From a bacterium (GTDB lineage: Bacteria; UBP6; UBA1177; JAKLFG01): DNA of 64,000 nucleotides. Positions 1 to 64,000 of this stretch are shown here, piece after piece. Position 1 is the stretch's first letter. Every line of letters starts with the position of its first letter. Both the position numbers and the translations under genes were made by a program. Below the pieces are notes generated by a model. That model searched no databases, was not told where the DNA came from, and saw only the letters and a program-made list of their open reading frames with translations. The stretch spans positions 1 to 64,000 of the forward strand of contig JAKLIW010000010.1 in the NCBI GenBank assembly GCA_022709425.1. Reading direction: 5' to 3'.

Positions 1-1065
1 CAGGTCTTCGAATTCCTGAGCGATAAGGACCCGCAGGTGCGCCGCGAAGCGGTCAAGGCGGCCACCAAGATGCACACCGAGGCGGTCATCCCGAAGCTCT
101 TCTTCATGCTGCTGGACAAATCGGTCGGACTCGACGCCGCCAAGGCGCTGGCGAGCATGGGGGACCGCATCATCGAACCGGCGCGCAGCATCCTCGACAA
201 CAGTCTCGAGAATTTCGAACTCAAGGTGGCGGTTGCCAAGATGCTCGGCGATATCTCTTCGCGCGAGGTCATCCTGATGCTGATGGACAACCTCAGCAAC
301 AAGTCGGCCGAACTGCGTAACGCGCTCCTCGAGAGCCTCAAGCGGATCATGACCCGCACCGAATACAACGTGCTGCTCGATCAGGCGATCCTGCGTCGCT
401 ACCTCTTCAAGGAGTTCTACCTCTACTTCCAGATGCTCTACTATAAGGATAAGATACGCGATAAGACATCGCTCGCGTATCTTGCCGATGTCATAGACAC
501 CAAACTGATATCGTGCGTTCAGCGCATCTTCTCGCTTCTGTCGATCATGTACGGCCAGAAACTGTTCGATTCGATATTCTTCAACATCTCGCAGAAGAAC
601 GTTTCGAAGGAACAACGCTCATCGGCGGTCGAGCTCATCGACAATATCGTCGACAAAGATATCCGCCGCATCCTCGTGCCGCTCATCGAGGCGACCGACG
701 AGAAGGAGAAGCTGGAACAGGGGTTCGCCGCCTTCAAGATAAAGATGCCCGACTACCACGATATACTCGAGATATTCCTGACCGACGACAACGACTGGGT
801 GCGCGCCGTGACGCTTCATCTCATCGCGACCGAAGGGATCTCCGAGATGGGCGACAAGGTCAATATCTTCATGTACGATCCGTCGCCGCTGGTGCGTGAG
901 ACGGCGCTGTGCACCGCCCTGAAACTCAAGGTGCAGGTGGCCGACGAGGACATCTATTTCCTGCTCAGCGACAGCTCGAAGAACGTCTCCGGTTATGCCG
1001 CATGGTATATGGCCACGGCGCGCCGGAAATTCGAAACGGGGGAACAGTATGCTTACAACGGTTGA
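1..1065 (+). CDS. HEAT-repeat protein, 3' part
   Basis: The reading frame is open from the first base, so the gene begins upstream and only about 354 C-terminal residues are visible. They form successive amphipathic helix pairs of HEAT type (for example DPQVRREAVKAATKMH near the left edge), with no catalytic motif and no membrane helix. The stop overlaps the next gene, a cyclic-nucleotide-binding protein, by 17 bases, so the two are probably translationally coupled. In some bacteria HEAT and cNMP-binding modules are attached to MFS or ADP/ATP-carrier-like transporters. Whether such a part lies upstream cannot be seen here. The role is probably protein-protein scaffolding. Confidence 0.8.
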   Translation, partial: QVFEFLSDKDPQVRREAVKAATKMHTEAVIPKLFFMLLDKSVGLDAAKALASMGDRIIEPARSILDNSLENFELKVAVAKMLGDISSREVILMLMDNLSNKSAELRNALLESLKRIMTRTEYNVLLDQAILRRYLFKEFYLYFQMLYYKDKIRDKTSLAYLADVIDTKLISCVQRIFSLLSIMYGQKLFDSIFFNISQKNVSKEQRSSAVELIDNIVDKDIRRILVPLIEATDEKEKLEQGFAAFKIKMPDYHDILEIFLTDDNDWVRAVTLHLIATEGISEMGDKVNIFMYDPSPLVRETALCTALKLKVQVADEDIYFLLSDSSKNVSGYAAWYMATARRKFETGEQYAYNG

Positions 1066-1489
1066 AAAGGTACTTGCGCTCAAGAATGTCGAACTGTTCA
1101 GCGACATCCCGGGCGAGGTGCTCGCCGATATCGCCTTCGTCATCGAGGAGGTGGCGCTCGATCGCGGCACCTACATCGTTCACGAAGGGGAATTGGGGCG
1201 CGAACTGTTCATCATCGTCAAAGGGGAGGTCGACGTCGTTTCGGGCGACCGCAAGATAGACACCATCCGGCAGGGGGGCTATTTCGGCGAGATGGCGATA
1301 CTCGATTCTCAGCCGCGATCGGCCGACGTGGTGGCCATCAGCGATGTGACCTTGCTCAAGATAGAGCGCGACGATTTCTACGAGATCATGAAACAGCGCG
1401 ACGAGGTCGCCATCGGCATCATCAAGGTGCTCAACAAGCGCATCCGCAATCTTACCAAGAAACTCGTTGATTATACTGAAAAGAAATAG
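1049..1489 (+). CDS. Cyclic nucleotide-binding domain protein (CRP-type sensor, no DNA-binding domain)
   Basis: A 146-residue stand-alone cNMP-binding beta-barrel domain. The phosphate-binding cassette is clear at residues 78-94 (YFGEMAIL...PRSADV), with Glu81 and Arg90 in the places that hold the ribose and phosphate of cAMP or cGMP in this family. Residues 1-20 and the C-terminal helix flank the barrel. No helix-turn-helix follows, so it is not a CRP/FNR transcription factor. The start ATG at 1049 has a GGGGGA ribosome site just upstream, inside the HEAT gene. It probably gates or regulates the HEAT-repeat partner. The ligand is not shown by the sequence. Confidence 0.85.
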   Translation: MLTTVEKVLALKNVELFSDIPGEVLADIAFVIEEVALDRGTYIVHEGELGRELFIIVKGEVDVVSGDRKIDTIRQGGYFGEMAILDSQPRSADVVAISDVTLLKIERDDFYEIMKQRDEVAIGIIKVLNKRIRNLTKKLVDYTEKK

Positions 1490-1496
1490 AGGCATC

Positions 1497-2474
1497 ATGA
1501 ACCGTTACCTTATTGCTCTCGTTATCGTATCATTCGTTTTCACCGGCTGTTTTCAGACGCAGGTGAAGTTCTTTAAGGATGGCACCGATCCGCTGCAGGA
1601 GATGACCCTCGAGGGTGAGGGCAAGGCGAAGATAGCGCTTATCCGCGTGCAGGGGATGATCACCGATCAGCCCGACGAAGGGTTCCTTCGTTCGATGCCG
1701 AGCGTCGTGCAGGAGACGGTGGCCCAACTCGCCCTTGCCGAGGCCGATCCGGCGGTCAAAGGGGTGTTGTTGGTCGTCGATACCCCCGGCGGCACCGTGA
1801 CGGCGAGCGACATCCTCTACCACGAGATAGTGCGTTTCAAGGAGCGGTCGGGTAAGAAGGTGGTCGTGTCGATGGTCAACATGGCCACATCGGGCGGCTA
1901 CTTCATCTCGCTCCCGGCCGATAAGATCGTGGCTCATCCCTCGACCATCACCGGTTCGGTCGGCGTCATCTTCATGCGCCCCAAACTGCACGGCCTGATG
2001 GACAAGATCGGGGTGTCGGTCGAGGTCGATAAATCGGGTTCGGCCAAGGACATCGGATCGCCCTTTAATCCCTCGACGCCCGAAGAGAAGGCCTTTTTCC
2101 AGAACATCGTCGACGAAATGGCGGCCGACTTCTACGCGAAGGTGCAGACGCATCGGAAACTGACCGACGAGGCGATGAAAGAGGTGAAGACCGCCGCGGT
2201 CTTCCTGCCGGCGAAGGCCAAGGCGCTCGGACTTATCGACGATATCGGGTATCTCGATCAGGCGACCGCGCTCGCCCGGAAGGTGGCGGGGGCGGGCGAC
2301 AACGCGCGGGTAGTGGTCTACCGCCGCGAATACTATGCCAACGATTCCTATTACAACAACAATGTCAGCCGCGAAGGGATGGCGTTGCCTCAGCTCATCA
2401 ATGTTTCGATAGCGGGCCGCAGCTCGCTCCCGGCCGGTTTCTACTACCTCTGCCCGCTCTTCTCGGCGGAGTGA
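1497..2474 (+). CDS. sppA: Signal peptide peptidase SppA-like serine protease, lipoprotein
   Basis: A peptidase of family S49 that degrades cleaved signal peptides or membrane stubs. The chosen start gives a short signal sequence with lipobox FTGC (Cys18), so the enzyme is anchored as a lipoprotein rather than by a transmembrane helix. The Ser/Lys dyad is Ser132 in ATSGGYF and Lys184 in SAKDIGSP. Their 52-residue spacing equals that of the Bacillus SppA dyad. Length (325 residues) fits the short, single-domain SppA form. The gene lies 7 bases after the cNMP-binding gene and 3 bases before the secreted subtilase, so it is probably in one operon with both. Confidence 0.9.
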   Translation: MNRYLIALVIVSFVFTGCFQTQVKFFKDGTDPLQEMTLEGEGKAKIALIRVQGMITDQPDEGFLRSMPSVVQETVAQLALAEADPAVKGVLLVVDTPGGTVTASDILYHEIVRFKERSGKKVVVSMVNMATSGGYFISLPADKIVAHPSTITGSVGVIFMRPKLHGLMDKIGVSVEVDKSGSAKDIGSPFNPSTPEEKAFFQNIVDEMAADFYAKVQTHRKLTDEAMKEVKTAAVFLPAKAKALGLIDDIGYLDQATALARKVAGAGDNARVVVYRREYYANDSYYNNNVSREGMALPQLINVSIAGRSSLPAGFYYLCPLFSAE

Positions 2475-2477
2475 CCA

Positions 2478-4148
2478 ATGCGGATAGTATGTTGTTTCCT
2501 TTTTCTTCTCTCGGGGTTGTTGCTTGCGCGGGAACCCTACTATTATGAGGCCGACGGGACAAAGATCATGGTGAGCCCTCGTGCCGATGCGGTGATGGTC
2601 GGCGGCGGGGTGGCGGTGAAGCCCACCGGCGGGGTCGGATTCCGTTTCAAGGAAACGGTGCGGTCAGACGTGCGGACGGCGCTCCTATCGCGGTTCGATA
2701 TCGAGTCGGTCAAGAACGATACGCGCGATCCCGATTATTACTATCTGCAACTGTCGCCGGGTGCCGACCCCTTCGCGGCGGCGGCGGCCATTTTCGAGAG
2801 CGGGACGGTCATTTGGGCGCAACCCGACTGGCTACAGGAGGTCGCGCTCGCGGCGACCCCCGACGATACCTTTTACGCCAACCAGTGGCACCATCCGATG
2901 ATCGCGAGCGCCGAAGCGTGGGATATCACTACCGGCGGGGAGAACGTCATCATCGGTATCGTCGATTCGGGCGTCCAGACGGCCCATCCTGACCTGATGG
3001 ACAACCTCCTTCCCGGTTTCGACCCGGCCAACAACGACACCGATCCCAATCCCGATTCGGGCAGTTTTCAGGAGGCGGGACCGCACGGCACCTGTGTGGC
3101 AGGCTTGGCGGCGGCGCGCGGTAATAATGGTCTGGGCGTTACCGGCATGTGCTGGAATTGCAAGATACTACCGGTCAAGATATTCCCGTCGCCGGCGGGT
3201 GTGCAGTGGCAGCAGCTCTCGATGCCGGCCGACGGCATCAAATGGGCGGTCGACAACGGCGCGTGGGTCATCAACAATTCGTGGGGGCCCAACGGGACCA
3301 AGTTCATCAACAACTGCACCGCCGTGGCGCGCAACCAGTTCATCGATGATGCTATCGCCTACGCCAAAGCGAACGGCCGCGGCGGCCTCGGCACCATCAC
3401 CGTCTGGGCGGCGGGTAACAGCGCCTGCAATTCGAATTTCGATCCCAATCTGCTCAATGATGATGCCATCGTCGTGTCGGCGCTCAACGAGAGCGAGATA
3501 CTGGCCGACTATTCCAATTACGGCTTCGAGATAGACGTCGCGGCGCCGGCGGGTGGATCGAACACCGGCACGACCACGACCGACATGATGGGAGCCGACG
3601 GCTACGTTCCCGGCTACACGGCCTTCAGTGACCAGAATTACACCCCCGCGTTCAACGGCACCTCGGCCGCCGCCCCCATAGTGACCGGCGCCATCGCGCT
3701 GATGCTCGCGGCAAAGCCCGATATCACCTTCGATCAGGCGGTCCAGTGCATCAAGAACGCGGGCGACAAGATAGATCCCGACGGCGCGAAGTGCCCGCTC
3801 GGCCCGTGGGGCGTCCAGCCCGAACCGTACGGCGGAGTGATGGAGCATTCATGGTGCTACGGTTTCGGCCGGCTCAACGTGAAGCGACTCATCGAAACGG
3901 CGGTCAGCGGCGACTGTTCCGGCCGGGTGGTGGGGAACGACGAGGATCCACAGCCCGACGACGCGGTGACACCCGACGATACGCCGGTGGTCGATGATCA
4001 GCCCGTTACCGACGATCAACCGGCAACTGACGATCCGCCGCAGACCGACGACCAGCCGATCGTCGACGAAACGCCGCAGAGCGATTCCGACGGCATCGGG
4101 CCGATCCCTTCCGAATCTGATAGCGGCTGCGGTTGTTCGCTGATCTAA
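2478..4148 (+). CDS. Secreted S8 subtilisin-like protease with Asp-rich tail ending in GCGCS
   Basis: Residues 1-17 are a signal peptide and about 20-120 a propeptide-like region. The catalytic domain carries Asp163 (VDSGVQTAHPD), His203 (HGTCVAG), the oxyanion Asn314 (AAGN) and the nucleophile Ser396 (GTSAAAP). After about residue 490 comes a low-complexity Asp/Pro/Gln linker with repeated TDDQP-like units, and the chain ends SGCGCSLI. That Cys motif is the start of a MYXO-CTERM sorting tail, but the hydrophobic helix and basic end are missing. It should be exported to the envelope or released. A GGAG site lies six bases before the ATG, and the gene follows sppA closely. Confidence 0.92.
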   Translation: MRIVCCFLFLLSGLLLAREPYYYEADGTKIMVSPRADAVMVGGGVAVKPTGGVGFRFKETVRSDVRTALLSRFDIESVKNDTRDPDYYYLQLSPGADPFAAAAAIFESGTVIWAQPDWLQEVALAATPDDTFYANQWHHPMIASAEAWDITTGGENVIIGIVDSGVQTAHPDLMDNLLPGFDPANNDTDPNPDSGSFQEAGPHGTCVAGLAAARGNNGLGVTGMCWNCKILPVKIFPSPAGVQWQQLSMPADGIKWAVDNGAWVINNSWGPNGTKFINNCTAVARNQFIDDAIAYAKANGRGGLGTITVWAAGNSACNSNFDPNLLNDDAIVVSALNESEILADYSNYGFEIDVAAPAGGSNTGTTTTDMMGADGYVPGYTAFSDQNYTPAFNGTSAAAPIVTGAIALMLAAKPDITFDQAVQCIKNAGDKIDPDGAKCPLGPWGVQPEPYGGVMEHSWCYGFGRLNVKRLIETAVSGDCSGRVVGNDEDPQPDDAVTPDDTPVVDDQPVTDDQPATDDPPQTDDQPIVDETPQSDSDGIGPIPSESDSGCGCSLI

Positions 4149-4186
4149 AGGGTCCTCCACAACTCCCGATACCGAATAAATAATTC

Positions 4187-4214
4187 TTGACGCCCCGTTA
4201 AACTCCATTATAGT
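4187..4214 (+). promoter_or_regulatory. Sigma-70-type promoter for the MYXO-CTERM protein gene
   Basis: TTGACG (4187-4192), 16-base spacer, TATAGT (4209-4214) in the 126-base gap. Start is expected near 4221, giving a leader of about 54 bases with a GGAGG site just before the ATG at 4275. Confidence 0.7.
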
Positions 4215-4274
4215 CAGAGAAATAGCGGGTATGATATTTTATCATGCCATATAGAGGAAGCTACGGAGGAACCC

Positions 4275-7200
4275 ATGAGAAACGCGGGTATGATGTTGAT
4301 GATGATCGGCTTGATACTGACCGGCGGCGCGCTTTCGGCGGCTGGCGGCGGCACGCCGATCGGTCCCAATGTGTCCAATCTGAACGGCGAGGACCTGAAA
4401 TGGGAAGAGGGGTCGCGTGACTACTTCGTCATGTTCAAGTCGCTTGTGGCGCGGGTGACCGGGGAGGCCGACGCGAATGCGAATAACCCGCAGGCCGATT
4501 CCTGTATCGATCCGAATATCGGTTCGACCTACACTCTTCTCGAGACCACGATCCCGCCCGATGCCTATGTCGACCGTGCTTTCCTCGTCTGGGTGGCGAA
4601 CGCCAATCCCGCCGCGCTGGACAGCCCGACCGACAACACCGTCCGGCTTTCGTTCACTCAGCGGAATGGCGCGATAACCTACGCGGAGGATCTGACCAGT
4701 CCGGTGAGCGGTACGCTGACCACGCCGCCCTCGTTCCAGTACGAGGGCTTTAAGACGGAATATGTGCCCAGCGGCATCAGCGTGCCTACCTGCAACACCG
4801 ACACCGATTGTCAGAACAATCAGCAGGCCGGTCCGGCCTATTCCTGCATCGGCGGTAAGTGCGGACTTCGTTTCGGCACATTCACCTATCGCATGGAGGT
4901 GACCGACTTCTTTCGTCAGATACACGAACTGGGGGCCGAAGCCGGTTTCGCCGACGGCGAATCGCTGTTGGGTAATTATACCGTGTCGGGACTCGATTGT
5001 TTCGTCGCGCCGCAGTATCTGGTGACCAGCGGTATGGTGGGCGGCTGGATGCTTGCCGTCATTTATCGCTCCGAGGCGATCAGCCCGAAGAAAATATACT
5101 TCTACAACGGCCTTCAGTGGTACCAGTATCAGAGTCAGGATATTCAGGTCAGCGGGTTCGAACTGCCCAACGAGGCCGAGTTGCGGGTCACGCTGGTGGC
5201 GGCCGAGGGCGATCCGGGGCTTTTCGATGCTCTCAAACCGCAGAATCTTGAAGGTCTCCAGTTGCACGGGCCGATCGATACCGCGGCGGCGTGGCTCCCC
5301 ATTTTCAACAACTGCAACCCGCCGGTGTCGAATTACTACGAGATATACAACTCCATCTCGAGTTTCTACGGCTGGGCCGATCAAACTGAATTCTGTATCG
5401 GCGATTACGCCAGCAAGATGCTGGAATACAGTATCGACGTCGATCAGTTCCTCATTCGTGCCAAAGATGAACCCTTCGCCACCCACCTGCATAAGGGGGA
5501 TACCTTTTTCTGGCTTAAGATCGGCGCGAATCAGGATATGGTCTACACCAACTTCATGCTTCTTTCCCTCGACACCAAGGCGCCGAAGTTCGACATACCG
5601 GCCGACACGGCCTTCGCTCCCGACGGTCGCGAGAAGCTCGTCTGTTCCTGTTCGAATGAACTGAAGGACAGCGTGTGCCACGACCGCCCCTTCTACTATC
5701 TCATCAAGGTACAGAATTGGGGCGAGAATCTGGCCGACAATGTCACGGTGCAGGATGTTCTGCCGACCCATGTCGACTATATCGCCGGATCGACCGAGAT
5801 GACCACCGAGATAGTCGACGGCAACGGCATCAACTGGAAGGCGGTGCCGGACGGTGCGGGCGGCGCCTTCCCGTTCGCCAACCCCACGCAGGTCCATGCC
5901 CAGATGGGATACTGCGACAAAGAGGCGAAGAGCTGTCCCGACAGTGTGTATGTCCGTTTCAAGGTACAGCCGAAAGCGGGCCTGCCGAAGAATATCGTCA
6001 TCGAGAACAGCGCGACGATATCGGACAGCTCCAACCTGCCGTACTACACCAATACCTCGGTGCCGTTGCGGGCGCGCCTCGATCAATCCTGCGTGTCGAC
6101 GGCGACCTGTCCCGAACCGAGCAAGGCGCTCTGCGGCGGCGATTCGACCGCCGGATGCACCTCGAAGGATCAGTGCGCTCCCGGACAGAATTGCGTTGAG
6201 GGCCAGTGCGTCGAAGATACCAGCGCCCTGACCAACGGCGCGCAGATAGAGTTTGCCCCCGGCAAGAACAGCCCGGTGGCCGAAGGGGCCATCATCATCC
6301 CCGCGTCGAGTACCGGCGTGCTGTTGGGCCAGTTCACGGTGAACGGCAAGACCTCGGGCGGCGAGACCGATAAGGTGTACCAGTTCAAGGAATTGAAACT
6401 CAAGATCGTGAGCGACGACGCGAATGTGCAGTTGTCGAACCTCAAGCTCATTCACGATGCGGACGGATCGGGCCTTCAGAACGGCGATGAGGCGGTGGTG
6501 GCGACCGCGGCATCGGTCAGCGCCGGTCAGGCGGTATTCACGATCGCCGCCGATAAGCGCGCATTCGCCGCCAACACGTTGCAGTATTTCATCGTAACGA
6601 CCGATACCGGGTACGGCGCCGCGGAGATAACAACCAAACCGGTCTTCAATGGCGCGATAGAGGGCGCGATATCGTTCCTTTTTGCCGATGCTTCGGGTGA
6701 TCTGACGGCAACCGGCGACAAGATCGATTTCGCCTCCTACATGCTTGAGCCGACCGCCGATTATTTCATCTTCACCCGCGGCGCGCACGATCCGTCGGTG
6801 CCCGCGCCGACCGAGATGAACAAAGATATCGCGGTGCTGCACATCCGCCTGAAGTCACTGGATGAGGATAACGCGCTGCGTTCGCTGGAGTTCAAGACCA
6901 CCGCGAGTTCGGTCCGCTTCGGTCAAGGGATCAAGGGGATATCGCTGTGGGACGACGCCGACGGCAACGGGAGCGCCGACACCTTGCTTTTCGCGTCGGA
7001 GGCCCTTTCCGGCGGCAGTGAAAGTTACACTTTCGCGGGGACCGAATCGAAATTGGCCGTTACGAAAGGGGTCGAGAGACATTTGGTGGTGAAACTCTCC
7101 CTTTCCCTCGCCAAGAAAGAGACGGCGCAGATAGAGATACAGCGTACGGGTATCCAGTTGACGACGACCAAGAATATCATTGAATTGCCGCTCGTTTCCA

Positions 7201-7385
7201 AGGCATTCACCTTCGACTGTCCCGAAGGCGATGTCGCCTGCGAGAACGCGGTGGGTGGTGGTGATGAGGAGGATAGCGGTTGCGGCTGTTCGGTCGTTCC
7301 CGTTGAACAGCATCTTTCCGACGCGATCATCGCGTTGTTCGCGCTTCTGGGACTTATCATCGTGCGGCGCCGGATGGCCGCATAG
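4275..7385 (+). CDS. Large secreted surface protein with DUF11-like domain and MYXO-CTERM sorting tail
   Basis: A 1036-residue exported protein with an N-terminal signal peptide (residues 1-22). Two Dickkopf-like Cys pairs are visible (the stretch starting CNTDTDCQNN, and CTSKDQCAPGQNC). Around residues 470-600 lies a DUF11/conserved-repeat-like beta domain (for example DNVTVQDVLPTHVDYIAGST). Beta-rich segments follow. The C-terminus is a textbook MYXO-CTERM signal: DSGCGCS near residue 1000, then a hydrophobic helix (IIALFALLGLIIV) and RRRMAA. In Myxococcota such tails are thought to be processed by a rhombosortase/myxosortase-type enzyme for surface display. It has its own promoter. Substrate or adhesive role is unknown. 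Confidence 0.9.
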   Translation: MRNAGMMLMMIGLILTGGALSAAGGGTPIGPNVSNLNGEDLKWEEGSRDYFVMFKSLVARVTGEADANANNPQADSCIDPNIGSTYTLLETTIPPDAYVDRAFLVWVANANPAALDSPTDNTVRLSFTQRNGAITYAEDLTSPVSGTLTTPPSFQYEGFKTEYVPSGISVPTCNTDTDCQNNQQAGPAYSCIGGKCGLRFGTFTYRMEVTDFFRQIHELGAEAGFADGESLLGNYTVSGLDCFVAPQYLVTSGMVGGWMLAVIYRSEAISPKKIYFYNGLQWYQYQSQDIQVSGFELPNEAELRVTLVAAEGDPGLFDALKPQNLEGLQLHGPIDTAAAWLPIFNNCNPPVSNYYEIYNSISSFYGWADQTEFCIGDYASKMLEYSIDVDQFLIRAKDEPFATHLHKGDTFFWLKIGANQDMVYTNFMLLSLDTKAPKFDIPADTAFAPDGREKLVCSCSNELKDSVCHDRPFYYLIKVQNWGENLADNVTVQDVLPTHVDYIAGSTEMTTEIVDGNGINWKAVPDGAGGAFPFANPTQVHAQMGYCDKEAKSCPDSVYVRFKVQPKAGLPKNIVIENSATISDSSNLPYYTNTSVPLRARLDQSCVSTATCPEPSKALCGGDSTAGCTSKDQCAPGQNCVEGQCVEDTSALTNGAQIEFAPGKNSPVAEGAIIIPASSTGVLLGQFTVNGKTSGGETDKVYQFKELKLKIVSDDANVQLSNLKLIHDADGSGLQNGDEAVVATAASVSAGQAVFTIAADKRAFAANTLQYFIVTTDTGYGAAEITTKPVFNGAIEGAISFLFADASGDLTATGDKIDFASYMLEPTADYFIFTRGAHDPSVPAPTEMNKDIAVLHIRLKSLDEDNALRSLEFKTTASSVRFGQGIKGISLWDDADGNGSADTLLFASEALSGGSESYTFAGTESKLAVTKGVERHLVVKLSLSLAKKETAQIEIQRTGIQLTTTKNIIELPLVSKAFTFDCPEGDVACENAVGGGDEEDSGCGCSVVPVEQHLSDAIIALFALLGLIIVRRRMAA

Positions 7386-7394
7386 AATCGATCA

Positions 7395-8414
7395 TCAGAC
7401 CGGGATCTGGTCCCCGTAGAGCGTTTTATTGAAGCCGAATTCGATGAGTCCCTCTCCGGGGTGGCCATCGAACCGGTAGCTGCCGATGCCCTCTTTCATG
7501 ATATAGCTTTCATCCATGAGGTAGGGGAAGGTGCCGGTCCGGGTAAAATCGAGCTTGTGGGTCTTTCCGGCCCGGGTCTTTAGGACGATCTGCCCCTTCT
7601 CAGGCCACATGTCCTTCTCGCCGATCTCATCCAGACTAGTGCAGGAGAGAACGGCGTCGATCTTGCCGTCGGGCGACACGACGAACCCGGCGTAGAGCGG
7701 CCCGCAGAAGTCATACAGTATCGCCGTGGCGCTCCAGCACCAGCCGTCGGCCGTGCGGCCGCTGAGGGTATAGTGGCTGTCCCATCGGCGCCAATCGCGT
7801 GAACCGAACGAACGATCGCGCACTGCGAGCAGGCGGAGCGGTATGGTCTCGTTGTCGAGAGTGAGGGTCCCGGTAAGGGTGCCGAACTGTTCATAGCGCG
7901 TCTGTTCGAGGTCCTTGAGTTTCCTGAAGAACGCGGGGGTCCATGTCCGCTTTGCAATAGCCTTTGCTATGAGACGTTTATCGGAACTGTCGGCGTAGTC
8001 AAGGATGGGATGGCGATGTTCGAAGAGCAGATCGAGTTTCGACTGATGCATCCCTTTTGCGGAAAGGAGGGGGCCGGTGCATTGCAGACGCCATTTTTTG
8101 CCGGGGGTCAGGCATTCGTACTGCATGAGTCCCAGTCGGAAGTCATCGCCTTCGGGCAATTCTCCGGGCGACATGTGGAGATGCCCTTTGCCGTTGAGGC
8201 GCAGGTCGTACCAGAACTCGGGGGGGCGACCCGGGCCACGGAAAGCGATCCGCGTGATAATGGCGTTCCCATTCTGATCGCCGCCGTAGAAGCGGGAACT
8301 ATCGTCGGGAAAAGGGCGGACGGTATCGACATGCTTCTGTTCGAGTTCGGCGATCTCATACCGGCGAGATCTGGTCTTTTCGACCATCCGCCGCGCGATA
8401 AAACCTTTCAGCAT
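7395..8414 (-). CDS. DUF7064/7065-like beta-barrel protein of unknown function
   Basis: A 339-residue cytosolic-looking protein. The ATG at 8414 was chosen because a GGAGGT site precedes it. The most telling motif is RDRSFGSRDWRRW in the C-terminal half, the DRSxGxRxW signature of a family related to the hydroxyneurosporene-synthase/AttH lipocalin-like barrels (DUF7064/DUF7065). The N-terminal half has a WYDLRLNGKGHLHM segment typical of the same fold. No signal peptide or membrane helix was seen. Members often sit near lipid or polyketide genes, but here the neighbour is glycogen phosphorylase, divergently transcribed, which gives no clear clue. Family assignment is from memory of the motif and is only moderately sure. 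Confidence 0.65.
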   Translation of the reverse strand: MLKGFIARRMVEKTRSRRYEIAELEQKHVDTVRPFPDDSSRFYGGDQNGNAIITRIAFRGPGRPPEFWYDLRLNGKGHLHMSPGELPEGDDFRLGLMQYECLTPGKKWRLQCTGPLLSAKGMHQSKLDLLFEHRHPILDYADSSDKRLIAKAIAKRTWTPAFFRKLKDLEQTRYEQFGTLTGTLTLDNETIPLRLLAVRDRSFGSRDWRRWDSHYTLSGRTADGWCWSATAILYDFCGPLYAGFVVSPDGKIDAVLSCTSLDEIGEKDMWPEKGQIVLKTRAGKTHKLDFTRTGTFPYLMDESYIMKEGIGSYRFDGHPGEGLIEFGFNKTLYGDQIPV

Positions 8415-8445
8415 GATACCTCCCTCCGTACCGATGGCCGTTCTG

Positions 8446-8474
8446 CCTCTACCAATTACGATAAGGGAAAGCAA
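8446..8474 (-). promoter_or_regulatory. Possible promoter for the DUF7065-like gene
   Basis: On the minus strand TTGCTT (8474-8469), 17-base spacer, TAGAGG (8451-8446). The -10 is a poor match, so this is tentative. Confidence 0.4.
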
Positions 8475-8498
8475 GAAAACGGTCGGTCGGGTGCCGAT

Positions 8499-8527
8499 TT
8501 GCCTTTTCAATTTCAAAGTGCTACCAT
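8499..8527 (+). promoter_or_regulatory. Promoter for glycogen phosphorylase
   Basis: TTGCCT (8499-8504), 17-base spacer, TACCAT (8522-8527). Expected start near 8534; a GGGGAGGA ribosome site precedes the ATG at 8555. Confidence 0.6.
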
Positions 8528-8554
8528 CGCTCTGCAACTACGGGGAGGATACTC

Positions 8555-11077
8555 ATGGCGACCAGCAAACAGGTTAAAGTTAAGGCGACACCGACGAAAA
8601 GAACGGCGTCGAAACAGTGCGCGGTGACCGGCGATGTCCGGACGAGTCGCGAGGTTCCGGCGCTCAAACAGGCGATACTCGACAACCTCGCCTGTCATCA
8701 GGCGAAATTCCCGAAGATGGCGACCTTGAACGACTGGTATCTCGCCCTTTCCTACACGGTGCGCGACCGATTGCTTTCCTGCTGGACGGCGGCGGCCGAG
8801 ACCTATTACAAACAGGCGAGCCGCACCGTCTGCTACCTGTCGGCCGAATTCCTGCTGGGGCCCCATCTGGGGAACAATCTCATCAACCTCGGCCTCTGGG
8901 ACGAGGTGAAGGCGGCGGTGGCGGAACTGGGGCAGGACCTCGATACGATACTCGATCAGGAGGAGGAACCGGGGCTCGGCAACGGCGGCCTCGGGCGTCT
9001 GGCGGCCTGCTACATGGATTCTTTGGCGACGCTCAATATCCCCGCCATCGGCTACGGCATCCGTTACGAATTCGGCATCTTCGATCAGGAGATACGCGAC
9101 GGCTGGCAGGAAGAGGTGACCGACAAGTGGCTGCGCTACGGCAATCCATGGGAGATATCGCGCCCCGAGATCGCGTTCGATGTCAAATTCGGCGGTCACA
9201 CCGAGATGTTCCATGACGAAGCGGGCGCCCTGCGGGTCCGCTGGATACCCGACCATGTGGTCAAGGGGGTCGCCTACGATACCCCGATACTGGGCTACAA
9301 GACGACCACCGCGAGCCTTCTGCGCCTGTTCAAAGCCGAGGCGGTCGAGTCATTCGATTTCCGGTCGTTCAATGTCGGCGATTACTACGGCGCGGTGGGG
9401 GAGAAGGTCAGCTCCGAGAACCTGACCAAGGTGCTTTACCCCAACGACGAGCCGTTGGCGGGCAAGCAACTGCGCCTCAAACAGCAGTATCTTTTCGTCT
9501 CGTGCGCTCTGCAGGATATGATCCGCATCTACCTCCAGCGCGAGAAGACGCTCGACAATTTCCATAAAAAATACGCGATACAACTCAACGACACCCATCC
9601 CTCCATCGGGGTGGCCGAACTGATGCGCATCCTGATCGACGATCATCATTATCCGTGGGAACAGGCGTGGAATATCACCCGCAACACCTTCTGTTACACC
9701 AACCACACACTCCTGCCCGAGGCGCTCGAAAAGTGGGCGTTGCCGCTGTTCAAGGGACTCCTGCCGCGCCATCTGGAGATCATCTACGAGATAAACTCCC
9801 GGTTCCTTGCCGAGACGCGGGAGCGTTTCCCGAATGAGGATGATATGATCCGGCGGCTGTCGCTCATCGATGAAGCAGGCGACCGCGCCGTCCGGATGGC
9901 CAATCTTGCCTGTGTCGGTTCTCAGGCTATAAACGGTGTGGCGGCGCTTCACAGCGAACTGCTCAAACGCGATGTGCTGTACGATTTCAACCGTATCATG
10001 CCGGAGAAGTTCTCGAACAAGACCAACGGCGTGACGCCGCGCCGGTTCGTAGTGCTCGCCAATCCCGGACTCGCCGAACTCATCAGCGGGAAGATAGGCG
10101 ATACTTGGATACGAGATCTCTATGAACTGCGCAAACTCGAGAAGTTCGCCGACGACAGAAAATTCGCGGCGGCGTGGCGCGCGGTGAAGTTCGGCAACAA
10201 GCGGCGGCTCGCGGTCCTCATCCATCAGCGTACCGGCATTGCGGTCGATCCTGAAAGCCTCTTCGATGTGCAGGTCAAGCGGATCCACGAATACAAGCGT
10301 CAGCACCTCAACCTGCTCCACGCCGTGACGCTCTACAACCGCATCCGGCGCGGTGAAACGGCCGGCATGACGCCCCGTACCATCATCATCGGCGGGAAGG
10401 CGGCGCCCGGCTATTTCATGGCAAAACGGATCATCAAGCTGGTCAACTCCATCGCCGCGACGGTCAACGCCGATCCGGCGGCGCGTGGCCTGCTGTCGGT
10501 GGTGTTCTTCCCCGATTTCAATGTCAAGAACGCCCAGTACATCTACCCGGCGGCCGATCTGTCGGAACAGATATCGACGGCGGGTAAGGAGGCGTCGGGG
10601 ACCGGCAACATGAAATTCTCGATGAACGGTGCGCTGACCATCGGGACGCTCGACGGCGCCAATGTCGAGATCCGCGAGGAGGTGGGCGACGAGAACTTCT
10701 TCCTCTTCGGACTTCAGACCGAACAGGTGCTCGAGCTCAAACGGAGCGGTTACCGGCCGCAGGAATATATCGACAATGACGGCGAATTGCAGGGAGCGCT
10801 CGACGCTATCGCTTCAGGGGTCTTTTCGGGCGGCGACCGGGAACTTTTCAAGCCGCTGGTCGACAATCTGCGCTACAGCGACCCGTACCTGCTCTGTGCC
10901 GATTATCGTTCCTATATCGCCTGTCAGGAGGCGGTGGGGGCCGCCTACCGCGATACCGACCGCTGGACCCGCATGGCGATCCTCAATGTCGCCCGCATGG
11001 GCAAATTCAGCTCCGACCGCGCCATCCGCGAATACTGCGACGACATCTGGAAAGTGAAGCCGGTCATCATCGACTGA
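8555..11077 (+). CDS. glgP: Glycogen/maltodextrin phosphorylase
   Basis: Catalyses phosphorolysis of alpha-1,4-glucan chains to glucose 1-phosphate with pyridoxal phosphate as cofactor (family GT35). The PLP lysine is Lys687 in the family signature SGTGNMKF, followed by GALTIGTLDGANVEI. Other conserved blocks are LGNGGLGRLAACYMDS near residue 145 and IQLNDTHPSI near 345. Length (840 residues) is that of the bacterial glycogen phosphorylase type rather than the shorter alpha-glucan form. The first 25 residues are a Lys/Thr-rich extension. It has its own promoter and stands alone, with no glgA, glgB or glgC in the window. Confidence 0.97.
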   Translation: MATSKQVKVKATPTKRTASKQCAVTGDVRTSREVPALKQAILDNLACHQAKFPKMATLNDWYLALSYTVRDRLLSCWTAAAETYYKQASRTVCYLSAEFLLGPHLGNNLINLGLWDEVKAAVAELGQDLDTILDQEEEPGLGNGGLGRLAACYMDSLATLNIPAIGYGIRYEFGIFDQEIRDGWQEEVTDKWLRYGNPWEISRPEIAFDVKFGGHTEMFHDEAGALRVRWIPDHVVKGVAYDTPILGYKTTTASLLRLFKAEAVESFDFRSFNVGDYYGAVGEKVSSENLTKVLYPNDEPLAGKQLRLKQQYLFVSCALQDMIRIYLQREKTLDNFHKKYAIQLNDTHPSIGVAELMRILIDDHHYPWEQAWNITRNTFCYTNHTLLPEALEKWALPLFKGLLPRHLEIIYEINSRFLAETRERFPNEDDMIRRLSLIDEAGDRAVRMANLACVGSQAINGVAALHSELLKRDVLYDFNRIMPEKFSNKTNGVTPRRFVVLANPGLAELISGKIGDTWIRDLYELRKLEKFADDRKFAAAWRAVKFGNKRRLAVLIHQRTGIAVDPESLFDVQVKRIHEYKRQHLNLLHAVTLYNRIRRGETAGMTPRTIIIGGKAAPGYFMAKRIIKLVNSIAATVNADPAARGLLSVVFFPDFNVKNAQYIYPAADLSEQISTAGKEASGTGNMKFSMNGALTIGTLDGANVEIREEVGDENFFLFGLQTEQVLELKRSGYRPQEYIDNDGELQGALDAIASGVFSGGDRELFKPLVDNLRYSDPYLLCADYRSYIACQEAVGAAYRDTDRWTRMAILNVARMGKFSSDRAIREYCDDIWKVKPVIID

Positions 11078-11101
11078 TGCCGTTCCCTGTTCTAACGTGA
11101 T

Positions 11102-12169
11102 CTATTTCAGCAATTCGTCGAAGATCGTCTGGCGGAATTTGCGGAGCCGCTCCTTCATTTTCGGCTTGTCGGCGGTGGGGTGGGTGCGGTTGGTGAGCAC
11201 CACGATGACGCGGTCGCGGGCAAGGTCTATCAGGAATGCGGCGCCGGTGTAGCCGAGGTGTCCGCGCATCTCGGGGGTGGCGGTCAGCCCGTACGATGAA
11301 TCGGTCGGTTCGGGGCGGTCGAAGCCGTAACCTTCGACGATCAGAGTGCGGTACCACGGCAGGGTCAGGAGGTGCGAGAGCAGTTGCCCGACCGCCTCGG
11401 CGGTGCCGAAGAGCCCCGCATGGCCGCACACCCCGCCGATGAGCTGGCAGTTCTCGTCCTCGACATTGCCGTGGTTGAGGATGCCGGTCTGCGGCGATAT
11501 GCTGGTCGCGACGACGGCAGACAGTTCGATGCCGTCGGTGAGATACAGCGGCGGGAGCCCCTGATACTTGAGCATTTTCAGCGTTTCGGCATAGAGCGCG
11601 TCGATCGTCTTGCCGGTCAGCCTCTCCATCGCAAAGCCGAGGAGCAGGTAGTTTAGGTCGCTGTACTTCGGCGGGAGCGTCCGGGGGAACTCGACGGCGT
11701 ACTTCACGATGGCCGCCTTGCGCTCTTCGATGGTCTGGAGGTCGCGATATTTGAAATACCACGCGTCGTAGGCGGGGAGCCCCGAATTGTGGGAAACGAG
11801 GTCGAACAGTTTTACCGGCTTGGTGAAGTCGGGCAACAGGTCCGACAGCGGCCGGTCGAGGTCCACGATGCCCCGCGCGGCGAGATCGCCGACCATCACC
11901 AGCGTCCCGATCGGTTTGGTGAGCGACGCAAGGTCGAACAGAGTGTAGCGGGTCACCACATCTTTCGAGTCGGCGGTGGTGGTGCCGTCGTGCAGCTCAA
12001 GGGTCATCTTGCCTTTCTCGAAGACCGCGATCTGGACCGCCGAGAAAAGTCCCTCGTCGCGGTTCTGGGCGATGGTCGCACGGATGCCCCTCAGCGGGTC
12101 GTCGGACGCTCCTTGGGCGACTACGGTGACGGCGACGAAGATGAGTAGCGCGAAGATCATCGTTCTCAT
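11102..12169 (-). CDS. Secreted serine hydrolase, class C beta-lactamase/penicillin-binding-like family
   Basis: The N-terminus is a signal peptide cut near VAQGA, so the enzyme is periplasmic. Ser82-Leu-Thr-Lys85 (SLTK) is the nucleophile motif, Tyr169-Ser-Asp171 is a YxN-like motif with Asp for Asn, and SHNSGLP is the block typical of this family. HLGYTG near the C-terminus stands where the KTG-like element is expected. Members include esterases, D-aminopeptidases and EstB-type hydrolases, so true beta-lactamase activity is not implied. Its promoter places the transcript start almost on the ATG, so translation may be leaderless or may begin at Met4. Confidence 0.88.
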   Translation of the reverse strand: MRTMIFALLIFVAVTVVAQGASDDPLRGIRATIAQNRDEGLFSAVQIAVFEKGKMTLELHDGTTTADSKDVVTRYTLFDLASLTKPIGTLVMVGDLAARGIVDLDRPLSDLLPDFTKPVKLFDLVSHNSGLPAYDAWYFKYRDLQTIEERKAAIVKYAVEFPRTLPPKYSDLNYLLLGFAMERLTGKTIDALYAETLKMLKYQGLPPLYLTDGIELSAVVATSISPQTGILNHGNVEDENCQLIGGVCGHAGLFGTAEAVGQLLSHLLTLPWYRTLIVEGYGFDRPEPTDSSYGLTATPEMRGHLGYTGAAFLIDLARDRVIVVLTNRTHPTADKPKMKERLRKFRQTIFDELLK

Positions 12170-12175
12170 GGCCTG

Positions 12176-12204
12176 ATACTAGCCGTCGTTCGTCAAGAGG
12201 TCAA
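12176..12204 (-). promoter_or_regulatory. Promoter for the secreted serine hydrolase
   Basis: Minus-strand TTGACC (12204-12199), 17-base spacer, TAGTAT (12181-12176). The predicted start (about 12169) coincides with the first base of the start codon. Confidence 0.7.
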
Positions 12205-12232
12205 GTTTGTGCGTTTTTTCGCTTCGAATTTC

Positions 12233-12260
12233 TTGACACGAAATCATCGCATTTTATGAT
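12233..12260 (+). promoter_or_regulatory. Promoter for radC
   Basis: TTGACA (12233-12238), 16-base spacer, TATGAT (12255-12260), close to consensus. It is back to back with the serine hydrolase promoter. Confidence 0.75.
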
Positions 12261-12290
12261 GGCTCAAATTTCGATGACCGGGGGAGGGTC

Positions 12291-12953
12291 ATGGTAAAGC
12301 AGATAACCGAGCTTTTCAAGGACGACAAACCGCGCGAGAAGGTGGCGAAGAAGGGGCCGGGGGCACTCCGCACATTCGAACTTATCGCGCTCATTTTAGG
12401 GAGCGGCGGGAAGGGGCATCCGATCTTCGAGTTGTCGCGCGACATCGAACGGGCGCTGGGCGACGACCCCGAAAAGGCGACCTTCGAGACGCTCAAAAAG
12501 ATACCGGGGGTCGGGGCGGCCAAGGCGGCGCAGATAGTGGCGGCCTTCGAACTGGGGCGGCGTTACCGGCCCGCCGACCGGCCCAAGATGCTCCGTGTTG
12601 AGGATGTGGTGTCGCTCTGCGGCGATTACCGTCACAAAAAACAGGAGTATTTCGTGACCGTGACGCTCGACGGGGCCGGGACGCTCATCAACGAACGGGT
12701 CGTCTTCATCGGGACGCTCAACCAGAGCCTCGTCCACCCGCGCGAGGTTTACGCCGACGCCATCGCCGACCGCGCGGCGGGGATCATATTCGTCCACAAC
12801 CATCCGGCGGGGACGCCTGAACCGTCGCATGAGGATATCGACATCACGCGGCGGCTCACCGAGGCGGGAAAACTGCTGGGCATCGAGGTGGTCGATCATG
12901 TCATCCTGACCAAGGATGCCCATTATTCCTTCAAATTGAACGGGCGGCTCTAG
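12291..12953 (+). CDS. radC: RadC-family JAB/MPN-domain protein
   Basis: A 220-residue protein of the usual chromosomal RadC length. A helix-hairpin-helix segment lies at residues 70-82 (KIPGVGAAKAAQI). The C-terminal JAB domain has the metal-binding JAMM residues His169, His171 and Asp182 in HNHPAGTPEPSHED. The family was first linked to DNA repair, but its biochemical role is unsettled, and genetic evidence in E. coli argues against a direct recombination function. Strong own promoter with a near-consensus -35 and -10. It is convergent with the coiled-coil protein gene, with 10 bases between stops. Confidence 0.95.
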   Translation: MVKQITELFKDDKPREKVAKKGPGALRTFELIALILGSGGKGHPIFELSRDIERALGDDPEKATFETLKKIPGVGAAKAAQIVAAFELGRRYRPADRPKMLRVEDVVSLCGDYRHKKQEYFVTVTLDGAGTLINERVVFIGTLNQSLVHPREVYADAIADRAAGIIFVHNHPAGTPEPSHEDIDITRRLTEAGKLLGIEVVDHVILTKDAHYSFKLNGRL

Positions 12954-12963
12954 CGCAAGCAAC

Positions 12964-14982
12964 TCATTTGCCGAGTTCCCGGAGCGCGATGAACGAACGA
13001 ACGTAGACCGGATTGGTCGGTTTTAATGAATTGACGATCGTTTCCAGCGCGCTGCGGGCCTTGTCGGGCTCGTCGTCGCTCATGGCGATCGCCATCTCGT
13101 AAAGTTTCACCGCCCGAAGGCGTATCTGGTCGACACCCTTCGCCGCCCGTTTGTTGGCCGGGTCGTAGTAGATCGCGCGGTGGAAATGGCGCCGTGCCTC
13201 GGGTAGCTCATCATCCTTCAGTGACCGTTCCCCCAGCCGGGCATAGGCATCGCTCAAGAGCAAGTATATTTTCTTGGTGGCGGCGGTGTGCTCGATGAAT
13301 CGGTTGACCTCGGCCTTGAAGCGTGCGGTGTAGCGCTGCGATATTTTCTCCTTTTCGGCTACGATGATCTTGTCCTTTTCGCCGCTGATCCGTTTTTTGA
13401 GTTGCTCTCGCATTTTCTGCGCCTCACGCCCCGCCGCCTCGATCCTTTTGACGCTGTTCTTTTCCATCGCCGCGACGAGTTTTTCCCGTTTTGTCCGCTC
13501 CTTGTGCCACTGGGCGATCTGTTGTTTAAAGAGCGCCTCCCTACGGTCTATCTTCTTTTGTGTCTTCTGCGCAATGGTCGATTCTTCTTTTTCAAGAACG
13601 GTCAATTGTTTTTGTAACTCTTCAACTTTCCGGTCATATTTCAACAGATGCTCATCGGCGCCGCGCCGATAGGTTTCGCTCAAGATGGTCCGCTGTTTCT
13701 CCAGATCTTGCTCCAGCGCCGTCAATTTGTTTTCAAGCGCCTTGATTTTCTTTTCATCGGGCGGGTCCTTCCGCTCAAGCGTCGCTATTTTCTCCGTCAG
13801 TTTCTCCTGATCCTTGAGGAACCGCGACTGTAGTTTTTCCAGTTCTTTGCTTTTCAGTTCGTCGGCGCGCCGTTCCACCTTGTCGGCGAATTCGTTCCGT
13901 CCGCTTTCCAGAGAATCGATCCGTTTGCGCAGGGCATCCTTTTTCCTATTAAGCGCCTCAAATTCCTTTTCCTGCGCGTCGAGCAGTCGTTTGATCTCTT
14001 CATCAACCGCTGTCCGCTCCTTGTTCATCTTCTCCTCGTTTTTCTCGATCTCTTTGCGGGCCTGTTCGATCTCCCGTTCTATGGCGCGCACCGCCTTCTG
14101 TTCACGCTCAACGAGTTTCCGTTCCTCCTCGTTCCGTTTCCGGTCCAGCTCGCCGTAGCGCCGTTCGAAGGACTGATGCACCTTGAGAATATCTTCGTAA
14201 AAGTCGCCGTTGTCGAATTCGCTTCGCTTTGTTTTCCTTGTCTCGCGGATATAGGATATGACCGCGAACCCGGCTTTCCGGACCTCTTCATCTTTTTCAA
14301 GCGCCCGCTGGAGATCGCCGATGGCATCGCTCACATCGCCGTTGTTCAATTCGACCGTCGCCCGTTCCATGAACTCGGCGACATTGCTTGCGGTCCGTAC
14401 CAATTCGTCGTTACCGGCCTTTTCAAAAAAACGCAGTGCATTGCCGGCGTCTCCTTTCTTGTAAAGCGCGAAGCCGCGGCGCAATGCTTCTTTTATCTGA
14501 TGCTTGTTCGCCGGTTTGGAAAAGATGTCTTTTGCGTTGCGAAGTGCCGTGAGATAGAGCGCCGCCGTCTCTTCGGGACCGTCACTGCGGTCACCGCTCA
14601 GGTTCTCATCGTACAGCAGGTCGCCGCGGGTATTGTAGAGCGCCACCTTCAGGCGCGGTTCTTTTTTCTTTTTCGACACAGAGGAGAGGATGACGATATC
14701 GTATTCTTCCAGCAGTCGTATCTTTTTCTTCAGACAGCCGTAGTTGCCTTTGCATCGCGCCAATTCGTGCCGGAGTTCCCCCGGAAGAGTCGTTGTGGCG
14801 CAAAAACCTGCGGCGTTCTTGATGGCCGGCAAGAGGTCTTCGCAGTTCTTGTCCATGTCTCGTGCGAAACCCTTGAGAGCTGAACTTTCCCATGCCGGCG
14901 GGAGAATAAGCACCTTGCTCCCCGCATTGAGCATGGGCGTTGCAAAGAGCAGCGACAATAAAAACGATAGAGCGAACCTCAT
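12964..14982 (-). CDS. Periplasmic coiled-coil and TPR protein, possible expanded CpoB/YbgF analogue
   Basis: Signal peptide at residues 1-20. Residues 20-160 are an alpha/beta region starting SKVLILPPAW, reminiscent of TolB-like or DUF2380-like N-domains. Two helical-pair repeats follow at about 165-240. A very long charged coiled coil rich in Glu, Lys and Arg spans about 260-545. The C-terminus (about 570-670) holds TPR-like units including EARRHFHRAIYYDPANKRAA. It lies 18 bases after the pal gene with a strong GGGAGG site, so it is the second gene of that operon. In proteobacteria the gene after pal is often cpoB, also a periplasmic coiled-coil plus TPR protein. The resemblance is architectural only. 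Confidence 0.75.
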   Translation of the reverse strand: MRFALSFLLSLLFATPMLNAGSKVLILPPAWESSALKGFARDMDKNCEDLLPAIKNAAGFCATTTLPGELRHELARCKGNYGCLKKKIRLLEEYDIVILSSVSKKKKEPRLKVALYNTRGDLLYDENLSGDRSDGPEETAALYLTALRNAKDIFSKPANKHQIKEALRRGFALYKKGDAGNALRFFEKAGNDELVRTASNVAEFMERATVELNNGDVSDAIGDLQRALEKDEEVRKAGFAVISYIRETRKTKRSEFDNGDFYEDILKVHQSFERRYGELDRKRNEEERKLVEREQKAVRAIEREIEQARKEIEKNEEKMNKERTAVDEEIKRLLDAQEKEFEALNRKKDALRKRIDSLESGRNEFADKVERRADELKSKELEKLQSRFLKDQEKLTEKIATLERKDPPDEKKIKALENKLTALEQDLEKQRTILSETYRRGADEHLLKYDRKVEELQKQLTVLEKEESTIAQKTQKKIDRREALFKQQIAQWHKERTKREKLVAAMEKNSVKRIEAAGREAQKMREQLKKRISGEKDKIIVAEKEKISQRYTARFKAEVNRFIEHTAATKKIYLLLSDAYARLGERSLKDDELPEARRHFHRAIYYDPANKRAAKGVDQIRLRAVKLYEMAIAMSDDEPDKARSALETIVNSLKPTNPVYVRSFIALRELGK

Positions 14983-15000
14983 GACGATCTCCTCCCTTCC

Positions 15001-15510
15001 TTAATGCATTTCTTCGAATTCGGCGCGCCGATTCCGGGAATAGGCATCTTCCGTTTCGCCGCTTACCGCCGGACGTTCTTCCCCGTACGAGAGGATCCGT
15101 ATCCGCTCGGGAGCGATGCCGCGCTTCTGCAGTTCCTGTTTGATCACGAGCGCCCGCTGTTCGCCGAGCGAGAAATTGTAATCGATCGCTCCGCGTTCGT
15201 CGGCATGCCCCGCTATCGTGAGTAGCGTGTCATCGTTGGCGAGAAGAAATTCGGCCAAACGATCGAGATATTCTCTGTCGCGGTAGAGCACCTCGCTTCT
15301 GTCGAAGTCGAAGTAGAGGGTGTGATAGGTGAAGCCGGCCGGTTTTTCTTCAACCGGTTGGGGCGGAGGCGCCACTTCGACCTCTTTTGTCGCTACCGGT
15401 TGTGGTATGGTCTCTGCCGTTGCGGAAACCTTCTGGGTGGCGCAGGAGAAAAGGGAAAAAACCGACAGGAGGAAAAGAACGACAACTCCGGTCGTTATTA
15501 AGTTTCTCAT
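15001..15510 (-). CDS. pal: Pal-like OmpA-family peptidoglycan-associated lipoprotein
   Basis: The start at 15510 has a GGAGGA site and yields a signal sequence ending in the lipobox FSLFSC. A short Pro/Val-rich linker follows. The OmpA/Pal domain shows YFDFDRSEV, then AGHADERGAIDYNFSLGEQRA, and finally ILSYGEERPA. These residues bind meso-diaminopimelate of peptidoglycan and dock TolB in the Tol-Pal system. Length (169 residues) is normal for Pal. It is the first gene of an operon with the coiled-coil/TPR protein and has a near-perfect promoter. No tolQRAB genes are in the window. Confidence 0.9.
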   Translation of the reverse strand: MRNLITTGVVVLFLLSVFSLFSCATQKVSATAETIPQPVATKEVEVAPPPQPVEEKPAGFTYHTLYFDFDRSEVLYRDREYLDRLAEFLLANDDTLLTIAGHADERGAIDYNFSLGEQRALVIKQELQKRGIAPERIRILSYGEERPAVSGETEDAYSRNRRAEFEEMH

Positions 15511-15565
15511 AACATTTTCCTCCGATTGAAGTTTTTCAATGACCGCCATAGGGTCTACAACGCTC

Positions 15566-15593
15566 ATTATAGCACATAGATGTTGAAGGTCAA
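15566..15593 (-). promoter_or_regulatory. Promoter for the pal operon
   Basis: Minus-strand TTGACC (15593-15588), 16-base spacer, TATAAT (15571-15566), a perfect -10. Leader about 50 bases. Confidence 0.8.
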
Positions 15594-15654
15594 TAATGAT
15601 AGACAAAAAAGTCTATAACTGATAGATATAACATATATTGCATCGCATATTCTG

Positions 15655-15682
15655 TTGACAATAATGATCTTTCCGGTATGAT
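15655..15682 (+). promoter_or_regulatory. Promoter for the small RHH-like gene and osmolyte operon
   Basis: TTGACA (15655-15660, perfect), 16-base spacer, TATGAT (15677-15682). It is divergent from the pal promoter. The short gaps or overlaps between the five genes that follow suggest it drives all of 15719-20799. Confidence 0.8.
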
Positions 15683-15718
15683 GCAACGGGATGTTCGTTG
15701 GAAAAAGGAGGAGTTTTC

Positions 15719-15949
15719 ATGGCCAGTCTGGTACCGAAGCGGAAAAAAGCATCTCAAAAGGTCACCTTCTATTTGAGCGACGATCTTTTTGAACTCTACC
15801 GGAGTAATCGCGAACGGGCCAAGGTCCTTAACATGACGATCGATTTCACCGGCGATTTTCACAAATGGTTCCTCGACCAGAACAACTTCGTCAAGCAGCA
15901 ACTCGACCAGTTGGTAGCGGTCAAACAGGAGGATCCACCGGTTTCTTGA
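15719..15949 (+). CDS. Small basic protein, possible ribbon-helix-helix fold, first gene of the osmolyte operon
   Basis: A 76-residue protein with a very strong GGAGGAG site five bases before the ATG; an upstream in-frame ATG at 15698 has no such site. The N-terminus is Lys/Arg-rich (PKRKKASQK). The predicted order is one strand (KVTFYLS), a helix (DDLFELYRSNRERAKVL), a turn, then a second helix (FTGDFHKWFLDQNNFV). That order and length fit a ribbon-helix-helix DNA-binding protein, but no family was recognised. It lies 13 bases before the phosphatase gene and shares its promoter, so it may regulate the operon. Function is inferred only. Confidence 0.75.
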   Translation: MASLVPKRKKASQKVTFYLSDDLFELYRSNRERAKVLNMTIDFTGDFHKWFLDQNNFVKQQLDQLVAVKQEDPPVS

Positions 15950-15962
15950 ACAGAGGAGCGGC

Positions 15963-16763
15963 ATGATCATCTTCACCGATATCGACGCCACGCTGATAGG
16001 GCATGACGACTACCGGTACGAAGAGGTGCGGCCGCTTATACGGAGACTGATCGAACACCGGATCCCGGTGGTGCTCGTTTCCTCCAAGACCTTTGCTGAG
16101 ACGGTTTCTCTTCACCGAGATCTCGGCCTCACCGAGCCGTTCGTCGTCGAGAACGGGGGCGGCATCGTCATCCCGACGATTCATCCGATGGCGCAGGAGG
16201 CTTCGGAGCCGCTACGGCAGGGATATCTCATTGAACCACTCGGACCGAATTATGCCGCGATACGGCGGTTCGTCGCTTCACGGCGGATGAAGGGGCGGCT
16301 GACCGGTTTCGGCGATCTGACCGCGTCGGAAGTGGCGCAATTGACTGGGCTTTCCGAAGAAGAGGCGACCACGGCCAAGGAGCGGATCTTCTCGGAGCCG
16401 TTCCTGCCGAAGGATCCCGGCTATCTGCCCTTCATCGAGGCGCAGGCCGTGGAGGCCGGTTTTGCCGTCACGCGGGGCGGCCGGTTCCATCATCTGATGG
16501 GTGCGGAGATCGACAAGGGGCACGCCGTCGATCTATTGCTTGATCGCTATCGACGGAACGGTCGACTCTCCGGACCGGTCATCGCGCTCGGCGACGGCAA
16601 GAACGACCTGCCGATGCTTGCGCGGGCCGATGTCGCGGTACTCATCCCACGTCCCGGCCTGCCGCACGAGCCGTTCGAGCATCCGCACCTTATGCGGGCG
16701 GAACATCCGGCGCCGCGCGGCTGGCGGGAAAGCGTGGAGCGGCTGCTGTATAAACAACGATAG
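15963..16763 (+). CDS. HAD phosphatase, mannosyl-3-phosphoglycerate phosphatase family (MpgP/GpgP/MggB-like)
   Basis: Removes the phosphate from a glycosyl-3-phosphoglycerate to give the compatible solute. HAD motif I is Asp6-Ile-Asp8 (FTDIDATL), motif II lies in VLVSSKT (residues 37-43), and motif IV is GDGKND at 210-215. The segment FVVENGGGIVIP at 60-71 is typical of the MPGP family in the HAD-IIB (Cof-like) group. Length (266 residues) is normal. It lies directly upstream of two glycosyltransferase genes that supply the phosphorylated substrate. Whether that substrate is mannosyl-, glucosyl- or mannosylglucosyl-3-phosphoglycerate cannot be read from sequence alone. Confidence 0.88.
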   Translation: MIIFTDIDATLIGHDDYRYEEVRPLIRRLIEHRIPVVLVSSKTFAETVSLHRDLGLTEPFVVENGGGIVIPTIHPMAQEASEPLRQGYLIEPLGPNYAAIRRFVASRRMKGRLTGFGDLTASEVAQLTGLSEEEATTAKERIFSEPFLPKDPGYLPFIEAQAVEAGFAVTRGGRFHHLMGAEIDKGHAVDLLLDRYRRNGRLSGPVIALGDGKNDLPMLARADVAVLIPRPGLPHEPFEHPHLMRAEHPAPRGWRESVERLLYKQR

Positions 16764-16772
16764 GAGGCAGTG

Positions 16773-18026
16773 ATGGCGAAGAACCGTTTTTTCACGGCGA
16801 TGCGCGACACGACCCGACGCGAGATAGAACAGATCGGCGAGGTCGATATCGTAGTCGGCATACCCTGCTATTTCAGCGAGGAATCGGTGACGCACGTTAT
16901 CCGGATGGCGGCGGCGGGAGCGCACCGCTATTTCGGCGGCAGGCGGGTGCTCATCCTTGCATCGGACGGGGGTTCGACCGATGACACCCGCGAGACCATC
17001 GCGCAGGTGTCGCTTAATTATCCCGATGTGCACAAGGTATCCTCCATATATCGCGGCATCCCGGGCAAGGGCTCGGCGATGCGCGAGATACTTGAAGCGG
17101 GGGTCTTTCTCAAGGCGAAGGCGATCCTCTTCTTCGACAGCGACCTTAAATCGATAAACCCCGAATGGGTCCAGAATCTCGCGGGGCCGCTCTTTACCGG
17201 GTACGATTTCGTCGCGCCGCAGTACCGCCGCTATAAGTTCGACGGTACGATCACTAATACTATCGTCTACAATCTGACCCGCGCCCTGTTCGGTGCCCGT
17301 ATCCGTCAGCCGATCGGCGGCGATTTCGGGGTTTCGCGCAAACTGGCGAAACACTATCTCGATCAGGATGTCTGGGAGACCGATGTCGCCCGTTTCGGCA
17401 TCGATATCTGGATGACGATAACGGCGGTCACCGGCGGGTTCCTGTGCTGTCAGGCGCGGCTCGGGGCGAAAGTGCACGGCGAGAAGGACCCGACGGCCGA
17501 TCTTTCGGGAATGTTCCGGCAGGTGGTGGGGACCATTTTCCAACTTATGGAGCAACACGAAAATTTCTGGAAGCGGGCTCATCCCGAGATAGAGATACCC
17601 TCGTTCGGCAGTTTTGTCGGCGCCGAGGTCCACGCATTTGATATCGACGAGGCGGCGCTCATCGAATATTTCAAGGTTGGCTATCAGAACTTTGCCGGTG
17701 TCTGGGAACGGATCATCGGAGCCGACGATTTCGCGGCGGTCAAGCAACTGGCGGAAAGCGACTGTTGCCCGCTGCGGCTTCCCGACGAGGTATGGGTCCG
17801 CATCGTCTACGACTATGCCTGCGTCCTCAGGTCGACGCCGGTCCAGCGGTTCAAATTGCTCAACACGATGGTGCCGCTTTACTACGGCCGGGTCGCCAGT
17901 CTGGTCCATGCACTCAAGGATCGCGACGGCGATGGGGCCGAGGCATACTTCGAGGAACAGGCGGCGCTCTTCGAGAAGATGAAACCGTATTTGATAGAAA
18001 AATGGGAGAGGGGAGGCGTGTCATGA
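16773..18026 (+). CDS. GT-A glycosyltransferase, candidate mannosylglucosyl-3-phosphoglycerate synthase (MggA-like)
   Basis: A 417-residue soluble GT-A enzyme. The nucleotide-sugar fold starts at VVGIPCYFSEE, with SDGGSTDDT at 64-72 and the metal-binding DSD at 122-124 (FFDSDLKSI). No membrane helix was found. The ATG at 16773 is preferred over GTG at 16770 because of the AGGAGG spacing. It sits between the phosphatase and a GpgS-like gene, overlapping the latter by four bases. In Petrotoga mobilis a phosphorylating route uses GpgS, MggA and MggB to make mannosylglucosylglycerate, and this gene set has the same three activities in outline. The specific transfer reaction is inferred. Confidence 0.75.
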   Translation: MAKNRFFTAMRDTTRREIEQIGEVDIVVGIPCYFSEESVTHVIRMAAAGAHRYFGGRRVLILASDGGSTDDTRETIAQVSLNYPDVHKVSSIYRGIPGKGSAMREILEAGVFLKAKAILFFDSDLKSINPEWVQNLAGPLFTGYDFVAPQYRRYKFDGTITNTIVYNLTRALFGARIRQPIGGDFGVSRKLAKHYLDQDVWETDVARFGIDIWMTITAVTGGFLCCQARLGAKVHGEKDPTADLSGMFRQVVGTIFQLMEQHENFWKRAHPEIEIPSFGSFVGAEVHAFDIDEAALIEYFKVGYQNFAGVWERIIGADDFAAVKQLAESDCCPLRLPDEVWVRIVYDYACVLRSTPVQRFKLLNTMVPLYYGRVASLVHALKDRDGDGAEAYFEEQAALFEKMKPYLIEKWERGGVS

Positions 18027-19237
18027 CCGATTTTTTTCAGAACGGCGTCATCGCGACGCTACAGAGGATCGGAGAGCGGCCGGTGGCCGAGATCGAGGCG
18101 GAGTTGCGGGATTTTTCAAGTCAACGTTCGGTGATCCTGCTTCTACCGGCCCTCTACAGCGAGTTCGAGGGTCCGGCCATGCCGCGCATCATCGAGGAAC
18201 TGCGCAGTGTCCCGTATCTTAAAAAGATCGTGCTGTCGCTCGACCGCGCCGACGAGGAACAGTTCCGGCGGGTGAAGGGGATCATGCGCGGCCTGCCGGC
18301 CGAATGTCGCGTCCTGTGGCAGGACAGTCCCGACATCAAGGCGATCTACGACGAACTCGATGCCGCTGGCTTCAATGTGCGGGTGCCGGGGAAGGGGCGT
18401 TCGGTCTGGCTCACGCTCGGCTATATCCTCGCCGATCATGAGACCGAATCGTGCGCCATCGCCCTGCATGACTGCGATATCGTCAATTACTCGCGCGAAC
18501 TGCTGGCGCGGCTGGTCTATCCGATCGTCCATCCGGCGCTCAATTTCGAGTTCAGCAAGGGCTACTATGCCCGCGCCACCGACCGGCTTTACGGCCGCGT
18601 CACCCGCATTTTTTATACGCCGCTGCTCCGGTCGCTCACCAAGATACTCGGCAATCGTCCCTTCCTCGATTTCCTCGATTCGTTCCGGTATCCGCTGTCG
18701 GGAGAGTTCGCCTGCATCGGGGAATTGGCCCGTTCGCTCCGGATATCGCCGACGTGGGGGCTCGAGGTCTCCATGCTTTCGGAGGTCTACCAGCAGACCA
18801 ACGTGAACCGCGTCTGTCAGGTCGAGATCCTCGACACCTATGAGCACAAACACCGCGAACTATCGAAGGACGATCCATCGACCGGCCTTTCCCGGATGGC
18901 CGAGGATATCGCGCAGACCTTGTTCCGTGTGCTCAGTCAGGACGGCTATGTGATGTCCGATTCCTTCTTCCGCACGCTTCTTTCGACCTACATACAGGAG
19001 TCGCGCAAGGCGATAGAGAAATACAACGGGCTCGCCTCGCTCAACGGCCTTGCCTATGACCGGAACGCCGAGATCGGTGCGACCGAGGTCTTCGTCAACT
19101 CGATGAAACGGGCGCAGGAGGAGTTCGCGCGCGACCCGATCGGCATCCCGCTCATGTCGGCGTGGGTGCGCGTCACCGCTGCGAAACCCGACCTGCAGGA
19201 CCGTCTTTTCGCCCTCGTGGAAGCGCATAACCGATGA
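18023..19237 (+). CDS. gpgS: Glucosyl-3-phosphoglycerate synthase-like glycosyltransferase
   Basis: Expected to join a nucleotide-activated hexose to 3-phosphoglycerate, the first step of glucosylglycerate-type solute synthesis. Conserved family blocks are LPALYSEFEGPA at 41-52, LSLDRADEEQF, PGKGRSVW near 122-129, the metal-binding ALHDCDIVNYSR at 147-158, EFSKGYYAR at 176-184, FRYPLSGEF and the EHKH motif. These match the non-actinobacterial GpgS group (Persephonella, Methanococcoides), not mycobacterial GpgS. Length (404 residues) also fits. Its start overlaps the previous stop (ATGA), and its own stop overlaps the symporter start (ATGA), so the genes are tightly coupled. Confidence 0.88.
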   Translation: MTDFFQNGVIATLQRIGERPVAEIEAELRDFSSQRSVILLLPALYSEFEGPAMPRIIEELRSVPYLKKIVLSLDRADEEQFRRVKGIMRGLPAECRVLWQDSPDIKAIYDELDAAGFNVRVPGKGRSVWLTLGYILADHETESCAIALHDCDIVNYSRELLARLVYPIVHPALNFEFSKGYYARATDRLYGRVTRIFYTPLLRSLTKILGNRPFLDFLDSFRYPLSGEFACIGELARSLRISPTWGLEVSMLSEVYQQTNVNRVCQVEILDTYEHKHRELSKDDPSTGLSRMAEDIAQTLFRVLSQDGYVMSDSFFRTLLSTYIQESRKAIEKYNGLASLNGLAYDRNAEIGATEVFVNSMKRAQEEFARDPIGIPLMSAWVRVTAAKPDLQDRLFALVEAHNR

Positions 19238-20799
19238 GACCGCTCGACTGGACGGTCCTCGCGGTCTATCTCGCGGGGATACTCGGGATGGGGTTCCTTA
19301 TCGGCCGCCGTCAGCGCGACCAGTCGGAATACTATGTCGCGGGCGAAACGATGCCGTGGTGGCAGGTGGGGCTGTCGCTGGTGGCCAATCAGGTGAGCGC
19401 CGTCAGCCTCATCGGAGCGCCTGCCTTCATCGCCGTGAAAAGCGGCGGCGGGCTCAAATGGCTCCAGTATGAGATGGCGGTGCCGCTTGCCATGATAGCG
19501 ATCATCGTCATCCTCCTTCCGGCCTACTGGAAGAGTCGCGGATTCACCATCTACGGTTATCTGGATGATCGTTTCGGAGCGCCGGTCAGACTCGCGGTGA
19601 GCGCCGTGTTCCTCCTCAGCCGTTCGATGGGGACCGGCGTGGCGCTCCTCGCCACCTCTTATGTGACGGCGGTCTGCCTTGATGTCGGCCTGACCGCGAC
19701 CATTGCGCTGGTCGGTGCGGCATCGGTCCTCTACACGATATGGGGCGGCATCCGGGCCGATATCTATTCCGACATCGTCCAACTGGCGGTGCTGTGGGCC
19801 GCCGCGCTGGTCTGCGGGGTCATCATCGTTCTGCAGATACCCGACGGCGGGTGGGATCTCTCTTTCTGGCGCGATCGGCTTGCCGTTTTTGAATTTTCCC
19901 GGAACGGGATCACCGACGGGGCTACTTTCTCGTTCTGGCCGATGTTGTTCGGCGGGCTGTTCCTCTACCTTTCCTATTACGGATGCGATCAGACGCAGGC
20001 TCAACGGCTGCTCAGTACCAAAGGGCCCGGCGAATCGGCAAAGGCGCTCGCTCTCAACGGCATTCTGCGCTTCCCGCTCGTCCTGACCTACTGCGCGGTG
20101 GGCGTATTGATGCTGCCCTTCATGGCGTCGCATCCCGATTTCAGCGCGCAGGTCGCCTCGCTGCCGCCCGATTATCTGATGCCTACTTTTTTTCTGCACC
20201 ATGTCCCGACCGGTTTTCTGGGGCTGATCATCGCCGGGGTCTTCGCCGCGTCGATGTCGTCGATAGATTCGGCGGTCAATTCGCTCTCCGCCGCGAGTTG
20301 GAACGATTTTCTGGTGCGGTTCCGGCCGTCGCTTGATCTCATCGCCGACCGCGCGAAGGTCCGCTGGTCACGTTTCATCGCCGCCTTCTGGGGCGGGATC
20401 TCCATACTTTTCGCCCTGTGGCTCGGCGGGGGGCATGACACCGTCATCGAACTGGTCAACAAGATCGGGTCGGCTTTTTACGGGCCGGTGGCGGCGGTGT
20501 TCGTCGTCGGTATCCTCTTCGCGAGCGCCGACGGCCGCGGCGCGCTGGCCGGACTGGCGGCGGGAGTGGCGGTCAACATCTATCTCTGGATCGGACACGG
20601 CGGAACGGTCAGTTGGATGTGGTGGAATCTCATCGGTTTCGTCGTTTGTCTCGCGGTATCGCTACTCTTTTCTTCTTCGGGAAATGCCGCCACGCGAGTT
20701 GCGCCCTCAACGAGGATGATCGGATGGCTCCTGCCGCTTCTGTTAGGGTGGTTCGTGCTGATAGTGCTCTGCGGGCTTCTGATACATACGTGGCGGTAG
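19234..20799 (+). CDS. Sodium:solute symporter family (SLC5-type) transporter
   Basis: A 521-residue polytopic membrane protein with about 13 hydrophobic helices. The N-terminal segment FLIGRRQRDQSEYYVAGE and the MPWWQVGLSLVANQVSAVS stretch are hallmarks of the SSS family, as is the Na+-site region FAASMSSIDSAVNS near residue 345. The start overlaps the GpgS-like stop by four bases, making it the last gene of the osmolyte operon. The substrate may be an osmolyte or a precursor sugar, but the family covers sugars, amino acids, vitamins and inositol, so this is inferred only from position. Confidence 0.9.
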   Translation: MRPLDWTVLAVYLAGILGMGFLIGRRQRDQSEYYVAGETMPWWQVGLSLVANQVSAVSLIGAPAFIAVKSGGGLKWLQYEMAVPLAMIAIIVILLPAYWKSRGFTIYGYLDDRFGAPVRLAVSAVFLLSRSMGTGVALLATSYVTAVCLDVGLTATIALVGAASVLYTIWGGIRADIYSDIVQLAVLWAAALVCGVIIVLQIPDGGWDLSFWRDRLAVFEFSRNGITDGATFSFWPMLFGGLFLYLSYYGCDQTQAQRLLSTKGPGESAKALALNGILRFPLVLTYCAVGVLMLPFMASHPDFSAQVASLPPDYLMPTFFLHHVPTGFLGLIIAGVFAASMSSIDSAVNSLSAASWNDFLVRFRPSLDLIADRAKVRWSRFIAAFWGGISILFALWLGGGHDTVIELVNKIGSAFYGPVAAVFVVGILFASADGRGALAGLAAGVAVNIYLWIGHGGTVSWMWWNLIGFVVCLAVSLLFSSSGNAATRVAPSTRMIGWLLPLLLGWFVLIVLCGLLIHTWR

Positions 20800-20819
20800 C
20801 GATCGGTCATCTTCTCTTC

Positions 20820-20848
20820 TTGCCTTCCCGAAGCAATTCTGATATGTT
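20820..20848 (+). promoter_or_regulatory. Possible promoter for the CPA-type antiporter
   Basis: TTGCCT (20820-20825), 17-base spacer, TATGTT (20843-20848). Expected start near 20855, 21 bases before the ATG. Confidence 0.5.
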
Positions 20849-20875
20849 GAGAAAGCAAATCACGGTCGGAGAGGC

Positions 20876-22108
20876 ATGAACATCACCGTTGCGCTTATAG
20901 TCATCGCCGGGTTGACGGTGCTTTCCTACCTTTATTCGCTGGCGTTCCGTTATTTCCGGATACCGTCGGTGCTCCTGCTCATCGCGACCGGTTTCTCCCT
21001 GCGTTACGCCGCCCCCGGCATCTCTTTCTTTTCCCACACGACCTTTGTCCTGCAGGTGCTCGGGTCGGTGGCGCTGGTGCTCATCGTGCTTGAAGCGGGA
21101 CTCGATCTGCGCCTTTCGCGCGACCGGGCTGGGATCATCGGCAAGGCGCTCCTCTCGGCGGTCGGGATACTGCTCCTCTGTTCGTTCCTCTTCGGAGTGA
21201 TCATCTACCTGTTCCACGAAGTTTCGTTTCGCGTCGCCTACATCAACGGTTTTCCGCTCGCGGTGATATCGTCGGCCGTGGCCATCCCGAGCATCCCGCG
21301 CCATCTCGATGAGAAGAGCCGCGAATTCCTCATTTACGAGGCCACCTTCTCCGATATCGTCGGCATCATGGTGTTCTTCTTCGTCGTGCAGCATGAACGG
21401 TTCGACAGCGAGGCGGTCATGGCCTTCACCGGCGGCCTGTTCATCACGGTGGCGGTGTCGGTCGTTTCGGCGATGCTTCTGCTCGCCCTCCTCAACCGGA
21501 TACGGCTACAGGTGAAGTTCTTTCTGATATTCTCGGTGCTGATCCTTGCCTATGCGCTGGGTAAATACTTCCATCTCTCGACACTCCTGCTCATCCTGAT
21601 GTTCGGCGTGGTGATGAACAATGCGCCGCTCTTTGTCCGGGGGGCGCTACGCCGGATGGTCGATTGCGACCGCATGGAGGGGGAACTCCACCTGCTCAAA
21701 CTCATCACCGCCGAGTCGTCATTCCTCGTGCGGACCTTCTTCTTCATCCTGTTCGGCTACTCGATAGATATGTCGTCGGTATGGGGCTTCAAGGCGTTGT
21801 TGGTCTGCACGCTCATCAGCGTCGGGATATACGCCGTCCGCTACCTGTTCCTTCGGTTCGCGGCGCGCGCGCCGATCTTCCCCGAACTGTTCATCGCGCC
21901 GCGCGGATTGGTGACCATCTTCCTGTTCTATAGTATTCCGTCGTCCTTCCTGATAAAAGGGTTCACCGACGGGATGTTGTTTCTCGTGATCGTCGTCACC
22001 TCGCTGGTCATGACCTTCGGCGTCATGACTCATCGAAAAGGACCCGATGAACCGGTAACGGCGGGGACGCCCGAGGAAGAGGATATCCAGCGCGATCTGC
22101 ACAACTGA
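20876..22108 (+). CDS. Cation/proton antiporter, CPA superfamily
   Basis: A 410-residue integral membrane protein with about 12 helices and the monovalent cation:proton exchanger pattern: early RIPSVLLLIATG segment, LVLIVLEAGLDL in helix 3-4, and EATFSDIVGIMVFFF where the ion-binding Asp of helix 5 is expected. There is no C-terminal TrkA-N or USP domain; the tail is short and acidic. It exchanges Na+ or K+ for protons, supporting pH and salt homeostasis. Position directly after the osmolyte operon suggests a joint role in salt adaptation, but it has its own likely promoter. Confidence 0.88.
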   Translation: MNITVALIVIAGLTVLSYLYSLAFRYFRIPSVLLLIATGFSLRYAAPGISFFSHTTFVLQVLGSVALVLIVLEAGLDLRLSRDRAGIIGKALLSAVGILLLCSFLFGVIIYLFHEVSFRVAYINGFPLAVISSAVAIPSIPRHLDEKSREFLIYEATFSDIVGIMVFFFVVQHERFDSEAVMAFTGGLFITVAVSVVSAMLLLALLNRIRLQVKFFLIFSVLILAYALGKYFHLSTLLLILMFGVVMNNAPLFVRGALRRMVDCDRMEGELHLLKLITAESSFLVRTFFFILFGYSIDMSSVWGFKALLVCTLISVGIYAVRYLFLRFAARAPIFPELFIAPRGLVTIFLFYSIPSSFLIKGFTDGMLFLVIVVTSLVMTFGVMTHRKGPDEPVTAGTPEEEDIQRDLHN

Positions 22109-22115
22109 CGGCTTT

Positions 22116-23243
22116 TCAGCCGCGGGTGATCACCACCGCATCGTTGAGATTGATGCCGGTGTAGCCGGTCTTTACCGCACAGCCGTAACGCTCGAAAAAG
22201 GGATAGGCGTCGAATCGTGCAAGATGATCGTCGCGCAGGGTGAGGTCGAAATGTTTTCGCGCTTCGGGCGTCACGATGACCCCGGCGTGGGGTGAACTAC
22301 CGTCGATGCCGTCGCTCGAGAGGGCGTAGAGCGTCTCGCCGTCCCGCAATTCGGGTGTCAATAAGAGGGCGAGATGGGCCATCCGGCCGCCGTGGCCGGG
22401 GTGGGGGATATCGACCGTGAGGGTCGGTTCGCCGGTTATCAGGAGCGCCTCTCCCGGGGTCAGGCGACTCTTTTCTGTTGTTATCAGCGCGGCAAGTTCG
22501 GCCACCGTGCCCGCAAAACGGCTTTGGGAAAAGGCAAGTTTATAGCCCTGCGACCGGAGTTTTTCCTCGTACCAGCGGTGGAGTGTCGTGCAGTCGGCGA
22601 TGCAGCGGAGCGTCAACCGCTCGTCACCGTCGCGCCAGAAGGGCATCGAACCGGCGAGCCGATAGCCGCTCTCGGCGGGGATATCGCTCATCACGAAGGT
22701 GCTGAATCGGCTGTGCGGCGCAAAGTCGGTCAGTTTGCCTCCCTTTATTGCCGAGCGGGCTATCCGGCGGCGGTTCATCTCTTCGATGGGAAGCCCCGCG
22801 TGAAGCAGGTCACGCCACCACGCAATGTGGGACGCCGGGTCGTCGCTCTGCTCGACGAGCGCCGAAGCGCCGCCCGAAAGGAGGCAGACGAAATGATCGA
22901 GGTTCGCGTGGGTCGTGACGAAATCGATGAGCGCTCTCCCGGCGGCGAAACTTTTCTCGGTCAGTCGAGGATGGGTGGAGGGGATGAGCAGTGCCTGCGA
23001 TGGCAGAGCGAGATCGTCGGTCAGCCCTGCGGGGAATATCACGATGCTGCGAGCCGTCGCGTAAGCCGGATGGGTCGCCAGAAAGCGGAAGAGCATGAAA
23101 CGGGCCGACTTGCCCAGTGCGATGAGCGCGGTGCGTTGCGGGTCGGGCGGCGGGCCGTCGAAGTCGAAGGTGAGCGGCAGTTCGTCGCGCAGTAGGCCAA
23201 GGTCGATGTCAAGCGGTCCCAAGAGGTGCCTCACGATAATCAT
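22116..23243 (-). CDS. Glycerate 2-kinase, MOFRL/DUF4147 family
   Basis: Phosphorylates D-glycerate to 2-phosphoglycerate. Family features are LLSGGASALVE near residue 120, PSTHPRLTEKS, the IKGGKL loop near 166-171, LITGEPTLTV, GHGGRMAHLAL, and ALSSDGIDGSSPHAG in the MOFRL domain. Length (375 residues) is slightly short of the usual 400-450. The ATG directly abuts the stop of the upstream small membrane protein gene with no gap, so the two are coupled. Glycerate is what remains when glycosylglycerate solutes are hydrolysed, so proximity to the osmolyte operon may reflect solute recycling; that link is inference. Confidence 0.9.
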   Translation of the reverse strand: MIIVRHLLGPLDIDLGLLRDELPLTFDFDGPPPDPQRTALIALGKSARFMLFRFLATHPAYATARSIVIFPAGLTDDLALPSQALLIPSTHPRLTEKSFAAGRALIDFVTTHANLDHFVCLLSGGASALVEQSDDPASHIAWWRDLLHAGLPIEEMNRRRIARSAIKGGKLTDFAPHSRFSTFVMSDIPAESGYRLAGSMPFWRDGDERLTLRCIADCTTLHRWYEEKLRSQGYKLAFSQSRFAGTVAELAALITTEKSRLTPGEALLITGEPTLTVDIPHPGHGGRMAHLALLLTPELRDGETLYALSSDGIDGSSPHAGVIVTPEARKHFDLTLRDDHLARFDAYPFFERYGCAVKTGYTGINLNDAVVITRG

Positions 23244-23573
23244 TCAATAGGCGAGATAATGGAGTATGCCCCAGAAAAACAGGAAGAAACCGGTCGTCTT
23301 GAGCGCGAATGACCTGAAATCGGCCATCGTCGCTGGCGCTCCATCTCCGGTTTTTCCTTCATAGTAGCGGAGATCAACATAACGGACGATGATGATGAAG
23401 AGTAAATTGATCAGTATGCCGAGATCGGGAAACGAGAAAATCCCCGCTTTTCCATAGACGATGGTCTTGGCAAAATACATGAGTGGAAAATAGCCCCAGA
23501 GCATCCAGCAAGTACGCAAAACCAAACTGGCCACATTGCTTTTTGGGGAAGTCGAGGAATCTGCCCGTGTCAT
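23244..23573 (-). CDS. Small integral membrane protein upstream of glycerate kinase
   Basis: 109 residues from the ATG at 23573, chosen because GAGGT lies five bases upstream; longer in-frame starts lack a site. Three hydrophobic segments are visible (around WMLWGYFPLMYF, then LGILINLLFIIIV, then GFFLFFWGILHYLAY at the end). No family recognised. Its stop touches the glycerate kinase start, so they form an operon. It could be a partner in uptake or only a passenger. Confidence 0.7.
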   Translation of the reverse strand: MTRADSSTSPKSNVASLVLRTCWMLWGYFPLMYFAKTIVYGKAGIFSFPDLGILINLLFIIIVRYVDLRYYEGKTGDGAPATMADFRSFALKTTGFFLFFWGILHYLAY

Positions 23574-23668
23574 GGTGTACCTCATAAAAAAATGTCGTAC
23601 ATACACCAGACAGCGGCCCGACTGCCCTCCACCACCTACCGGAACGGGGAATGTCCCGGCACCCTTAA
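23574..23668 (-). other. GC-rich structured leader of the glycerate kinase operon, unknown element
   Basis: Between the predicted start and the first ATG lies a roughly 95-base GC-rich leader. Read on the minus strand it contains GGGACATTCCC, flanked by TGCC GG and CCGGTA arms that can form a long hairpin, followed by a G-rich stretch. It matches no riboswitch class I know. It may be a REP-like palindromic element or a regulatory leader. Confidence 0.4.
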
Positions 23669-23675
23669 CGTGGCC

Positions 23676-23704
23676 ATTCTAACGAAAGGATACTGTTTCC
23701 GCAA
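23676..23704 (-). promoter_or_regulatory. Promoter for the small membrane protein-glycerate kinase operon
   Basis: Minus-strand TTGCGG (23704-23699), 17-base spacer, TAGAAT (23681-23676). Start expected near 23669. Confidence 0.6.
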
Positions 23705-23715
23705 GAGATTTCTCA

Positions 23716-23758
23716 GAAAAAACAGGTCGGGGTGATCTTGGCCCCGCTCTGAAGAGCG
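23716..23758 (-). terminator. Intrinsic terminator after the fluoride-linked antiporter
   Basis: Directly after the antiporter stop the minus strand has a perfect hairpin CGCTCTTCAGAGCG (23758-23745), overlapping a second stem CGGGG/CCCCG that is followed by ACCTGTTTTTT. The U-run after a GC stem fits Rho-independent termination. Confidence 0.65.
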
Positions 23759-24967
23759 TTATTTATTCTTATCGACCGGTAGCCATTTCTCTCCGCAGTA
23801 GGATATTGCCCATGCCCCGGTCGGGGCGGTGAGGACGATGCTGAGTACCGCCGTCGCGAGAATGATCTCGCCCGGCGCGGTCGGCATCCCGGCATTCTTC
23901 ATCATCATGAGCGCCGTGCCGCCGATGGCCGCCTGCACCGTCGCCTTGGGGATGTAGGCGACCACGACGAACAGCCGTTCTTTCACCGTCAGGTCGCTTC
24001 CCAGACAGCACAGATAGGCGCCGATGCTCCGCGCGGCGAGCGCCAAAAGGATGACCGCGCTTCCGGCGAGTCCCGCCTCCACCGCCACCCGGACATCGAC
24101 CTGCGCCCCGACCAGCGTGAAGAGCAGTATCTCGGCGAAGACCCATATCTTCGCCAGTTTCGCCGATATCTCGTGCGCCATCCGTTCCTGTTTTTCGAGG
24201 ATGATGTAGCCGATCGCCATCACCGCCAAGAGCGACGCGAAGGGGACGACATCCTCGGTTAGGTGTTCGATCCGCACCAGAAGCACCGATATGCCGAGTA
24301 TGACCAGCACCCGTTTGGTGGCGCGCGGGTTGAACCGAAGGAAGAGGCGGTAGAGAAGCATGCCGATCAGGATGCCGACGCCGATCCCGACGATGATCGA
24401 TAGCGGTATCCCGGCGATCTTCCACGCGAGGTTCGGCGACCGCCCGACATAGAAGCCGCAGAGCACGCTGTAGATGACGATGACGAACACATCGTCGATG
24501 GACGAGGCGGCCAGCAGCAGGGTCGGTATCCCTTTTTTCACCCCGCGCCGCTCCTCGATGAGTTTGAGCATGAGCGGCACCACCACCGCCGGCGAGACGG
24601 CCCCCAGCACGGTCCCCAGCATCGCCGATTCGAGATAGGTGAGCCCGAGGAACCGCGGCCCGAGCGCCGTCACTGTCGCCGCTTCGAGCGTCGCTGGGAC
24701 GAAGGAAAGCAGGAGCGCCATCCGGCCGACCCGGGCGAGCGCCTTGCGCGACAGTTCGAATCCGGCGCGTAACAGGATGACGATCAGCGCGATGAGCCGC
24801 AGATCGGCCGATATCGCCGCCATTTCGGGGCTCATCAGCCCCAGCACCGCCGGGCCGAGAACGACCCCGAGTAGCAGCATCCCGACCAGCCCCGGGATAT
24901 GCATTTTCCTGAAAACCCAATCGACGAGGACGCCGAGCAGGATGATCTCGGCCAGAGTAACCGCCAT
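23759..24967 (-). CDS. CPA2-type cation/proton antiporter under fluoride riboswitch control
   Basis: A 402-residue polytopic membrane protein. Signature segments are MHIPGLVGMLLLGVVLGP, the FELSRKALARVG loop, GAVSPAVVVPLML, and LAASSIDDVFVIVIYSVL carrying the twin Asp of CPA2 electrogenic exchangers. It ends after helix 12 with no cytosolic domain. The ATG at 24967 follows GGAGG; GTG at 24979 is less likely. The leader carries a fluoride riboswitch. Antiporters are a known class of fluoride-riboswitch target along with CLC-F and Fluc/CrcB, so this protein probably helps restore ion balance when fluoride enters the cell. It may itself move cations or anions; not decidable here. Confidence 0.9.
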   Translation of the reverse strand: MAVTLAEIILLGVLVDWVFRKMHIPGLVGMLLLGVVLGPAVLGLMSPEMAAISADLRLIALIVILLRAGFELSRKALARVGRMALLLSFVPATLEAATVTALGPRFLGLTYLESAMLGTVLGAVSPAVVVPLMLKLIEERRGVKKGIPTLLLAASSIDDVFVIVIYSVLCGFYVGRSPNLAWKIAGIPLSIIVGIGVGILIGMLLYRLFLRFNPRATKRVLVILGISVLLVRIEHLTEDVVPFASLLAVMAIGYIILEKQERMAHEISAKLAKIWVFAEILLFTLVGAQVDVRVAVEAGLAGSAVILLALAARSIGAYLCCLGSDLTVKERLFVVVAYIPKATVQAAIGGTALMMMKNAGMPTAPGEIILATAVLSIVLTAPTGAWAISYCGEKWLPVDKNK

Positions 24968-24995
24968 GATGACCTCCACAGCCGCAGGTTCATAC

Positions 24996-25045
24996 GGTAG
25001 GAGTCATCAGCCGATACGGGCGGTTATACGGGGGACTCCATCCCC
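24996..25045 (-). promoter_or_regulatory. Fluoride riboswitch (crcB motif)
   Basis: The minus-strand leader reads GGGG AUGGAGU CCCC, then AUAACCGCC, then GGCUGAUGACUCCUACC, matching the crcB-motif consensus in every diagnostic block. P1 is GGGG/CCCC, the small second stem is GCC/GGC around CGUAU, and the pseudoknot pairs loop GGAGU with ACUCC perfectly. The riboswitch begins a few bases after the predicted transcript start, and the antiporter ribosome site GGAGGT lies 16 to 21 bases downstream. The stretch ACCT(gcggctgtgg)AGGT between aptamer and start codon could mask that site in the fluoride-free state. Fluoride binding should turn expression on. Confidence 0.93.
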
Positions 25046-25054
25046 AGCGGGTCA

Positions 25055-25083
25055 TTCATACCGAATTGTCGGTCGTATTGCAA
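25055..25083 (-). promoter_or_regulatory. Promoter for the fluoride-responsive antiporter
   Basis: Minus-strand TTGCAA (25083-25078), 17-base spacer, TATGAA (25060-25055). Start near 25048, three bases ahead of the aptamer. Confidence 0.7.
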
Positions 25084-25091
25084 GTTTGCCG

Positions 25092-26168
25092 CTACCGGTC
25101 CCAACGGAACGGGGTGATGCCGGCGCATTCCCACATGAAATCCTTCTCCATACAGATATAGAGCGGCGGTTCGGAGATGTGTTTCCGTATCGTTTCGGCG
25201 ATGGCGCGGTAGAAACGAGCGCGGATCGGGGCGAGGATGCGCAGTTTATGGTCGTCGGCCGTGGGGAACATCTCGCAGAGCGTCAGTTCAGAGGCGGGCC
25301 AGCGGCGCCGCATGAGAGCGCTGAGCGACAGCGAATGGCGCAGGCCCCCCATGCTTATCCACGCTATTTTCTGCGGTTCGAGCGCCGTGAGGAGCCGGTC
25401 GGCGAGGGCACGGTAGTCGTCGAGGAACTCGTCGCGCATCACCATCGGGTCGAAATGGAGCGCGACGCGGCCGCCCGCCCGCTGGAAACGGATGGCGGCG
25501 GCGATGCGGTCAGCCATCGGCGCGGTGTGGCGTTCATCGGTCGCGTGGAAGCGGTCGATGTTGACCGACAGGCCGAGCACGAGGTCGGCGGCGGGGTACT
25601 GTTCCTTCGCGGCGATGAGGTTATCCACGACGGCCGACTTGGTCTTGAACTCGAACGAGATGCGATCCTCCCAGCCGTTGCGCACTATCATCGCGGCGAA
25701 AAAGCGCGATTCGTCGAGCAGGGCGTCGAGCGCGAGGCTGTCGGCCATCTCGCCGGTCCCGACGCGCAGGTGGCGGTGGCTCTCCAGATGCTTTCTTATT
25801 TCCGTTTCCACCGACTCACGATTCACGAATATCGAGATGAACGGATTATTGCCGATGAGGTGCTGGAGGATGCAGTAGGAACAGTCGAACGGGCAGCCCG
25901 ACACGCTCTGGATGGTGTGGTAGCCGCAGCAGCGGTAATCGGCGCCCGACGGACAGCGGCAGGAGGTCAGGAACGGCCCTTTCTTTTCGGTGAAGAAGAG
26001 CGTCGCCTTGGCGGCGGGGAAGAGTTCTTCGGGCGGGAGCGGCAGGAGTTCGGCGAGCAGTTCCTCCTTGGTGCGCCGCTCGACCGGCAGGTCGTAACGG
26101 GCCGCCGCTTCATTGGCGAGCGTCAGGTCGCTTAAACTGCTGTCGGCGACGATGCGGCGGATGGTCAT
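25092..26168 (-). CDS. Spore photoproduct lyase-like radical SAM protein
   Basis: A radical SAM enzyme with the CX3CX2C iron-sulfur motif at Cys92, Cys96, Cys99 (GCPFDCSYC). The following IFVNRESVETEI and LRVGTGEMADSLALD segments resemble the SplB family, which repairs the thymine spore photoproduct. An extra Cys group (Cys70, Cys72, Cys80, Cys81) precedes the motif. Length (358 residues) is close to SplB. SPL-like proteins occur in many non-sporeforming bacteria with unknown substrates, so lesion repair is possible but not shown. It follows the DUF1016 nuclease gene by six bases, without a clear ribosome site. Confidence 0.85.
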   Translation of the reverse strand: MTIRRIVADSSLSDLTLANEAAARYDLPVERRTKEELLAELLPLPPEELFPAAKATLFFTEKKGPFLTSCRCPSGADYRCCGYHTIQSVSGCPFDCSYCILQHLIGNNPFISIFVNRESVETEIRKHLESHRHLRVGTGEMADSLALDALLDESRFFAAMIVRNGWEDRISFEFKTKSAVVDNLIAAKEQYPAADLVLGLSVNIDRFHATDERHTAPMADRIAAAIRFQRAGGRVALHFDPMVMRDEFLDDYRALADRLLTALEPQKIAWISMGGLRHSLSLSALMRRRWPASELTLCEMFPTADDHKLRILAPIRARFYRAIAETIRKHISEPPLYICMEKDFMWECAGITPFRWDR

Positions 26169-26174
26169 GGGCGC

Positions 26175-27338
26175 CTAAGATTTCTTTGATCTAGATACAG
26201 GGCGATGCTTGCGGCCGAGTTCCAGCGCAAGTTCCTTTTCGCTGGGAAGATAGAGCATGTATTTAGATGCGAAAAGCTGCCTACTATCATTCAAAACCGA
26301 ATATCTTGCGACGATCTCATCTTTTTCCGCGCACAGGATCAATCCGACCGTCGGGTTATCCTCCGGGCCTCGGCGCAGATCATCGAACATGCGGACATAC
26401 ATATCCATCTGCCCGATGTCCTGATGCGTCAGTTTACCTATCTTCAGATCGATGAGCATGAAACACTTGAGATGATAATTGTAGAAAACAAGGTCTATGT
26501 AAAAATGCTGGGCTTCCGTTTCCACGCGGTGTTGCCGTCCCACGAAGGCAAATCCTTTGCCGAGTTCCAAAAGGAAAGGCTGTAGTTTATCCATTATGGC
26601 GCTTTCGAGGTCGGATTCATGAAGAGGCACGCCGTCGGGCAGGTTCAGAAAGTCCAGGACATAGGGATGTTTTATCGCATCGATGGGTTCTTGGATATCC
26701 TGTCCTTTCTTCGTCAGAGCCATGAGCCCTTTCTTGTTCCGGCTCTTCAGGAGACGGGCGAAAAGAAAGGTGTGTATCTGCCGCTCCAAATGAGGAACGC
26801 TCCAGTTCTCCTTTTCCGCCTCGATCTCGTAGAAGAGTCGCTCGTTGCGGTCGGTCACCTTGGTGAGTGTCCGGTAGTGAGACCAGCTCAAGGAAGAGGA
26901 GAAGCCGGAGATATTATCGGGACGTTCGACCGTCGTCACCAGATCGCGCGATACTCCACAAGCCTTGTGGAGTTTTTTGCCCGGCGTCGATACTCCACAG
27001 ATCGTGTGGAGTATTTGAGGCTCGCGATCGGAGAAGGCCAGATAGAACTGTCTGAAGTACCAGAGATTCGTCGTTGAGAAGCCGCGCCCATACCGTTCGG
27101 TCAATTTTGCCGACAGGTCTTTGACGAGTTGTATGCCGTATGCGGCCCGTGCTGTTCCTGCCTGCAACTCCTGAACGATCTCGCGGCCGATGAGCCAGTA
27201 GGCGATGACCATGTTGCTGTTGACGGCGCGGACCACATTGGCGCGGGCTTGATCGAGGATGGATGCGACCCGGTCGAAGAGTGCGCCGGGGTCTGGTTTT
27301 ATGAGTTTGCCTGCATTCGCGGCGTCTTTTTTCTTCAT
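26175..27338 (-). CDS. YhcG/DUF1016 family PDDEXK nuclease with in-frame palindromic insert
   Basis: The N-terminal DUF1016_N helical domain (about 1-165) contains ANVVRAVNSNMVIAYWLIG and LSWSHYRTL. The C-terminal restriction-like nuclease domain carries Asp282 (FYIDLVFYN) and Asp297-x-Lys299 (LIDLKIG). Members are linked to defence or restriction-associated genes or stand alone. An insert at residues 110-130 holds two copies of LHxxCGVS, encoded by two 24-base palindromic repeats. Start at 27338 is supported by GGGAGG upstream. It has its own promoter and shares an apparent transcript with the radical SAM gene. Confidence 0.9.
   Translation of the reverse strand: MKKKDAANAGKLIKPDPGALFDRVASILDQARANVVRAVNSNMVIAYWLIGREIVQELQAGTARAAYGIQLVKDLSAKLTERYGRGFSTTNLWYFRQFYLAFSDREPQILHTICGVSTPGKKLHKACGVSRDLVTTVERPDNISGFSSSLSWSHYRTLTKVTDRNERLFYEIEAEKENWSVPHLERQIHTFLFARLLKSRNKKGLMALTKKGQDIQEPIDAIKHPYVLDFLNLPDGVPLHESDLESAIMDKLQPFLLELGKGFAFVGRQHRVETEAQHFYIDLVFYNYHLKCFMLIDLKIGKLTHQDIGQMDMYVRMFDDLRRGPEDNPTVGLILCAEKDEIVARYSVLNDSRQLFASKYMLYLPSEKELALELGRKHRPVSRSKKS
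26949..27011 (-). repeat. Two 24-base palindromic in-frame repeats inside the DUF1016 gene
   Basis: Copies at 26949-26972 and 26988-27011, period 39 bases. Each has arms CTCCACA and TGTGGAG around a variable centre, and each encodes LHxxCGVS in the gene frame. The first copy extends to a near-perfect 21-base palindrome. Confidence 0.85.
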
Positions 27339-27370
27339 CGGGGTTCCCTCCCTGAAGCGATCTTGGTGCG

Positions 27371-27399
27371 ATGCTAGCCGCGAACGGCGCGAAGGTCAA
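27371..27399 (-). promoter_or_regulatory. Promoter for the DUF1016 gene
   Basis: Minus-strand TTGACC (27399-27394), 17-base spacer, TAGCAT (27376-27371). Confidence 0.7.
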
Positions 27400-27442
27400 G
27401 TTTGACCGCTGGTAGGGGCGCTCCAACGGAACGCCCTCTTAT

Positions 27443-27471
27443 TTGACAAAGGCGATGCCATCCGGCACAAT
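27443..27471 (+). promoter_or_regulatory. Promoter for the AT-rich lipoprotein gene
   Basis: TTGACA (27443-27448), 17-base spacer, CACAAT (27466-27471). The same -35/-10 pair with the same spacing occurs at 31741-31769. Confidence 0.7.
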
Positions 27472-27497
27472 GGCGATGTTTTGGAAGGGGAATTGCG

Positions 27498-27998
27498 ATG
27501 AGAACTAATGATGACATCTTGCTGGTTACCTTTTCTGTTATTTATCTTTTGATATTTGGTTGCACGAAAGAGAAAGAAACTTTTCTCTTTACTACCCAAA
27601 TCACAACGGACACCTGCAAATACTGTGAAGGCGCCGATGTCGAAGCTAGTAAGAAGGCAAGCCATGCTCCTCGTTTGATGTCCCTTGATTTGGATAGAAA
27701 AACTGGAGTGGTTCGGATTTATGGGGAAAACTTACAAACGCAAAACTCAAAAGTCGAAAAGATCAATGACAATGAGTATGAGTTCACGGAAGAGATACCG
27801 GAAAACAACACGATGGAATGCGTTTTGGGTAAGACGAAGCGGGTCAATGTACTAAAAATTGGAGACCACACAGCAAGCTGGAAGTCTACAGTCGAATTAA
27901 AGATAGGCAAAAAAGGATATGACAACCGTTGCCAATGGGGTTATCAAGACAATCAAGAATGCACCATCATACAAGAAGGTACGGCGAAAAGAGAGTAG
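27498..27998 (+). CDS. AT-rich putative lipoprotein of unknown function
   Basis: 166 residues with a signal sequence and lipobox LLIFGC (Cys22). The mature part is hydrophilic and carries a CKYC pair and further Cys residues, suggesting disulfides in the periplasm. No domain recognised. Base composition is visibly richer in A and T than the neighbouring genes, a sign of recent acquisition or weak selection. GGAAGGGG precedes the ATG and a good promoter lies upstream. Its stop TAG abuts the opposing gene's stop with no spacer (TAGCTA). Confidence 0.7.
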   Translation: MRTNDDILLVTFSVIYLLIFGCTKEKETFLFTTQITTDTCKYCEGADVEASKKASHAPRLMSLDLDRKTGVVRIYGENLQTQNSKVEKINDNEYEFTEEIPENNTMECVLGKTKRVNVLKIGDHTASWKSTVELKIGKKGYDNRCQWGYQDNQECTIIQEGTAKRE

Positions 27999-28427
27999 CT
28001 ACTCCCCCAACTCCCTGAGTGCCTTCTCCACCATCTCTTTCTCACGGTCGAGGGTGGCCAGCCGGTCGGCGAGGTCGGCGACGCTTTTGACCTTGAGCGA
28101 GAGCGTCACGGTGTCGCCATCGGCGAAGTCGGGGTAGGTGAGGGTGGCGCCGGTCTTGGCCTTAAACGAGGCGGCAAGCGCGTTCAACCGCTCCTTTTTC
28201 GCGCTCCACAGTGGATAGCGGATCGCCTCCAGCCGTCGCGTCAACTCATCGAAATTCTCGAGCGGATGACCGGGTCGCGCGACCAGTTCGGCGTAGCCCG
28301 CCTTTTCCAGCACCGCCTCGGGGCTGATGCCGTCGCGGCGCGCGATATCGATCAGCAGTTCTACGGCATGGGTCCGGGCGTTCTTTTTCGGTTTGAATTG
28401 GTCGAGCAGATCGAGGAACGCGGTCAT
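27999..28427 (-). CDS. Conserved-looking hypothetical protein coupled to FAD oxidoreductase
   Basis: 142 residues, start ATG sharing one base with the upstream oxidoreductase stop (TAATG), so translation is coupled. The N-terminal third is helical (MTAFLDLLDQFKPKKNARTH); the C-terminal third is a charged helix that may be a coiled coil (LATLDREKEMVEKALRELGE). No membrane segment, metal motif or known domain. Position suggests an accessory role for the oxidoreductase pair. Confidence 0.65.
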   Translation of the reverse strand: MTAFLDLLDQFKPKKNARTHAVELLIDIARRDGISPEAVLEKAGYAELVARPGHPLENFDELTRRLEAIRYPLWSAKKERLNALAASFKAKTGATLTYPDFADGDTVTLSLKVKSVADLADRLATLDREKEMVEKALRELGE

Positions 28428-29575
28428 TATTTGAGCATCTCGGTGCCGGTGAAGGAGCGGTAGGGGGAGAGTTGGTCGAAGATGAATTTGTAGTCTTTGT
28501 TGCCGTCGCAGATGGTCTCTGCCACTATTTTGCCGAGTCCGGGACCGAGCATGTAGCCCTGACCGCACATCCCGGCGAGGTGGAGCATGTTGTCGGTCTC
28601 CTTGGTGTAGCCGACTATCGGGAAACCGTCGGGGGTCATGGGATAGAGGCCGCGCCAAGTGCGGCGGACGCGGATATTGCGGAGCCGCGGATAGAGCTCT
28701 AACATCCGGCGGACGCAGAGCGGCAGGAACTCGGAGGTGTTGTCGATGTCCTTGCCGTAGAATTTCGGGTTGGGGGTGATGCAGAAGATGACCTGACCGC
28801 CGTCGGCCTGATAGAAATAGTAATTGTCGCTGTGGCCGTCGGGACGGATGTCGACCACCATCGGCTCGAAGAAGCGCTGGACCGGTTCGGTGATGCCCCC
28901 CTCGTGGCTGTCGGGATAGACCGGCAGGTCGGCGCCGACCAGTTGTCCGATCTTTCGACCGTCGGCCCCTGCGGCGTTGATGACCAGTCCCGCCGAGAAG
29001 GTGTTCTTGTCGGTCTTGATCGAGACTATCTTCGACTCCTTCTTTTCGAACGAGAGGACCGTCTCGTAGAAATAGAAATCGACCCCGGCGTCGCAGGCGA
29101 GTTTGTAGAACGCGCCGGCGGTCTTGAGCGGCGAGGCGAAGCCGTCCTCGGGCGAATAGGTTCCTCCCCGCAGGCCGCGCGGATTGATGCCGGGACAGAG
29201 GCGCTGGATCGCCTCGGCGTCTATCCAGTCGATGTTGAGTCCGAATTTATGCTGGACCTCGAGCAGGTTTTTGAGCGCCCGTTCCCGTTCGGTGTCGTAG
29301 ACCGGGAACAGATAGCCGCCCTGATGCCAGTCGATGTGGAGCCCCTGTTCGTGCTCCATTTTACGGACGATGTCGAGCGACATCTGGCATATCTTTATCT
29401 TGGCCGGGTCGCTGTGGGTGGCGCGGATGCCGCCGATCGCGGCGCGGTTCTGGCCGCGGCCGACCGACGCGTGTTTCTCGATGACCGCCACCTTTTTACC
29501 TTTCTGGGCGAGGTAGAGGGCGACCGGAACGCCGACCGAACCGCCGCCGATGACGAGGATATCGTAAGTTTTCAT
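28427..29575 (-). CDS. FAD-dependent oxidoreductase, DAO/opine-oxidase B-subunit-like
   Basis: A 382-residue flavoprotein of the D-amino-acid oxidase superfamily. The dinucleotide fold is at the N-terminus (DILVIGGGSVGVPVALYLA, Gly-rich at 8-13), with GRGQNRAAIGGIRATH, a pattern seen in sarcosine/opine oxidase and HcnC-like subunits. It follows, with two bases between, a large Fe-S flavoprotein of matching A-subunit type. Such pairs oxidise opines, D-proline, sarcosine or glycine. The substrate cannot be told from sequence. Two opposing observations should be kept in mind: no Agrobacterium-like catabolic genes lie nearby, but an opine-dehydrogenase-like gene lies 13 kb away. Confidence 0.85.
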   Translation of the reverse strand: MKTYDILVIGGGSVGVPVALYLAQKGKKVAVIEKHASVGRGQNRAAIGGIRATHSDPAKIKICQMSLDIVRKMEHEQGLHIDWHQGGYLFPVYDTERERALKNLLEVQHKFGLNIDWIDAEAIQRLCPGINPRGLRGGTYSPEDGFASPLKTAGAFYKLACDAGVDFYFYETVLSFEKKESKIVSIKTDKNTFSAGLVINAAGADGRKIGQLVGADLPVYPDSHEGGITEPVQRFFEPMVVDIRPDGHSDNYYFYQADGGQVIFCITPNPKFYGKDIDNTSEFLPLCVRRMLELYPRLRNIRVRRTWRGLYPMTPDGFPIVGYTKETDNMLHLAGMCGQGYMLGPGLGKIVAETICDGNKDYKFIFDQLSPYRSFTGTEMLK

Positions 29576-29577
29576 GG

Positions 29578-31647
29578 CTATTCTCCCTCCGTCTCGTTGA
29601 TGAGGGCAGACATCGGCGTCTCGACCGACAGCGGACGGATACTTCCTTCGGCCACGGTCGAGAAATCGACCCCCGCCGCCCGGAAGACGCGCGGGAACTG
29701 GACCGAACAGGTCTTCGAACCGCAGGCGCCCATGCCGACGCGTATCTGTTTGAGCTGGTTGATGTCGCGCACCTTGTGCTCCTTGATGAACTTCACCACC
29801 TCGCCGAGCGTCACCCGCTCACAGCGGCAGACGATGCCGTTATCGGGGATGTGATCGAGCACCGGTTCGGCCAGCGGCTTGGTTTCCTTCTCCTCCTGTA
29901 CCCGGATTCCGGCGGCGACCACGGCGTTCTTCAGGGTCGTGCGGACCGTGACGAGCGTCGTGCGGTATTTCTTGTTCGGTTGTATCTTCACGACCTCGGC
30001 GGCTTCAAGCGGGTTGCCGTCGATGTCGGTGAGGGACACTTTGTCGCCGACCTTGAACGATGCGATGTATTCGTGAGGCAGCATCACTTCGGCGCTTTTC
30101 GCGTCGACCTTACGGGCGAGCGTTATCGCCAGTCCCGGACAGGCCGCCACGCAGATGCCGCAGCCGATGCATTCGCCGGCGAGGTAGGGGACATCCATGA
30201 TGGTGCCGATCTTGTCCTTTAGTTTTATCGCGTTCTTCGGGCAGACGGTGGTGCAAGGGTTGCACGGGATCTCCTCGATGCAGGTGAAGATCGGCTTGAA
30301 TTTGTCGGTCAGTTCCACGCCGTCGAGCGGGAAGACCTCGCCGGGACGGCTTTTGAGCACCTCGGCCTTCTTGAGCCACGTGTCGTCGATGACCACATCC
30401 TCGCCGAGCAGTTTGGCCATCTTGAGGCCCGCGATGCGGCCGCCGAACATGGCGCTCGACGCCTCGGCGATCTCGTCGGCGTCGCCCGCTTTGACCACCT
30501 TGAACTCGAACCGTTCGGCCATGTCGTAGAACTCGTCGGCCGGGGTGAGTCCCGCCGCGATGAGGAGCGTGTCGACCGCATAGGTGCGCGCCGTTTCAAG
30601 GAGCGGGTTCCACTGCTTGTCGACCTCGGCGACCGTCACCCGCTCGACCGTGCCGTTCCCGGCGGCCGACAGGACGGTGGTGTTGAGGTATATCGGTACT
30701 CCCATGCGCTTTATCTTGTCGGCGTGGACCTTGTAACCGCTGATCTGCCCCGCGATCTCGACGATGCCGGCGACCTGAATGCCCGCCTGCAGGGCGTGGT
30801 AGGCGGCGATGAGGCCGACATTGCCCGACCCGACGATGAGCACTTTTTTCGCCGCCCGCACCAGATCGCGGTTGACGAGCGTCTGGAAGGCCCCCGCGCC
30901 GTAGACGCCGGGGAGGTCGTTGCCGGGGAAGACGATGGACTTTTCACGCGCGCCGGCCGACACGATGAGCCCTTCGAAACTGACTATCAAGTAGCGGGCA
31001 TTGCCGACGAAGAGCCCCGCCTTGCGGTCCTTGTAGATGCCGACCACCGAGGTCTCGGGATAGATGGTCACGTTCTTGTAAGAGCGCAGTTCTTTCTCGA
31101 GTATCTTGGCGATCTCATAGCCGCGCGTCCCGGCATAGCAATCCTCCTCCGAGCCGAAAAATTTGTGGGTCTGGAGCACCAGCTTGCCGCCGAGCCGGTC
31201 CTTGTCGTCGGCCAGCACGATGCGCAGGCCGAGCTTCGCCAGTTCGATGGCCGCGGTGAGGCCCGAGGGGCCGCCGCCGACCACGAGAACATCGCAGTTG
31301 ACGACCTTCTTCTCGTAGTTGCGCAGCGGCGTGTCGTCGGCCGGGAGCGCCGGCAGGCGGTCGAGCGTCCGGATGTCCATCCCGTCGCGCAGCGGCGTCA
31401 CGCACGATTTCTGGGCGTGGCCGTCGACGATGACGGTGCACTGCGAACACTGGCCGTTGGCGCAGAAGATCCCCTGCGGCGCGCCGTCCTTGCGGTGTAT
31501 CGAGAAACGGGTGACGCCGGCGGCGAAGAGCGCCGAGCTGATCATCTCGCCGTCGAGGCCGGTCATTTTCGCGCCGTCAAAGGTGAAGGCGACCTGACGC
31601 GCTTCCTTTTTCGTTTCGAGTACCGGATGTTCGAGAATGCGATTCAT
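29578..31647 (-). CDS. Multidomain Fe-S/FAD oxidoreductase, opine/sarcosine oxidase A-subunit-like
   Basis: 689 residues with four modules. (1) An N-terminal 2Fe-2S ferredoxin-like domain with Cys62, Cys67, Cys70 and Cys82. (2) A pyridine-nucleotide/FAD domain beginning VVGGGPSGLTAA at about 122 with a second Gly-rich motif VGSGNVGLIAA near 272. (3) Two 4Fe-4S motifs around 455-515 (CNPCTTVCP and CIGCGICVAACP). (4) A C-terminal BFD-like 2Fe-2S domain (CRCERVTLGEV ... GACGSKTC) at about 605-660. This is the SoxA/OoxA/HcnB plan with an added ferredoxin. It passes electrons from the B-subunit substrate to a quinone or ferredoxin. Confidence 0.88.
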   Translation of the reverse strand: MNRILEHPVLETKKEARQVAFTFDGAKMTGLDGEMISSALFAAGVTRFSIHRKDGAPQGIFCANGQCSQCTVIVDGHAQKSCVTPLRDGMDIRTLDRLPALPADDTPLRNYEKKVVNCDVLVVGGGPSGLTAAIELAKLGLRIVLADDKDRLGGKLVLQTHKFFGSEEDCYAGTRGYEIAKILEKELRSYKNVTIYPETSVVGIYKDRKAGLFVGNARYLIVSFEGLIVSAGAREKSIVFPGNDLPGVYGAGAFQTLVNRDLVRAAKKVLIVGSGNVGLIAAYHALQAGIQVAGIVEIAGQISGYKVHADKIKRMGVPIYLNTTVLSAAGNGTVERVTVAEVDKQWNPLLETARTYAVDTLLIAAGLTPADEFYDMAERFEFKVVKAGDADEIAEASSAMFGGRIAGLKMAKLLGEDVVIDDTWLKKAEVLKSRPGEVFPLDGVELTDKFKPIFTCIEEIPCNPCTTVCPKNAIKLKDKIGTIMDVPYLAGECIGCGICVAACPGLAITLARKVDAKSAEVMLPHEYIASFKVGDKVSLTDIDGNPLEAAEVVKIQPNKKYRTTLVTVRTTLKNAVVAAGIRVQEEKETKPLAEPVLDHIPDNGIVCRCERVTLGEVVKFIKEHKVRDINQLKQIRVGMGACGSKTCSVQFPRVFRAAGVDFSTVAEGSIRPLSVETPMSALINETEGE

Positions 31648-31688
31648 GGTATGTCTCCACTACACGAGCGTTATCGAATGCCGGTTCT

Positions 31689-31716
31689 AACCTATGCGGC
31701 CCGGTCGAAAAGTCAA
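31689..31716 (-). promoter_or_regulatory. Promoter for the oxidoreductase operon
   Basis: Minus-strand TTGACT (31716-31711), 16-base spacer, TAGGTT (31694-31689). Expected to drive 31647-27999. Confidence 0.6.
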
Positions 31717-31740
31717 TAAAAGGGAACCCCGCTGTTTTCT

Positions 31741-31769
31741 TTGACATCGGCAACGATTTCGGGCACAAT
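31741..31769 (+). promoter_or_regulatory. Promoter for the AgmX/PglI-type gene
   Basis: TTGACA (31741-31746), 17-base spacer, CACAAT (31764-31769). GAGG precedes the ATG at 31798. Confidence 0.7.
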
Positions 31770-31797
31770 GCGGCAACCCTATGTGCGAGGAAATCGG

Positions 31798-32898
31798 ATG
31801 GAACAGAAGTTCAGACTGGTCAACGACGACAATGTATACTCTTTTGAAGAGATCGCCAAAAAGATAGTCGCCGGCCGTTTGGTCAAGGAATCGCTTATCT
31901 GGGAACCGGCCCTGCCCGACTGGGTGAAATTGCGCGACTATCCCGATTTCCATGAGGTCTTCGCCGCCTATGAGGCCGAGGCGGAAAAATCGCTCAAGAA
32001 GGCGATGGGTACCGACGATGAGACCGTAGAGCGCAAGGAGATGCAGAAACTTCTTTTCGATGTCTCCAAAGAGAAACAGAAGCTCGCATTTGAACAAAAA
32101 CCGTGGCTCAAATGGGTTCTTACGACCGTGGCCTGTCTTGCAATGATAGGGTCGGCGACCCAGTTCTTGAAAACCCTTTTTTATACCAAAGAGGGACAGG
32201 CGCTCCTCGGTACGGTGGTGGATGAACCGGTCGAGACCATCGATATCGAGCGGATCCGTATGGCCTCAGGCGTCACCAAGCTCGATGAGGTGAAGGGGAT
32301 CGCCATCAAGAAGGTTGATAAAAAGAAGGAAAAGGACCTGCTCGCCGAGATACTCGCCGATATGAAACGAGAAGATGCGATGGAGGCTGAAAAGGCGGCC
32401 GCAGAAACCCCGAAAGAACAGGCGGCGGCGCCGACCGAGGCGAAGGCCGAGGTGAAGAAAAAACCGGCGAGCATTTTCGACAAGGTCTCCGACGAGGAGG
32501 TCGAACAGTTCCGCCGGTCGCTTCTGGCGAAAGGCGGTGGCTATACCGGCTCGAAGAACGCCGTGGTCAAGGACAACACCGCGAAGATGGCGGCGTTGCC
32601 CGAAGAGCTCTCGTCGCGGCAGGTGGCGCAGGTGGTCAAGGAGAACTCCAACAACACCATCGCCTATTGCTACAACAAGTCGCTCAAACTCGACGCGTCG
32701 CTGTCGGGTAAACTCGAGGTGACGCTGTCGGTGCTCGGTACCGGCCGGGTCGCCAAGGTCGACACCAATACGCAGAAGTTCAAAGGCACCAACCTTGAGC
32801 GGTGCGTCAAGGATCTGATAAAGAAAAGATGGGTCTTCCCCGAATTCAACGGCACCCTCACCGAAGTGACGCTACCCTTCGTCCTGTCATCTGAATAA
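31798..32898 (+). CDS. GYF_2-like, single-pass, AgmX/PglI C-terminal (TonB-like) protein
   Basis: 366 residues. The first 60 resemble a GYF_2/DUF4339-type cytosolic domain (LVNDDNVYSFEEIAKKI, IWEPALPDWVKLRDYP). One membrane helix lies near 101-122 (WVLTTVACLAMIGSA). A charged Ala/Lys/Glu-rich periplasmic linker follows. The C-terminus is an AgmX/PglI domain (AYCYNKSLKLDASLSGKLEV ... RCVKDLIKKRWVFPEF), a TonB-like fold common in myxobacterial envelope and gliding proteins. It may transmit force or scaffold an envelope complex. Strong own promoter. Stop abuts the anti-sigma gene stop. Confidence 0.82.
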   Translation: MEQKFRLVNDDNVYSFEEIAKKIVAGRLVKESLIWEPALPDWVKLRDYPDFHEVFAAYEAEAEKSLKKAMGTDDETVERKEMQKLLFDVSKEKQKLAFEQKPWLKWVLTTVACLAMIGSATQFLKTLFYTKEGQALLGTVVDEPVETIDIERIRMASGVTKLDEVKGIAIKKVDKKKEKDLLAEILADMKREDAMEAEKAAAETPKEQAAAPTEAKAEVKKKPASIFDKVSDEEVEQFRRSLLAKGGGYTGSKNAVVKDNTAKMAALPEELSSRQVAQVVKENSNNTIAYCYNKSLKLDASLSGKLEVTLSVLGTGRVAKVDTNTQKFKGTNLERCVKDLIKKRWVFPEFNGTLTEVTLPFVLSSE

Positions 32899-33705
32899 TT
32901 ATTCGGCGCTGATGAGCTGGACCATGCCGCTCGTCATGGGGCGGTTGTCCGATACGAACAGATAGTTGCCTTCGTTCTCTTCCCAGAACAGGAGATCCTT
33001 GCCGTTCATGGTCCGCTTATGGGCGCGGCAGTCCTTCACCTCGTGCACACAGTCGGCGGCGGTGAAGAGCTTCTTCATATCGTCGTTCTTATGGGTCACC
33101 ATGAGGGTTCCGTTGCCGTCGGCGTTCGCCATGTGTACCGAGGCTGCGGGGTGGGCGCCGAGGTTGGCGAACCGGGCCTTGGTGACCGGTTTGTTCGCCA
33201 CGAACTTCCTGAGCTTGGGCGCAGTGATGTTGAGATTCTTCTCGACCACCTTGTCGAGGTCGTCCCCGGCCGCGATCTCTCCCGGCAACACGCTATCGTG
33301 AATGTGCAATATCTCGCTGATGAGGAGATCGGCGCTCCGCTCGATGGTGAATATCTGATAAAAAAGGACCGTGACCAGCGCCGCGATCCCCAGCGTCGCG
33401 CCGGTGACGGCGAGTCGTGCTCCCGAGAAGAAGAACGAAAGGAAGGGCGGCAGGAAGGGACGGCGTTCGCCGGTGTCGGCGATGAGTTTCTCCAGACCGG
33501 CCCGCTCTATGGCGGTGAGATGTTCGGTAGTGTTCACGGCACGCAGCGCCTTTTTCATGCCGCGTACCTCGTCGAAGAGGTGGCGGCAGGCGGCGCAGGT
33601 CTTGAGATGTTCAGACATCTCGGCGCTCTCGGCGTAGGAGAGTTCGCTGTCGGCGAACTGCTCGATGAAGAGCGGGTTCATCTCACACGGCTTTTCGTTT
33701 TTCAT
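32899..33705 (-). CDS. Membrane anti-sigma factor with zinc-finger domain
   Basis: The N-terminus carries a zf-HC2 anti-sigma motif (SEHLKTCAACRHLF, His and two Cys ligands near residues 33-41) that should bind the partner ECF sigma factor in the cytosol. One membrane helix near 98-117 (TGATLGIAALVTVLFYQ) is followed by a periplasmic domain of about 150 residues with a HxxxK-like DUF3379-style pattern not recognised further. The ATG at 33705 has GAGG upstream and lies 23 bases inside the sigma gene, as is usual for sigma/anti-sigma pairs. Envelope stress would release the sigma factor. Confidence 0.85.
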   Translation of the reverse strand: MKNEKPCEMNPLFIEQFADSELSYAESAEMSEHLKTCAACRHLFDEVRGMKKALRAVNTTEHLTAIERAGLEKLIADTGERRPFLPPFLSFFFSGARLAVTGATLGIAALVTVLFYQIFTIERSADLLISEILHIHDSVLPGEIAAGDDLDKVVEKNLNITAPKLRKFVANKPVTKARFANLGAHPAASVHMANADGNGTLMVTHKNDDMKKLFTAADCVHEVKDCRAHKRTMNGKDLLFWEENEGNYLFVSDNRPMTSGMVQLISAE

Positions 33706-34261
33706 CACTTACCTCGTCAGGGAACGGTACTATGCGCAGCTCGGCCGCTTCGCGCCGGAGTTTCGTTTTCAGGAACTCCCGGCCGCGGTGGAGGCGCGAC
33801 ATCACGGTGCCTATCGGTATCGCGAGCCGTTTGGCGGTCTGGTCGTAGGAAAGCCCCTCGACATCGACCAGATAACAGACCTCGTGCTGGTCGGAGGGCA
33901 ACTGGGCGAAGGCGTCGAGGAGCCGTTCGCGTAGCAGCGGATCGGTCGATTGAGCAGTCTGGGGGTCGGCGAAGTCTATCGTTTCGTCGTCCTCTGTGCG
34001 GAAGGTCGCCTCGGTCACCTCGCGGTTCGCCATATCTTTGGCCACGCGGTTGAGCCAGTTGTTCTTGAGGACGCGGAATATCCAAGTGCGGAAGGCGTCC
34101 CGCTCCTCGTAGGCTCCTTTTTTGGTCAGCAGGCTGGCGATGGTATCCTGCATGAGGTCGAGCGCCTTATCACGATTCCCGGTGATGAAGAGGCTGTAGC
34201 TGAACATCAGATCGAGATGGGCCGTCAGCACCTGTTTCATGTCGGTTGCGGTGCGGGTCAT
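33683..34261 (-). CDS. ECF-type RNA polymerase sigma factor
   Basis: 192 residues from ATG 34261, which has AGGAGG eight bases upstream; a TTG 27 bases further up is less likely. Region 2 contains ALDLMQDTIASLL and FRTWIFRVLKNNWLNRV; region 4 contains LPSDQHEVCYLVDVEGLSYD and the helix-turn-helix IPIGTVMSRLHRGRE. There is no region 3, as expected for an ECF. It overlaps the anti-sigma gene, its presumed inhibitor. Its target promoters are not known; no clear autoregulatory -35/-10 was found upstream. Confidence 0.92.
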   Translation of the reverse strand: MTRTATDMKQVLTAHLDLMFSYSLFITGNRDKALDLMQDTIASLLTKKGAYEERDAFRTWIFRVLKNNWLNRVAKDMANREVTEATFRTEDDETIDFADPQTAQSTDPLLRERLLDAFAQLPSDQHEVCYLVDVEGLSYDQTAKRLAIPIGTVMSRLHRGREFLKTKLRREAAELRIVPFPDEVSDEKRKAV

Positions 34262-34323
34262 AGGATGAACCTCCTCCGGTGCGCTCAAAACGGTCGATAA
34301 ACAGTAGAGGCGGTTATTTTATT

Positions 34324-34899
34324 TCATGAATCGAGAACATGGCATACATATCCATCGGTCGCGTTGTCGCGTGGGGTTATCTGTCCCGGATTACCAATGA
34401 CCAATGAGTGATCGGGAATATTGCAATTAACATAGGCGTTGGGGGCTATCAGAACATCGTTGCCGATATGTATGTTACCGACAATGACCGCCCCGGTCCC
34501 TATCCAGACGCGGTTCCCGATGGTGGGGTATCCGACCAGCTTCCCGCGATTGACCTGCCCGATGGTAATGGAGTGGGCGATGTTGCAGTTCTCCCCGATT
34601 TTTGAGCGGCCGTTAACGACCACCGTACCGAAATGACCAATATAAAGTCCCTTGCCGATGAGGGTACCGGGCGGTATCTGGAAGCCATAGCGATACATGA
34701 GGTGACGGACCAAAAGGTGCCAGAAAAAACCGCGCAGGGATCGTTTGGGATAGGCCGATGCGTGACGCCATGCATAGGTGTAAGTAAATCCCGGGTGGGG
34801 TCCGAACAACGCATACAGAAGGGGAAAAGAGGTCCGTTTCCCGCCATAACGGAACAGATCGGCGGCTATCGTTCCTTTGAGTGTGCGACGATCGATCAT
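34324..34899 (-). CDS. Serine acetyltransferase-like hexapeptide-repeat acyltransferase
   Basis: 191 residues; ATG at 34899 follows GGGAGG. The first 80 residues are helical with a FFWHLLVRHLMYRYGFQIPP segment, followed by left-handed beta-helix repeats (GKGLYIGHFGTVVVN, IGENCNIAHSITIG, IGNRVWIGTGAVIVGNIHIG). This is the short serine O-acetyltransferase/ LbH-SAT fold also used by polysaccharide acetyltransferases. Missing cysK neighbours make cysteine synthesis uncertain. It lies 62 bases upstream of the ECF gene on the same strand and has a near-consensus promoter. Confidence 0.82.
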   Translation of the reverse strand: MIDRRTLKGTIAADLFRYGGKRTSFPLLYALFGPHPGFTYTYAWRHASAYPKRSLRGFFWHLLVRHLMYRYGFQIPPGTLIGKGLYIGHFGTVVVNGRSKIGENCNIAHSITIGQVNRGKLVGYPTIGNRVWIGTGAVIVGNIHIGNDVLIAPNAYVNCNIPDHSLVIGNPGQITPRDNATDGYVCHVLDS

Positions 34900-34923
34900 G
34901 CGATACCTCCCGAACAGCACGAC

Positions 34924-34952
34924 ATAGTAGCCCAAACGATGCGTTGGGTCAA
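34924..34952 (-). promoter_or_regulatory. Promoter for the acyltransferase gene
   Basis: Minus-strand TTGACC (34952-34947), 17-base spacer, TACTAT (34929-34924). Confidence 0.7.
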
Positions 34953-34982
34953 TTTTCCCTCCCGCTGTTTTCCCTCCCGCTT
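34953..34982. repeat. Tandem 15-base repeat between divergent promoters
   Basis: TTTTCCCTCCCGCTG at 34953-34967, repeated with one mismatch at 34968-34982. It fills the space between the two -35 boxes, so it may be an operator. Confidence 0.8.
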
Positions 34983-35008
34983 GCATTCATTTCCCGTTCT
35001 GCTATACT
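34981..35008 (+). promoter_or_regulatory. Promoter for the folD-fabZ-dciA-hflX operon
   Basis: TTGCAT (34981-34986), 16-base spacer, TATACT (35003-35008). Leader about 25 bases. Confidence 0.7.
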
Positions 35009-35039
35009 CGGCGGGCTACTAACTGTGACGAGGTCACTG

Positions 35040-35873
35040 ATGCTACTCAAAGGTAAACCGGCGGCCGATGCGCTTATCGACAAGCTTTCCGCGTACGGGA
35101 CGCCGCCGCTCCGGCTGGCCGTTTTTCACCCTGCGGGCGACGCCTCGGCCGAAAGCTATCTCAAGGCGAAACAGAAGGCGCTGGCCCGTCTCAATTTCAC
35201 GATGGAACTCATCTCGCTGGAGAAAAATGCCTCGGCCGACGCTTTTTTTACGGCGCTCGACAAGGCGAACCGCGACCCCGGCATCCAGGGCATCATGGTC
35301 GAATTGCCGCTTCCCGGCGACATACCGGCGCACGAGGTGAATCTTCGGATAGACCCGAAAAAGGATGTCGACGGCGTTTCGTACCACAACCAAGGGCTCC
35401 TCTACGCCACCCGCGAGGAACGGATCGTTCCCTGCACGGCGCTTGGGGCGGTCCTTCTGCTGGAGCATTATCAGATCCCGCTCGCGGGGCGCCGTGTGCT
35501 GGTGGTGGGGCGGTCGAACATCGTCGGGATGCCGCTGTTCAAACTGCTTCTCAACCGCGATGCGACCGTCACGGTGGCTCACAGCCGGACGCCGGACCTC
35601 TCGCGGCTCGTCGGGCAGTTCGATGTCGTCGCGGTGGCGACCGGCAAGGCGGGACTCGTCCGGTCGGTCGATGTGCGTGACGGGGCGGCGGTGGTCGATA
35701 TCGGCATCAATGTGGGGCCCGACGGCGCTCTGTGCGGCGATTTCGTGCCGAAGGACGATAAAGAGGCGGATCGGATACACTATTCGCCGGTGCCGGGCGG
35801 CGCCGGGGTGGTGACCAACGCCGTGATGCTGCGCAATCTTATCGAATGTCATCGTATGCAACAGGGGAGGTAA
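35040..35873 (+). CDS. folD: FolD-like methylenetetrahydrofolate dehydrogenase/cyclohydrolase, divergent
   Basis: 277 residues, normal FolD length. Catalytic Tyr40 and Lys44 (SYLKAKQK) are kept, as are KKDVDGVS and the NADP-binding GRSNIVGMP at 157-165. Several signatures differ: the usual QLPLP is ELPLP (Glu89), PCTP is PCTA, and the PVPGGVGPMT end motif reads [10 protein letters not shown]. It supplies C1-folate for purines and other pathways, but the altered motifs may shift cyclohydrolase activity. A tight operon follows: fabZ begins three bases after its stop. Confidence 0.9.
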
Positions 35874-35875
35874 GG

Positions 35876-36307
35876 ATGAGAGACATCGATGCGATCATGA
35901 AGGCGATACCGCATCGCTACCCGTTCCTGCTGGTCGACCGGGTGCTGGAGGAGGAGCCGGGGAAACGGATAAAGACGCTCAAGAATGTGACGGCGAACGA
36001 ACCGCACTTTCAGGGCCATTTTCCGTTCTATCCCATCATGCCGGGGGTTCTCATCGTCGAGGCGATGGCGCAGAGCGCCGGGATACTTTTCAGCGACGAG
36101 GGGAATTCGGGGAAAAAGATGCTTTTCATGGGTATCGATGCCTGTCGCTTCCGTAAAGAGGTGCGGCCGGGCGATCAGCTCATCCTCGATGTCGAGGTTA
36201 TCCAGCAGCGCGGCGGCATCCTCAAGTTCAAGGGGGTCGCGTCGGTCGACGGCAAGAAGGTGGCCGAGGCGGAGATGATGGCGGCGCTCGATGCCGGCAA
36301 TAACTAA
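35876..36307 (+). CDS. fabZ: 3-hydroxyacyl-ACP dehydratase FabZ
   Basis: 143 residues, ATG following GGGGAGGTAAGG. A hotdog-fold dehydratase of fatty-acid elongation. Catalytic His48 lies in HFQGHFP, and Glu62 in VEAMAQ; MPGVLI between them is conserved. N-terminal [13 protein letters not shown] is typical FabZ rather than FabA. Its stop overlaps the following gene by 17 bases. It sits apart from other fab or lpx genes. Confidence 0.96.
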
Positions 36308-36743
36308 GATAATTTCAGATATTCCCGCCGACCGGGAGCTGTTGACGGCCGTTCTTTTTCAGTGGACCGCCATTGTGGGAAAAAAGAGCCGGAATATGCT
36401 GTTCCCGTACGAATTCGACCGGCGCAAACGGGTACTCAAGGTCGCGGTGCCCAATTCGATGGTCCGCGCCCAGTACGAACCGCTCCTGCCGCTCATCGTC
36501 GAAAAGATGGCGCGGATCCTGCCCGAGGCGCGGGTGGCCGGCATCGCGCTGTCGGTCGAGCCGCGGCATTTCGAGAAAAAAAAACGGCGTCCGCCGGCCC
36601 GTCCGCCGCGGCCCGCGCCCGATCCGGCGACCGTCGCCGAGGCGGAGCGACGGCTCATCGCGGGCGGCGTATCGCCCGAAAAGGCGCGGGTCCTAGCCGA
36701 GATAGCGGTCCTCATTGACGAGAAGCGGCGTGCGGATCACTAA
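36291..36743 (+). CDS. DUF721/DciA-like protein
   Basis: 150 residues. The first 90 match the DUF721 pattern: an N-terminal helix, [13 protein letters not shown], then strands [23 protein letters not shown]. DciA is the ancestral loader of the replicative helicase in bacteria lacking DnaC/DnaI. The C-terminal part is a Pro/Arg linker followed by a helical segment ([19 protein letters not shown]). It overlaps fabZ at its start and hflX at its end. The link to replication rests on the family. Confidence 0.78.
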
Positions 36744-38157
36744 ACACGAACTTACCGAACTTATCCTCGCAACGCCGGTCGAGAACTATCTGGTGATAGA
36801 ACTCTCGGCCGACGCGATGCTGAAAAACGCTCGCTATCAGACCGAATGGGCCGTTGCCGAGCATTTTCAGCGTTTCCGTCCTTCGAACCGTGTGCGGGGA
36901 CTTATCGTCGCGTCACGGCAGGAACTGGCGTTGCCCGATCCGCAGGGACTCCTGAACGAATGTCTGGTCGATCTGCTGATGCTGGTGGCGCGCGATGAAT
37001 CGGGGATCCCGACCACCGCGACGGTCCATCTGCGGACCGATACGGCGGCGCGGCACAAGAAATATCCCTTTTTTCTGATGCCGGAAGAGTTCTCCCTGCC
37101 GGTGCCGCGCGGCGCCGATACGGCGCTCCTGCTTTTCAACGGCGTCGGCGGCGACAAATCGTTCATCCGCGAAACGATGAAACTGGCGGCAGACGCCGGC
37201 TACCGCATCACCGCGACCGAGATGCTGCGCATCGAGGCGCTCACGCGGACCGGCGCCGAGACTCTGGGCGGGCGGCTCGCCGAGGCGGAGGGGTTCGACA
37301 CCGTCATCTTCGCCCGCGATCCCGGCGGCCGGGCCATCGCGACGCTTACCCGGCTTTCGGGCAAACGGATCATCACCCGCGAGGATCTCATCGTCTCGAT
37401 ATTCGAAAAACGGGCCGACGGTCAGAGCGGCAAACTCAAGGCGGCCGCATCGGCGACCGGGCGCGAACGGCTGGAGCATCACGAACGGTCGCACGGCCTG
37501 TCGCGCATCACCGGCGGGGTGGGGGCGCGCGGCCCCGGCGAAACGGTGCAGGAGGAGCGGAAACGGTCGCTCAAAGTGCGCCAGCGGCTCATCCGCACGG
37601 CGCTTGAGAAAGAGCGCGGTCGCCGCGAGAATCAGCGGAAATTCCGCGCTAGGACCAATCACCCGACCGTGGCCATCGTCGGCTACACTAACGCGGGGAA
37701 ATCGACCCTCTTCAACGCCCTCATCGGCGAGAAGGTGGTGCGCGAATCGGGCGAGTTCTTCTCGTCGATAGACCCGAAGATACGGCTCGTGTCGCTCTTC
37801 GGCAGGAAACTTTTCCTGCTCGACACGGTCGGTTTCATCGAAGGTATGTCGAAGGGTGTGCTTGATGCCTTCGAACAGACCTTCACCGAGATACTGAACG
37901 CGACGCTCATCCTGCAGGTGGTCGATCCGACCGACCGCGAATGGCGCGCAAAGAAACGGTATGTGGATGAACTGCTTGATGCCTGCGGCGTGGCGGTGGG
38001 ATCGGTCGAGGTGCTCTATTCCAAACGCGATCTGCTCAAAGAACATCTGCCCGACGGCGGGGAACGGTGCTACGCGGCACAGGACCGCGACGATATCCGG
38101 CGGCTGAAGAAGTTCGTTTTCGAACGGCTTTTCGGGGAGCGCGTCACGCCTCAGTGA
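36730..38157 (+). CDS. hflX: HflX-type ribosome-associated GTPase
   Basis: GTPase that splits stalled 70S ribosomes in stress. The HflX signature GGVGARGPGET lies near residue 262-272. G1 is GYTNAGKST near 318-326, and G3 is DTVGF near 365. The G4 motif is degenerate: SKRD in place of NKxD. The N-terminal 230 residues diverge from E. coli HflX. The start is uncertain: GTG at 36730 has a weak GAGAAG upstream; TTG at 36715 is the longest option. Both lie inside the previous gene. It ends convergent with ugd, overlapping by seven bases. Confidence 0.9.
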   Translation: MRITKHELTELILATPVENYLVIELSADAMLKNARYQTEWAVAEHFQRFRPSNRVRGLIVASRQELALPDPQGLLNECLVDLLMLVARDESGIPTTATVHLRTDTAARHKKYPFFLMPEEFSLPVPRGADTALLLFNGVGGDKSFIRETMKLAADAGYRITATEMLRIEALTRTGAETLGGRLAEAEGFDTVIFARDPGGRAIATLTRLSGKRIITREDLIVSIFEKRADGQSGKLKAAASATGRERLEHHERSHGLSRITGGVGARGPGETVQEERKRSLKVRQRLIRTALEKERGRRENQRKFRARTNHPTVAIVGYTNAGKSTLFNALIGEKVVRESGEFFSSIDPKIRLVSLFGRKLFLLDTVGFIEGMSKGVLDAFEQTFTEILNATLILQVVDPTDREWRAKKRYVDELLDACGVAVGSVEVLYSKRDLLKEHLPDGGERCYAAQDRDDIRRLKKFVFERLFGERVTPQ

Positions 38158-39476
38158 GGCAGGCCGACGCCGGAGTAAGTGAACAGTTCGCGGACCTGCG
38201 GGTCGCGGGAATAGACATTGCGCAGATCGAAGAAGAACTTGTCCTTCATCAGCGACCGTATCTGCGGCAGGTCCATGCCGCGGAACTGGTTCCATTCGGT
38301 CAGGATGATCACCGCGTCACAGCCGGTCACCGCCTCGTAACTATCGGCGCAGTAGGCGATCGCCTTCTCGTGGTCGGCCAGCCGCCATTTCGCCTCATGG
38401 AAGCCCTGAGGGCAGAAGGTCCGTATCGTCGCGCCCGCCTTGACCAACGCCGGGATGATGGTCAGCGACGGGGCGTCGCGCATATCGTCGGTGTCGGGCT
38501 TGAAGGTGAGCCCGAGGATGGCGAAGGTCTTTCCCTTCACCGAACCCATCGCGGTCACTATCTTTTCGACCATCTTCTGCTTCTGCTTCTCGTTGGCCTC
38601 GATGGCCGCCTTGACCACCATCAGTTCGACGCCGTGCTTCTTGCCGATGTCGTAAATCGCCTTGGTGTCCTTCGGGAAGCAGCTACCGCCGTAGCCGGGG
38701 CCGGCATGGAGGAACTTCGGCGATATGCGGCCGTCCATCCCCATCGCCTTGGCGATATCCTGCACATTGGCGCCGACCCGCTCGGAGAGGAGCGCCATCT
38801 CATTGATGAACGATATCTTCGCCGCGAGGAAGGCGTTCGACGCGTACTTGATCATCTCGGCGGTCTCTATCGTGGTGAAGACGAACGGCGTCTGGTTGAG
38901 GTAAAGGACCCGATAGACCTTCTGCATCGCCTCCTCGGCCTTCTTCCCTTCGGTGCCGATGACGACGCGGTCGGGATGGGTGAAATCGTGTATGGCGTGC
39001 CCTTCGCGCAGGAACTCGGGGTTGGAGACGACATCGAATTCGAACGAAACGCCGCGTTTCTTGAGTTCGTCGGCGACCGTCTTCTTGACCAGCTGGCCGG
39101 TCCCCACCGGAACGGTCGACTTGTCGACGATGACGGTGTACTTGTTCATGTAACGACCGATCTCCTTCGCGACCGCGAGGACATACTGCAGGTCGGCCGA
39201 ACCGTCGTCCTTGGGGGGGGTGCCGACCGCGATGAAGATGACGGTGGCGGTCTCGACCGTGTACTTCATATCGGTGGTGAACGATAGTCGTTTGTTGGCG
39301 ACATTGCGCTCGACAAGGGTGTCGAGCCCCGGCTCGTAGATCGGCATCTTCCCGTTTTTCAGAGCCGTTATTTTCTTCTCATCGATATCCATGCAGATGA
39401 CATCAAGGCCGAAATCGGCCAGACAGGTGCCCGAGACGAGTCCTACATAGCCGGAACCAACAACAGCGATCTTCAT
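38151..39476 (-). CDS. ugd: UDP-glucose 6-dehydrogenase
   Basis: Oxidises UDP-glucose to UDP-glucuronate for polysaccharides, with NAD. N-terminal Rossmann motif IAVVGSGYVGL, substrate residues Lys210 and Asn214 (EMIKYASNAFLA) and the catalytic Cys266 (GPGYGGSCFPKDT) are present. FKPDTDDMRDAPS marks the C-terminal domain. Length (441 residues) is standard. Start at 39476 has GGAGG. It ends the surface-polysaccharide region. Specificity for UDP-glucose against UDP-GlcNAc or UDP-ManNAc cannot be proven from motifs, but the sequence reads like TuaD/Ugd. Confidence 0.94.
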   Translation of the reverse strand: MKIAVVGSGYVGLVSGTCLADFGLDVICMDIDEKKITALKNGKMPIYEPGLDTLVERNVANKRLSFTTDMKYTVETATVIFIAVGTPPKDDGSADLQYVLAVAKEIGRYMNKYTVIVDKSTVPVGTGQLVKKTVADELKKRGVSFEFDVVSNPEFLREGHAIHDFTHPDRVVIGTEGKKAEEAMQKVYRVLYLNQTPFVFTTIETAEMIKYASNAFLAAKISFINEMALLSERVGANVQDIAKAMGMDGRISPKFLHAGPGYGGSCFPKDTKAIYDIGKKHGVELMVVKAAIEANEKQKQKMVEKIVTAMGSVKGKTFAILGLTFKPDTDDMRDAPSLTIIPALVKAGATIRTFCPQGFHEAKWRLADHEKAIAYCADSYEAVTGCDAVIILTEWNQFRGMDLPQIRSLMKDKFFFDLRNVYSRDPQVRELFTYSGVGLPH

Positions 39477-39512
39477 GCGTGCCTCCATTTGACGCGCGAA
39501 CAGTGTCGCACT

Positions 39513-39540
39513 ACCTTAACGATTTGAGCAATTAGGTCAA
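39513..39540 (-). promoter_or_regulatory. Promoter for ugd
   Basis: Minus-strand TTGACC (39540-39535), 16-base spacer, TAAGGT (39518-39513). Leader about 30 bases. Confidence 0.55.
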
Positions 39541-39551
39541 GAAAAGAGAGG

Positions 39552-40598
39552 TCAGCGGGTATGGGTTTTGAGGTTTTTTCCGAGGTCGGCACGTCGCAAG
39601 ATGATGATATTGATGAATCCCATGATGTAACCAAAGCCGTAACTAAAGTGAGTCATGAAGAAAGCGATGGCGACCAACAAGAAAAAACCGAATGAACGTC
39701 GTTCGGGCGGTTGCTGGAAGATGATGAGCATCGAGAAGGCGAGTATTGGGATAACATAGAGGCCGATGTAGGCGAGGAAAAGTGCCGCAGCGACAGTAGA
39801 GCAACAGGCGCTTATAGCCAGCGCGATGAGCCCAAGAACGAACAGCGGTGGGATTAACTGGCGTATGCTGCAGATAGTGCCGAACTTGCGGTTGACCTTG
39901 TTCTTCCAGTAGCCGTACTGGTAAAACATGCTCGCCGCCTTGTCGTACGATTCTCGGGCATAGTAACGGATGCGGAGCCACGGTAGCATCAGAATCTTTT
40001 CGCCCCGTGCGCGGAGTCGCATATTGTGTTCAAGGTCCTGTGCTCGAATGAACTCCTCGTCAAACGGGCCGAACGCATCAATGGTTTCCCGTTTCCATGA
40101 ACCGAACGGAACGGTGTCCACAAACCGTTCTTTGCCTTCCGGTGCGGTGCGGTAGGTGAGGCCCACGCCGACCGGATGACGCATCACCTCGGCGATCGCC
40201 TGCGCCCGGATGCTTTCGTCGCCCGGCAGGGTGACCCAGCAACCGCCGATATTGGCCGCAAGCCCCTTGGCGTGCCATGCGACCAGTTCGCGCACGTAAT
40301 TACGGGGATATTCAGAATGAGCGTCACAGCGGATGATGATATCGCCGATCGCTACTTTGAATCCGACATTGAGCCCGACCACCTGCGCGATGTCGGGGTT
40401 GTCGATCATCCGGACGAACGGGTGTCGTTCCATGAAGCCGGTCACGATATCGCGAGTACCATCGGTCGAATGACCGTCGATGACCAGTATCTCGGAACCG
40501 GTGCCGACAAAATCATACTCGTTGGTGATGATGCTGTTAAGGCACCGAGTGATGTACCTGCCTTCCTGAAAAGTTGGAATAAGTATCGATACTTTCAT
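39552..40598 (-). CDS. Family 2 glycosyltransferase with membrane anchor, ExoA-like
   Basis: 348 residues. GT-A start VSILIPTFQEGRYI, DGHSTDGT near residue 42-49 and a DAHSEYP metal/acceptor motif near 92-98, as in succinoglycan glycosyltransferase ExoA. Three to four helices at the C-terminus (LFVLGLIALAISACC and following) anchor it in the inner membrane, where it should extend a lipid-linked sugar. It has its own promoter at 40638-40666 inside the gap after the GT4 gene. Confidence 0.9.
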   Translation of the reverse strand: MKVSILIPTFQEGRYITRCLNSIITNEYDFVGTGSEILVIDGHSTDGTRDIVTGFMERHPFVRMIDNPDIAQVVGLNVGFKVAIGDIIIRCDAHSEYPRNYVRELVAWHAKGLAANIGGCWVTLPGDESIRAQAIAEVMRHPVGVGLTYRTAPEGKERFVDTVPFGSWKRETIDAFGPFDEEFIRAQDLEHNMRLRARGEKILMLPWLRIRYYARESYDKAASMFYQYGYWKNKVNRKFGTICSIRQLIPPLFVLGLIALAISACCSTVAAALFLAYIGLYVIPILAFSMLIIFQQPPERRSFGFFLLVAIAFFMTHFSYGFGYIMGFINIIILRRADLGKNLKTHTR

Positions 40599-40637
40599 GT
40601 CCTACCGTTCCACCGGTCGCCACAAAAGGCGTGCGGT

Positions 40638-40666
40638 ACTGTATGCTTTTTGAGAGGAAAATACAA
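40638..40666 (-). promoter_or_regulatory. Promoter for the ExoA-like gene
   Basis: Minus-strand TTGTAT (40666-40661), 17-base spacer, TACAGT (40643-40638), just after the stop of the GT4 gene. Confidence 0.55.
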
Positions 40667-40668
40667 GT

Positions 40669-41781
40669 TTAATTGACGTTGCCCGAGGAAAAATAATCCT
40701 CCCACTGCGCCACAATGTTCGGCAAGCCGAAACGATCGTAAGCGGAAGCCCGTATCCGCTCTCGATCCCAATTGCCGAGTAGCGCTGTTCGCATTTTTAC
40801 GGCAAGATCTTCGATTGACCCCTGTTGCGCTAGATAACCGTTGAGTCCTTCGATGATTATCTCCGAAGCGCCGCCGATGTCATGAAAGACGACCGCCGGA
40901 ATCCCGCAGGCGTTCGCCTCGATGAGGGCGTTGGGAAAACCTTCGAAAGCAGAGGGAAGTACCAGCAGGTCGGCGCGTCGCATGACGGCATAAGGATTTT
41001 TGATGAATCCGGCGAGGTGGACGCGCGCTGCAAGCCGTCGCTCCAATATATTTTCCAAGATGGTCTCTTTGTCGGGGCCGTCGCCGAGTATCGTCAGGTG
41101 CGCCGGTATATCGTTGAGACGAGAAAAGGCCTCGATAAGCATAGGATACTGTTTCTGGGGGTGCAGGCGGCCGACCGCGATGACCCTTTTTACCCCTTCG
41201 GGAAGTGCTACCGCTGATGGCAAGGAGGCCTGACGGTCGATGGCGGTGATGTCAACCGGATTGTGGATGACCGTTATCCGCTCCCCCGGCAGGCGGCAGA
41301 ACGACAACATGTCGTGGCGCATCGTGTCGGATTGAGCGACGATGCCGGTAAAGCGTCGGAAAAGGTGACGGTAGAGGAAGGAGAATATCCGACGGCGCAA
41401 CGGAGGCTGCAGGGCACTCCAGCGGGAGGGGGTGTTCGCCTCGCGGGCTATGAAGCGGATGCCGCGCGGCAGAAAAGGCATCAACAGGGCGAGCGGCAGA
41501 CTGACATAACCGTGGGTGGCTAGTACGATATCGGGCCGAAGGCGACGAATGACGGTGAAAAGCGCGGGAAGGGCGGTGAGCATACGTGATCGTTTCAGAT
41601 CGACGATCTCGACATCGGTCGCTACTTCGTCAAGGTAATCACCGTTTTTTTCAATAAGTATGAGTATTGGTCGGAAACGCTTCCGGTCAAGGGCGTTGAG
41701 AAGGCGGACGATGACCCGTTCGGCGCCGCCGCCACGCAGGTCGGGCAATATACAGGCGACGGAGATGCGCTCGTCGTTCAC
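40669..41781 (-). CDS. Family 4 glycosyltransferase
   Basis: 370-residue retaining GT-B enzyme. DLRGGGAERVI near residue 14 is the acceptor-side Gly loop, VIAVGRLHPQKQYPMLI starts the donor domain, and SAFEGFPNALIEANACGIP is the E(x7)E motif. Soluble or peripheral at the inner membrane. The start overlaps the ATP-grasp stop (ATGA), tying it to the opine-dehydrogenase/ATP-grasp module. Sugar donor and acceptor unknown. Confidence 0.92.
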   Translation of the reverse strand: MNDERISVACILPDLRGGGAERVIVRLLNALDRKRFRPILILIEKNGDYLDEVATDVEIVDLKRSRMLTALPALFTVIRRLRPDIVLATHGYVSLPLALLMPFLPRGIRFIAREANTPSRWSALQPPLRRRIFSFLYRHLFRRFTGIVAQSDTMRHDMLSFCRLPGERITVIHNPVDITAIDRQASLPSAVALPEGVKRVIAVGRLHPQKQYPMLIEAFSRLNDIPAHLTILGDGPDKETILENILERRLAARVHLAGFIKNPYAVMRRADLLVLPSAFEGFPNALIEANACGIPAVVFHDIGGASEIIIEGLNGYLAQQGSIEDLAVKMRTALLGNWDRERIRASAYDRFGLPNIVAQWEDYFSSGNVN

Positions 41782-42800
41782 CGATGATCATTCCTGTCGG
41801 TATGTTGAAGTATATCGAGGAAATGCTTGACCCGGAGCAGATAGGAACCGAATCGATTGAATTTTCCTTCTTCAAAGGCAAACTCACGGCCTTTGAGTGT
41901 TAAACGACCAGGTACGCCGTCGATGTACATCTGCGAGTCATTGTAGGAACCGAATATAGACTGTAATTCATTGATGAAATACTTGCCGTCAGCCGTTTCG
42001 AAGATGTCGACACACATAGACAGAAAGCCGCCGCGTTCGCAGATGTCCTTCACCATGAAAAGCAGTTCGTCCGGCGGTCGGATCCATCCCACGCGGCCGG
42101 AACCGCTGGCGAATTCGCCTTTAAGGAGTTTCTGATGGCCGAAGTAGGAATCGCCTATGCGGATGATACGCCATTCGTGGATGATTTTCTTATATTCCTG
42201 TGCTATGAGATAGTGGCGTTGGGTCACGCCGAACAGCGGCAACGGTATGCCGCCAAGACGGCGCCAGCGAATATGTCCTAGGGCGAGTAGTGGGTGTATC
42301 CGCCCGAAGACAGCATTAATGATGCGTCGTGCCTGACGACGGTTTTTGACGATCTCGACCGCCGTCGCGGCAGAGCCGACATTCGCCTTGAAGACGACCG
42401 GGTAGTCGGTACTGTCCGCGAACGCGAGCGCTTCCTGTTTCATCGAGAACACGCGGGTCTTCGGGTGAGGGAACCCGTGGTGTTCGAGCCAATAGCTCAT
42501 GTTGCGCTTGTTCTCGTAAATGAGTATCTCGTCGAGAGAGGGATAGACCGGATATCCGAGTGTCCGGTGCAGAAAATATACCCGTTCGTCGTAGATCGAT
42601 TTTTGTTCCTGTATTTCACAGGGCGGCCGTAACAGGAAGCCGTCGCACCCGCTTTCTTTGACCTGTCGGAGCCAGTCGGCGGCGCGCAGGTCGATCCGCA
42701 CGAACGGCACTCCCAGTTCCTCGCAGGAACGGACGTATTGTTCATGGTATTTATCGAACCCAATGCAGATGCCGAGCTTTGGATTTTTCACGAAATGCAT
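41778..42800 (-). CDS. ATP-grasp ligase in polysaccharide locus
   Basis: 340 residues of ATP-grasp, RimK-like plan: YENKRNMSYWLEHHGFPHPKT leads into the ATP-grasp N-lobe, YPVVFKANVGSAATAVEIV is the Lys/Gly nucleotide loop, and CVDIFETADGKYFINELQ carries the metal-binding Asp/Glu/Asn. Such ligases form amides from a carboxylate and an amine. The start lies 13 bases inside the opine-dehydrogenase-like gene, which suggests coupled action. A plausible job is amide linkage between an opine-like or amino acid residue and a uronic acid or amino sugar of the polysaccharide. The precise substrates are unknown. Confidence 0.85.
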   Translation of the reverse strand: MHFVKNPKLGICIGFDKYHEQYVRSCEELGVPFVRIDLRAADWLRQVKESGCDGFLLRPPCEIQEQKSIYDERVYFLHRTLGYPVYPSLDEILIYENKRNMSYWLEHHGFPHPKTRVFSMKQEALAFADSTDYPVVFKANVGSAATAVEIVKNRRQARRIINAVFGRIHPLLALGHIRWRRLGGIPLPLFGVTQRHYLIAQEYKKIIHEWRIIRIGDSYFGHQKLLKGEFASGSGRVGWIRPPDELLFMVKDICERGGFLSMCVDIFETADGKYFINELQSIFGSYNDSQMYIDGVPGRLTLKGREFAFEEGKFNRFGSYLLRVKHFLDILQHTDRNDHR

Positions 42801-43990
42801 TCTTCAAGAGATGAGAAACCGTAGACCACGGGGATGCCCGTCAGAAACCGGTCCTTGGTCAGTGAATCGACATCAAGCCTGTTGTCGTTGTCAAGGATCC
42901 GTACTTCGAGTAAATCCTGTGCCCAGCGTAGTATCCGGTCTATCGTGGGCACCGACAGGTCCATTTGCTGGGCGAACCATTTGGCGATGCAAAGTCCGTA
43001 GTAAATGTCGTCGGTGAAGAAGCGGTGATGCTTGTCGAAGACCTGTTCACCTTTCTCATTCGTGACCGTCGGTGTTGCGATGGCGCGCAGGGTCACCGAA
43101 TTCTGGAATGACTCAAGGATACTCGCATTGGATGAGTTATAGGAGAACCTTTCGAGTGCCAGATAATCCAGCATATATTTGAAATCCTTTTCTCTGAATC
43201 TATGGCGGATGCCTTCCCTGATAAGGGAGTAGTCGGCGTCGAGTTCGCCCAGGAGATCCGCCGACAGTTGATCGTAATCTTTATAGAAGTAGGGAACATC
43301 TTCCTTTTTCTGCCAGATCCCCTTGTATCGGAGGTATAGCCCAAAAAGACGCGTGGTGTGGATTATCTGGTTGTCCACCGAGAGAGAAAGCGAGACGAAA
43401 TTGTCCGATTTCACGAAATGTCCCGTATCGAACCAGCGAAAACAGAGGTCATCGAGAACGGTGCGCTGCAGATAGGGGAATTCGTCGGCGCGATCGACAC
43501 ACGCGACATTGACCGCTTTGGGGCCGTAGGTGATCCCTATTCTACCGTACTTTTTGGTCCTGCATACCCACGGGATGAGACCTATGGCGCAGGTCACGAT
43601 ATCGGTCAGCGACTCTTTTTTCTTTACCTCGTTCACCATCCAGTCGAAGCCAGCCTGGCCGTAGATGGCCATAATGTAAACCTTTTTGTCTCTTCTTATG
43701 CTGGAGGCGATATGATGAAGTGCTTTGCGGTATGAGGCAACAGGCATGCAGAGAATGATAAGGTCTGAATCGGGTATGATATCATTTGGGTCTGATGTCA
43801 CTTGATCGATCTTCCCGTGATATTCCTTTATGATCTCGCCTTCGGGAGTTTGATATTCAAGGGTAATATTTTTGTCCCAACTTTGAGGTTTTCGTGTGAG
43901 TAGTCTTACCTGGTATCCAGATGAGGAAAGAAACGGAATAAGGACATGGGCGCTATTCCCTCCGCCAACAATAGCGACATTTTTGATCAT
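42788..43990 (-). CDS. NAD/NADP octopine/nopaline dehydrogenase family protein
   Basis: 400 residues. N-terminal Rossmann motif KNVAIVGGGNSAHVLIPFL and a SDLIILCMPVASYRKAL segment of the 6-phosphogluconate-dehydrogenase-like fold, then a helical C-terminal domain of octopine-dehydrogenase type. Family members reductively condense an amino acid with an alpha-keto acid to give an opine. In surface-polysaccharide loci such enzymes can make N-(1-carboxyethyl)amino acids. Coding composition is more AT-rich than the surrounding genes. It is first in a three-gene unit with ATP-grasp and GT4 genes, behind its own promoter and a 5' hairpin. Confidence 0.85.
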   Translation of the reverse strand: MIKNVAIVGGGNSAHVLIPFLSSSGYQVRLLTRKPQSWDKNITLEYQTPEGEIIKEYHGKIDQVTSDPNDIIPDSDLIILCMPVASYRKALHHIASSIRRDKKVYIMAIYGQAGFDWMVNEVKKKESLTDIVTCAIGLIPWVCRTKKYGRIGITYGPKAVNVACVDRADEFPYLQRTVLDDLCFRWFDTGHFVKSDNFVSLSLSVDNQIIHTTRLFGLYLRYKGIWQKKEDVPYFYKDYDQLSADLLGELDADYSLIREGIRHRFREKDFKYMLDYLALERFSYNSSNASILESFQNSVTLRAIATPTVTNEKGEQVFDKHHRFFTDDIYYGLCIAKWFAQQMDLSVPTIDRILRWAQDLLEVRILDNDNRLDVDSLTKDRFLTGIPVVYGFSSLEECIS

Positions 43991-44041
43991 CGCCGACTGT
44001 TCTCCCTGATACCGCCGCCACCTGCTTGCTCAATATGCCGG

Positions 44042-44071
44042 AAGCTCAAAACAAGGCTTCTCATTGAGCTT
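44042..44071 (-). promoter_or_regulatory. Inverted repeat at the 5' end of the opine-dehydrogenase transcript
   Basis: AAGCTCAA (44042-44049) and TTGAGCTT (44064-44071), a perfect 8-base inverted repeat with a 14-base loop, beginning at about +1. It could be an RNA-stabilising hairpin or an operator. Confidence 0.6.
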
Positions 44072-44075
44072 AAGA

Positions 44076-44103
44076 ACTATAATCGAGCCGGTTGAAATTG
44101 CAA
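44076..44103 (-). promoter_or_regulatory. Promoter for the opine-dehydrogenase/ATP-grasp/GT4 unit
   Basis: Minus-strand TTGCAA (44103-44098), 16-base spacer, TATAGT (44081-44076). Confidence 0.65.
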
Positions 44104-44113
44104 AATTTTTTGA

Positions 44114-45370
44114 TCAGCCTGCGGAGGCCCTTCGCGTGTCGAGCATCAACCGCATCGCGAAGATGAAGCAAAGCAACGCCAACAGGGCGCGCGCTCCGAC
44201 CAGCGTCCAGGCCGCGCCGTAATGATACCAGACCGGTATCGTGACGATGGCGGCGGCGAATCCGATGAGCGATGCGGTCGCGGTGATGATCATATAAAGG
44301 CGGTCCTGTTTGAGGACCACGAGATAGTTGGACCCGTAGGTGCTCATGACGGCGAGCAGGAACGAACTGGCGCTGAGGATGCGCAGGAGCGTTGCCGTCG
44401 CCTCATACCGATTGGTAAAGAGGATGTCGACCAGCAGGTCGGCGGAGAGGAATACGGCCAGCGTCAGCCCCAGTCCGGCGCCGAGCATGATGCGGCCGGC
44501 GGTTCGGAAGGCGGAGAAACGGCGGTTCAGGAAGGGAAAGAAGACGCGGCCGAGGACCCATACGAACTGGTTGACGATGTTTATCACCTTGATGGCCGCC
44601 GCATAGTATCCCACGAAGGTCTCCGACGCGGTCAGTCCGAGTATGAAGGTGGATGTGTTGTTGTAAAGCGTGGGGATGAAGGTGCCGACAAAGATGTTGA
44701 AGCTTTGCCGCAGTTCCGTTGCCACCGCCCGCCAGGGGGGAAGGGTTATGCGCAATCCGAATTTGAACCGGAGCAGGGCCATGGCGGTCGAACCCGACAG
44801 GATGGCCCCCACGCCGTACATGAGGTTGACGATGAGATAATCGTCGGGTTGCCGCACGAAAATGAAGATGGCGGTCGCAAAGAGCACCTTCGACAGGCAG
44901 TTGAAGATGGTCACATACTTCATCTGCTCGATGCCTTGGAAGAACCAGAGCGGGATGAAGACCTCGCCAAAGACCAGGCCGAAGGTGAAGAGATGCAGGA
45001 GCGCGTATTTCCTGAGCGGCGGCACAACGGTGATGAGCAGCAGGAGCAGTGCGAGTGAGCAAAGGGCAAGGAAGAGTTTGGCGAAGAAGATGCGCGACAG
45101 GATGCTTTCCAGCGCCGCGTGATCTTGCCGGTTGAGGGCGACGGCGCGTGTGCCGCTGAAGTTGAAGCCGTATTCGACGAAGCAGATGAAATACTGGATG
45201 AATGCCTGCGAAAAGGAGATAACGCCGAATTTGTCGACGCCGAGGACGCGGGCGAGATAAGGAAGTGTGATAAGCGGGATGAGGTAGTCGGTAACCTTGA
45301 CCAGTGACAGGGCGAGGAAATTTGAAGCAAGGACCTTTTTGTCGCTGGCGAAACTCTGCGATTCGCTCAT
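44114..45370 (-). CDS. wzx: Wzx-type oligosaccharide flippase
   Basis: 418 residues, about 12 membrane helices. The N-terminus (VKVTDYLIPLITLPYLARVLG, KFGVISFSQAF) is characteristic of the polysaccharide_synt/MOP-family flippases. It should move undecaprenyl-linked repeat units to the periplasm for Wzy. The start overlaps the GT4 stop by four bases. The neighbours Wzy, Wzz-like and Wza complete a Wzx/Wzy-dependent pathway. Symbol used by function, not by close homology. Confidence 0.9.
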   Translation of the reverse strand: MSESQSFASDKKVLASNFLALSLVKVTDYLIPLITLPYLARVLGVDKFGVISFSQAFIQYFICFVEYGFNFSGTRAVALNRQDHAALESILSRIFFAKLFLALCSLALLLLLITVVPPLRKYALLHLFTFGLVFGEVFIPLWFFQGIEQMKYVTIFNCLSKVLFATAIFIFVRQPDDYLIVNLMYGVGAILSGSTAMALLRFKFGLRITLPPWRAVATELRQSFNIFVGTFIPTLYNNTSTFILGLTASETFVGYYAAAIKVINIVNQFVWVLGRVFFPFLNRRFSAFRTAGRIMLGAGLGLTLAVFLSADLLVDILFTNRYEATATLLRILSASSFLLAVMSTYGSNYLVVLKQDRLYMIITATASLIGFAAAIVTIPVWYHYGAAWTLVGARALLALLCFIFAMRLMLDTRRASAG

Positions 45371-46566
45371 CGGTGTGCCTCAAAAAGCGCAGCCAGTCGG
45401 GCCGCAACTGGGATCATGGCGAAGCGTTCACTGACAGTGCGGCGGCCTTTTTCAGCGGTCAAACGGCGTAACGACAGGTCGGTGGCGAGCCGTTCCATGG
45501 CCTCCGCGAGTGCCGCCGGATCCTTGTCGGGGACCATGATGCCGGCGCCGTCTCCCAACAGTTCGGGGATCCCGCCGGTCGCGGTCGAGAGGACCGGTAT
45601 GCCGCAGGCCATCGCTTCGATAAGTGCTACCGGTATCCCTTCGTGGACGCCGCCGCCGAGATCGACGCTGGGAAGTACTACGGTGTCCACTGCCTGTTCG
45701 CGGTACAGCGCAAGCAATTTGCCGTGGGGGATACGACCGGCGAATTCCACGCGATCGTTCAGCGCCGCAGCGGTCGTCAGGCGTCGCAAATCCTTTTCCA
45801 ACGGTCCGCAGCCCGCGATGATGAGCCGGACCGACACGGTGCGTTCTTTCAAGAGCCGGATTGCCTCGATAAGATAACTATGTCCTTTGACCGGCAGCAG
45901 ATTCGCGGGACAGAGAAGGGTAAAGGGGCGATCAGCCGCGGAGAATGTTGAGATCGTTTGCGGCGGGATATTGACGCCCATCGGGATGAAATGTATCTTT
46001 TCCATAGGTGGCGCGGCGACATGCATCCGTACCAGATCAAGACTGTTGTGGGAGATGAGTCGCACGAAAGATGCTGATGCTATCTTACGGATCAGCAGGT
46101 TATTGTCGACCAGGTCCCAACGATGAGCCGTGAAACTCCATGATACGCCGCTCAGGTGATGGAGCGCCAACGCGAGCGACGACGAGACCGCCGACCAGTG
46201 GGCATGGATATGGTCGAACGAACGCAGGTCGAAGGTTTTGGCAAGGTAGAGTGCCTTGAAAAATGCCGCTAGGTTCTTTGCCAGATGGACGGGGTCGCAG
46301 GTGAAAAGTGCTTTGAACGCCCGCAGAGAAGCCGTTGGGTGCCGCAGAAGAAAAGGTATCCCCGCGAGTAGGCGGGGTGAAAAAAGCGGCGTTATAACCG
46401 ACCGTGGCAACAGCGGCCTGGCGTCGTCGTGGATGAAGTCGCCGCGCGGGTGGAGTGGGATAACAGTGATGTCGTGGCCAGCGCTCAGGAGCGCACTTAT
46501 CTCCGGTATGATAAAGGTTTCTTGAGTGCCGATGGGAAGGCTTGAGGTGATATACAACAACTTCAT
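45367..46566 (-). CDS. Family 4 glycosyltransferase
   Basis: 399 residues from the ATG at 46566. N-terminal YITSSLPIGTQETFIIPEI, HIHAHWSAVSSSLALAL, donor-domain FTLLCPANLLPVKGHSYLI, and the E(x7)E block VHEGIPVALIEAMACGIP. This is the AmsK/ExoL/colanic-acid type GT4. The frame stays open into the polymerase gene upstream, but that extension has an arginine-rich, non-coding look. It overlaps Wzy by four bases and Wzx by four bases. Confidence 0.92.
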   Translation of the reverse strand: MKLLYITSSLPIGTQETFIIPEISALLSAGHDITVIPLHPRGDFIHDDARPLLPRSVITPLFSPRLLAGIPFLLRHPTASLRAFKALFTCDPVHLAKNLAAFFKALYLAKTFDLRSFDHIHAHWSAVSSSLALALHHLSGVSWSFTAHRWDLVDNNLLIRKIASASFVRLISHNSLDLVRMHVAAPPMEKIHFIPMGVNIPPQTISTFSAADRPFTLLCPANLLPVKGHSYLIEAIRLLKERTVSVRLIIAGCGPLEKDLRRLTTAAALNDRVEFAGRIPHGKLLALYREQAVDTVVLPSVDLGGGVHEGIPVALIEAMACGIPVLSTATGGIPELLGDGAGIMVPDKDPAALAEAMERLATDLSLRRLTAEKGRRTVSERFAMIPVAARLAALFEAHR

Positions 46567-47876
46567 GCGTTGTCCCGGCAAGAAGAAGGTACGGTGTTGG
46601 CCAGGCCTACGCCGATACCGCATAGCGCCCACCACCAATCGTTGAGGCGAGGGGTAAAGAAGGAGGGGCTTCCCATGCCGGAGATCAGCAGAACGAACAG
46701 CCAGAAGACGAATATCTCGCGCAGGGCTCGATTCCTTGAGGTCGCCCGGTATGTCTGAAGCAACCAGAACAGGAATATCGTCAGACCGAGAATACCGCTT
46801 TGATAGAGTAGGACGATATACATTGAGTCGCCGATGAAAACCCCCGGTTTTCGCATCCAACCATAACCGATGAACGGATTGTTGCTGATCTCGCCTATCG
46901 TCGCTTTGAGATAGCCGGTGTTGCCCGCATACCGCGATTCGAAAAGTTCGAGCGATGCGACGCGACGTGCCTGATAAGTGATATTGTTTGCTATCGAAGC
47001 ATATTCCTCGTCCTTGCCCAGGAACATCAGATATCCGATGACAATGGCACCGAAAGCGGCCGATATTGCCATGGCACGGACCTTGTTGCGCCATTCCAGC
47101 CGCAGAAAAAGCATGAACAGGATAAGTCCGATGCCGGCGACGAAAGTGGCCGAAAGGGTTACTATACCACCGACGAATGAAGCGAACAGAGATACGAGAG
47201 GCAGCAGGAACATCCGTTTCGCGACTTGTTGCCCGCGTAGTTCGAACAACAGATAAACCGCAGTGGCGAGCGTTGTCAGGAAATAGGTCGCCGCATACGA
47301 TGGGGATTCGAAAACGCTGACCGCGCGGAGGATGAACCCGATCTCGTCGACCAGCCGTTCGACAACCAGTCGGCCCGGCGACATATAGGCATTCATGGTG
47401 AGGTCGGTTGCTGCCTGTATCCCGAAGGTCTGGGCCGCTGCCAGCAGGGCGAGCGGGACGGCACTTGCCGCGAACCAACGCAGAAGGCGCATGAGGTCGG
47501 ATTCGGAAAAATCCATATTGGCGAATAACAGTATCAGGAGTGCCGGTTTGATGTAGGCATACACATTGAACCAGGAGGGGAGGACGGCGGCTCCGACGAT
47601 GGCGGAGACCAATGTGAGCAGGAGGGTGTAGGCCCATAACAGGACCAGCGGCCAGATGATGGTCGGGATGCGTATCGCGGTGAGCTCACGTCGTGCCAGA
47701 AGTATCGCCAGATAGATCGGTGTCAGCGGCAGTTCCATCCGGATATAGAGCGACCCGATAATGATATAGGGGGCGAACAGGAGTGCCAGCAGAAAGAAAA
47801 CAAGGCTTCGCTTTAGATCGCGAAAAGCCTCGATAATGCAGAGAATCAGGAGCGCGATCGATAGGATGGTTCCCAC
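46563..47876 (-). CDS. wzy: Wzy-type O-antigen/exopolysaccharide polymerase
   Basis: 437 residues from GTG 47876, chosen for its GGGCGG site at six bases; ATG 47927 would overlap the preceding gene more. About 11 hydrophobic helices. A large periplasmic loop in the second half contains EISNNPFIGYGWMRKPG, the common Wzy/O-antigen-ligase (Wzy_C) signature region with FIGxG. It should join repeat units at the periplasmic face. WaaL-type ligase is an alternative reading, but position between Wzz-like and Wzx genes favours polymerase. Confidence 0.85.
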   Translation of the reverse strand: MGTILSIALLILCIIEAFRDLKRSLVFFLLALLFAPYIIIGSLYIRMELPLTPIYLAILLARRELTAIRIPTIIWPLVLLWAYTLLLTLVSAIVGAAVLPSWFNVYAYIKPALLILLFANMDFSESDLMRLLRWFAASAVPLALLAAAQTFGIQAATDLTMNAYMSPGRLVVERLVDEIGFILRAVSVFESPSYAATYFLTTLATAVYLLFELRGQQVAKRMFLLPLVSLFASFVGGIVTLSATFVAGIGLILFMLFLRLEWRNKVRAMAISAAFGAIVIGYLMFLGKDEEYASIANNITYQARRVASLELFESRYAGNTGYLKATIGEISNNPFIGYGWMRKPGVFIGDSMYIVLLYQSGILGLTIFLFWLLQTYRATSRNRALREIFVFWLFVLLISGMGSPSFFTPRLNDWWWALCGIGVGLANTVPSSCRDNA

Positions 47877-47901
47877 AGGTGTCCGCCCGTCTAGTCGATG
47901 A

Positions 47902-50034
47902 TCACGACGGTATGTATGCCGAACCATTCACCGCGATGACGATCTGTCCGTCCTGCGGTGCGCGCTCGGAAAGAAGGCTGAAATATTTCTTGAAGATGGC
48001 GCGCGGGGTGTTCCCGGCTCGGACGACAAAAAGGATTCGATCCGATTCGGCGGCGGCGATAAGAGCCTCGACCGAAGCGTTCATCGGAGGGGTGTCGAGA
48101 ATGACAAAATCATACTGTTCGCGCAGGGCGCGTATCTTTTTCAGTCCGATCCCGTCCGCAGCCACCAGCGTGCCGACCGCCGAATCGCCGTCAAGTCGGT
48201 GACGTGCTGGTTGGGTCGGTTGTTCCTTGCCGCCCTGCGGCGTTGTTCCCGTGTTCTCCCCCAGAAGCGCGGTCCGGTATCCGAGATCGGACAACATCTG
48301 TGCCAGCCGTCCCGCCAGAAAACTTTTCCCGGCACCCGGTTCGATGGAGCACACGGCGATGGTGCCGGTGCGATGGTCGAGCAGCCCCGAGGCGACCATG
48401 ATGCGTAGAAGGCGTGCGTCAATATCTTCGGTGGGATGTCCCGTGCCGATCCACGGCAGATCGAAACGGCGATAGGCGTCCCCGGCGAACCGAGAGACCT
48501 CTTCACCGAAGGGTATGGTGCGACGGAAAAGATAATGGGCGAATGCGGTGCCGAGACTCAACAGAAGCGCTAGGGCGAAGGCAAAGAGCATCGATATGGA
48601 TATGCGCGGGAACAGTTTTTCCTCATAGGGGTCGGCATGGTCTATGACACGGATATCGTGTTTCATCGATTCTTTTTTGATCTCATTCTCATAGAGCTTT
48701 TCGTTGAGGAACCAGTATATCTTCTCGACCGCTTGTTCCTCGGCCTTGAGTACCGCCAGTTCGCTCAGTTCCGGTGGCAGGCGGCGCATCTCGGTGTCTA
48801 TCTCGCTCAATTTGGTGTTCAGCAACGTCTCGACCTGCCGGATGTTCGCATCGGTGTCGTCGGCCATGGTGCCGATGGTCTTGCGGGCTGCGGCAAGCTG
48901 CTGACGGAGCATGATGAGGTCGGGGTGTGAGTCGAAATAGAGTTCCGACGCCTTCTTTTCTTCCATGACCAAGGTGTTGTAGGTGGCGATGACCTCGCCG
49001 AACGTTTTGTCGTCGTCCAGCATCGGCGTGGGGAGCATCCGGGCGCCACCTTCTTCGATGGTCTTGCGGAATTCGACGATAAGGCTGCGGCGGATGTCTA
49101 TCTCTTTTTTCTGTTGTTCCAACTCCAGTTTCTGCATGACGAGCGTTTTGACCTGTTCGTCGGGAAGAATGGTGCGGCTGTTTGACATGAAGGTGGTAAG
49201 TTTGCGCAGCTTTTCGTCCCGTTCATCCTTGAGGCGAAGAGAGAGTTTCTCGAGGAATCTCCTTGTTATTTCAGTAGATTCGGTGCGCCACAGTACTTTT
49301 TTCGCCGCAAAGACAGAAACAAGTTCGTTGAGGAAAAGAGCGGTGAAGGGGGTGTTGGTCGTTTCCATCGAAACACGCAACAGAGATGGAGCCTTATCTT
49401 CGCCGAGCGGAAGAGCTTCATACGATTCCCGGACCGCTTTGCGCGCCTTCACGTAATTGCGATAACTGAACTCGTACTGCTCACCGACCGGTATTTCTCC
49501 CGCCTTCTCTAATACGATTTCGCCGCCTTTGAAAAGGCAGGCACTGCCCCAAGCACACTCAGTTCTGTCTGCACCGTTCTCTATGAGATATCCGGTCCCG
49601 GCGACCGTAATGTTCCCTTCCTGATTGACGAGTGCAGGATGTGTCTTTAGAAAATAAGGGGCACCGATGAATTCTGGTTCTCCACGGAATTTCCCTACGA
49701 ATTGGCGAAAGAAGCTGTCGTTCAGTCGTTCGATCGGAAACTGCAGATTGAATTTCTCGATGAGAGCATCGACGATGACGCGGCTTTTGATGAGTTCGGT
49801 TTCGTTCTGTGTCGTTTGAAAACCGCCCATCAACAGCGCCGCCGGATTGGGCAACATGAGGGCCGACGGGTCCTCCTGCTCGATGAGTATCGTGGTCGAC
49901 ACCTCATATTCAGGAGCGAACAGGAACATCGCGAAAAGGCTGACAAAGAAGGTGACCGAGAATACGATGAGCGTCATGCGCGCGCCGTGCCGGACAATGG
50001 CGATGAGATCTTTTACGGTGAGGTCGGTCATCAT
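47902..50034 (-). CDS. Wzz/BY-kinase-like chain-length regulator with altered kinase motifs
   Basis: 710 residues. The N-terminal Wzz domain has a helix near 20-40 (LIVFSVTFFVSLFAMFLF), a long periplasmic coiled coil, and a second helix near 490-515 (SMLFAFALALLLSLGTAF). The cytosolic C-domain carries Walker A EPGAGKS with Lys570 and Walker B FVILDTPP with Asp647. Walker A', normally LLIDxDxR, reads ALLGENTG and lacks its Asp residues. There is no C-terminal Tyr cluster either. It probably sets chain length with Wza but may not be an active tyrosine autokinase. Confidence 0.88.
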   Translation of the reverse strand: MMTDLTVKDLIAIVRHGARMTLIVFSVTFFVSLFAMFLFAPEYEVSTTILIEQEDPSALMLPNPAALLMGGFQTTQNETELIKSRVIVDALIEKFNLQFPIERLNDSFFRQFVGKFRGEPEFIGAPYFLKTHPALVNQEGNITVAGTGYLIENGADRTECAWGSACLFKGGEIVLEKAGEIPVGEQYEFSYRNYVKARKAVRESYEALPLGEDKAPSLLRVSMETTNTPFTALFLNELVSVFAAKKVLWRTESTEITRRFLEKLSLRLKDERDEKLRKLTTFMSNSRTILPDEQVKTLVMQKLELEQQKKEIDIRRSLIVEFRKTIEEGGARMLPTPMLDDDKTFGEVIATYNTLVMEEKKASELYFDSHPDLIMLRQQLAAARKTIGTMADDTDANIRQVETLLNTKLSEIDTEMRRLPPELSELAVLKAEEQAVEKIYWFLNEKLYENEIKKESMKHDIRVIDHADPYEEKLFPRISISMLFAFALALLLSLGTAFAHYLFRRTIPFGEEVSRFAGDAYRRFDLPWIGTGHPTEDIDARLLRIMVASGLLDHRTGTIAVCSIEPGAGKSFLAGRLAQMLSDLGYRTALLGENTGTTPQGGKEQPTQPARHRLDGDSAVGTLVAADGIGLKKIRALREQYDFVILDTPPMNASVEALIAAAESDRILFVVRAGNTPRAIFKKYFSLLSERAPQDGQIVIAVNGSAYIPS

Positions 50035-50041
50035 GCCATAT

Positions 50042-51070
50042 TCACTTCAAACTGTTGACATTACTTATCGTGCCGGTGATGGAATTGACCATCTGGAAGG
50101 TTGGCAAAAGTTGTTCAATGATGCGGTTGTAACTGGTCAGTGCGGTGGGCGAAACGACGATGCGGTCGCCCGGTTGAAGGCGTAGGTCGTTGGCACTGTC
50201 GCCGCCGATGACCTTATCGTAGTCAATGACCGCGTACTGGAATTTGCCGCCGTACTGGCGGACGATATAGAGTTCGGCCGTGTCGGCGGTTATCGGATCG
50301 ACGCCGCCTGCTTCGGCAATGAGATCAAGTATGGTATAATCGGGTTTTGTTATTTGGTAGGCGCCCGGCCGCGCGACCTCGCCGACGATGTAGACCCGTT
50401 CAGCTGCTGCGGGCGGCACGAAAAAGGTGTCGCCGTTGTGGAGCCGGACCTTTGAATAGTCGGTTTGCGCCTTGCTGATCTCGGTTATCGAAAGGGGAAT
50501 GACTTTCTCGTCGCGTTTGAGATAGATGGTGTTGGCCATCGTCACAGAGTTGGAACTGGCAAGCGGCGTGATGCGTGAAAGGGCCTCCATGATGGTCGTC
50601 GTGGGGGTGATGTTATACTTCCCGTTATTGTTCGAGGACCCGGTTATGTAGTAGAACTTGCTCTGGAATTTTACGATCTCGATAGAGACGTCGGGATTTT
50701 TCACGAATTCCTTGAGCCGTTCCTCGAGCGTCTGCGCCGCCTCTTTTTTGGTCAGACCACCGAGCTTGATGCTCTTGATAATGGGAAACAATATCTCTCC
50801 CTTTTCGTCCACCACCTGACCAAAGAATTGGCTGATGGACATCGATTTCGAGCTGAGTTCGGGGATGTTGTAGACATCGACCTTCAATTCATCGCCGGTG
50901 CCGATGCGGTATTCATCATCCGGGATCAGAAGATCCTTGACATTATCCTCGGATGCGAGCGGTGCGAAGGGCAGATCTTTGCCCGCGACCTCTTTTCCAT
51001 AGTATTTAGTGTGCGCGCACCCTGCGATAAATATAAGAAACAGAACAGCCACGGTAACGAGATATCTCAT
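50042..51070 (-). CDS. Wza-like polysaccharide export lipoprotein
   Basis: 342 residues from ATG 51070 (GGAG four bases before). Signal peptide with lipobox FIAGC. The poly-export domain begins DDEYRIGTGDELKVDVYNIPE, and two SLBB domains follow (YYITGSSNNNGKY... and VYIVGEVARPGAYQI). It forms the outer-membrane exit pore for the polysaccharide. It lies seven bases before the Wzz-like gene in the same operon and has a good promoter. Confidence 0.92.
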   Translation of the reverse strand: MRYLVTVAVLFLIFIAGCAHTKYYGKEVAGKDLPFAPLASEDNVKDLLIPDDEYRIGTGDELKVDVYNIPELSSKSMSISQFFGQVVDEKGEILFPIIKSIKLGGLTKKEAAQTLEERLKEFVKNPDVSIEIVKFQSKFYYITGSSNNNGKYNITPTTTIMEALSRITPLASSNSVTMANTIYLKRDEKVIPLSITEISKAQTDYSKVRLHNGDTFFVPPAAAERVYIVGEVARPGAYQITKPDYTILDLIAEAGGVDPITADTAELYIVRQYGGKFQYAVIDYDKVIGGDSANDLRLQPGDRIVVSPTALTSYNRIIEQLLPTFQMVNSITGTISNVNSLK

Positions 51071-51104
51071 CGGTCTCCGTATATCATGATCAAAAAACCT
51101 CTGT

Positions 51105-51132
51105 ATCATACGAAATTAGAGTGGAAAGACAA
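51105..51132 (-). promoter_or_regulatory. Promoter for the wza-wzz-wzy-GT4-wzx operon
   Basis: Minus-strand TTGTCT (51132-51127), 16-base spacer, TATGAT (51110-51105). Leader about 28 bases. Confidence 0.65.
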
Positions 51133-51172
51133 GAAAAACAAACCCTTTTTCGGAGTGTGTGACGTTGCGGTA

Positions 51173-52273
51173 TCACAGAGCAGTGGCGAGGGTATCGGCG
51201 ACCTGTTCCTGTTCTTCTGCGGTCACAAAGGCGCTCATCGGGAGCGAAAGGACCGTGCGGGCCGCCTCTTCGGCGAGCGGAAGCGATCCTTCGCGGTAGC
51301 CGAGCGGCGCGAAGACCTCCTGCAGGTGGAGCGGCAGGGGATAGTGGACCGCCGTCGCGATGCCGGCATCCTTGAGTTTCTGCGCCACGGTGTCGCGGTC
51401 CTTCACGCGGATGGCGTACTGTGCCCAGACCGAAAGCCGTCCCTCGCGCACCGTCGGCCGGACGAGCGGCAGTTTTGCAAGCAGTTCGTCGTAGCGGCGG
51501 GCGACCGCCTGCCGTTGCCGTATCTCGTCGTCGAAATGGGCGAGTTTCACCAGCAGTACCGCCGCCTGTACGGTGTCGAGCCGCGAATTCATCCCGACCA
51601 GCCGGTGGTAGTACCGTTTCGACTGGCCGTGGAGCCTCAGCGAGGCGAGTTTCTGGGCTATGGCCGCGTCATCGGTGAAGACCGCGCCGCCGTCGCCGTA
51701 GCAACCGAGCGGTTTGGCGGGAAAGAAGCTGGTCGTGGCCACGCGTGTCAGACCGCAGCTTTTCCGGCCGTGGTAGAGCGCGCCGAAACTCTGCGCCGCA
51801 TCCTCGATAACGGTGAGGTTATGCTTCGCCGCTAGGGCGTTCACGGCGTCGATGTCGGGGCACTGGCCGTAGAGGCTGACCGGGATGATCGCACGGCTCT
51901 TTTTCGTTATCTTCTTTTCTATCTGTGCCGCGTCGATAAGGTAGGTGTCGGCCTCGATATCGACGAAGACCGGCGTCGCGCCGACCGTCGCTATCGCCTC
52001 GGCGGTGGCGATGAAGGAAAATGTCGAGGTGATCACCTCGTCGCCGGGGCCGATGTCGAGCGCCCGGAGCGCCAGCACCAGCGCGTCGGTGCCGTTGGCG
52101 CAACTGACGCAGTGCGGGGCGCCGCAATGGGCGGCGAGCGCCTGTTCGAGTTCCGAGACCTCGCTCCCCATTATAAAAGCGGCCCGCTCGCAGACCGTGC
52201 CGATGGCGGCGTCGAATTCGTCCTTGTAGGCGCGGTACTGCGCCGCCAGATCAATGAGTTCTATCTTCTTCAC
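51173..52273 (-). CDS. DegT/DnrJ/EryC1-family sugar aminotransferase
   Basis: 366 residues, GTG start overlapping the preceding stop (GTGA). PLP lysine lies in [15 protein letters not shown]; the phosphate-binding ANGTDAL segment lies near 59-65, and [11 protein letters not shown] carries the PLP-ring Asp. It resembles WbpE/QdtB enzymes that install a 3-amino group on a nucleotide keto-sugar. The next gene upstream codes for a matching N-acetyltransferase. No WbpB-like oxidoreductase is in the window. Confidence 0.92.
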
Positions 52274-52842
52274 AGCGGCCTCACTTTTCCATTCTCAAGT
52301 TCATAGCGGGCGCCGTCGGTCGCATCGGTGGTGATGCCCTCCCGGCCGAAGGTCAGTTTGTTGCCCGACCGGCCGACCCAACCGTGCTGTTTGGCGGGGT
52401 TGCCGTAGACCAGCGCGTAGGCGGGAACATCCTTGGTCACGACCGTCCCGGCGCCGATAAAGGCATATTCGCCGACGGTGACGCCGCACACGATGGTGGC
52501 GTTGGCGCCGATAGAACAGCCTTTTTTCAGGAGCGTTTTCTTATATTCGTCCTTGCGCGGTATGAAACTGCGCGGGTTTATCACATTGGTGAAGACCATC
52601 GAGGGACCGAGGAAAACATCGTCCTCGATGACCACCCCTTCGTAGATGCTGACGTTGTTCTGCACCCGGACGCCGTTCCCGACGATGGCGCGCGGCCCGA
52701 TCATGCAGTTCTGGCCGAACGAAGAGTCGGCGCCGATGCGCGACCCGGTCAGTACATGGCAGAAGAACCATATCTTGGTGCCGTCGCCGATGACCACATC
52801 ATCGTCGATGTAACTGCTTTCATGGATAAAGGTCTCGCTCAT
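52270..52842 (-). CDS. WbpD-like sugar N-acetyltransferase (left-handed beta helix)
   Basis: 190 residues from ATG 52842, preceded by GGAGG. Hexapeptide repeats run through most of the chain ([49 protein letters not shown]), and FTNVINPR is the family's catalytic-region loop. In WbpD-type enzymes it acetylates the 3-amino group made by the aminotransferase. It lies in the same operon as ceramide genes, 13 bases after the SDR gene. Confidence 0.88.
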
Positions 52843-52855
52843 TGTCACCTCCGTT

Positions 52856-53842
52856 TCACGCCGACAGCCAGCCGTTGCGGCGGTACCAGTCGACGGTGTC
52901 GCGCATCGCCCGGTCCAGCGGCACCTGCTGCCGCCAGCCCAGTTCCTTCCGGATCGCATCATTGCTGCATATCCACGCATCCTGCTTCATCTCGATGACC
53001 TTCTGGCCGTTGACCGGGAAGGTTTTCCCGACCATTTTGCCGATCAGCCCCGCCGTGTGACCGACCGGTGCGGCGAGCCATTCGGGTATCATCAGCCGCA
53101 GGAGATTTTTCTTTCCCATAGCGACGCGGATCTCCTCGCTGAATTCGCGCCACGATACCGGCGCATCGTTGCAGACGAAAAAGGTCTTCCCGGTCACCGT
53201 TCCCTCGGCCGCCGCGATGATGGCGGCGGAAAGGTCGGCGACATAGATGACCGAGAACCGCTTCTCGCCGGTTCCCAGCAGCGTCAGAACATTGCGGTCG
53301 AGCATCTTGAAAATGGTATAAATGTCCCGTTCACCCGGCCCGAAGACCGAACAGGGACGCAGTATCAGGTAGTTGTTATCGTGGTCGGCGCCCCAGCGCT
53401 TCACCGATTCTTCGGCGGCCAGTTTCGATCTCCCGTACCAGGTGAGCGGTCGCGGCGGGTCGCTCTCGACGACCGGTTGGTTGCCGGTCGACGGACCGGC
53501 GGCCGCTTGTGAACTGACGAGGATGAAGCGCTGTTCTTTGGTGAGCGGCGCGAGCAGTTTTTCGGTGAAACGAGTGTTCCCCTCGAAGTACTCTTTCTCG
53601 CTGTTCTTCTTGGTCGCGCCGGCGACATGGATGACGGTGCCGCAATTCTCGACCGCCCGCTTTACGAGGTCGTTATCGGTGAAATCACCGAGAAATATCT
53701 TTGCGCCATTCTTTTCGAACTGATCGATCTGCGCATTCCGCCGTCTAACGAGCAGGCGCAGATGATGGCCGCGGGCCATAAGTTCGTCGGTCAGATAGCC
53801 GCCGATGAAGCCGGTAGCGCCGGTGAGGAGCGTCTCTTTCAT
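52856..53842 (-). CDS. Extended SDR, candidate ceramide reductase (CerR-like)
   Basis: 328 residues. The Rossmann motif TGATGFIGG lies at 7-15, catalytic Tyr136 and Lys140 in [11 protein letters not shown], and Ser110/111 in LVSSQAA. In Caulobacter and Bacteroides sphingolipid synthesis an NAD-dependent epimerase-family protein reduces the 3-keto group of 3-ketosphinganine or oxidised ceramide; this gene's place, next to acyltransferase and Spt with ATGA overlap, fits that role. On sequence alone it could be any NAD-dependent sugar epimerase, so the call depends on context. Confidence 0.8.
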
Positions 53843-54981
53843 GTGGTCGGTTCGAGCGGCTTGGCGAGAATGAGATACTGCTGTAAAAGATGTGCGCCCA
53901 TGTGGGCCGCAGCATTGTTCATTGGCCGGTTGGTGTCGAGTATCCACGACATCTCCACCTCGCGCATGCCGGCGTTGAGTCCGTCGTGGAGGAGCCGGTG
54001 GTACATGAGAGCGTCGAGCCCAAGTAGGCGGTATTTCTTGAGCGACCCCAGCAACATCACGCGAAACTGGTTGATGTGCCGCTTGCGATTGAAGAGGAGG
54101 TTGAAGAAGTGGCGGCTGAAAATCGAGCCGTTGCGGTTCTTGACCAGTATCTGATTGATGTCGGGCATCGAGACCATGAATGAGGCCGGTTCGCCGTCGA
54201 GGAACACCATGTAGGTAAGGCGGATATCGACGATGAGCTTTAGTTCGTCGGCCATTGCCGTTATCTCCCGTTCGGTCATCGGGACATAGCCCCAGTTGTC
54301 ACACCATGCCTCGTTGAATATCTTGAGTATGGTGTCGACATCCTGCCGCAGATTCTTGAGATCGATATGGCGCACCACGAGGCGATCGCCGTACTTCGCA
54401 CACAGTTTCTCGTCGCGGTCGTGGAATTCCTGCGGCAGATCCTTCGGCTCGGTAAGCGCCCAGCTATTGAGTAGTTGCTCGTCGAGGTATCCGGCGGCGC
54501 GGAATAGTGCGGGATAGTAGGGCATGGTGTGGGGATTCATCAGATAGGGCGGAGTGTCGGCGCCGAAGACGCTGAAGCCGGGCGAATCGTGGTTGGTGGT
54601 GAAGTTCATCGGCCCGATTATGCGGTCGTAGCCGCGCTTGGCGACCCATTCTTCAGCCGTTTTGATGAGCGCGGAAGAAACCGCGGGGTCGTTCTCGGCC
54701 TCGAAGAAGCCGAAAAAGCCATGCTTGGTCTTATGGTAACTGTCGTAGTTGCGGTCGATGTGGGCGGTGATGCGGCCCGCCGGGACGCCGTCCTTGTAGC
54801 AGACGAAATAATCGGCCTCGCCATGTTCGAAGAAGGGGTTCTTCTTCTGGTTGAAGAACATCTTCCGCTCGAAGCGGAGCGGCGGTATCCAGTTCATGTC
54901 GTCGCGGTAGAGCCGGTAGGGAAGGTCGAGGAAATCCTTCAGTCCCTTGCGGTCCGTGGTGACGGTGTGCACTTCGATCAT
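53839..54981 (-). CDS. GNAT-like N-acyltransferase, candidate bacterial ceramide synthase
   Basis: 380 residues from ATG 54981, overlapping the Spt stop (ATGA). Two GNAT-type halves are suggested. The first has YFVCYKDGVPAGRITAHI and KRGYDRIIGPMNFTTNHD; the second has MVFLDGEPASFMVSMPD and EVEMSWILDTNRPMNN. Large GNAT-fold proteins of this length next to Spt in bacteria act as ceramide synthases (bCerS in Caulobacter), adding the second acyl chain to the amino group. Membrane helices are absent, so it is a soluble or peripheral enzyme. Confidence 0.78.
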   Translation of the reverse strand: MIEVHTVTTDRKGLKDFLDLPYRLYRDDMNWIPPLRFERKMFFNQKKNPFFEHGEADYFVCYKDGVPAGRITAHIDRNYDSYHKTKHGFFGFFEAENDPAVSSALIKTAEEWVAKRGYDRIIGPMNFTTNHDSPGFSVFGADTPPYLMNPHTMPYYPALFRAAGYLDEQLLNSWALTEPKDLPQEFHDRDEKLCAKYGDRLVVRHIDLKNLRQDVDTILKIFNEAWCDNWGYVPMTEREITAMADELKLIVDIRLTYMVFLDGEPASFMVSMPDINQILVKNRNGSIFSRHFFNLLFNRKRHINQFRVMLLGSLKKYRLLGLDALMYHRLLHDGLNAGMREVEMSWILDTNRPMNNAAAHMGAHLLQQYLILAKPLEPTT

Positions 54982-56174
54982 TGGATTATCCCTATCTCGC
55001 GGCCGCAAAGCGCGATCTTTTCAAGAGCGAAAGCGATCTGCTCCTCGGTATGGTTGGACATGAGGCTGAGTCGGATGAGCGCCTGATCCTTCGGGACGGC
55101 GGGATTGATGACCGGGTTGACGAAGACCCCCTCGTCCTCGAGCCGTTTGCGCATGAAGAAGGCCTTAAGGTCGTCGCCGACGAAGAAGGGGATGACGGGG
55201 GTCTCCGACAGGCCGGTATTGAAGCCGAGCTTCTGAAGTCCCTCGCGGAGCAGGGTGGTGTTCTTCCATATCTTCTCGATGCGCCACGGTTCTCGTTTTA
55301 TGATACGGAGCGCCGCGAGCGCCGAGGCGGCGGAGGCGGGAGGCATCGAGGCGCTGAAGATGAGGGCGCGGCTGTGGTGTTTGAGAAATTCCATCGTCTG
55401 CTTGTCGCCGGCGATGAAGCCGCCGATGGAGGCGAGCGACTTGCTGAAGGTCCCCATGATAAGGTCGGTCTTCGCCGTCAGCCCGAAGTGGGCCGCGGTG
55501 CCGTCCCCCTTCGGCCCTAGAACGCCCAGCGCGTGGGCATCGTCGACCATCACCACCGCCTCGTACTTCTCGGCGAGCGCCACGACCGCCGGCAGTTTCA
55601 GGATATCGCCGTCCATGCTGAATATGCCGTCGGCGACGATGAATTTACCCTTTTCCCGCGGAACCGAAGCGAGGAGCCGTTCGAGGTCCTCCATATCGTT
55701 GTGCTTGTAGCGTTTGATGTTGGCGTGGGCGAGCCGCGCCCCCTCGATGATCGAGGCGTGGTTGAGCACATCCATGAAGATAAAGTCGTGGCGGCCGTTG
55801 AGCGACGAAATGACCCCCTGATTGACGCCGAAGCCGGTCGAGTAGAGGAGCGCCGACTCCTTGCCGACGAACGCGGCCAGTTCCGCCGACAGTTCCTCGT
55901 GGATGTCGAGCGTCCCGTTGAGGAAGGGCGATCCGGCGCAACCGCTGCCGTATTTGGTGATGGCCTGCCGCGCCGCCTCTTTCACCTCGGGATGGTTGGT
56001 CAGCCCCATGTAGGAATTGGAGCCGAGCATCAGCACTTTCTTGCCGTTCGCCAGATAGACCTCGGTGTCCTGCTCGGAGGTGATGACCTTGAAGTAGGGG
56101 TAGTAGCCCTCCTGCTTGGCGATGATGGTGCGCTGATAGGCGTCGCACTTGTCGAAGATGGATTTAGTTCTCAC
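54978..56174 (-). CDS. spt: Serine palmitoyltransferase-like PLP enzyme
   Basis: 398 residues, GTG start with GAGAGG upstream. An alpha-oxoamine synthase: condenses an acyl-CoA or acyl-ACP with an amino acid. PLP Lys245 is in GTFSKSLASIGG, His139 in LNHAS stacks on PLP, and Asp211/His214 are in DDAHALG. The spacing of these four residues is the same as in Sphingomonas SPT. GSGCAGSPFLNGTLDIHEEL is the motif usual in Spt and close relatives. The alternatives, KBL or AONS, are less likely because the next two genes fit ceramide synthesis. Confidence 0.87.
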   Translation of the reverse strand: MRTKSIFDKCDAYQRTIIAKQEGYYPYFKVITSEQDTEVYLANGKKVLMLGSNSYMGLTNHPEVKEAARQAITKYGSGCAGSPFLNGTLDIHEELSAELAAFVGKESALLYSTGFGVNQGVISSLNGRHDFIFMDVLNHASIIEGARLAHANIKRYKHNDMEDLERLLASVPREKGKFIVADGIFSMDGDILKLPAVVALAEKYEAVVMVDDAHALGVLGPKGDGTAAHFGLTAKTDLIMGTFSKSLASIGGFIAGDKQTMEFLKHHSRALIFSASMPPASAASALAALRIIKREPWRIEKIWKNTTLLREGLQKLGFNTGLSETPVIPFFVGDDLKAFFMRKRLEDEGVFVNPVINPAVPKDQALIRLSLMSNHTEEQIAFALEKIALCGREIGIIQ

Positions 56175-56192
56175 GATGCTATCCTCTCGATA

Positions 56193-56966
56193 CTATTCAA
56201 TGTTGCGTTTGGGCTTGCCGGTGTACACGGCGCTTTTCTGGTCTATGTTGCGCATCGGCTTCTGCGTCTTGCGCTCTTCGACGAAGTGGGCGATGAGCCC
56301 CGGGACGCGCGATATCATGAAGATGCCGTTGGCGATCTCGGGCGGGAATTCGAGGCCGAGCAGGAGCGCGCCGATCATTCCGTCGACATTGACCGGGAGC
56401 TTTTTCCCCTTTATCTTCTCTATCTCTTCCTCGATCAGGCAGGCGATATCGACATAGAGCCGTTTCTTCGCGTCGAGGTGCTTCTCGACCAGCGCTTTCA
56501 TCTTGATACTGCGGGGGTCGGCGGTGTGGACGCGGTGACCGAGTCCGGGGAACCGGTATTCCTCGGCGAGTTTCTTCTCGACGAAGGCGTGGACCTTGTC
56601 GCGGTCGGCCGTTCCGCCGGTGGCCTTGGCCGCCTCCATGAGCATTTTCATCGCATCCTCCACCGCGCCGCCGTGGAAGCGGTTGATGGAAAGGATGCCC
56701 GACGCGACCGCGGCGTTGAGCGGCGCGCCGGTCGAGGTGCTGTTGAGCGTCGCGAGGACCGACGGCGGGGTGACGCCGTGGTCGAGGGAACTGGTCAGTA
56801 TCGCGCCGAAGATGCGGCTTTCGCCCGCTCCCGGCAGTTCACCTTTCAGTATCAGGTAGACGGCGTCGGAGAAGGAGGTCTTCTCCATGAGTTGTTCGAT
56901 GGGGTAGCCCCGCACCAGTATCTCGTTCTCCTTGATGGAGGTCACTTCGGTGTTCCATTCGGCCAT
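56193..56966 (-). CDS. Citryl-CoA lyase-like short citrate synthase homologue
   Basis: 257 residues, ATG 56966 with GGGAG upstream. It matches the C-terminal half of citrate synthases: His63 (LDHGVTPPS), His98 (INRFHGG), the GLGHRVH block at 141-147 and Asp195 (NVDGMIGA). This compact form is known from citryl-CoA lyases and related CoA-ester lyases. As first gene of the ceramide operon, 18 bases before spt, it may supply or remove an acyl-CoA precursor, but its partner in sphingolipid synthesis is not established. Full citrate synthase is about 170 residues longer. Confidence 0.82.
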   Translation of the reverse strand: MAEWNTEVTSIKENEILVRGYPIEQLMEKTSFSDAVYLILKGELPGAGESRIFGAILTSSLDHGVTPPSVLATLNSTSTGAPLNAAVASGILSINRFHGGAVEDAMKMLMEAAKATGGTADRDKVHAFVEKKLAEEYRFPGLGHRVHTADPRSIKMKALVEKHLDAKKRLYVDIACLIEEEIEKIKGKKLPVNVDGMIGALLLGLEFPPEIANGIFMISRVPGLIAHFVEERKTQKPMRNIDQKSAVYTGKPKRNIE

Positions 56967-57042
56967 GCGTATCTCCCGCTGATTCAGACAGTTATAACGA
57001 CCTGTCCCGGCGGCCTCCGCGCGGTGCCGGAACGAACGCCGA

Positions 57043-57071
57043 ACCCTACCATATAAATAGAGCGGAATCAA
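57043..57071 (-). promoter_or_regulatory. Promoter for the ceramide/sugar operon
   Basis: Minus-strand TTGATT (57071-57066), 17-base spacer, TAGGGT (57048-57043). Leader about 70 bases. Confidence 0.5.
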
Positions 57072-57161
57072 TTTTTTCGCCGGGTGAGAGGATCAATCTT
57101 TCATAAAACGTACCGCTACTAAAAAGTATAAAAAATTCGGATGCAAGCGAGCCTGATTTGT

Positions 57162-57175
57162 GTGCGTATTCGCAC
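57162..57175. promoter_or_regulatory. Small palindrome upstream of the activase promoter
   Basis: GTGCG-TATT-CGCAC, 13 bases before the -35 box. The rest of the AT-rich divergent region (57072-57187) shows no gene. Confidence 0.4.
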
Positions 57176-57187
57176 TCTGAAAAAAGT

Positions 57188-57216
57188 TGAAATCGCTCTT
57201 TCCTATAAGTATAGTC
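57188..57216 (+). promoter_or_regulatory. Promoter for the large activase gene
   Basis: TTGAAA (57188-57193), 17-base spacer, TATAGT (57211-57216). Leader about 31 bases. Confidence 0.75.
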
Positions 57217-57253
57217 CGCGCGCTTACGGTTCTCTACAGATCATGAGGTTGTA

Positions 57254-60200
57254 ATGAAGAATTTCGGTATCGACATCGGTTCCACCTTCCTGACCATCCA
57301 TTCCCTGCAGAGCGGCGGCACCGTCCTGCGCAGACGCCATGGCGGCAAGATATTCGAGAATATCGCCTCCTTCATCAACGAGTGCGACGACCACTGCCGG
57401 TTCTCCTTCACCGGCAAAGGGGCGAAGGAATTCGCCGAAATGACCGGCATCGAACCGGTCGAAGAGAGCATCGCGGTCCTGCGCGCCGCCGAAAAGAATA
57501 AACTGCTCGGTGACGGCTTCCTGCGGATCGTCGACATCGGCGGCTCGTCGTTGACGCTCTATTCCTTTAAAGATGGCAAGATAGCCGACATCGCCAAGAA
57601 CGCACTCTGTGCCGCCGGCACCGGCCTGTTCCTCGAAGAGCAGGCGGAACGGCTGGCGCTCGATATCGAAACGGCGGGGGAGATGCATATCGACAATCCG
57701 CCGCTGGTCGCCTCCCGCTGTACCGTCTTCGCCAAAAGCGACCTCATCCACCACCAGCAGGAAGGCCGCAGCCGTCAGGATATGTGGGCGGGGCTCTGCA
57801 AATCGCTCGTCGTCTCCGCCATGAATACGCTCTTCCGGGGCGAGGAACTCTACGGCCGCATCGTTCTCATCGGTGGGGTGAGCCTCAACGCCGAGGTCGT
57901 CAAGTGGATGAAGAAGCTCTATCCGCGCGTCGAATGGGTCATCCCGAAGCACGCCGAGGCCTTCATCGCGATGGGCGCCGCGCAGATCACCGGCACCCCC
58001 AAGGACGCCGTCGACCTGACCAAAAAAGGACTCGACCGGTTCGTCAAGAAGATGCCCGCGTTGACCCTGCATAAAAGCAACTATCCGAAACTCACCAACC
58101 CCGAGGTCGATCCCGACGGCAACGAGATCCGCCGTCACCGGCCGCTCGACGGGGTGAAAAGCCTCGCCCTCGGCCTCGATATCGGCTCCACCTCGACCAA
58201 GCTGGTCGTGCTCGACGCGGCGAACAAGGAGCCGCTCTTCGACCTCTACCGCAAAACGGGCGGTGACCCGGTTGGGGCGACCCGCAAGGTCTTCGGCGCC
58301 TTCTACCGGCTGATGGGCGACCGCGCCATCGAAGTGGCCGCCTTCGGCACCACCGGCAGCGGCCGGAAACTGGTCGGCGAGATATTCGGCGCCGACACGA
58401 TAGTCAATGAGATAACGGCCCACGGCACCGGCGCCGCTATGTTCTACCCCGACGCCGAGACGATATTCGAGATCGGCGGTCAGGACGCGAAATACCTGCG
58501 GCTCGAGGACGGGCTGGTGGCCGATGTCAACATGAACTATGTCTGTGCCGCCGGTACCGGCAGTTTCGTCGAGGAACAGGCGCGCAAACTGGGTTATCCG
58601 CTCGACAAGATCGGTCCCGCCACCGAAAATATCGCCCCGCCGGTCACCAGCGACCGTTGTACTGTCTTCATGGAGCAGGACCTGCGCGCCATCCTCAAAC
58701 AGGGCTACAGCAAGCAGGAGGCGCTTGCCGCGGTCCTCTATTCGGTCATCCAGAATTACCTCATGAAGGTGGTCGGCAATCGGCCGATAAGCCGTAAGAA
58801 GGTCCATTTTCAGGGGGCGACGGCGCGCAACAAGGGTCTGGTCGCCGCATTCGAGAACCTGCTCGGCGTCGAAGTGGTCGTATCGCCCTTCTGCCATGTC
58901 ATGGGCAGCATCGGCGCGGCGCAGATAGCGCTCGAAAAGACCGAAGGGACGGCGAGCCGGTTCATCGGCCCGCAGGCGGCGACCGTCGAAGTGACCACCG
59001 GCACCTCGGTCTGCAAACTCTGCACCAACTACTGCCGCATCAATACCATCACCCGGACCGACGGCGGCAGTTTCTCATGGGGCTTCATGTGCGGCCGCGA
59101 CCCGTCGGAAGAAAAACGGCGCGAACTGCCGCAGTACGAATCGTTCAAGACGCGCAACGCCCTCTACTATAAAAAAGATGAAGTGCCGCAGCCGCCCAAG
59201 GGGACGGTTCATATCCCGCACACCCTCGTCAACCACACCTATTATCCGCTGTGGCGCAAATTCTTCGCGCTTCTCGGCTACGAGACGCAACTCTCGGCGC
59301 TCTACAGCACCCCGGCGATCCGCGAGGAGGCGGCCCACCTCGCCACGGGCGATTTCTGCTATCCGGCCAAGGTCGCCATCGGCCACGCCGTGAGCCTGTT
59401 CAAGAAGAACGCGCTCGTCTTCCATCCATACTACATCAGCGATAAACAGCAGGTTTCGACCGCCTTCGCCTTCTTCTGTCCCTACGTCGAGAGCAGTCCG
59501 GCGGTCATCCGGTCGTTCGTCGAACGGGGCGGCCGTTCCGACATCCGGTTCCTTACCCCCGTCATCGACCTGCGGCTCGACACCGCGAAGGTCGCCAAGA
59601 TGATCCACGAGGCGATAGGGCACGAGATCCCGGTGAAGAAGAAAGAGATAGAAAAAGCCTTTGCCGAAGCCTACGCAACGTGGGAAAAGACCTACGGGAA
59701 CATCCGCGCCGAAGGGGAACGGATAGTCGCCGAACGGAAAAAAGAGGATAAACCGGTTTTCGTCATTATCGGTCGTCCCTACAACATCCACGACCGCGGC
59801 ATCAATCTCGGTATCGCCGAGGCGATAGCGGCGATGGGGCACGATGTGGTGCCGATAGATATGCTCGATCTCGACATCCCGTCGCTCGCCGCTGGGAATC
59901 ACTTCAATGTTTTCTGGAACTACGGGCAGAAGATCGTCGCGGCGGCAAAACGGATCCGCGCCACGAAGAATATGTTCGCGATATACCTGTCGAACTTCAA
60001 CTGCGGTCCCGATTCGTTCCTCCTGAGTTATGTCGAGGAAGAGATGAAGGGAAAGCCGATGCTGATACTGGAACTCGACGAACATGATTCCGACGGCGGC
60101 TACCGCACCCGCGTCGAGGCCTTCATGGATGTGGTGAAGAGTTTCCGCAAGAAAGGCGGCCTCAAGCGAACCGGCAAGCCGACGATGCCCGATGTCTTCA

Positions 60201-61426
60201 CCGCCGATCGGTCGATAGACCTTAAGAGCGGTACCATCTGGATACCGCCGATGCATGAGTCGGGGCCGCGAATGTTCGCGGCGGCGTTCCGTTCCGGCGG
60301 CTACGAAGCGCGGGCGCTCGACCCCGAGGACGAAGAGGCTCTCCTACTGGGCAAGCGGACCACCCGCGGCTGTGAATGCCTGCCGATGACCCTCACACTG
60401 GGGGCGATACTCAAAAAAGCGGGCCGCGAACGCGATAAAAAGCACATCGTCTTCATGCCGACCGCCGAAGGTCCGTGCCGTTTCGGGCAATACAACCTGC
60501 TGGAACGCAAGGTTTTTTGGAACGAAGGCTACGACAACATCGATATCCTCGCTCCTTCGTCGATCAACAGCTATCAGGGGGTCGACGAGAACGTTCGCCG
60601 CGCTCTGATGCACGGCACGATGGCGGGCGATCTGCTGCTGAAACTGACGACCAAGATCCGTCCCTACGAAACGACCAAAGGCGACACCGACGAACTGTTC
60701 GAGAAGAGCCTGACACTCCTCGAGAACGAACTGGCGGCAGGCCGCGATTTGCGTCGTGTATTCCCCGGCATCGTCGACGATTTCGCCAAAATCCCGCGCA
60801 GCCACGAACAGCGTCCCCTCGTCGGCGTTGTGGGGGAGATATATGTCCGCAGCAACCGTTTCGCCAACGGCGACCTCATCCGGGTCATCGAGCAGAACGG
60901 CGGTGAGGCGTGGCTCTCGCCCATCCACGAATGGATATCCTACACCATGTATATGCAGTCCTTCATGGCCAAACAGCAGGGGGTGTCGCTTTTCGGACAG
61001 GGCGAATCGCTGGTCAAAAACCTCTATTTCGGCCAGATCGAGAAGAGCTACTACCGCGCCGCCCACCGGCTCCTTTCCGACCGGCACGAACCGCCGATGA
61101 AGGAGGTGATGGAGGAGGGTATGAAATACCTGCCGGTCGATTTTTCCGGCGAGGCGATCATCACCGTCGGGAGGACGATTCTTTTTGCCCGGCAGGGCGC
61201 CAAAATGGTGGTCAATGCCGCGCCGTTCGGCTGTATGCCGGGGACCATCACCGGATCGATATTCCTAGAACTCAAGGATGCGCTCGGCATCCCGATCGTG
61301 TCGCAGTTCTACGACGGCGACCTCGACATCAACGACAAGGTCTCGGCGATCCTCAAGACCATCGTTTCCAACGAGGCGCTGGAGCCGGAATCTGATGAGA
61401 TGCTGTCGGCAGACGTCGAAGGGTGA
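57254..61426 (+). CDS. Giant acyl-CoA dehydratase activase-like protein (two ASKHA domains plus DUF2229-like part)
   Basis: 1390 residues. Two ASKHA ATPase domains of the BadF/HgdC type occur in tandem: the first opens FGIDIGSTFLTI (N-terminus) with CAAGTGLFLEEQ near 117-128, the second LGLDIGSTSTKLV near 306 with CAAGTGSFVEEQ near 430. Each CAAGTG carries the Cys that ligates the intersubunit 4Fe-4S cluster in activases. The C-terminal half is a DUF2229/HgdB-like region with CKLCTNYC, GDFCYPAKV, NCGPDSF and CECLPMT Cys motifs. The family activates or replaces 2-hydroxyacyl-CoA dehydratases in anaerobes. No separate dehydratase subunits are in the window. Confidence 0.92.
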   Translation: MKNFGIDIGSTFLTIHSLQSGGTVLRRRHGGKIFENIASFINECDDHCRFSFTGKGAKEFAEMTGIEPVEESIAVLRAAEKNKLLGDGFLRIVDIGGSSLTLYSFKDGKIADIAKNALCAAGTGLFLEEQAERLALDIETAGEMHIDNPPLVASRCTVFAKSDLIHHQQEGRSRQDMWAGLCKSLVVSAMNTLFRGEELYGRIVLIGGVSLNAEVVKWMKKLYPRVEWVIPKHAEAFIAMGAAQITGTPKDAVDLTKKGLDRFVKKMPALTLHKSNYPKLTNPEVDPDGNEIRRHRPLDGVKSLALGLDIGSTSTKLVVLDAANKEPLFDLYRKTGGDPVGATRKVFGAFYRLMGDRAIEVAAFGTTGSGRKLVGEIFGADTIVNEITAHGTGAAMFYPDAETIFEIGGQDAKYLRLEDGLVADVNMNYVCAAGTGSFVEEQARKLGYPLDKIGPATENIAPPVTSDRCTVFMEQDLRAILKQGYSKQEALAAVLYSVIQNYLMKVVGNRPISRKKVHFQGATARNKGLVAAFENLLGVEVVVSPFCHVMGSIGAAQIALEKTEGTASRFIGPQAATVEVTTGTSVCKLCTNYCRINTITRTDGGSFSWGFMCGRDPSEEKRRELPQYESFKTRNALYYKKDEVPQPPKGTVHIPHTLVNHTYYPLWRKFFALLGYETQLSALYSTPAIREEAAHLATGDFCYPAKVAIGHAVSLFKKNALVFHPYYISDKQQVSTAFAFFCPYVESSPAVIRSFVERGGRSDIRFLTPVIDLRLDTAKVAKMIHEAIGHEIPVKKKEIEKAFAEAYATWEKTYGNIRAEGERIVAERKKEDKPVFVIIGRPYNIHDRGINLGIAEAIAAMGHDVVPIDMLDLDIPSLAAGNHFNVFWNYGQKIVAAAKRIRATKNMFAIYLSNFNCGPDSFLLSYVEEEMKGKPMLILELDEHDSDGGYRTRVEAFMDVVKSFRKKGGLKRTGKPTMPDVFTADRSIDLKSGTIWIPPMHESGPRMFAAAFRSGGYEARALDPEDEEALLLGKRTTRGCECLPMTLTLGAILKKAGRERDKKHIVFMPTAEGPCRFGQYNLLERKVFWNEGYDNIDILAPSSINSYQGVDENVRRALMHGTMAGDLLLKLTTKIRPYETTKGDTDELFEKSLTLLENELAAGRDLRRVFPGIVDDFAKIPRSHEQRPLVGVVGEIYVRSNRFANGDLIRVIEQNGGEAWLSPIHEWISYTMYMQSFMAKQQGVSLFGQGESLVKNLYFGQIEKSYYRAAHRLLSDRHEPPMKEVMEEGMKYLPVDFSGEAIITVGRTILFARQGAKMVVNAAPFGCMPGTITGSIFLELKDALGIPIVSQFYDGDLDINDKVSAILKTIVSNEALEPESDEMLSADVEG

Positions 61427-61435
61427 GAGCCTGAA

Positions 61436-62749
61436 TTATTCCTGATCGGAGGCGGTACAGCGCTCCGACTCGACGAAATCGCTTATCGCATCAACCAGTG
61501 ACAAGGAACCGTTCTTCACCTCGTCGATGAAGAAAACCTCTCCGTTGGTCGCCACTGGTATCGAGTCCTTTCCGTTGTAAGGGGTAAAGAAACCCGGTTC
61601 GACATTGGTGGTGCCGGTGGAGCCGCCGATCTTTGCGGCGAAGGCGGCGACGCGGATGCGTCCCCCCTTGAGCAGAGAGACCGTTTCGTCGTAATTGTAC
61701 TGCGCCGCGATGCCGCTGGTAAAGGAGGCGGGTTTTTCGCGGAAGGTGTCGTCGGTGGTGAGGATGATGATGCGGAGGGTCTCGCTGACATTGCGCCACT
61801 GGAAGTTCTGCGCGGTCAGGGCGAGTCCGTCGAGCGAGTTCTCGGGCCAATCGCTGTTGCCGGCATCGCTCTGGGTCTGCTGGTTGGTCTTGGTGTGCTG
61901 GTACCAGCTGTGGAAATCGCCCTGAAGCGCCGCGACGCTCGCGTAGGGGGCGCCGCCGTTGACCAGCGTCACATCGTCGACGAATACCGTCAGTCCCATG
62001 GTCGGGGTCGCTTCTATTTTTTGAGAGACCTGATCCCAGACGAGTCCTATCTCAGCCTCAAGATCCGCAAGGATATAGTCCATGCTGGTGGAGACATCCA
62101 TGACGAACACGAGGTCCATCTTGTTGTAGCAAGGGATGCCGCCTATCGAGGCGGGGGCGGAACAGCCGAGCGCGCCGTAGCAGGCGAAAACGCTGTAGAA
62201 GTGGTTCTTTCCGGCGTCGACCGCGGTATCGGCGTAGGTCTGGTCGAGTCCCTCATAGATCAGTTCGCCGAACCCGGGATCCTGCGGGAAGGCGGTCAGG
62301 TCGCGGAGCACTTTGATGCTCGTGAGACCCGCCATGGTCGGGTTGGTCCAGGTCAGGATGAGTTGGTCTATCTGTGAATCGATCTTGAGGTTGGTGACCG
62401 GGTCGAGCGATGGGTTGACGGCATCGGAGTCACTGACCGCCGCATCGTCGGTGATGCTGTCGGGCTGGTTGTCGCCGGTCGGTAGCCCGTCGTCTGATTG
62501 ATCCGTCGGATCAGACTGATCGGTCCGATCGGACTGATCTTTTTCGGTCCCGCCGGTGTCGCCGCCGCCGACGGTGTCGTTGTCGGAGGTCGTATTCTTT
62601 TCACGGCATTCACCGGTCGGTTTGTCGCAGAAGTAGACCGCGGTATCGCCGCAATCCTCGTCGATGACGCAGAAGGTCTCATCTTCGGTCGCGCAGGATA
62701 CGGTGATGATGAGCGCAAAGAGAAACCCTACTACTGAAGATCGTGCCAT
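61436..62749 (-). CDS. VWA-domain lipoprotein with Asp/Gln/Ser repeats
   Basis: 437 residues from ATG 62749 (GGAGAAAGAA upstream). Signal sequence with lipobox TVSC, a short Cys-containing segment (CVIDEDCGDTAVYFC), then a low-complexity Asp/Ser/Thr linker with repeats of the type TDQSD. A fibronectin-III-like stretch (LDPVTNLKI...ILTWTNP) follows, then a von Willebrand A domain with MIDAS DVSTSMD near residue 222. It should be an outer-membrane surface lipoprotein binding metal and protein partners. The Asp-rich linker resembles that of the secreted subtilase. Confidence 0.88.
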   Translation of the reverse strand: MARSSVVGFLFALIITVSCATEDETFCVIDEDCGDTAVYFCDKPTGECREKNTTSDNDTVGGGDTGGTEKDQSDRTDQSDPTDQSDDGLPTGDNQPDSITDDAAVSDSDAVNPSLDPVTNLKIDSQIDQLILTWTNPTMAGLTSIKVLRDLTAFPQDPGFGELIYEGLDQTYADTAVDAGKNHFYSVFACYGALGCSAPASIGGIPCYNKMDLVFVMDVSTSMDYILADLEAEIGLVWDQVSQKIEATPTMGLTVFVDDVTLVNGGAPYASVAALQGDFHSWYQHTKTNQQTQSDAGNSDWPENSLDGLALTAQNFQWRNVSETLRIIILTTDDTFREKPASFTSGIAAQYNYDETVSLLKGGRIRVAAFAAKIGGSTGTTNVEPGFFTPYNGKDSIPVATNGEVFFIDEVKNGSLSLVDAISDFVESERCTASDQE

Positions 62750-62781
62750 TTCTTTCTCCGTTGGTTTCGTCAACAGAACGA

Positions 62782-62810
62782 AGTATAAGAGAGTGTCTTC
62801 TCAAAAGCAA
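62782..62810 (-). promoter_or_regulatory. Promoter for the VWA lipoprotein
   Basis: Minus-strand TTGCTT (62810-62805), 17-base spacer, TATACT (62787-62782). Confidence 0.65.
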
Positions 62811-62812
62811 CT

Positions 62813-62834
62813 ATCCGAGACATATCCGAGACAT
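62813..62834. repeat. Tandem 11-base repeat between divergent promoters
   Basis: ATCCGAGACAT twice without gap (62813-62823, 62824-62834), located between the -35 boxes of the VWA and PAS-REC genes. Possible shared operator. Confidence 0.8.
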
Positions 62835-62838
62835 TTTT

Positions 62839-62867
62839 TTGCCAAATGGCGCGCTATCTGCTAGCAT
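62839..62867 (+). promoter_or_regulatory. Promoter for the PAS-HisKA-REC gene
   Basis: TTGCCA (62839-62844), 17-base spacer, TAGCAT (62862-62867). AGGAGAG precedes the ATG at 62891. Confidence 0.7.
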
Positions 62868-62890
62868 GGCCCCGCACCACAGGAGAGACG

Positions 62891-64000
62891 ATGGACTTCA
62901 TAGATATTTTCCATCTGGCAGGCGCGATCGGCGTTATCGTTGGTGCTTTCTTCTTCGTGCGCCTTGTCCGGCGCCTACGGCAGACATCACGCGACGCGAA
63001 ACGCCACTTTGACGATTATGTCGTGCGGCAGAAGGAGCACGAACGGGAACTGCAGTCGCGCGAGAACGAATTCCGCCTGCTGTCGATGTCGCTTCCCATC
63101 GGCGTGTTCAAGATGAACATCTCCAATGAATTGACCTACATCAATACCCGTTTTCTTGAGATACTGGGCATCTCTTTCGAGGACAATTTCGAGGTCGACT
63201 GGCTTTCGTTCGTGGATGAAAGGGACCGAGATCGGCTCCTCGCGGCGCTTGACGAAAGCAAGTTGAAGTTCCGCGAGACGCAGAGCGAATTCCGGGTCCG
63301 CGGCGCCGACGGCGATATCCGCTGGGTCGAACTGCGGCTCTCGGCCGCCATATCGGATGACGAGATACATTTCATCGGCATCATCGAAGATATCGGGGAT
63401 CGGAAACGGGCCGAAGAGGAACTGCGCGACGCGAAAGAGACGGCCGAGTCGACGGCACAGGAAAAAAGCCGGTTCATCGCCCGCGTGTCGCACCAGATCC
63501 GTCAGCAGATGAACACGGTCATCGGCATTTCGCAGTTGCTACACGATTCTCGGTTGCTTCCCGAACAGCGGGAACAGATCGATCTTATCCGCACCGCGAG
63601 CGCGACCCTCTTGGCGCTTGTTGAAGAACATGATGATGTCTATGCGGCTGAAGAGAGGGTGGAGACCGAAGGGATGTCGCATGAGGCGGCGTCCGAAGAG
63701 GAGACGGCGGCGGTATCGACTGCGCATGATAGGCGTGACGCGCCGGATCCCTCGGCTTCGGGCGATGCCCGGATATTGCTGGTCGAGGACAATCTCGTGA
63801 ATCAGAAGGTGGCGGCGAAAATGCTTTCTAAACTGGGGCTTTCCTGTGATATCGCCTATCACGGGGTCGAGGCGGTCGAGGCCTGCGCAAAGAGGCGCTA
63901 CGATCTGGTCCTGATGGATTGCCAGATGCCCATACTCGATGGCTTCGAGGCGACCCGGCGCATCCGTGCGCTGGGAGAGGGGCGGGATATGGTGCCCATC
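62891..64000 (+). CDS. PAS-HisKA-like-REC signalling protein without ATPase domain, 5' part
   Basis: 370 residues are visible and the frame runs off the right edge. Order: one membrane helix (residues 8-24), a short coiled coil, a PAS domain about 60-165 ending in [11 protein letters not shown], a HisKA-like H-box at 194-213 ([19 protein letters not shown], His201), a charged linker, and a receiver domain from about 294 (LLVEDN, phospho-acceptor Asp343 in MDCQMP). The HATPase_c catalytic domain expected between H-box and receiver is absent; only about 90 residues separate them. The H-box has Gln for the usual Glu after His. It may receive phosphate from another kinase. Confidence 0.88.

What the first reader, a model, noticed from the sequence alone, without database searches (positions are those of the whole stretch)
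24996..25083. Fluoride riboswitch controlling a CPA2-type antiporter
The leader contains all diagnostic blocks of the crcB-motif aptamer, including a perfect GGAGU/ACUCC pseudoknot, directly after a clear promoter and before a cation/proton antiporter. Antiporters are a known but less studied fluoride-riboswitch target. It implies this antiporter takes part in fluoride tolerance. A stretch that can pair with the ribosome site suggests translational control.
Basis: partly seen in the sequence, partly recalled or inferred. Interest (0 to 1): 0.8.

Follow-up and report, generated by a model that had tools for sequence, protein, structure and literature searches.

The report
Fluoride switch on NHA2-like antiporter gene
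An RNA sensor for toxic fluoride sits directly in front of a bacterial relative of the human sodium/proton exchanger NHA2; this pairing recurs in many bacterial phyla and, in the one class tested, such bacteria almost always lack the usual fluoride channel, which suggests that the antiporter is an alternative fluoride-tolerance system.

Summary
Confirmed: a complete fluoride riboswitch aptamer (RF01734, 54 bits against a cutoff of 34) at 25054-24991 on the minus strand, and the only one in the genome. It ends 23 nt before the start codon of a PF00999 antiporter. The target class is already known: Na+/H+ antiporters are described as the second most common fluoride-riboswitch targets. New here is how specific the link is. 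The protein is not a generic CPA2 antiporter but an NHA/SLC9B-type one: nearest solved structures are bison and human NHA2, and the NHA2 site residues are essentially invariant in 83 bacterial relatives. 42 of 80 relatives carry the riboswitch directly upstream, across about ten phyla, with compensatory changes in the pseudoknot. In 393 Clostridia genomes, 53 of 109 fluoride riboswitches precede this antiporter; antiporter and Fluc/CrcB co-occur in 2 genomes against 14.3 expected (p=1e-5), while a control transporter family shows no exclusion. The window genome has no Fluc and no recognisable CLC-F. Leader folding supports a translational ON switch, though SD release is only partial in the model. 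Best reading: an electroneutral cation/H+ exchanger, induced by fluoride, that stands in for Fluc. Transport activity is untested. A second ion riboswitch (nhaA-I) lies 1.3 kb downstream.

The parts
25078..25083 (-). putative -35 box TTGCAA
   Evidence: read directly; 4 of 6 consensus; with -10 only 8/12, below the scan's threshold
25055..25060 (-). putative -10 box TATGAA, 17 nt spacer; start of transcription inferred near 25048
   Evidence: read directly; inference
24991..25054 (-). fluoride riboswitch aptamer (crcB motif)
   Evidence: Rfam RF01734, 54.0 bits, cutoff 34, full length
25035..25039 (-). pseudoknot 5' strand GGAGU
   Evidence: sequence; covariation of this helix in 48 relatives
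25000..25004 (-). pseudoknot 3' strand ACUCC
   Evidence: sequence; covariation
25000..25009 (-). anti-SD strand UGAUGACUCC, overlapping the pseudoknot strand and conserved aptamer linker
   Evidence: pairs with 24977-24967 in the minimum-energy fold; duplex stronger than with any of 38 riboswitch-less start regions
24967..24977 (-). SD and start region GGAGGUCAUCA that the anti-SD strand can sequester
24959..24965 (-). GGCGGUU of the first codons, complementary to the aptamer's conserved AACCGCC (25025-25019)
   Evidence: minimum-energy fold; not tested for conservation
23759..24967 (-). NHA/SLC9B-type cation/proton antiporter, 402 aa
   Evidence: PF00999; NHA2 in PDB E=1.9e-43; NHA2 site residues conserved; AlphaFold2 pLDDT 86, best Foldseek hit human NHA2 7b4l

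Best explanation
This is a genuine fluoride riboswitch that turns ON translation of an NHA/SLC9B-type cation/proton antiporter. Without fluoride, the aptamer's 3' strand (UGAUGACUCC) pairs with the SD and start region and hides it. Fluoride with Mg2+ locks that strand into the pseudoknot, and the start site becomes easier to open. The antiporter then exchanges a monovalent cation for a proton, electroneutrally as in NHA2. This counters the pH disturbance of HF entry, or lowers the pH difference that traps fluoride inside. In organisms that carry it, it serves in place of the Fluc/CrcB fluoride channel. Shown here: the riboswitch, the gene identity, the conserved association and, in Clostridia, the exclusion of CrcB. 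Inferred: ligand response of this copy, the translational mode, the transported ions, the direction of transport and the physiological effect.
For: RF01734 at 54 bits. The same riboswitch stands directly upstream of the antiporter in 42 of 80 relatives, scattered over the tree with at least 10 forced gains or losses, with covarying P1, P3 and pseudoknot. The only other fluoride riboswitch above cutoff in the window's phylum also precedes a member of this family, which is not the closest relative of the window's protein. In 393 Clostridia genomes 53 of 109 riboswitches precede this family; antiporter x CrcB 2 seen, 14.3 expected, p=1.1e-5; control CLC family x CrcB 15 seen, 17.5 expected. CrcB is absent from the window genome and from 47 of 50 antiporter genomes. 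The window's CLC lacks CLC-F motifs. NHA2 residues E214, R431, K459, D277, D278 are conserved in nearly all of 83 members, and NHA2 is electroneutral (PMC8850199). Opening the SD costs 2-6 kcal/mol less with the aptamer folded.
Against: The folding model leaves the SD largely paired in the aptamer-folded state too, in a weaker hairpin. Anti-SD pairing is only moderately better than chance once the SD itself is held fixed (p=0.03), and the set of terminator-less leaders as a whole is not significantly enriched (p=0.08). The closest relatives by identity (Spirochaetota, Alphaproteobacteria, Kiritimatiellota) mostly lack the riboswitch. Species relatedness was not controlled in the exclusion test, and it was made in one class only. 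In C. difficile the antiporter is reported in an operon with CLC-F (PMC11477304), so it need not act alone. The genome is 91% complete, so an unseen CrcB is possible.
Confidence: 0.6

Rival explanations
1. The antiporter itself exports fluoride (F-/H+ exchange or H+-F- cotransport), making it a third fluoride-exporter family beside Fluc and CLC-F.
For: Exclusion of CrcB in Clostridia and stand-alone riboswitch control in genomes without Fluc. A Drosophila member of the same subfamily (Nha1) was proposed to cotransport H+ and Cl- (reported in PMC9174904).
Against: The NHA2 cation-site residues are all kept; Cl- transport was ruled out for NHA2 itself (PMC8850199); no residue separates riboswitch-bearing from riboswitch-less members at the threshold used.
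Confidence: 0.15
2. Accessory role: the antiporter repairs pH or cation balance but does not replace an exporter; the missing CrcB reflects shared ancestry and habitat (anaerobes), or another unknown exporter does the main work.
For: This is the accepted view of Na+/H+ antiporters in fluoride regulons (PMC11139923). C. difficile has CLC-F and an antiporter in one riboswitch operon (PMC11477304). CrcB is also uncommon among genomes without the antiporter (83 of 327 Clostridia).
Against: A control transporter family with a similar patchy spread shows no exclusion of CrcB; half of all fluoride riboswitches in Clostridia serve this one family.
Confidence: 0.3
3. The riboswitch acts by transcription termination rather than on translation.
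For: 34 of 44 riboswitch leaders examined have a T run typical of a terminator.
Against: The window leader has 23 nt between aptamer and start codon, no T run there, and no terminator reported on this strand before the start codon.
Confidence: 0.1

Closest known systems
Fluoride riboswitch (crcB motif, RF01734)
   Same: full-length aptamer, all conserved blocks, pseudoknot
   Different: nothing essential; very short expression platform with extended pairing to the start region
Fluoride-riboswitch-controlled Na+/H+ antiporters (reported class, PMC11139923; C. difficile CD0656-7, PMC11477304)
   Same: riboswitch upstream of a cation/proton antiporter gene
   Different: here the antiporter is the first gene behind the switch, in a genome without detected Fluc or CLC-F, and is assigned to the NHA/SLC9B subfamily
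NHA2 / SLC9B2 (bison 7p1i, human 7b4l)
   Same: E=1.9e-43, fold TM 0.81, D277/D278, E214-R431 and K459 kept
   Different: bacterial, lacks the long N-terminal part of NHA2 (alignment begins at NHA2 residue 142), under a fluoride riboswitch; transport not measured
Fluc/CrcB and CLC-F fluoride exporters
   Same: also controlled by fluoride riboswitches
   Different: unrelated protein families; CrcB not found in this genome and the only CLC lacks the GNN/GREG signature
NapA / NhaA electrogenic antiporters
   Same: NhaA fold and DD motif
   Different: the Lys that forms the salt bridge is replaced by Arg (R313) with Glu partner E95, as in electroneutral NHA2

Membership tests
Fluoride riboswitch RF01734 | covariance score above Rfam gathering cutoff | tested here: met
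   54.0 vs 34 bits
Fluoride riboswitch RF01734 | conserved pseudoknot between the P1 loop and the 3' strand | tested here: met
   perfect in the window; 100% paired with changes on both sides in 3 of 5 pairs in relatives
Fluoride riboswitch RF01734 | binds fluoride and changes gene expression | not testable with these tools
   needs in-line probing and a reporter
translational fluoride riboswitch | aptamer strand and SD sequestration are mutually exclusive | tested here: inconclusive
   anti-SD overlaps the pseudoknot strand; opening is 2-6 kcal/mol cheaper with the aptamer folded, but the SD stays mostly paired in the model
NHA/SLC9B subfamily of CPA2 | DD motif, TM4 Glu (E214) paired with TM11 Arg (R431), Lys459 | tested here: met
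   D158 D159 E95 R313 K341; nearly invariant in 83 members; PDB and fold hits to NHA2
NHA/SLC9B subfamily of CPA2 | electroneutral Na+(Li+)/H+ exchange | not testable with these tools
   needs proteoliposomes
CLC-F exporter in the same genome | GNNLI/GMGLI and GREG motifs | tested here: not met
   the only CLC found has GVGLL and GLEGP
Fluc/CrcB exporter in the same genome | PF02537 match | tested here: not met
   none in G000 (91% complete); control search positive in 10 of 14 known genomes

The most novel reading that the evidence does not exclude
A clade of bacterial NHA/SLC9B-type antiporters is a stand-alone fluoride-tolerance system that replaces Fluc: the most frequent fluoride-riboswitch target in Clostridia, spread through about ten phyla, acting through cation/proton exchange or even by moving fluoride itself.
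Probability: 0.4. Interest if true: 0.75.

Novelty: new member of a known kind. Interest (0 to 1): 0.5.

Why it matters
Antiporters behind fluoride riboswitches have been read as accessory pH helpers. The near-absence of Fluc in genomes with this family, and its identity as a relative of human NHA2, make a direct test possible: can one of these proteins alone protect a bacterium that has lost its fluoride channel, and does it move cations, protons or fluoride? Either answer would say how many bacteria without known exporters survive fluoride.

Tried and rejected
Another ion riboswitch in front of the riboswitch-less relatives: none found. General enrichment of start-site complementarity in riboswitch leaders: not significant as a group (p=0.08); the window, L038, L059 and L077 stand out most. 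A conserved partner gene downstream of the antiporter: none recurrent among riboswitch carriers beyond one pair. Residues that separate riboswitch-bearing from riboswitch-less antiporters: none at the 70% level. Exclusion between antiporter and CLC-F: too few CLC-F genomes to tell (1 seen, 1.8 expected). First impression that 47 of 50 genomes without CrcB proves replacement: weakened because CrcB is in only 22% of Clostridia, so a same-set comparison was made instead. Plasmid hits added no riboswitch evidence.

Full report
Observation. Rfam places a full-length fluoride riboswitch at 25054-24991 on the minus strand (54.0 bits, cutoff 34, E=3.5e-12). It is the only one in the 3.0 Mb genome. It lies in the 124-nt gap between a spore-photoproduct-lyase-like gene (stop at 25092) and an antiporter gene with ATG at 24967, SD GGAGG at 24977-24973 and stop at 23759.

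The gene. The protein (402 aa) matches PF00999 and finds bison and human NHA2 (SLC9B2) as nearest solved structures (E=1.9e-43). An AlphaFold2 model (mean pLDDT 86) has human NHA2 7b4l as best Foldseek match (TM 0.81). The NHA2 site residues D277, D278, E214, R431 and K459 correspond to D158, D159, E95, R313 and K341; E95 and K341 are invariant in 83 bacterial members, and R313, D158 and D159 nearly so. In NHA2 the Glu214-Arg431 pair goes with electroneutral Na+(Li+)/H+ exchange, and Cl- transport was ruled out there (PMC8850199); Glu214 was called unique to NHA2 members. I therefore assign it to the NHA/SLC9B subfamily and predict, without measurement, electroneutral cation/proton exchange.

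The association. A scan of GTDB genomes with four family members gave 80 relatives at 47-70% identity. A covariance model built from 16 aptamers found a fluoride riboswitch within 400 nt upstream of 42 of them. In three more (L022, L048, L065) the riboswitch precedes a dynamin-like GTPase gene that is followed by the antiporter. Rfam found no other riboswitch in front of the negatives. The carriers fall in about ten phyla, and the label needs 17 changes on the tree (10 forced by well supported branches), so gain, loss or transfer was frequent. In the aptamer alignment the three helices, pseudoknot included, show 88 double-sided changes, against 21 in shuffles and 0-20 when slid. In the window's phylum (28 genomes) one other genome, of another family in the same order, has a riboswitch above cutoff (a third match fell below it), and it precedes a 42% identical antiporter that groups elsewhere in the tree.

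Relation to exporters. The window genome has no CrcB, and its one CLC lacks CLC-F motifs. 47 of 50 genomes with the antiporter lack CrcB. Because CrcB is patchy, I compared the same 393 Clostridia genomes: CrcB in 85, the antiporter family in 66, both in 2, with 14.3 expected (Fisher p=1.1e-5). As a control, CLC proteins outside the GNN type (81 genomes) co-occur with CrcB in 15 (17.5 expected) and with the antiporter in 17 (13.6 expected). Fluoride riboswitches at or above cutoff number 109 in 90 genomes; 53 lie 34-341 nt upstream of this antiporter. Of 156 genomes with CrcB, the antiporter or GNN-type CLC-F, 150 have exactly one. Caveat: relatedness of these genomes was not controlled, since the handles carry no kinship.

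Mechanism of control. From the inferred start of transcription the unbound leader folds so that UGAUGACUCC (conserved aptamer linker and pseudoknot strand) pairs with GGAGGUCAUCA (SD to start codon), and UAACCGCC pairs with the first codons (-40 kcal/mol). With the aptamer helices enforced and the pseudoknot strands withheld, opening the SD costs 2-6 kcal/mol less, depending on the length folded, but a weaker hairpin remains. The duplex is stronger than with any of 38 riboswitch-less start regions; against shuffles that keep the SD, p=0.03. L038, L059 and L077 show even closer mimicry (GGAGUCAUC or GGAGUCGUC before AUG), but terminator-less leaders as a group are not significantly enriched (p=0.08). 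A translational ON switch is the likely mode; translational fluoride riboswitches are known (PMC13273304).

What the antiporter does. HF enters, dissociates and acidifies the cell, and fluoride accumulates with the pH gradient; antiporters have been read as pH helpers, and are described as the second most common riboswitch target class (PMC11139923). The exclusion of CrcB suggests a stronger role: an alternative way to keep internal fluoride tolerable. Conservation of the cation site makes cation/H+ exchange more likely than fluoride transport, although a Drosophila Nha1 was proposed to cotransport H+ and Cl- (PMC9174904). In C. difficile the antiporter is reported with CLC-F in one operon (PMC11477304), so it is not always alone.

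Verdict. The interest lies in the family-level pattern, which is testable.

Noticed in passing
window 23664-23608 (-): A second ion riboswitch: nhaA-I RNA (RF03057, 42.6 bits, cutoff 37; the class is known as Li+-I, with Na+ variants) with its own promoter-like sequence, before an unknown 109-aa membrane protein (ATG 23573-23244) and a DUF4147/MOFRL glycerate kinase gene. A GGUGUA/UACACC hairpin brackets the SD. A fluoride and an alkali-ion riboswitch thus sit 1.3 kb apart.
   Followed up: partly
L005 (own genome), L004 and L006 (same genus and family): Further nhaA-I RNAs stand before a small lipoprotein gene (VDVNSF.T(D/E)CLKNCAM.FNGC), with DnaJ upstream in the relatives; the published survey reports nhaA-I only from Alpha-, Beta-, Gamma- and Deltaproteobacteria.
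   Followed up: partly
L022, L048, L065: Fluoride riboswitch followed by a dynamin-like GTPase gene (GQFKRGKST) and then the antiporter: a possible further fluoride-regulon member.
   Followed up: partly
L053, L054, L056 and relatives; L024, L026: Antiporters of the Desulfobacterota group carry an extra C-terminal domain of about 100 aa; two others seem to carry CBS-like domains.
   Followed up: no
L112: Intact fluoride riboswitch in front of an antiporter gene that looks shortened by an internal deletion.
   Followed up: no
G335 contig C19 (L141 and neighbours): CLC-F and the antiporter lie on opposite sides of one fluoride riboswitch, the antiporter downstream of it and CLC-F divergent.
   Followed up: no
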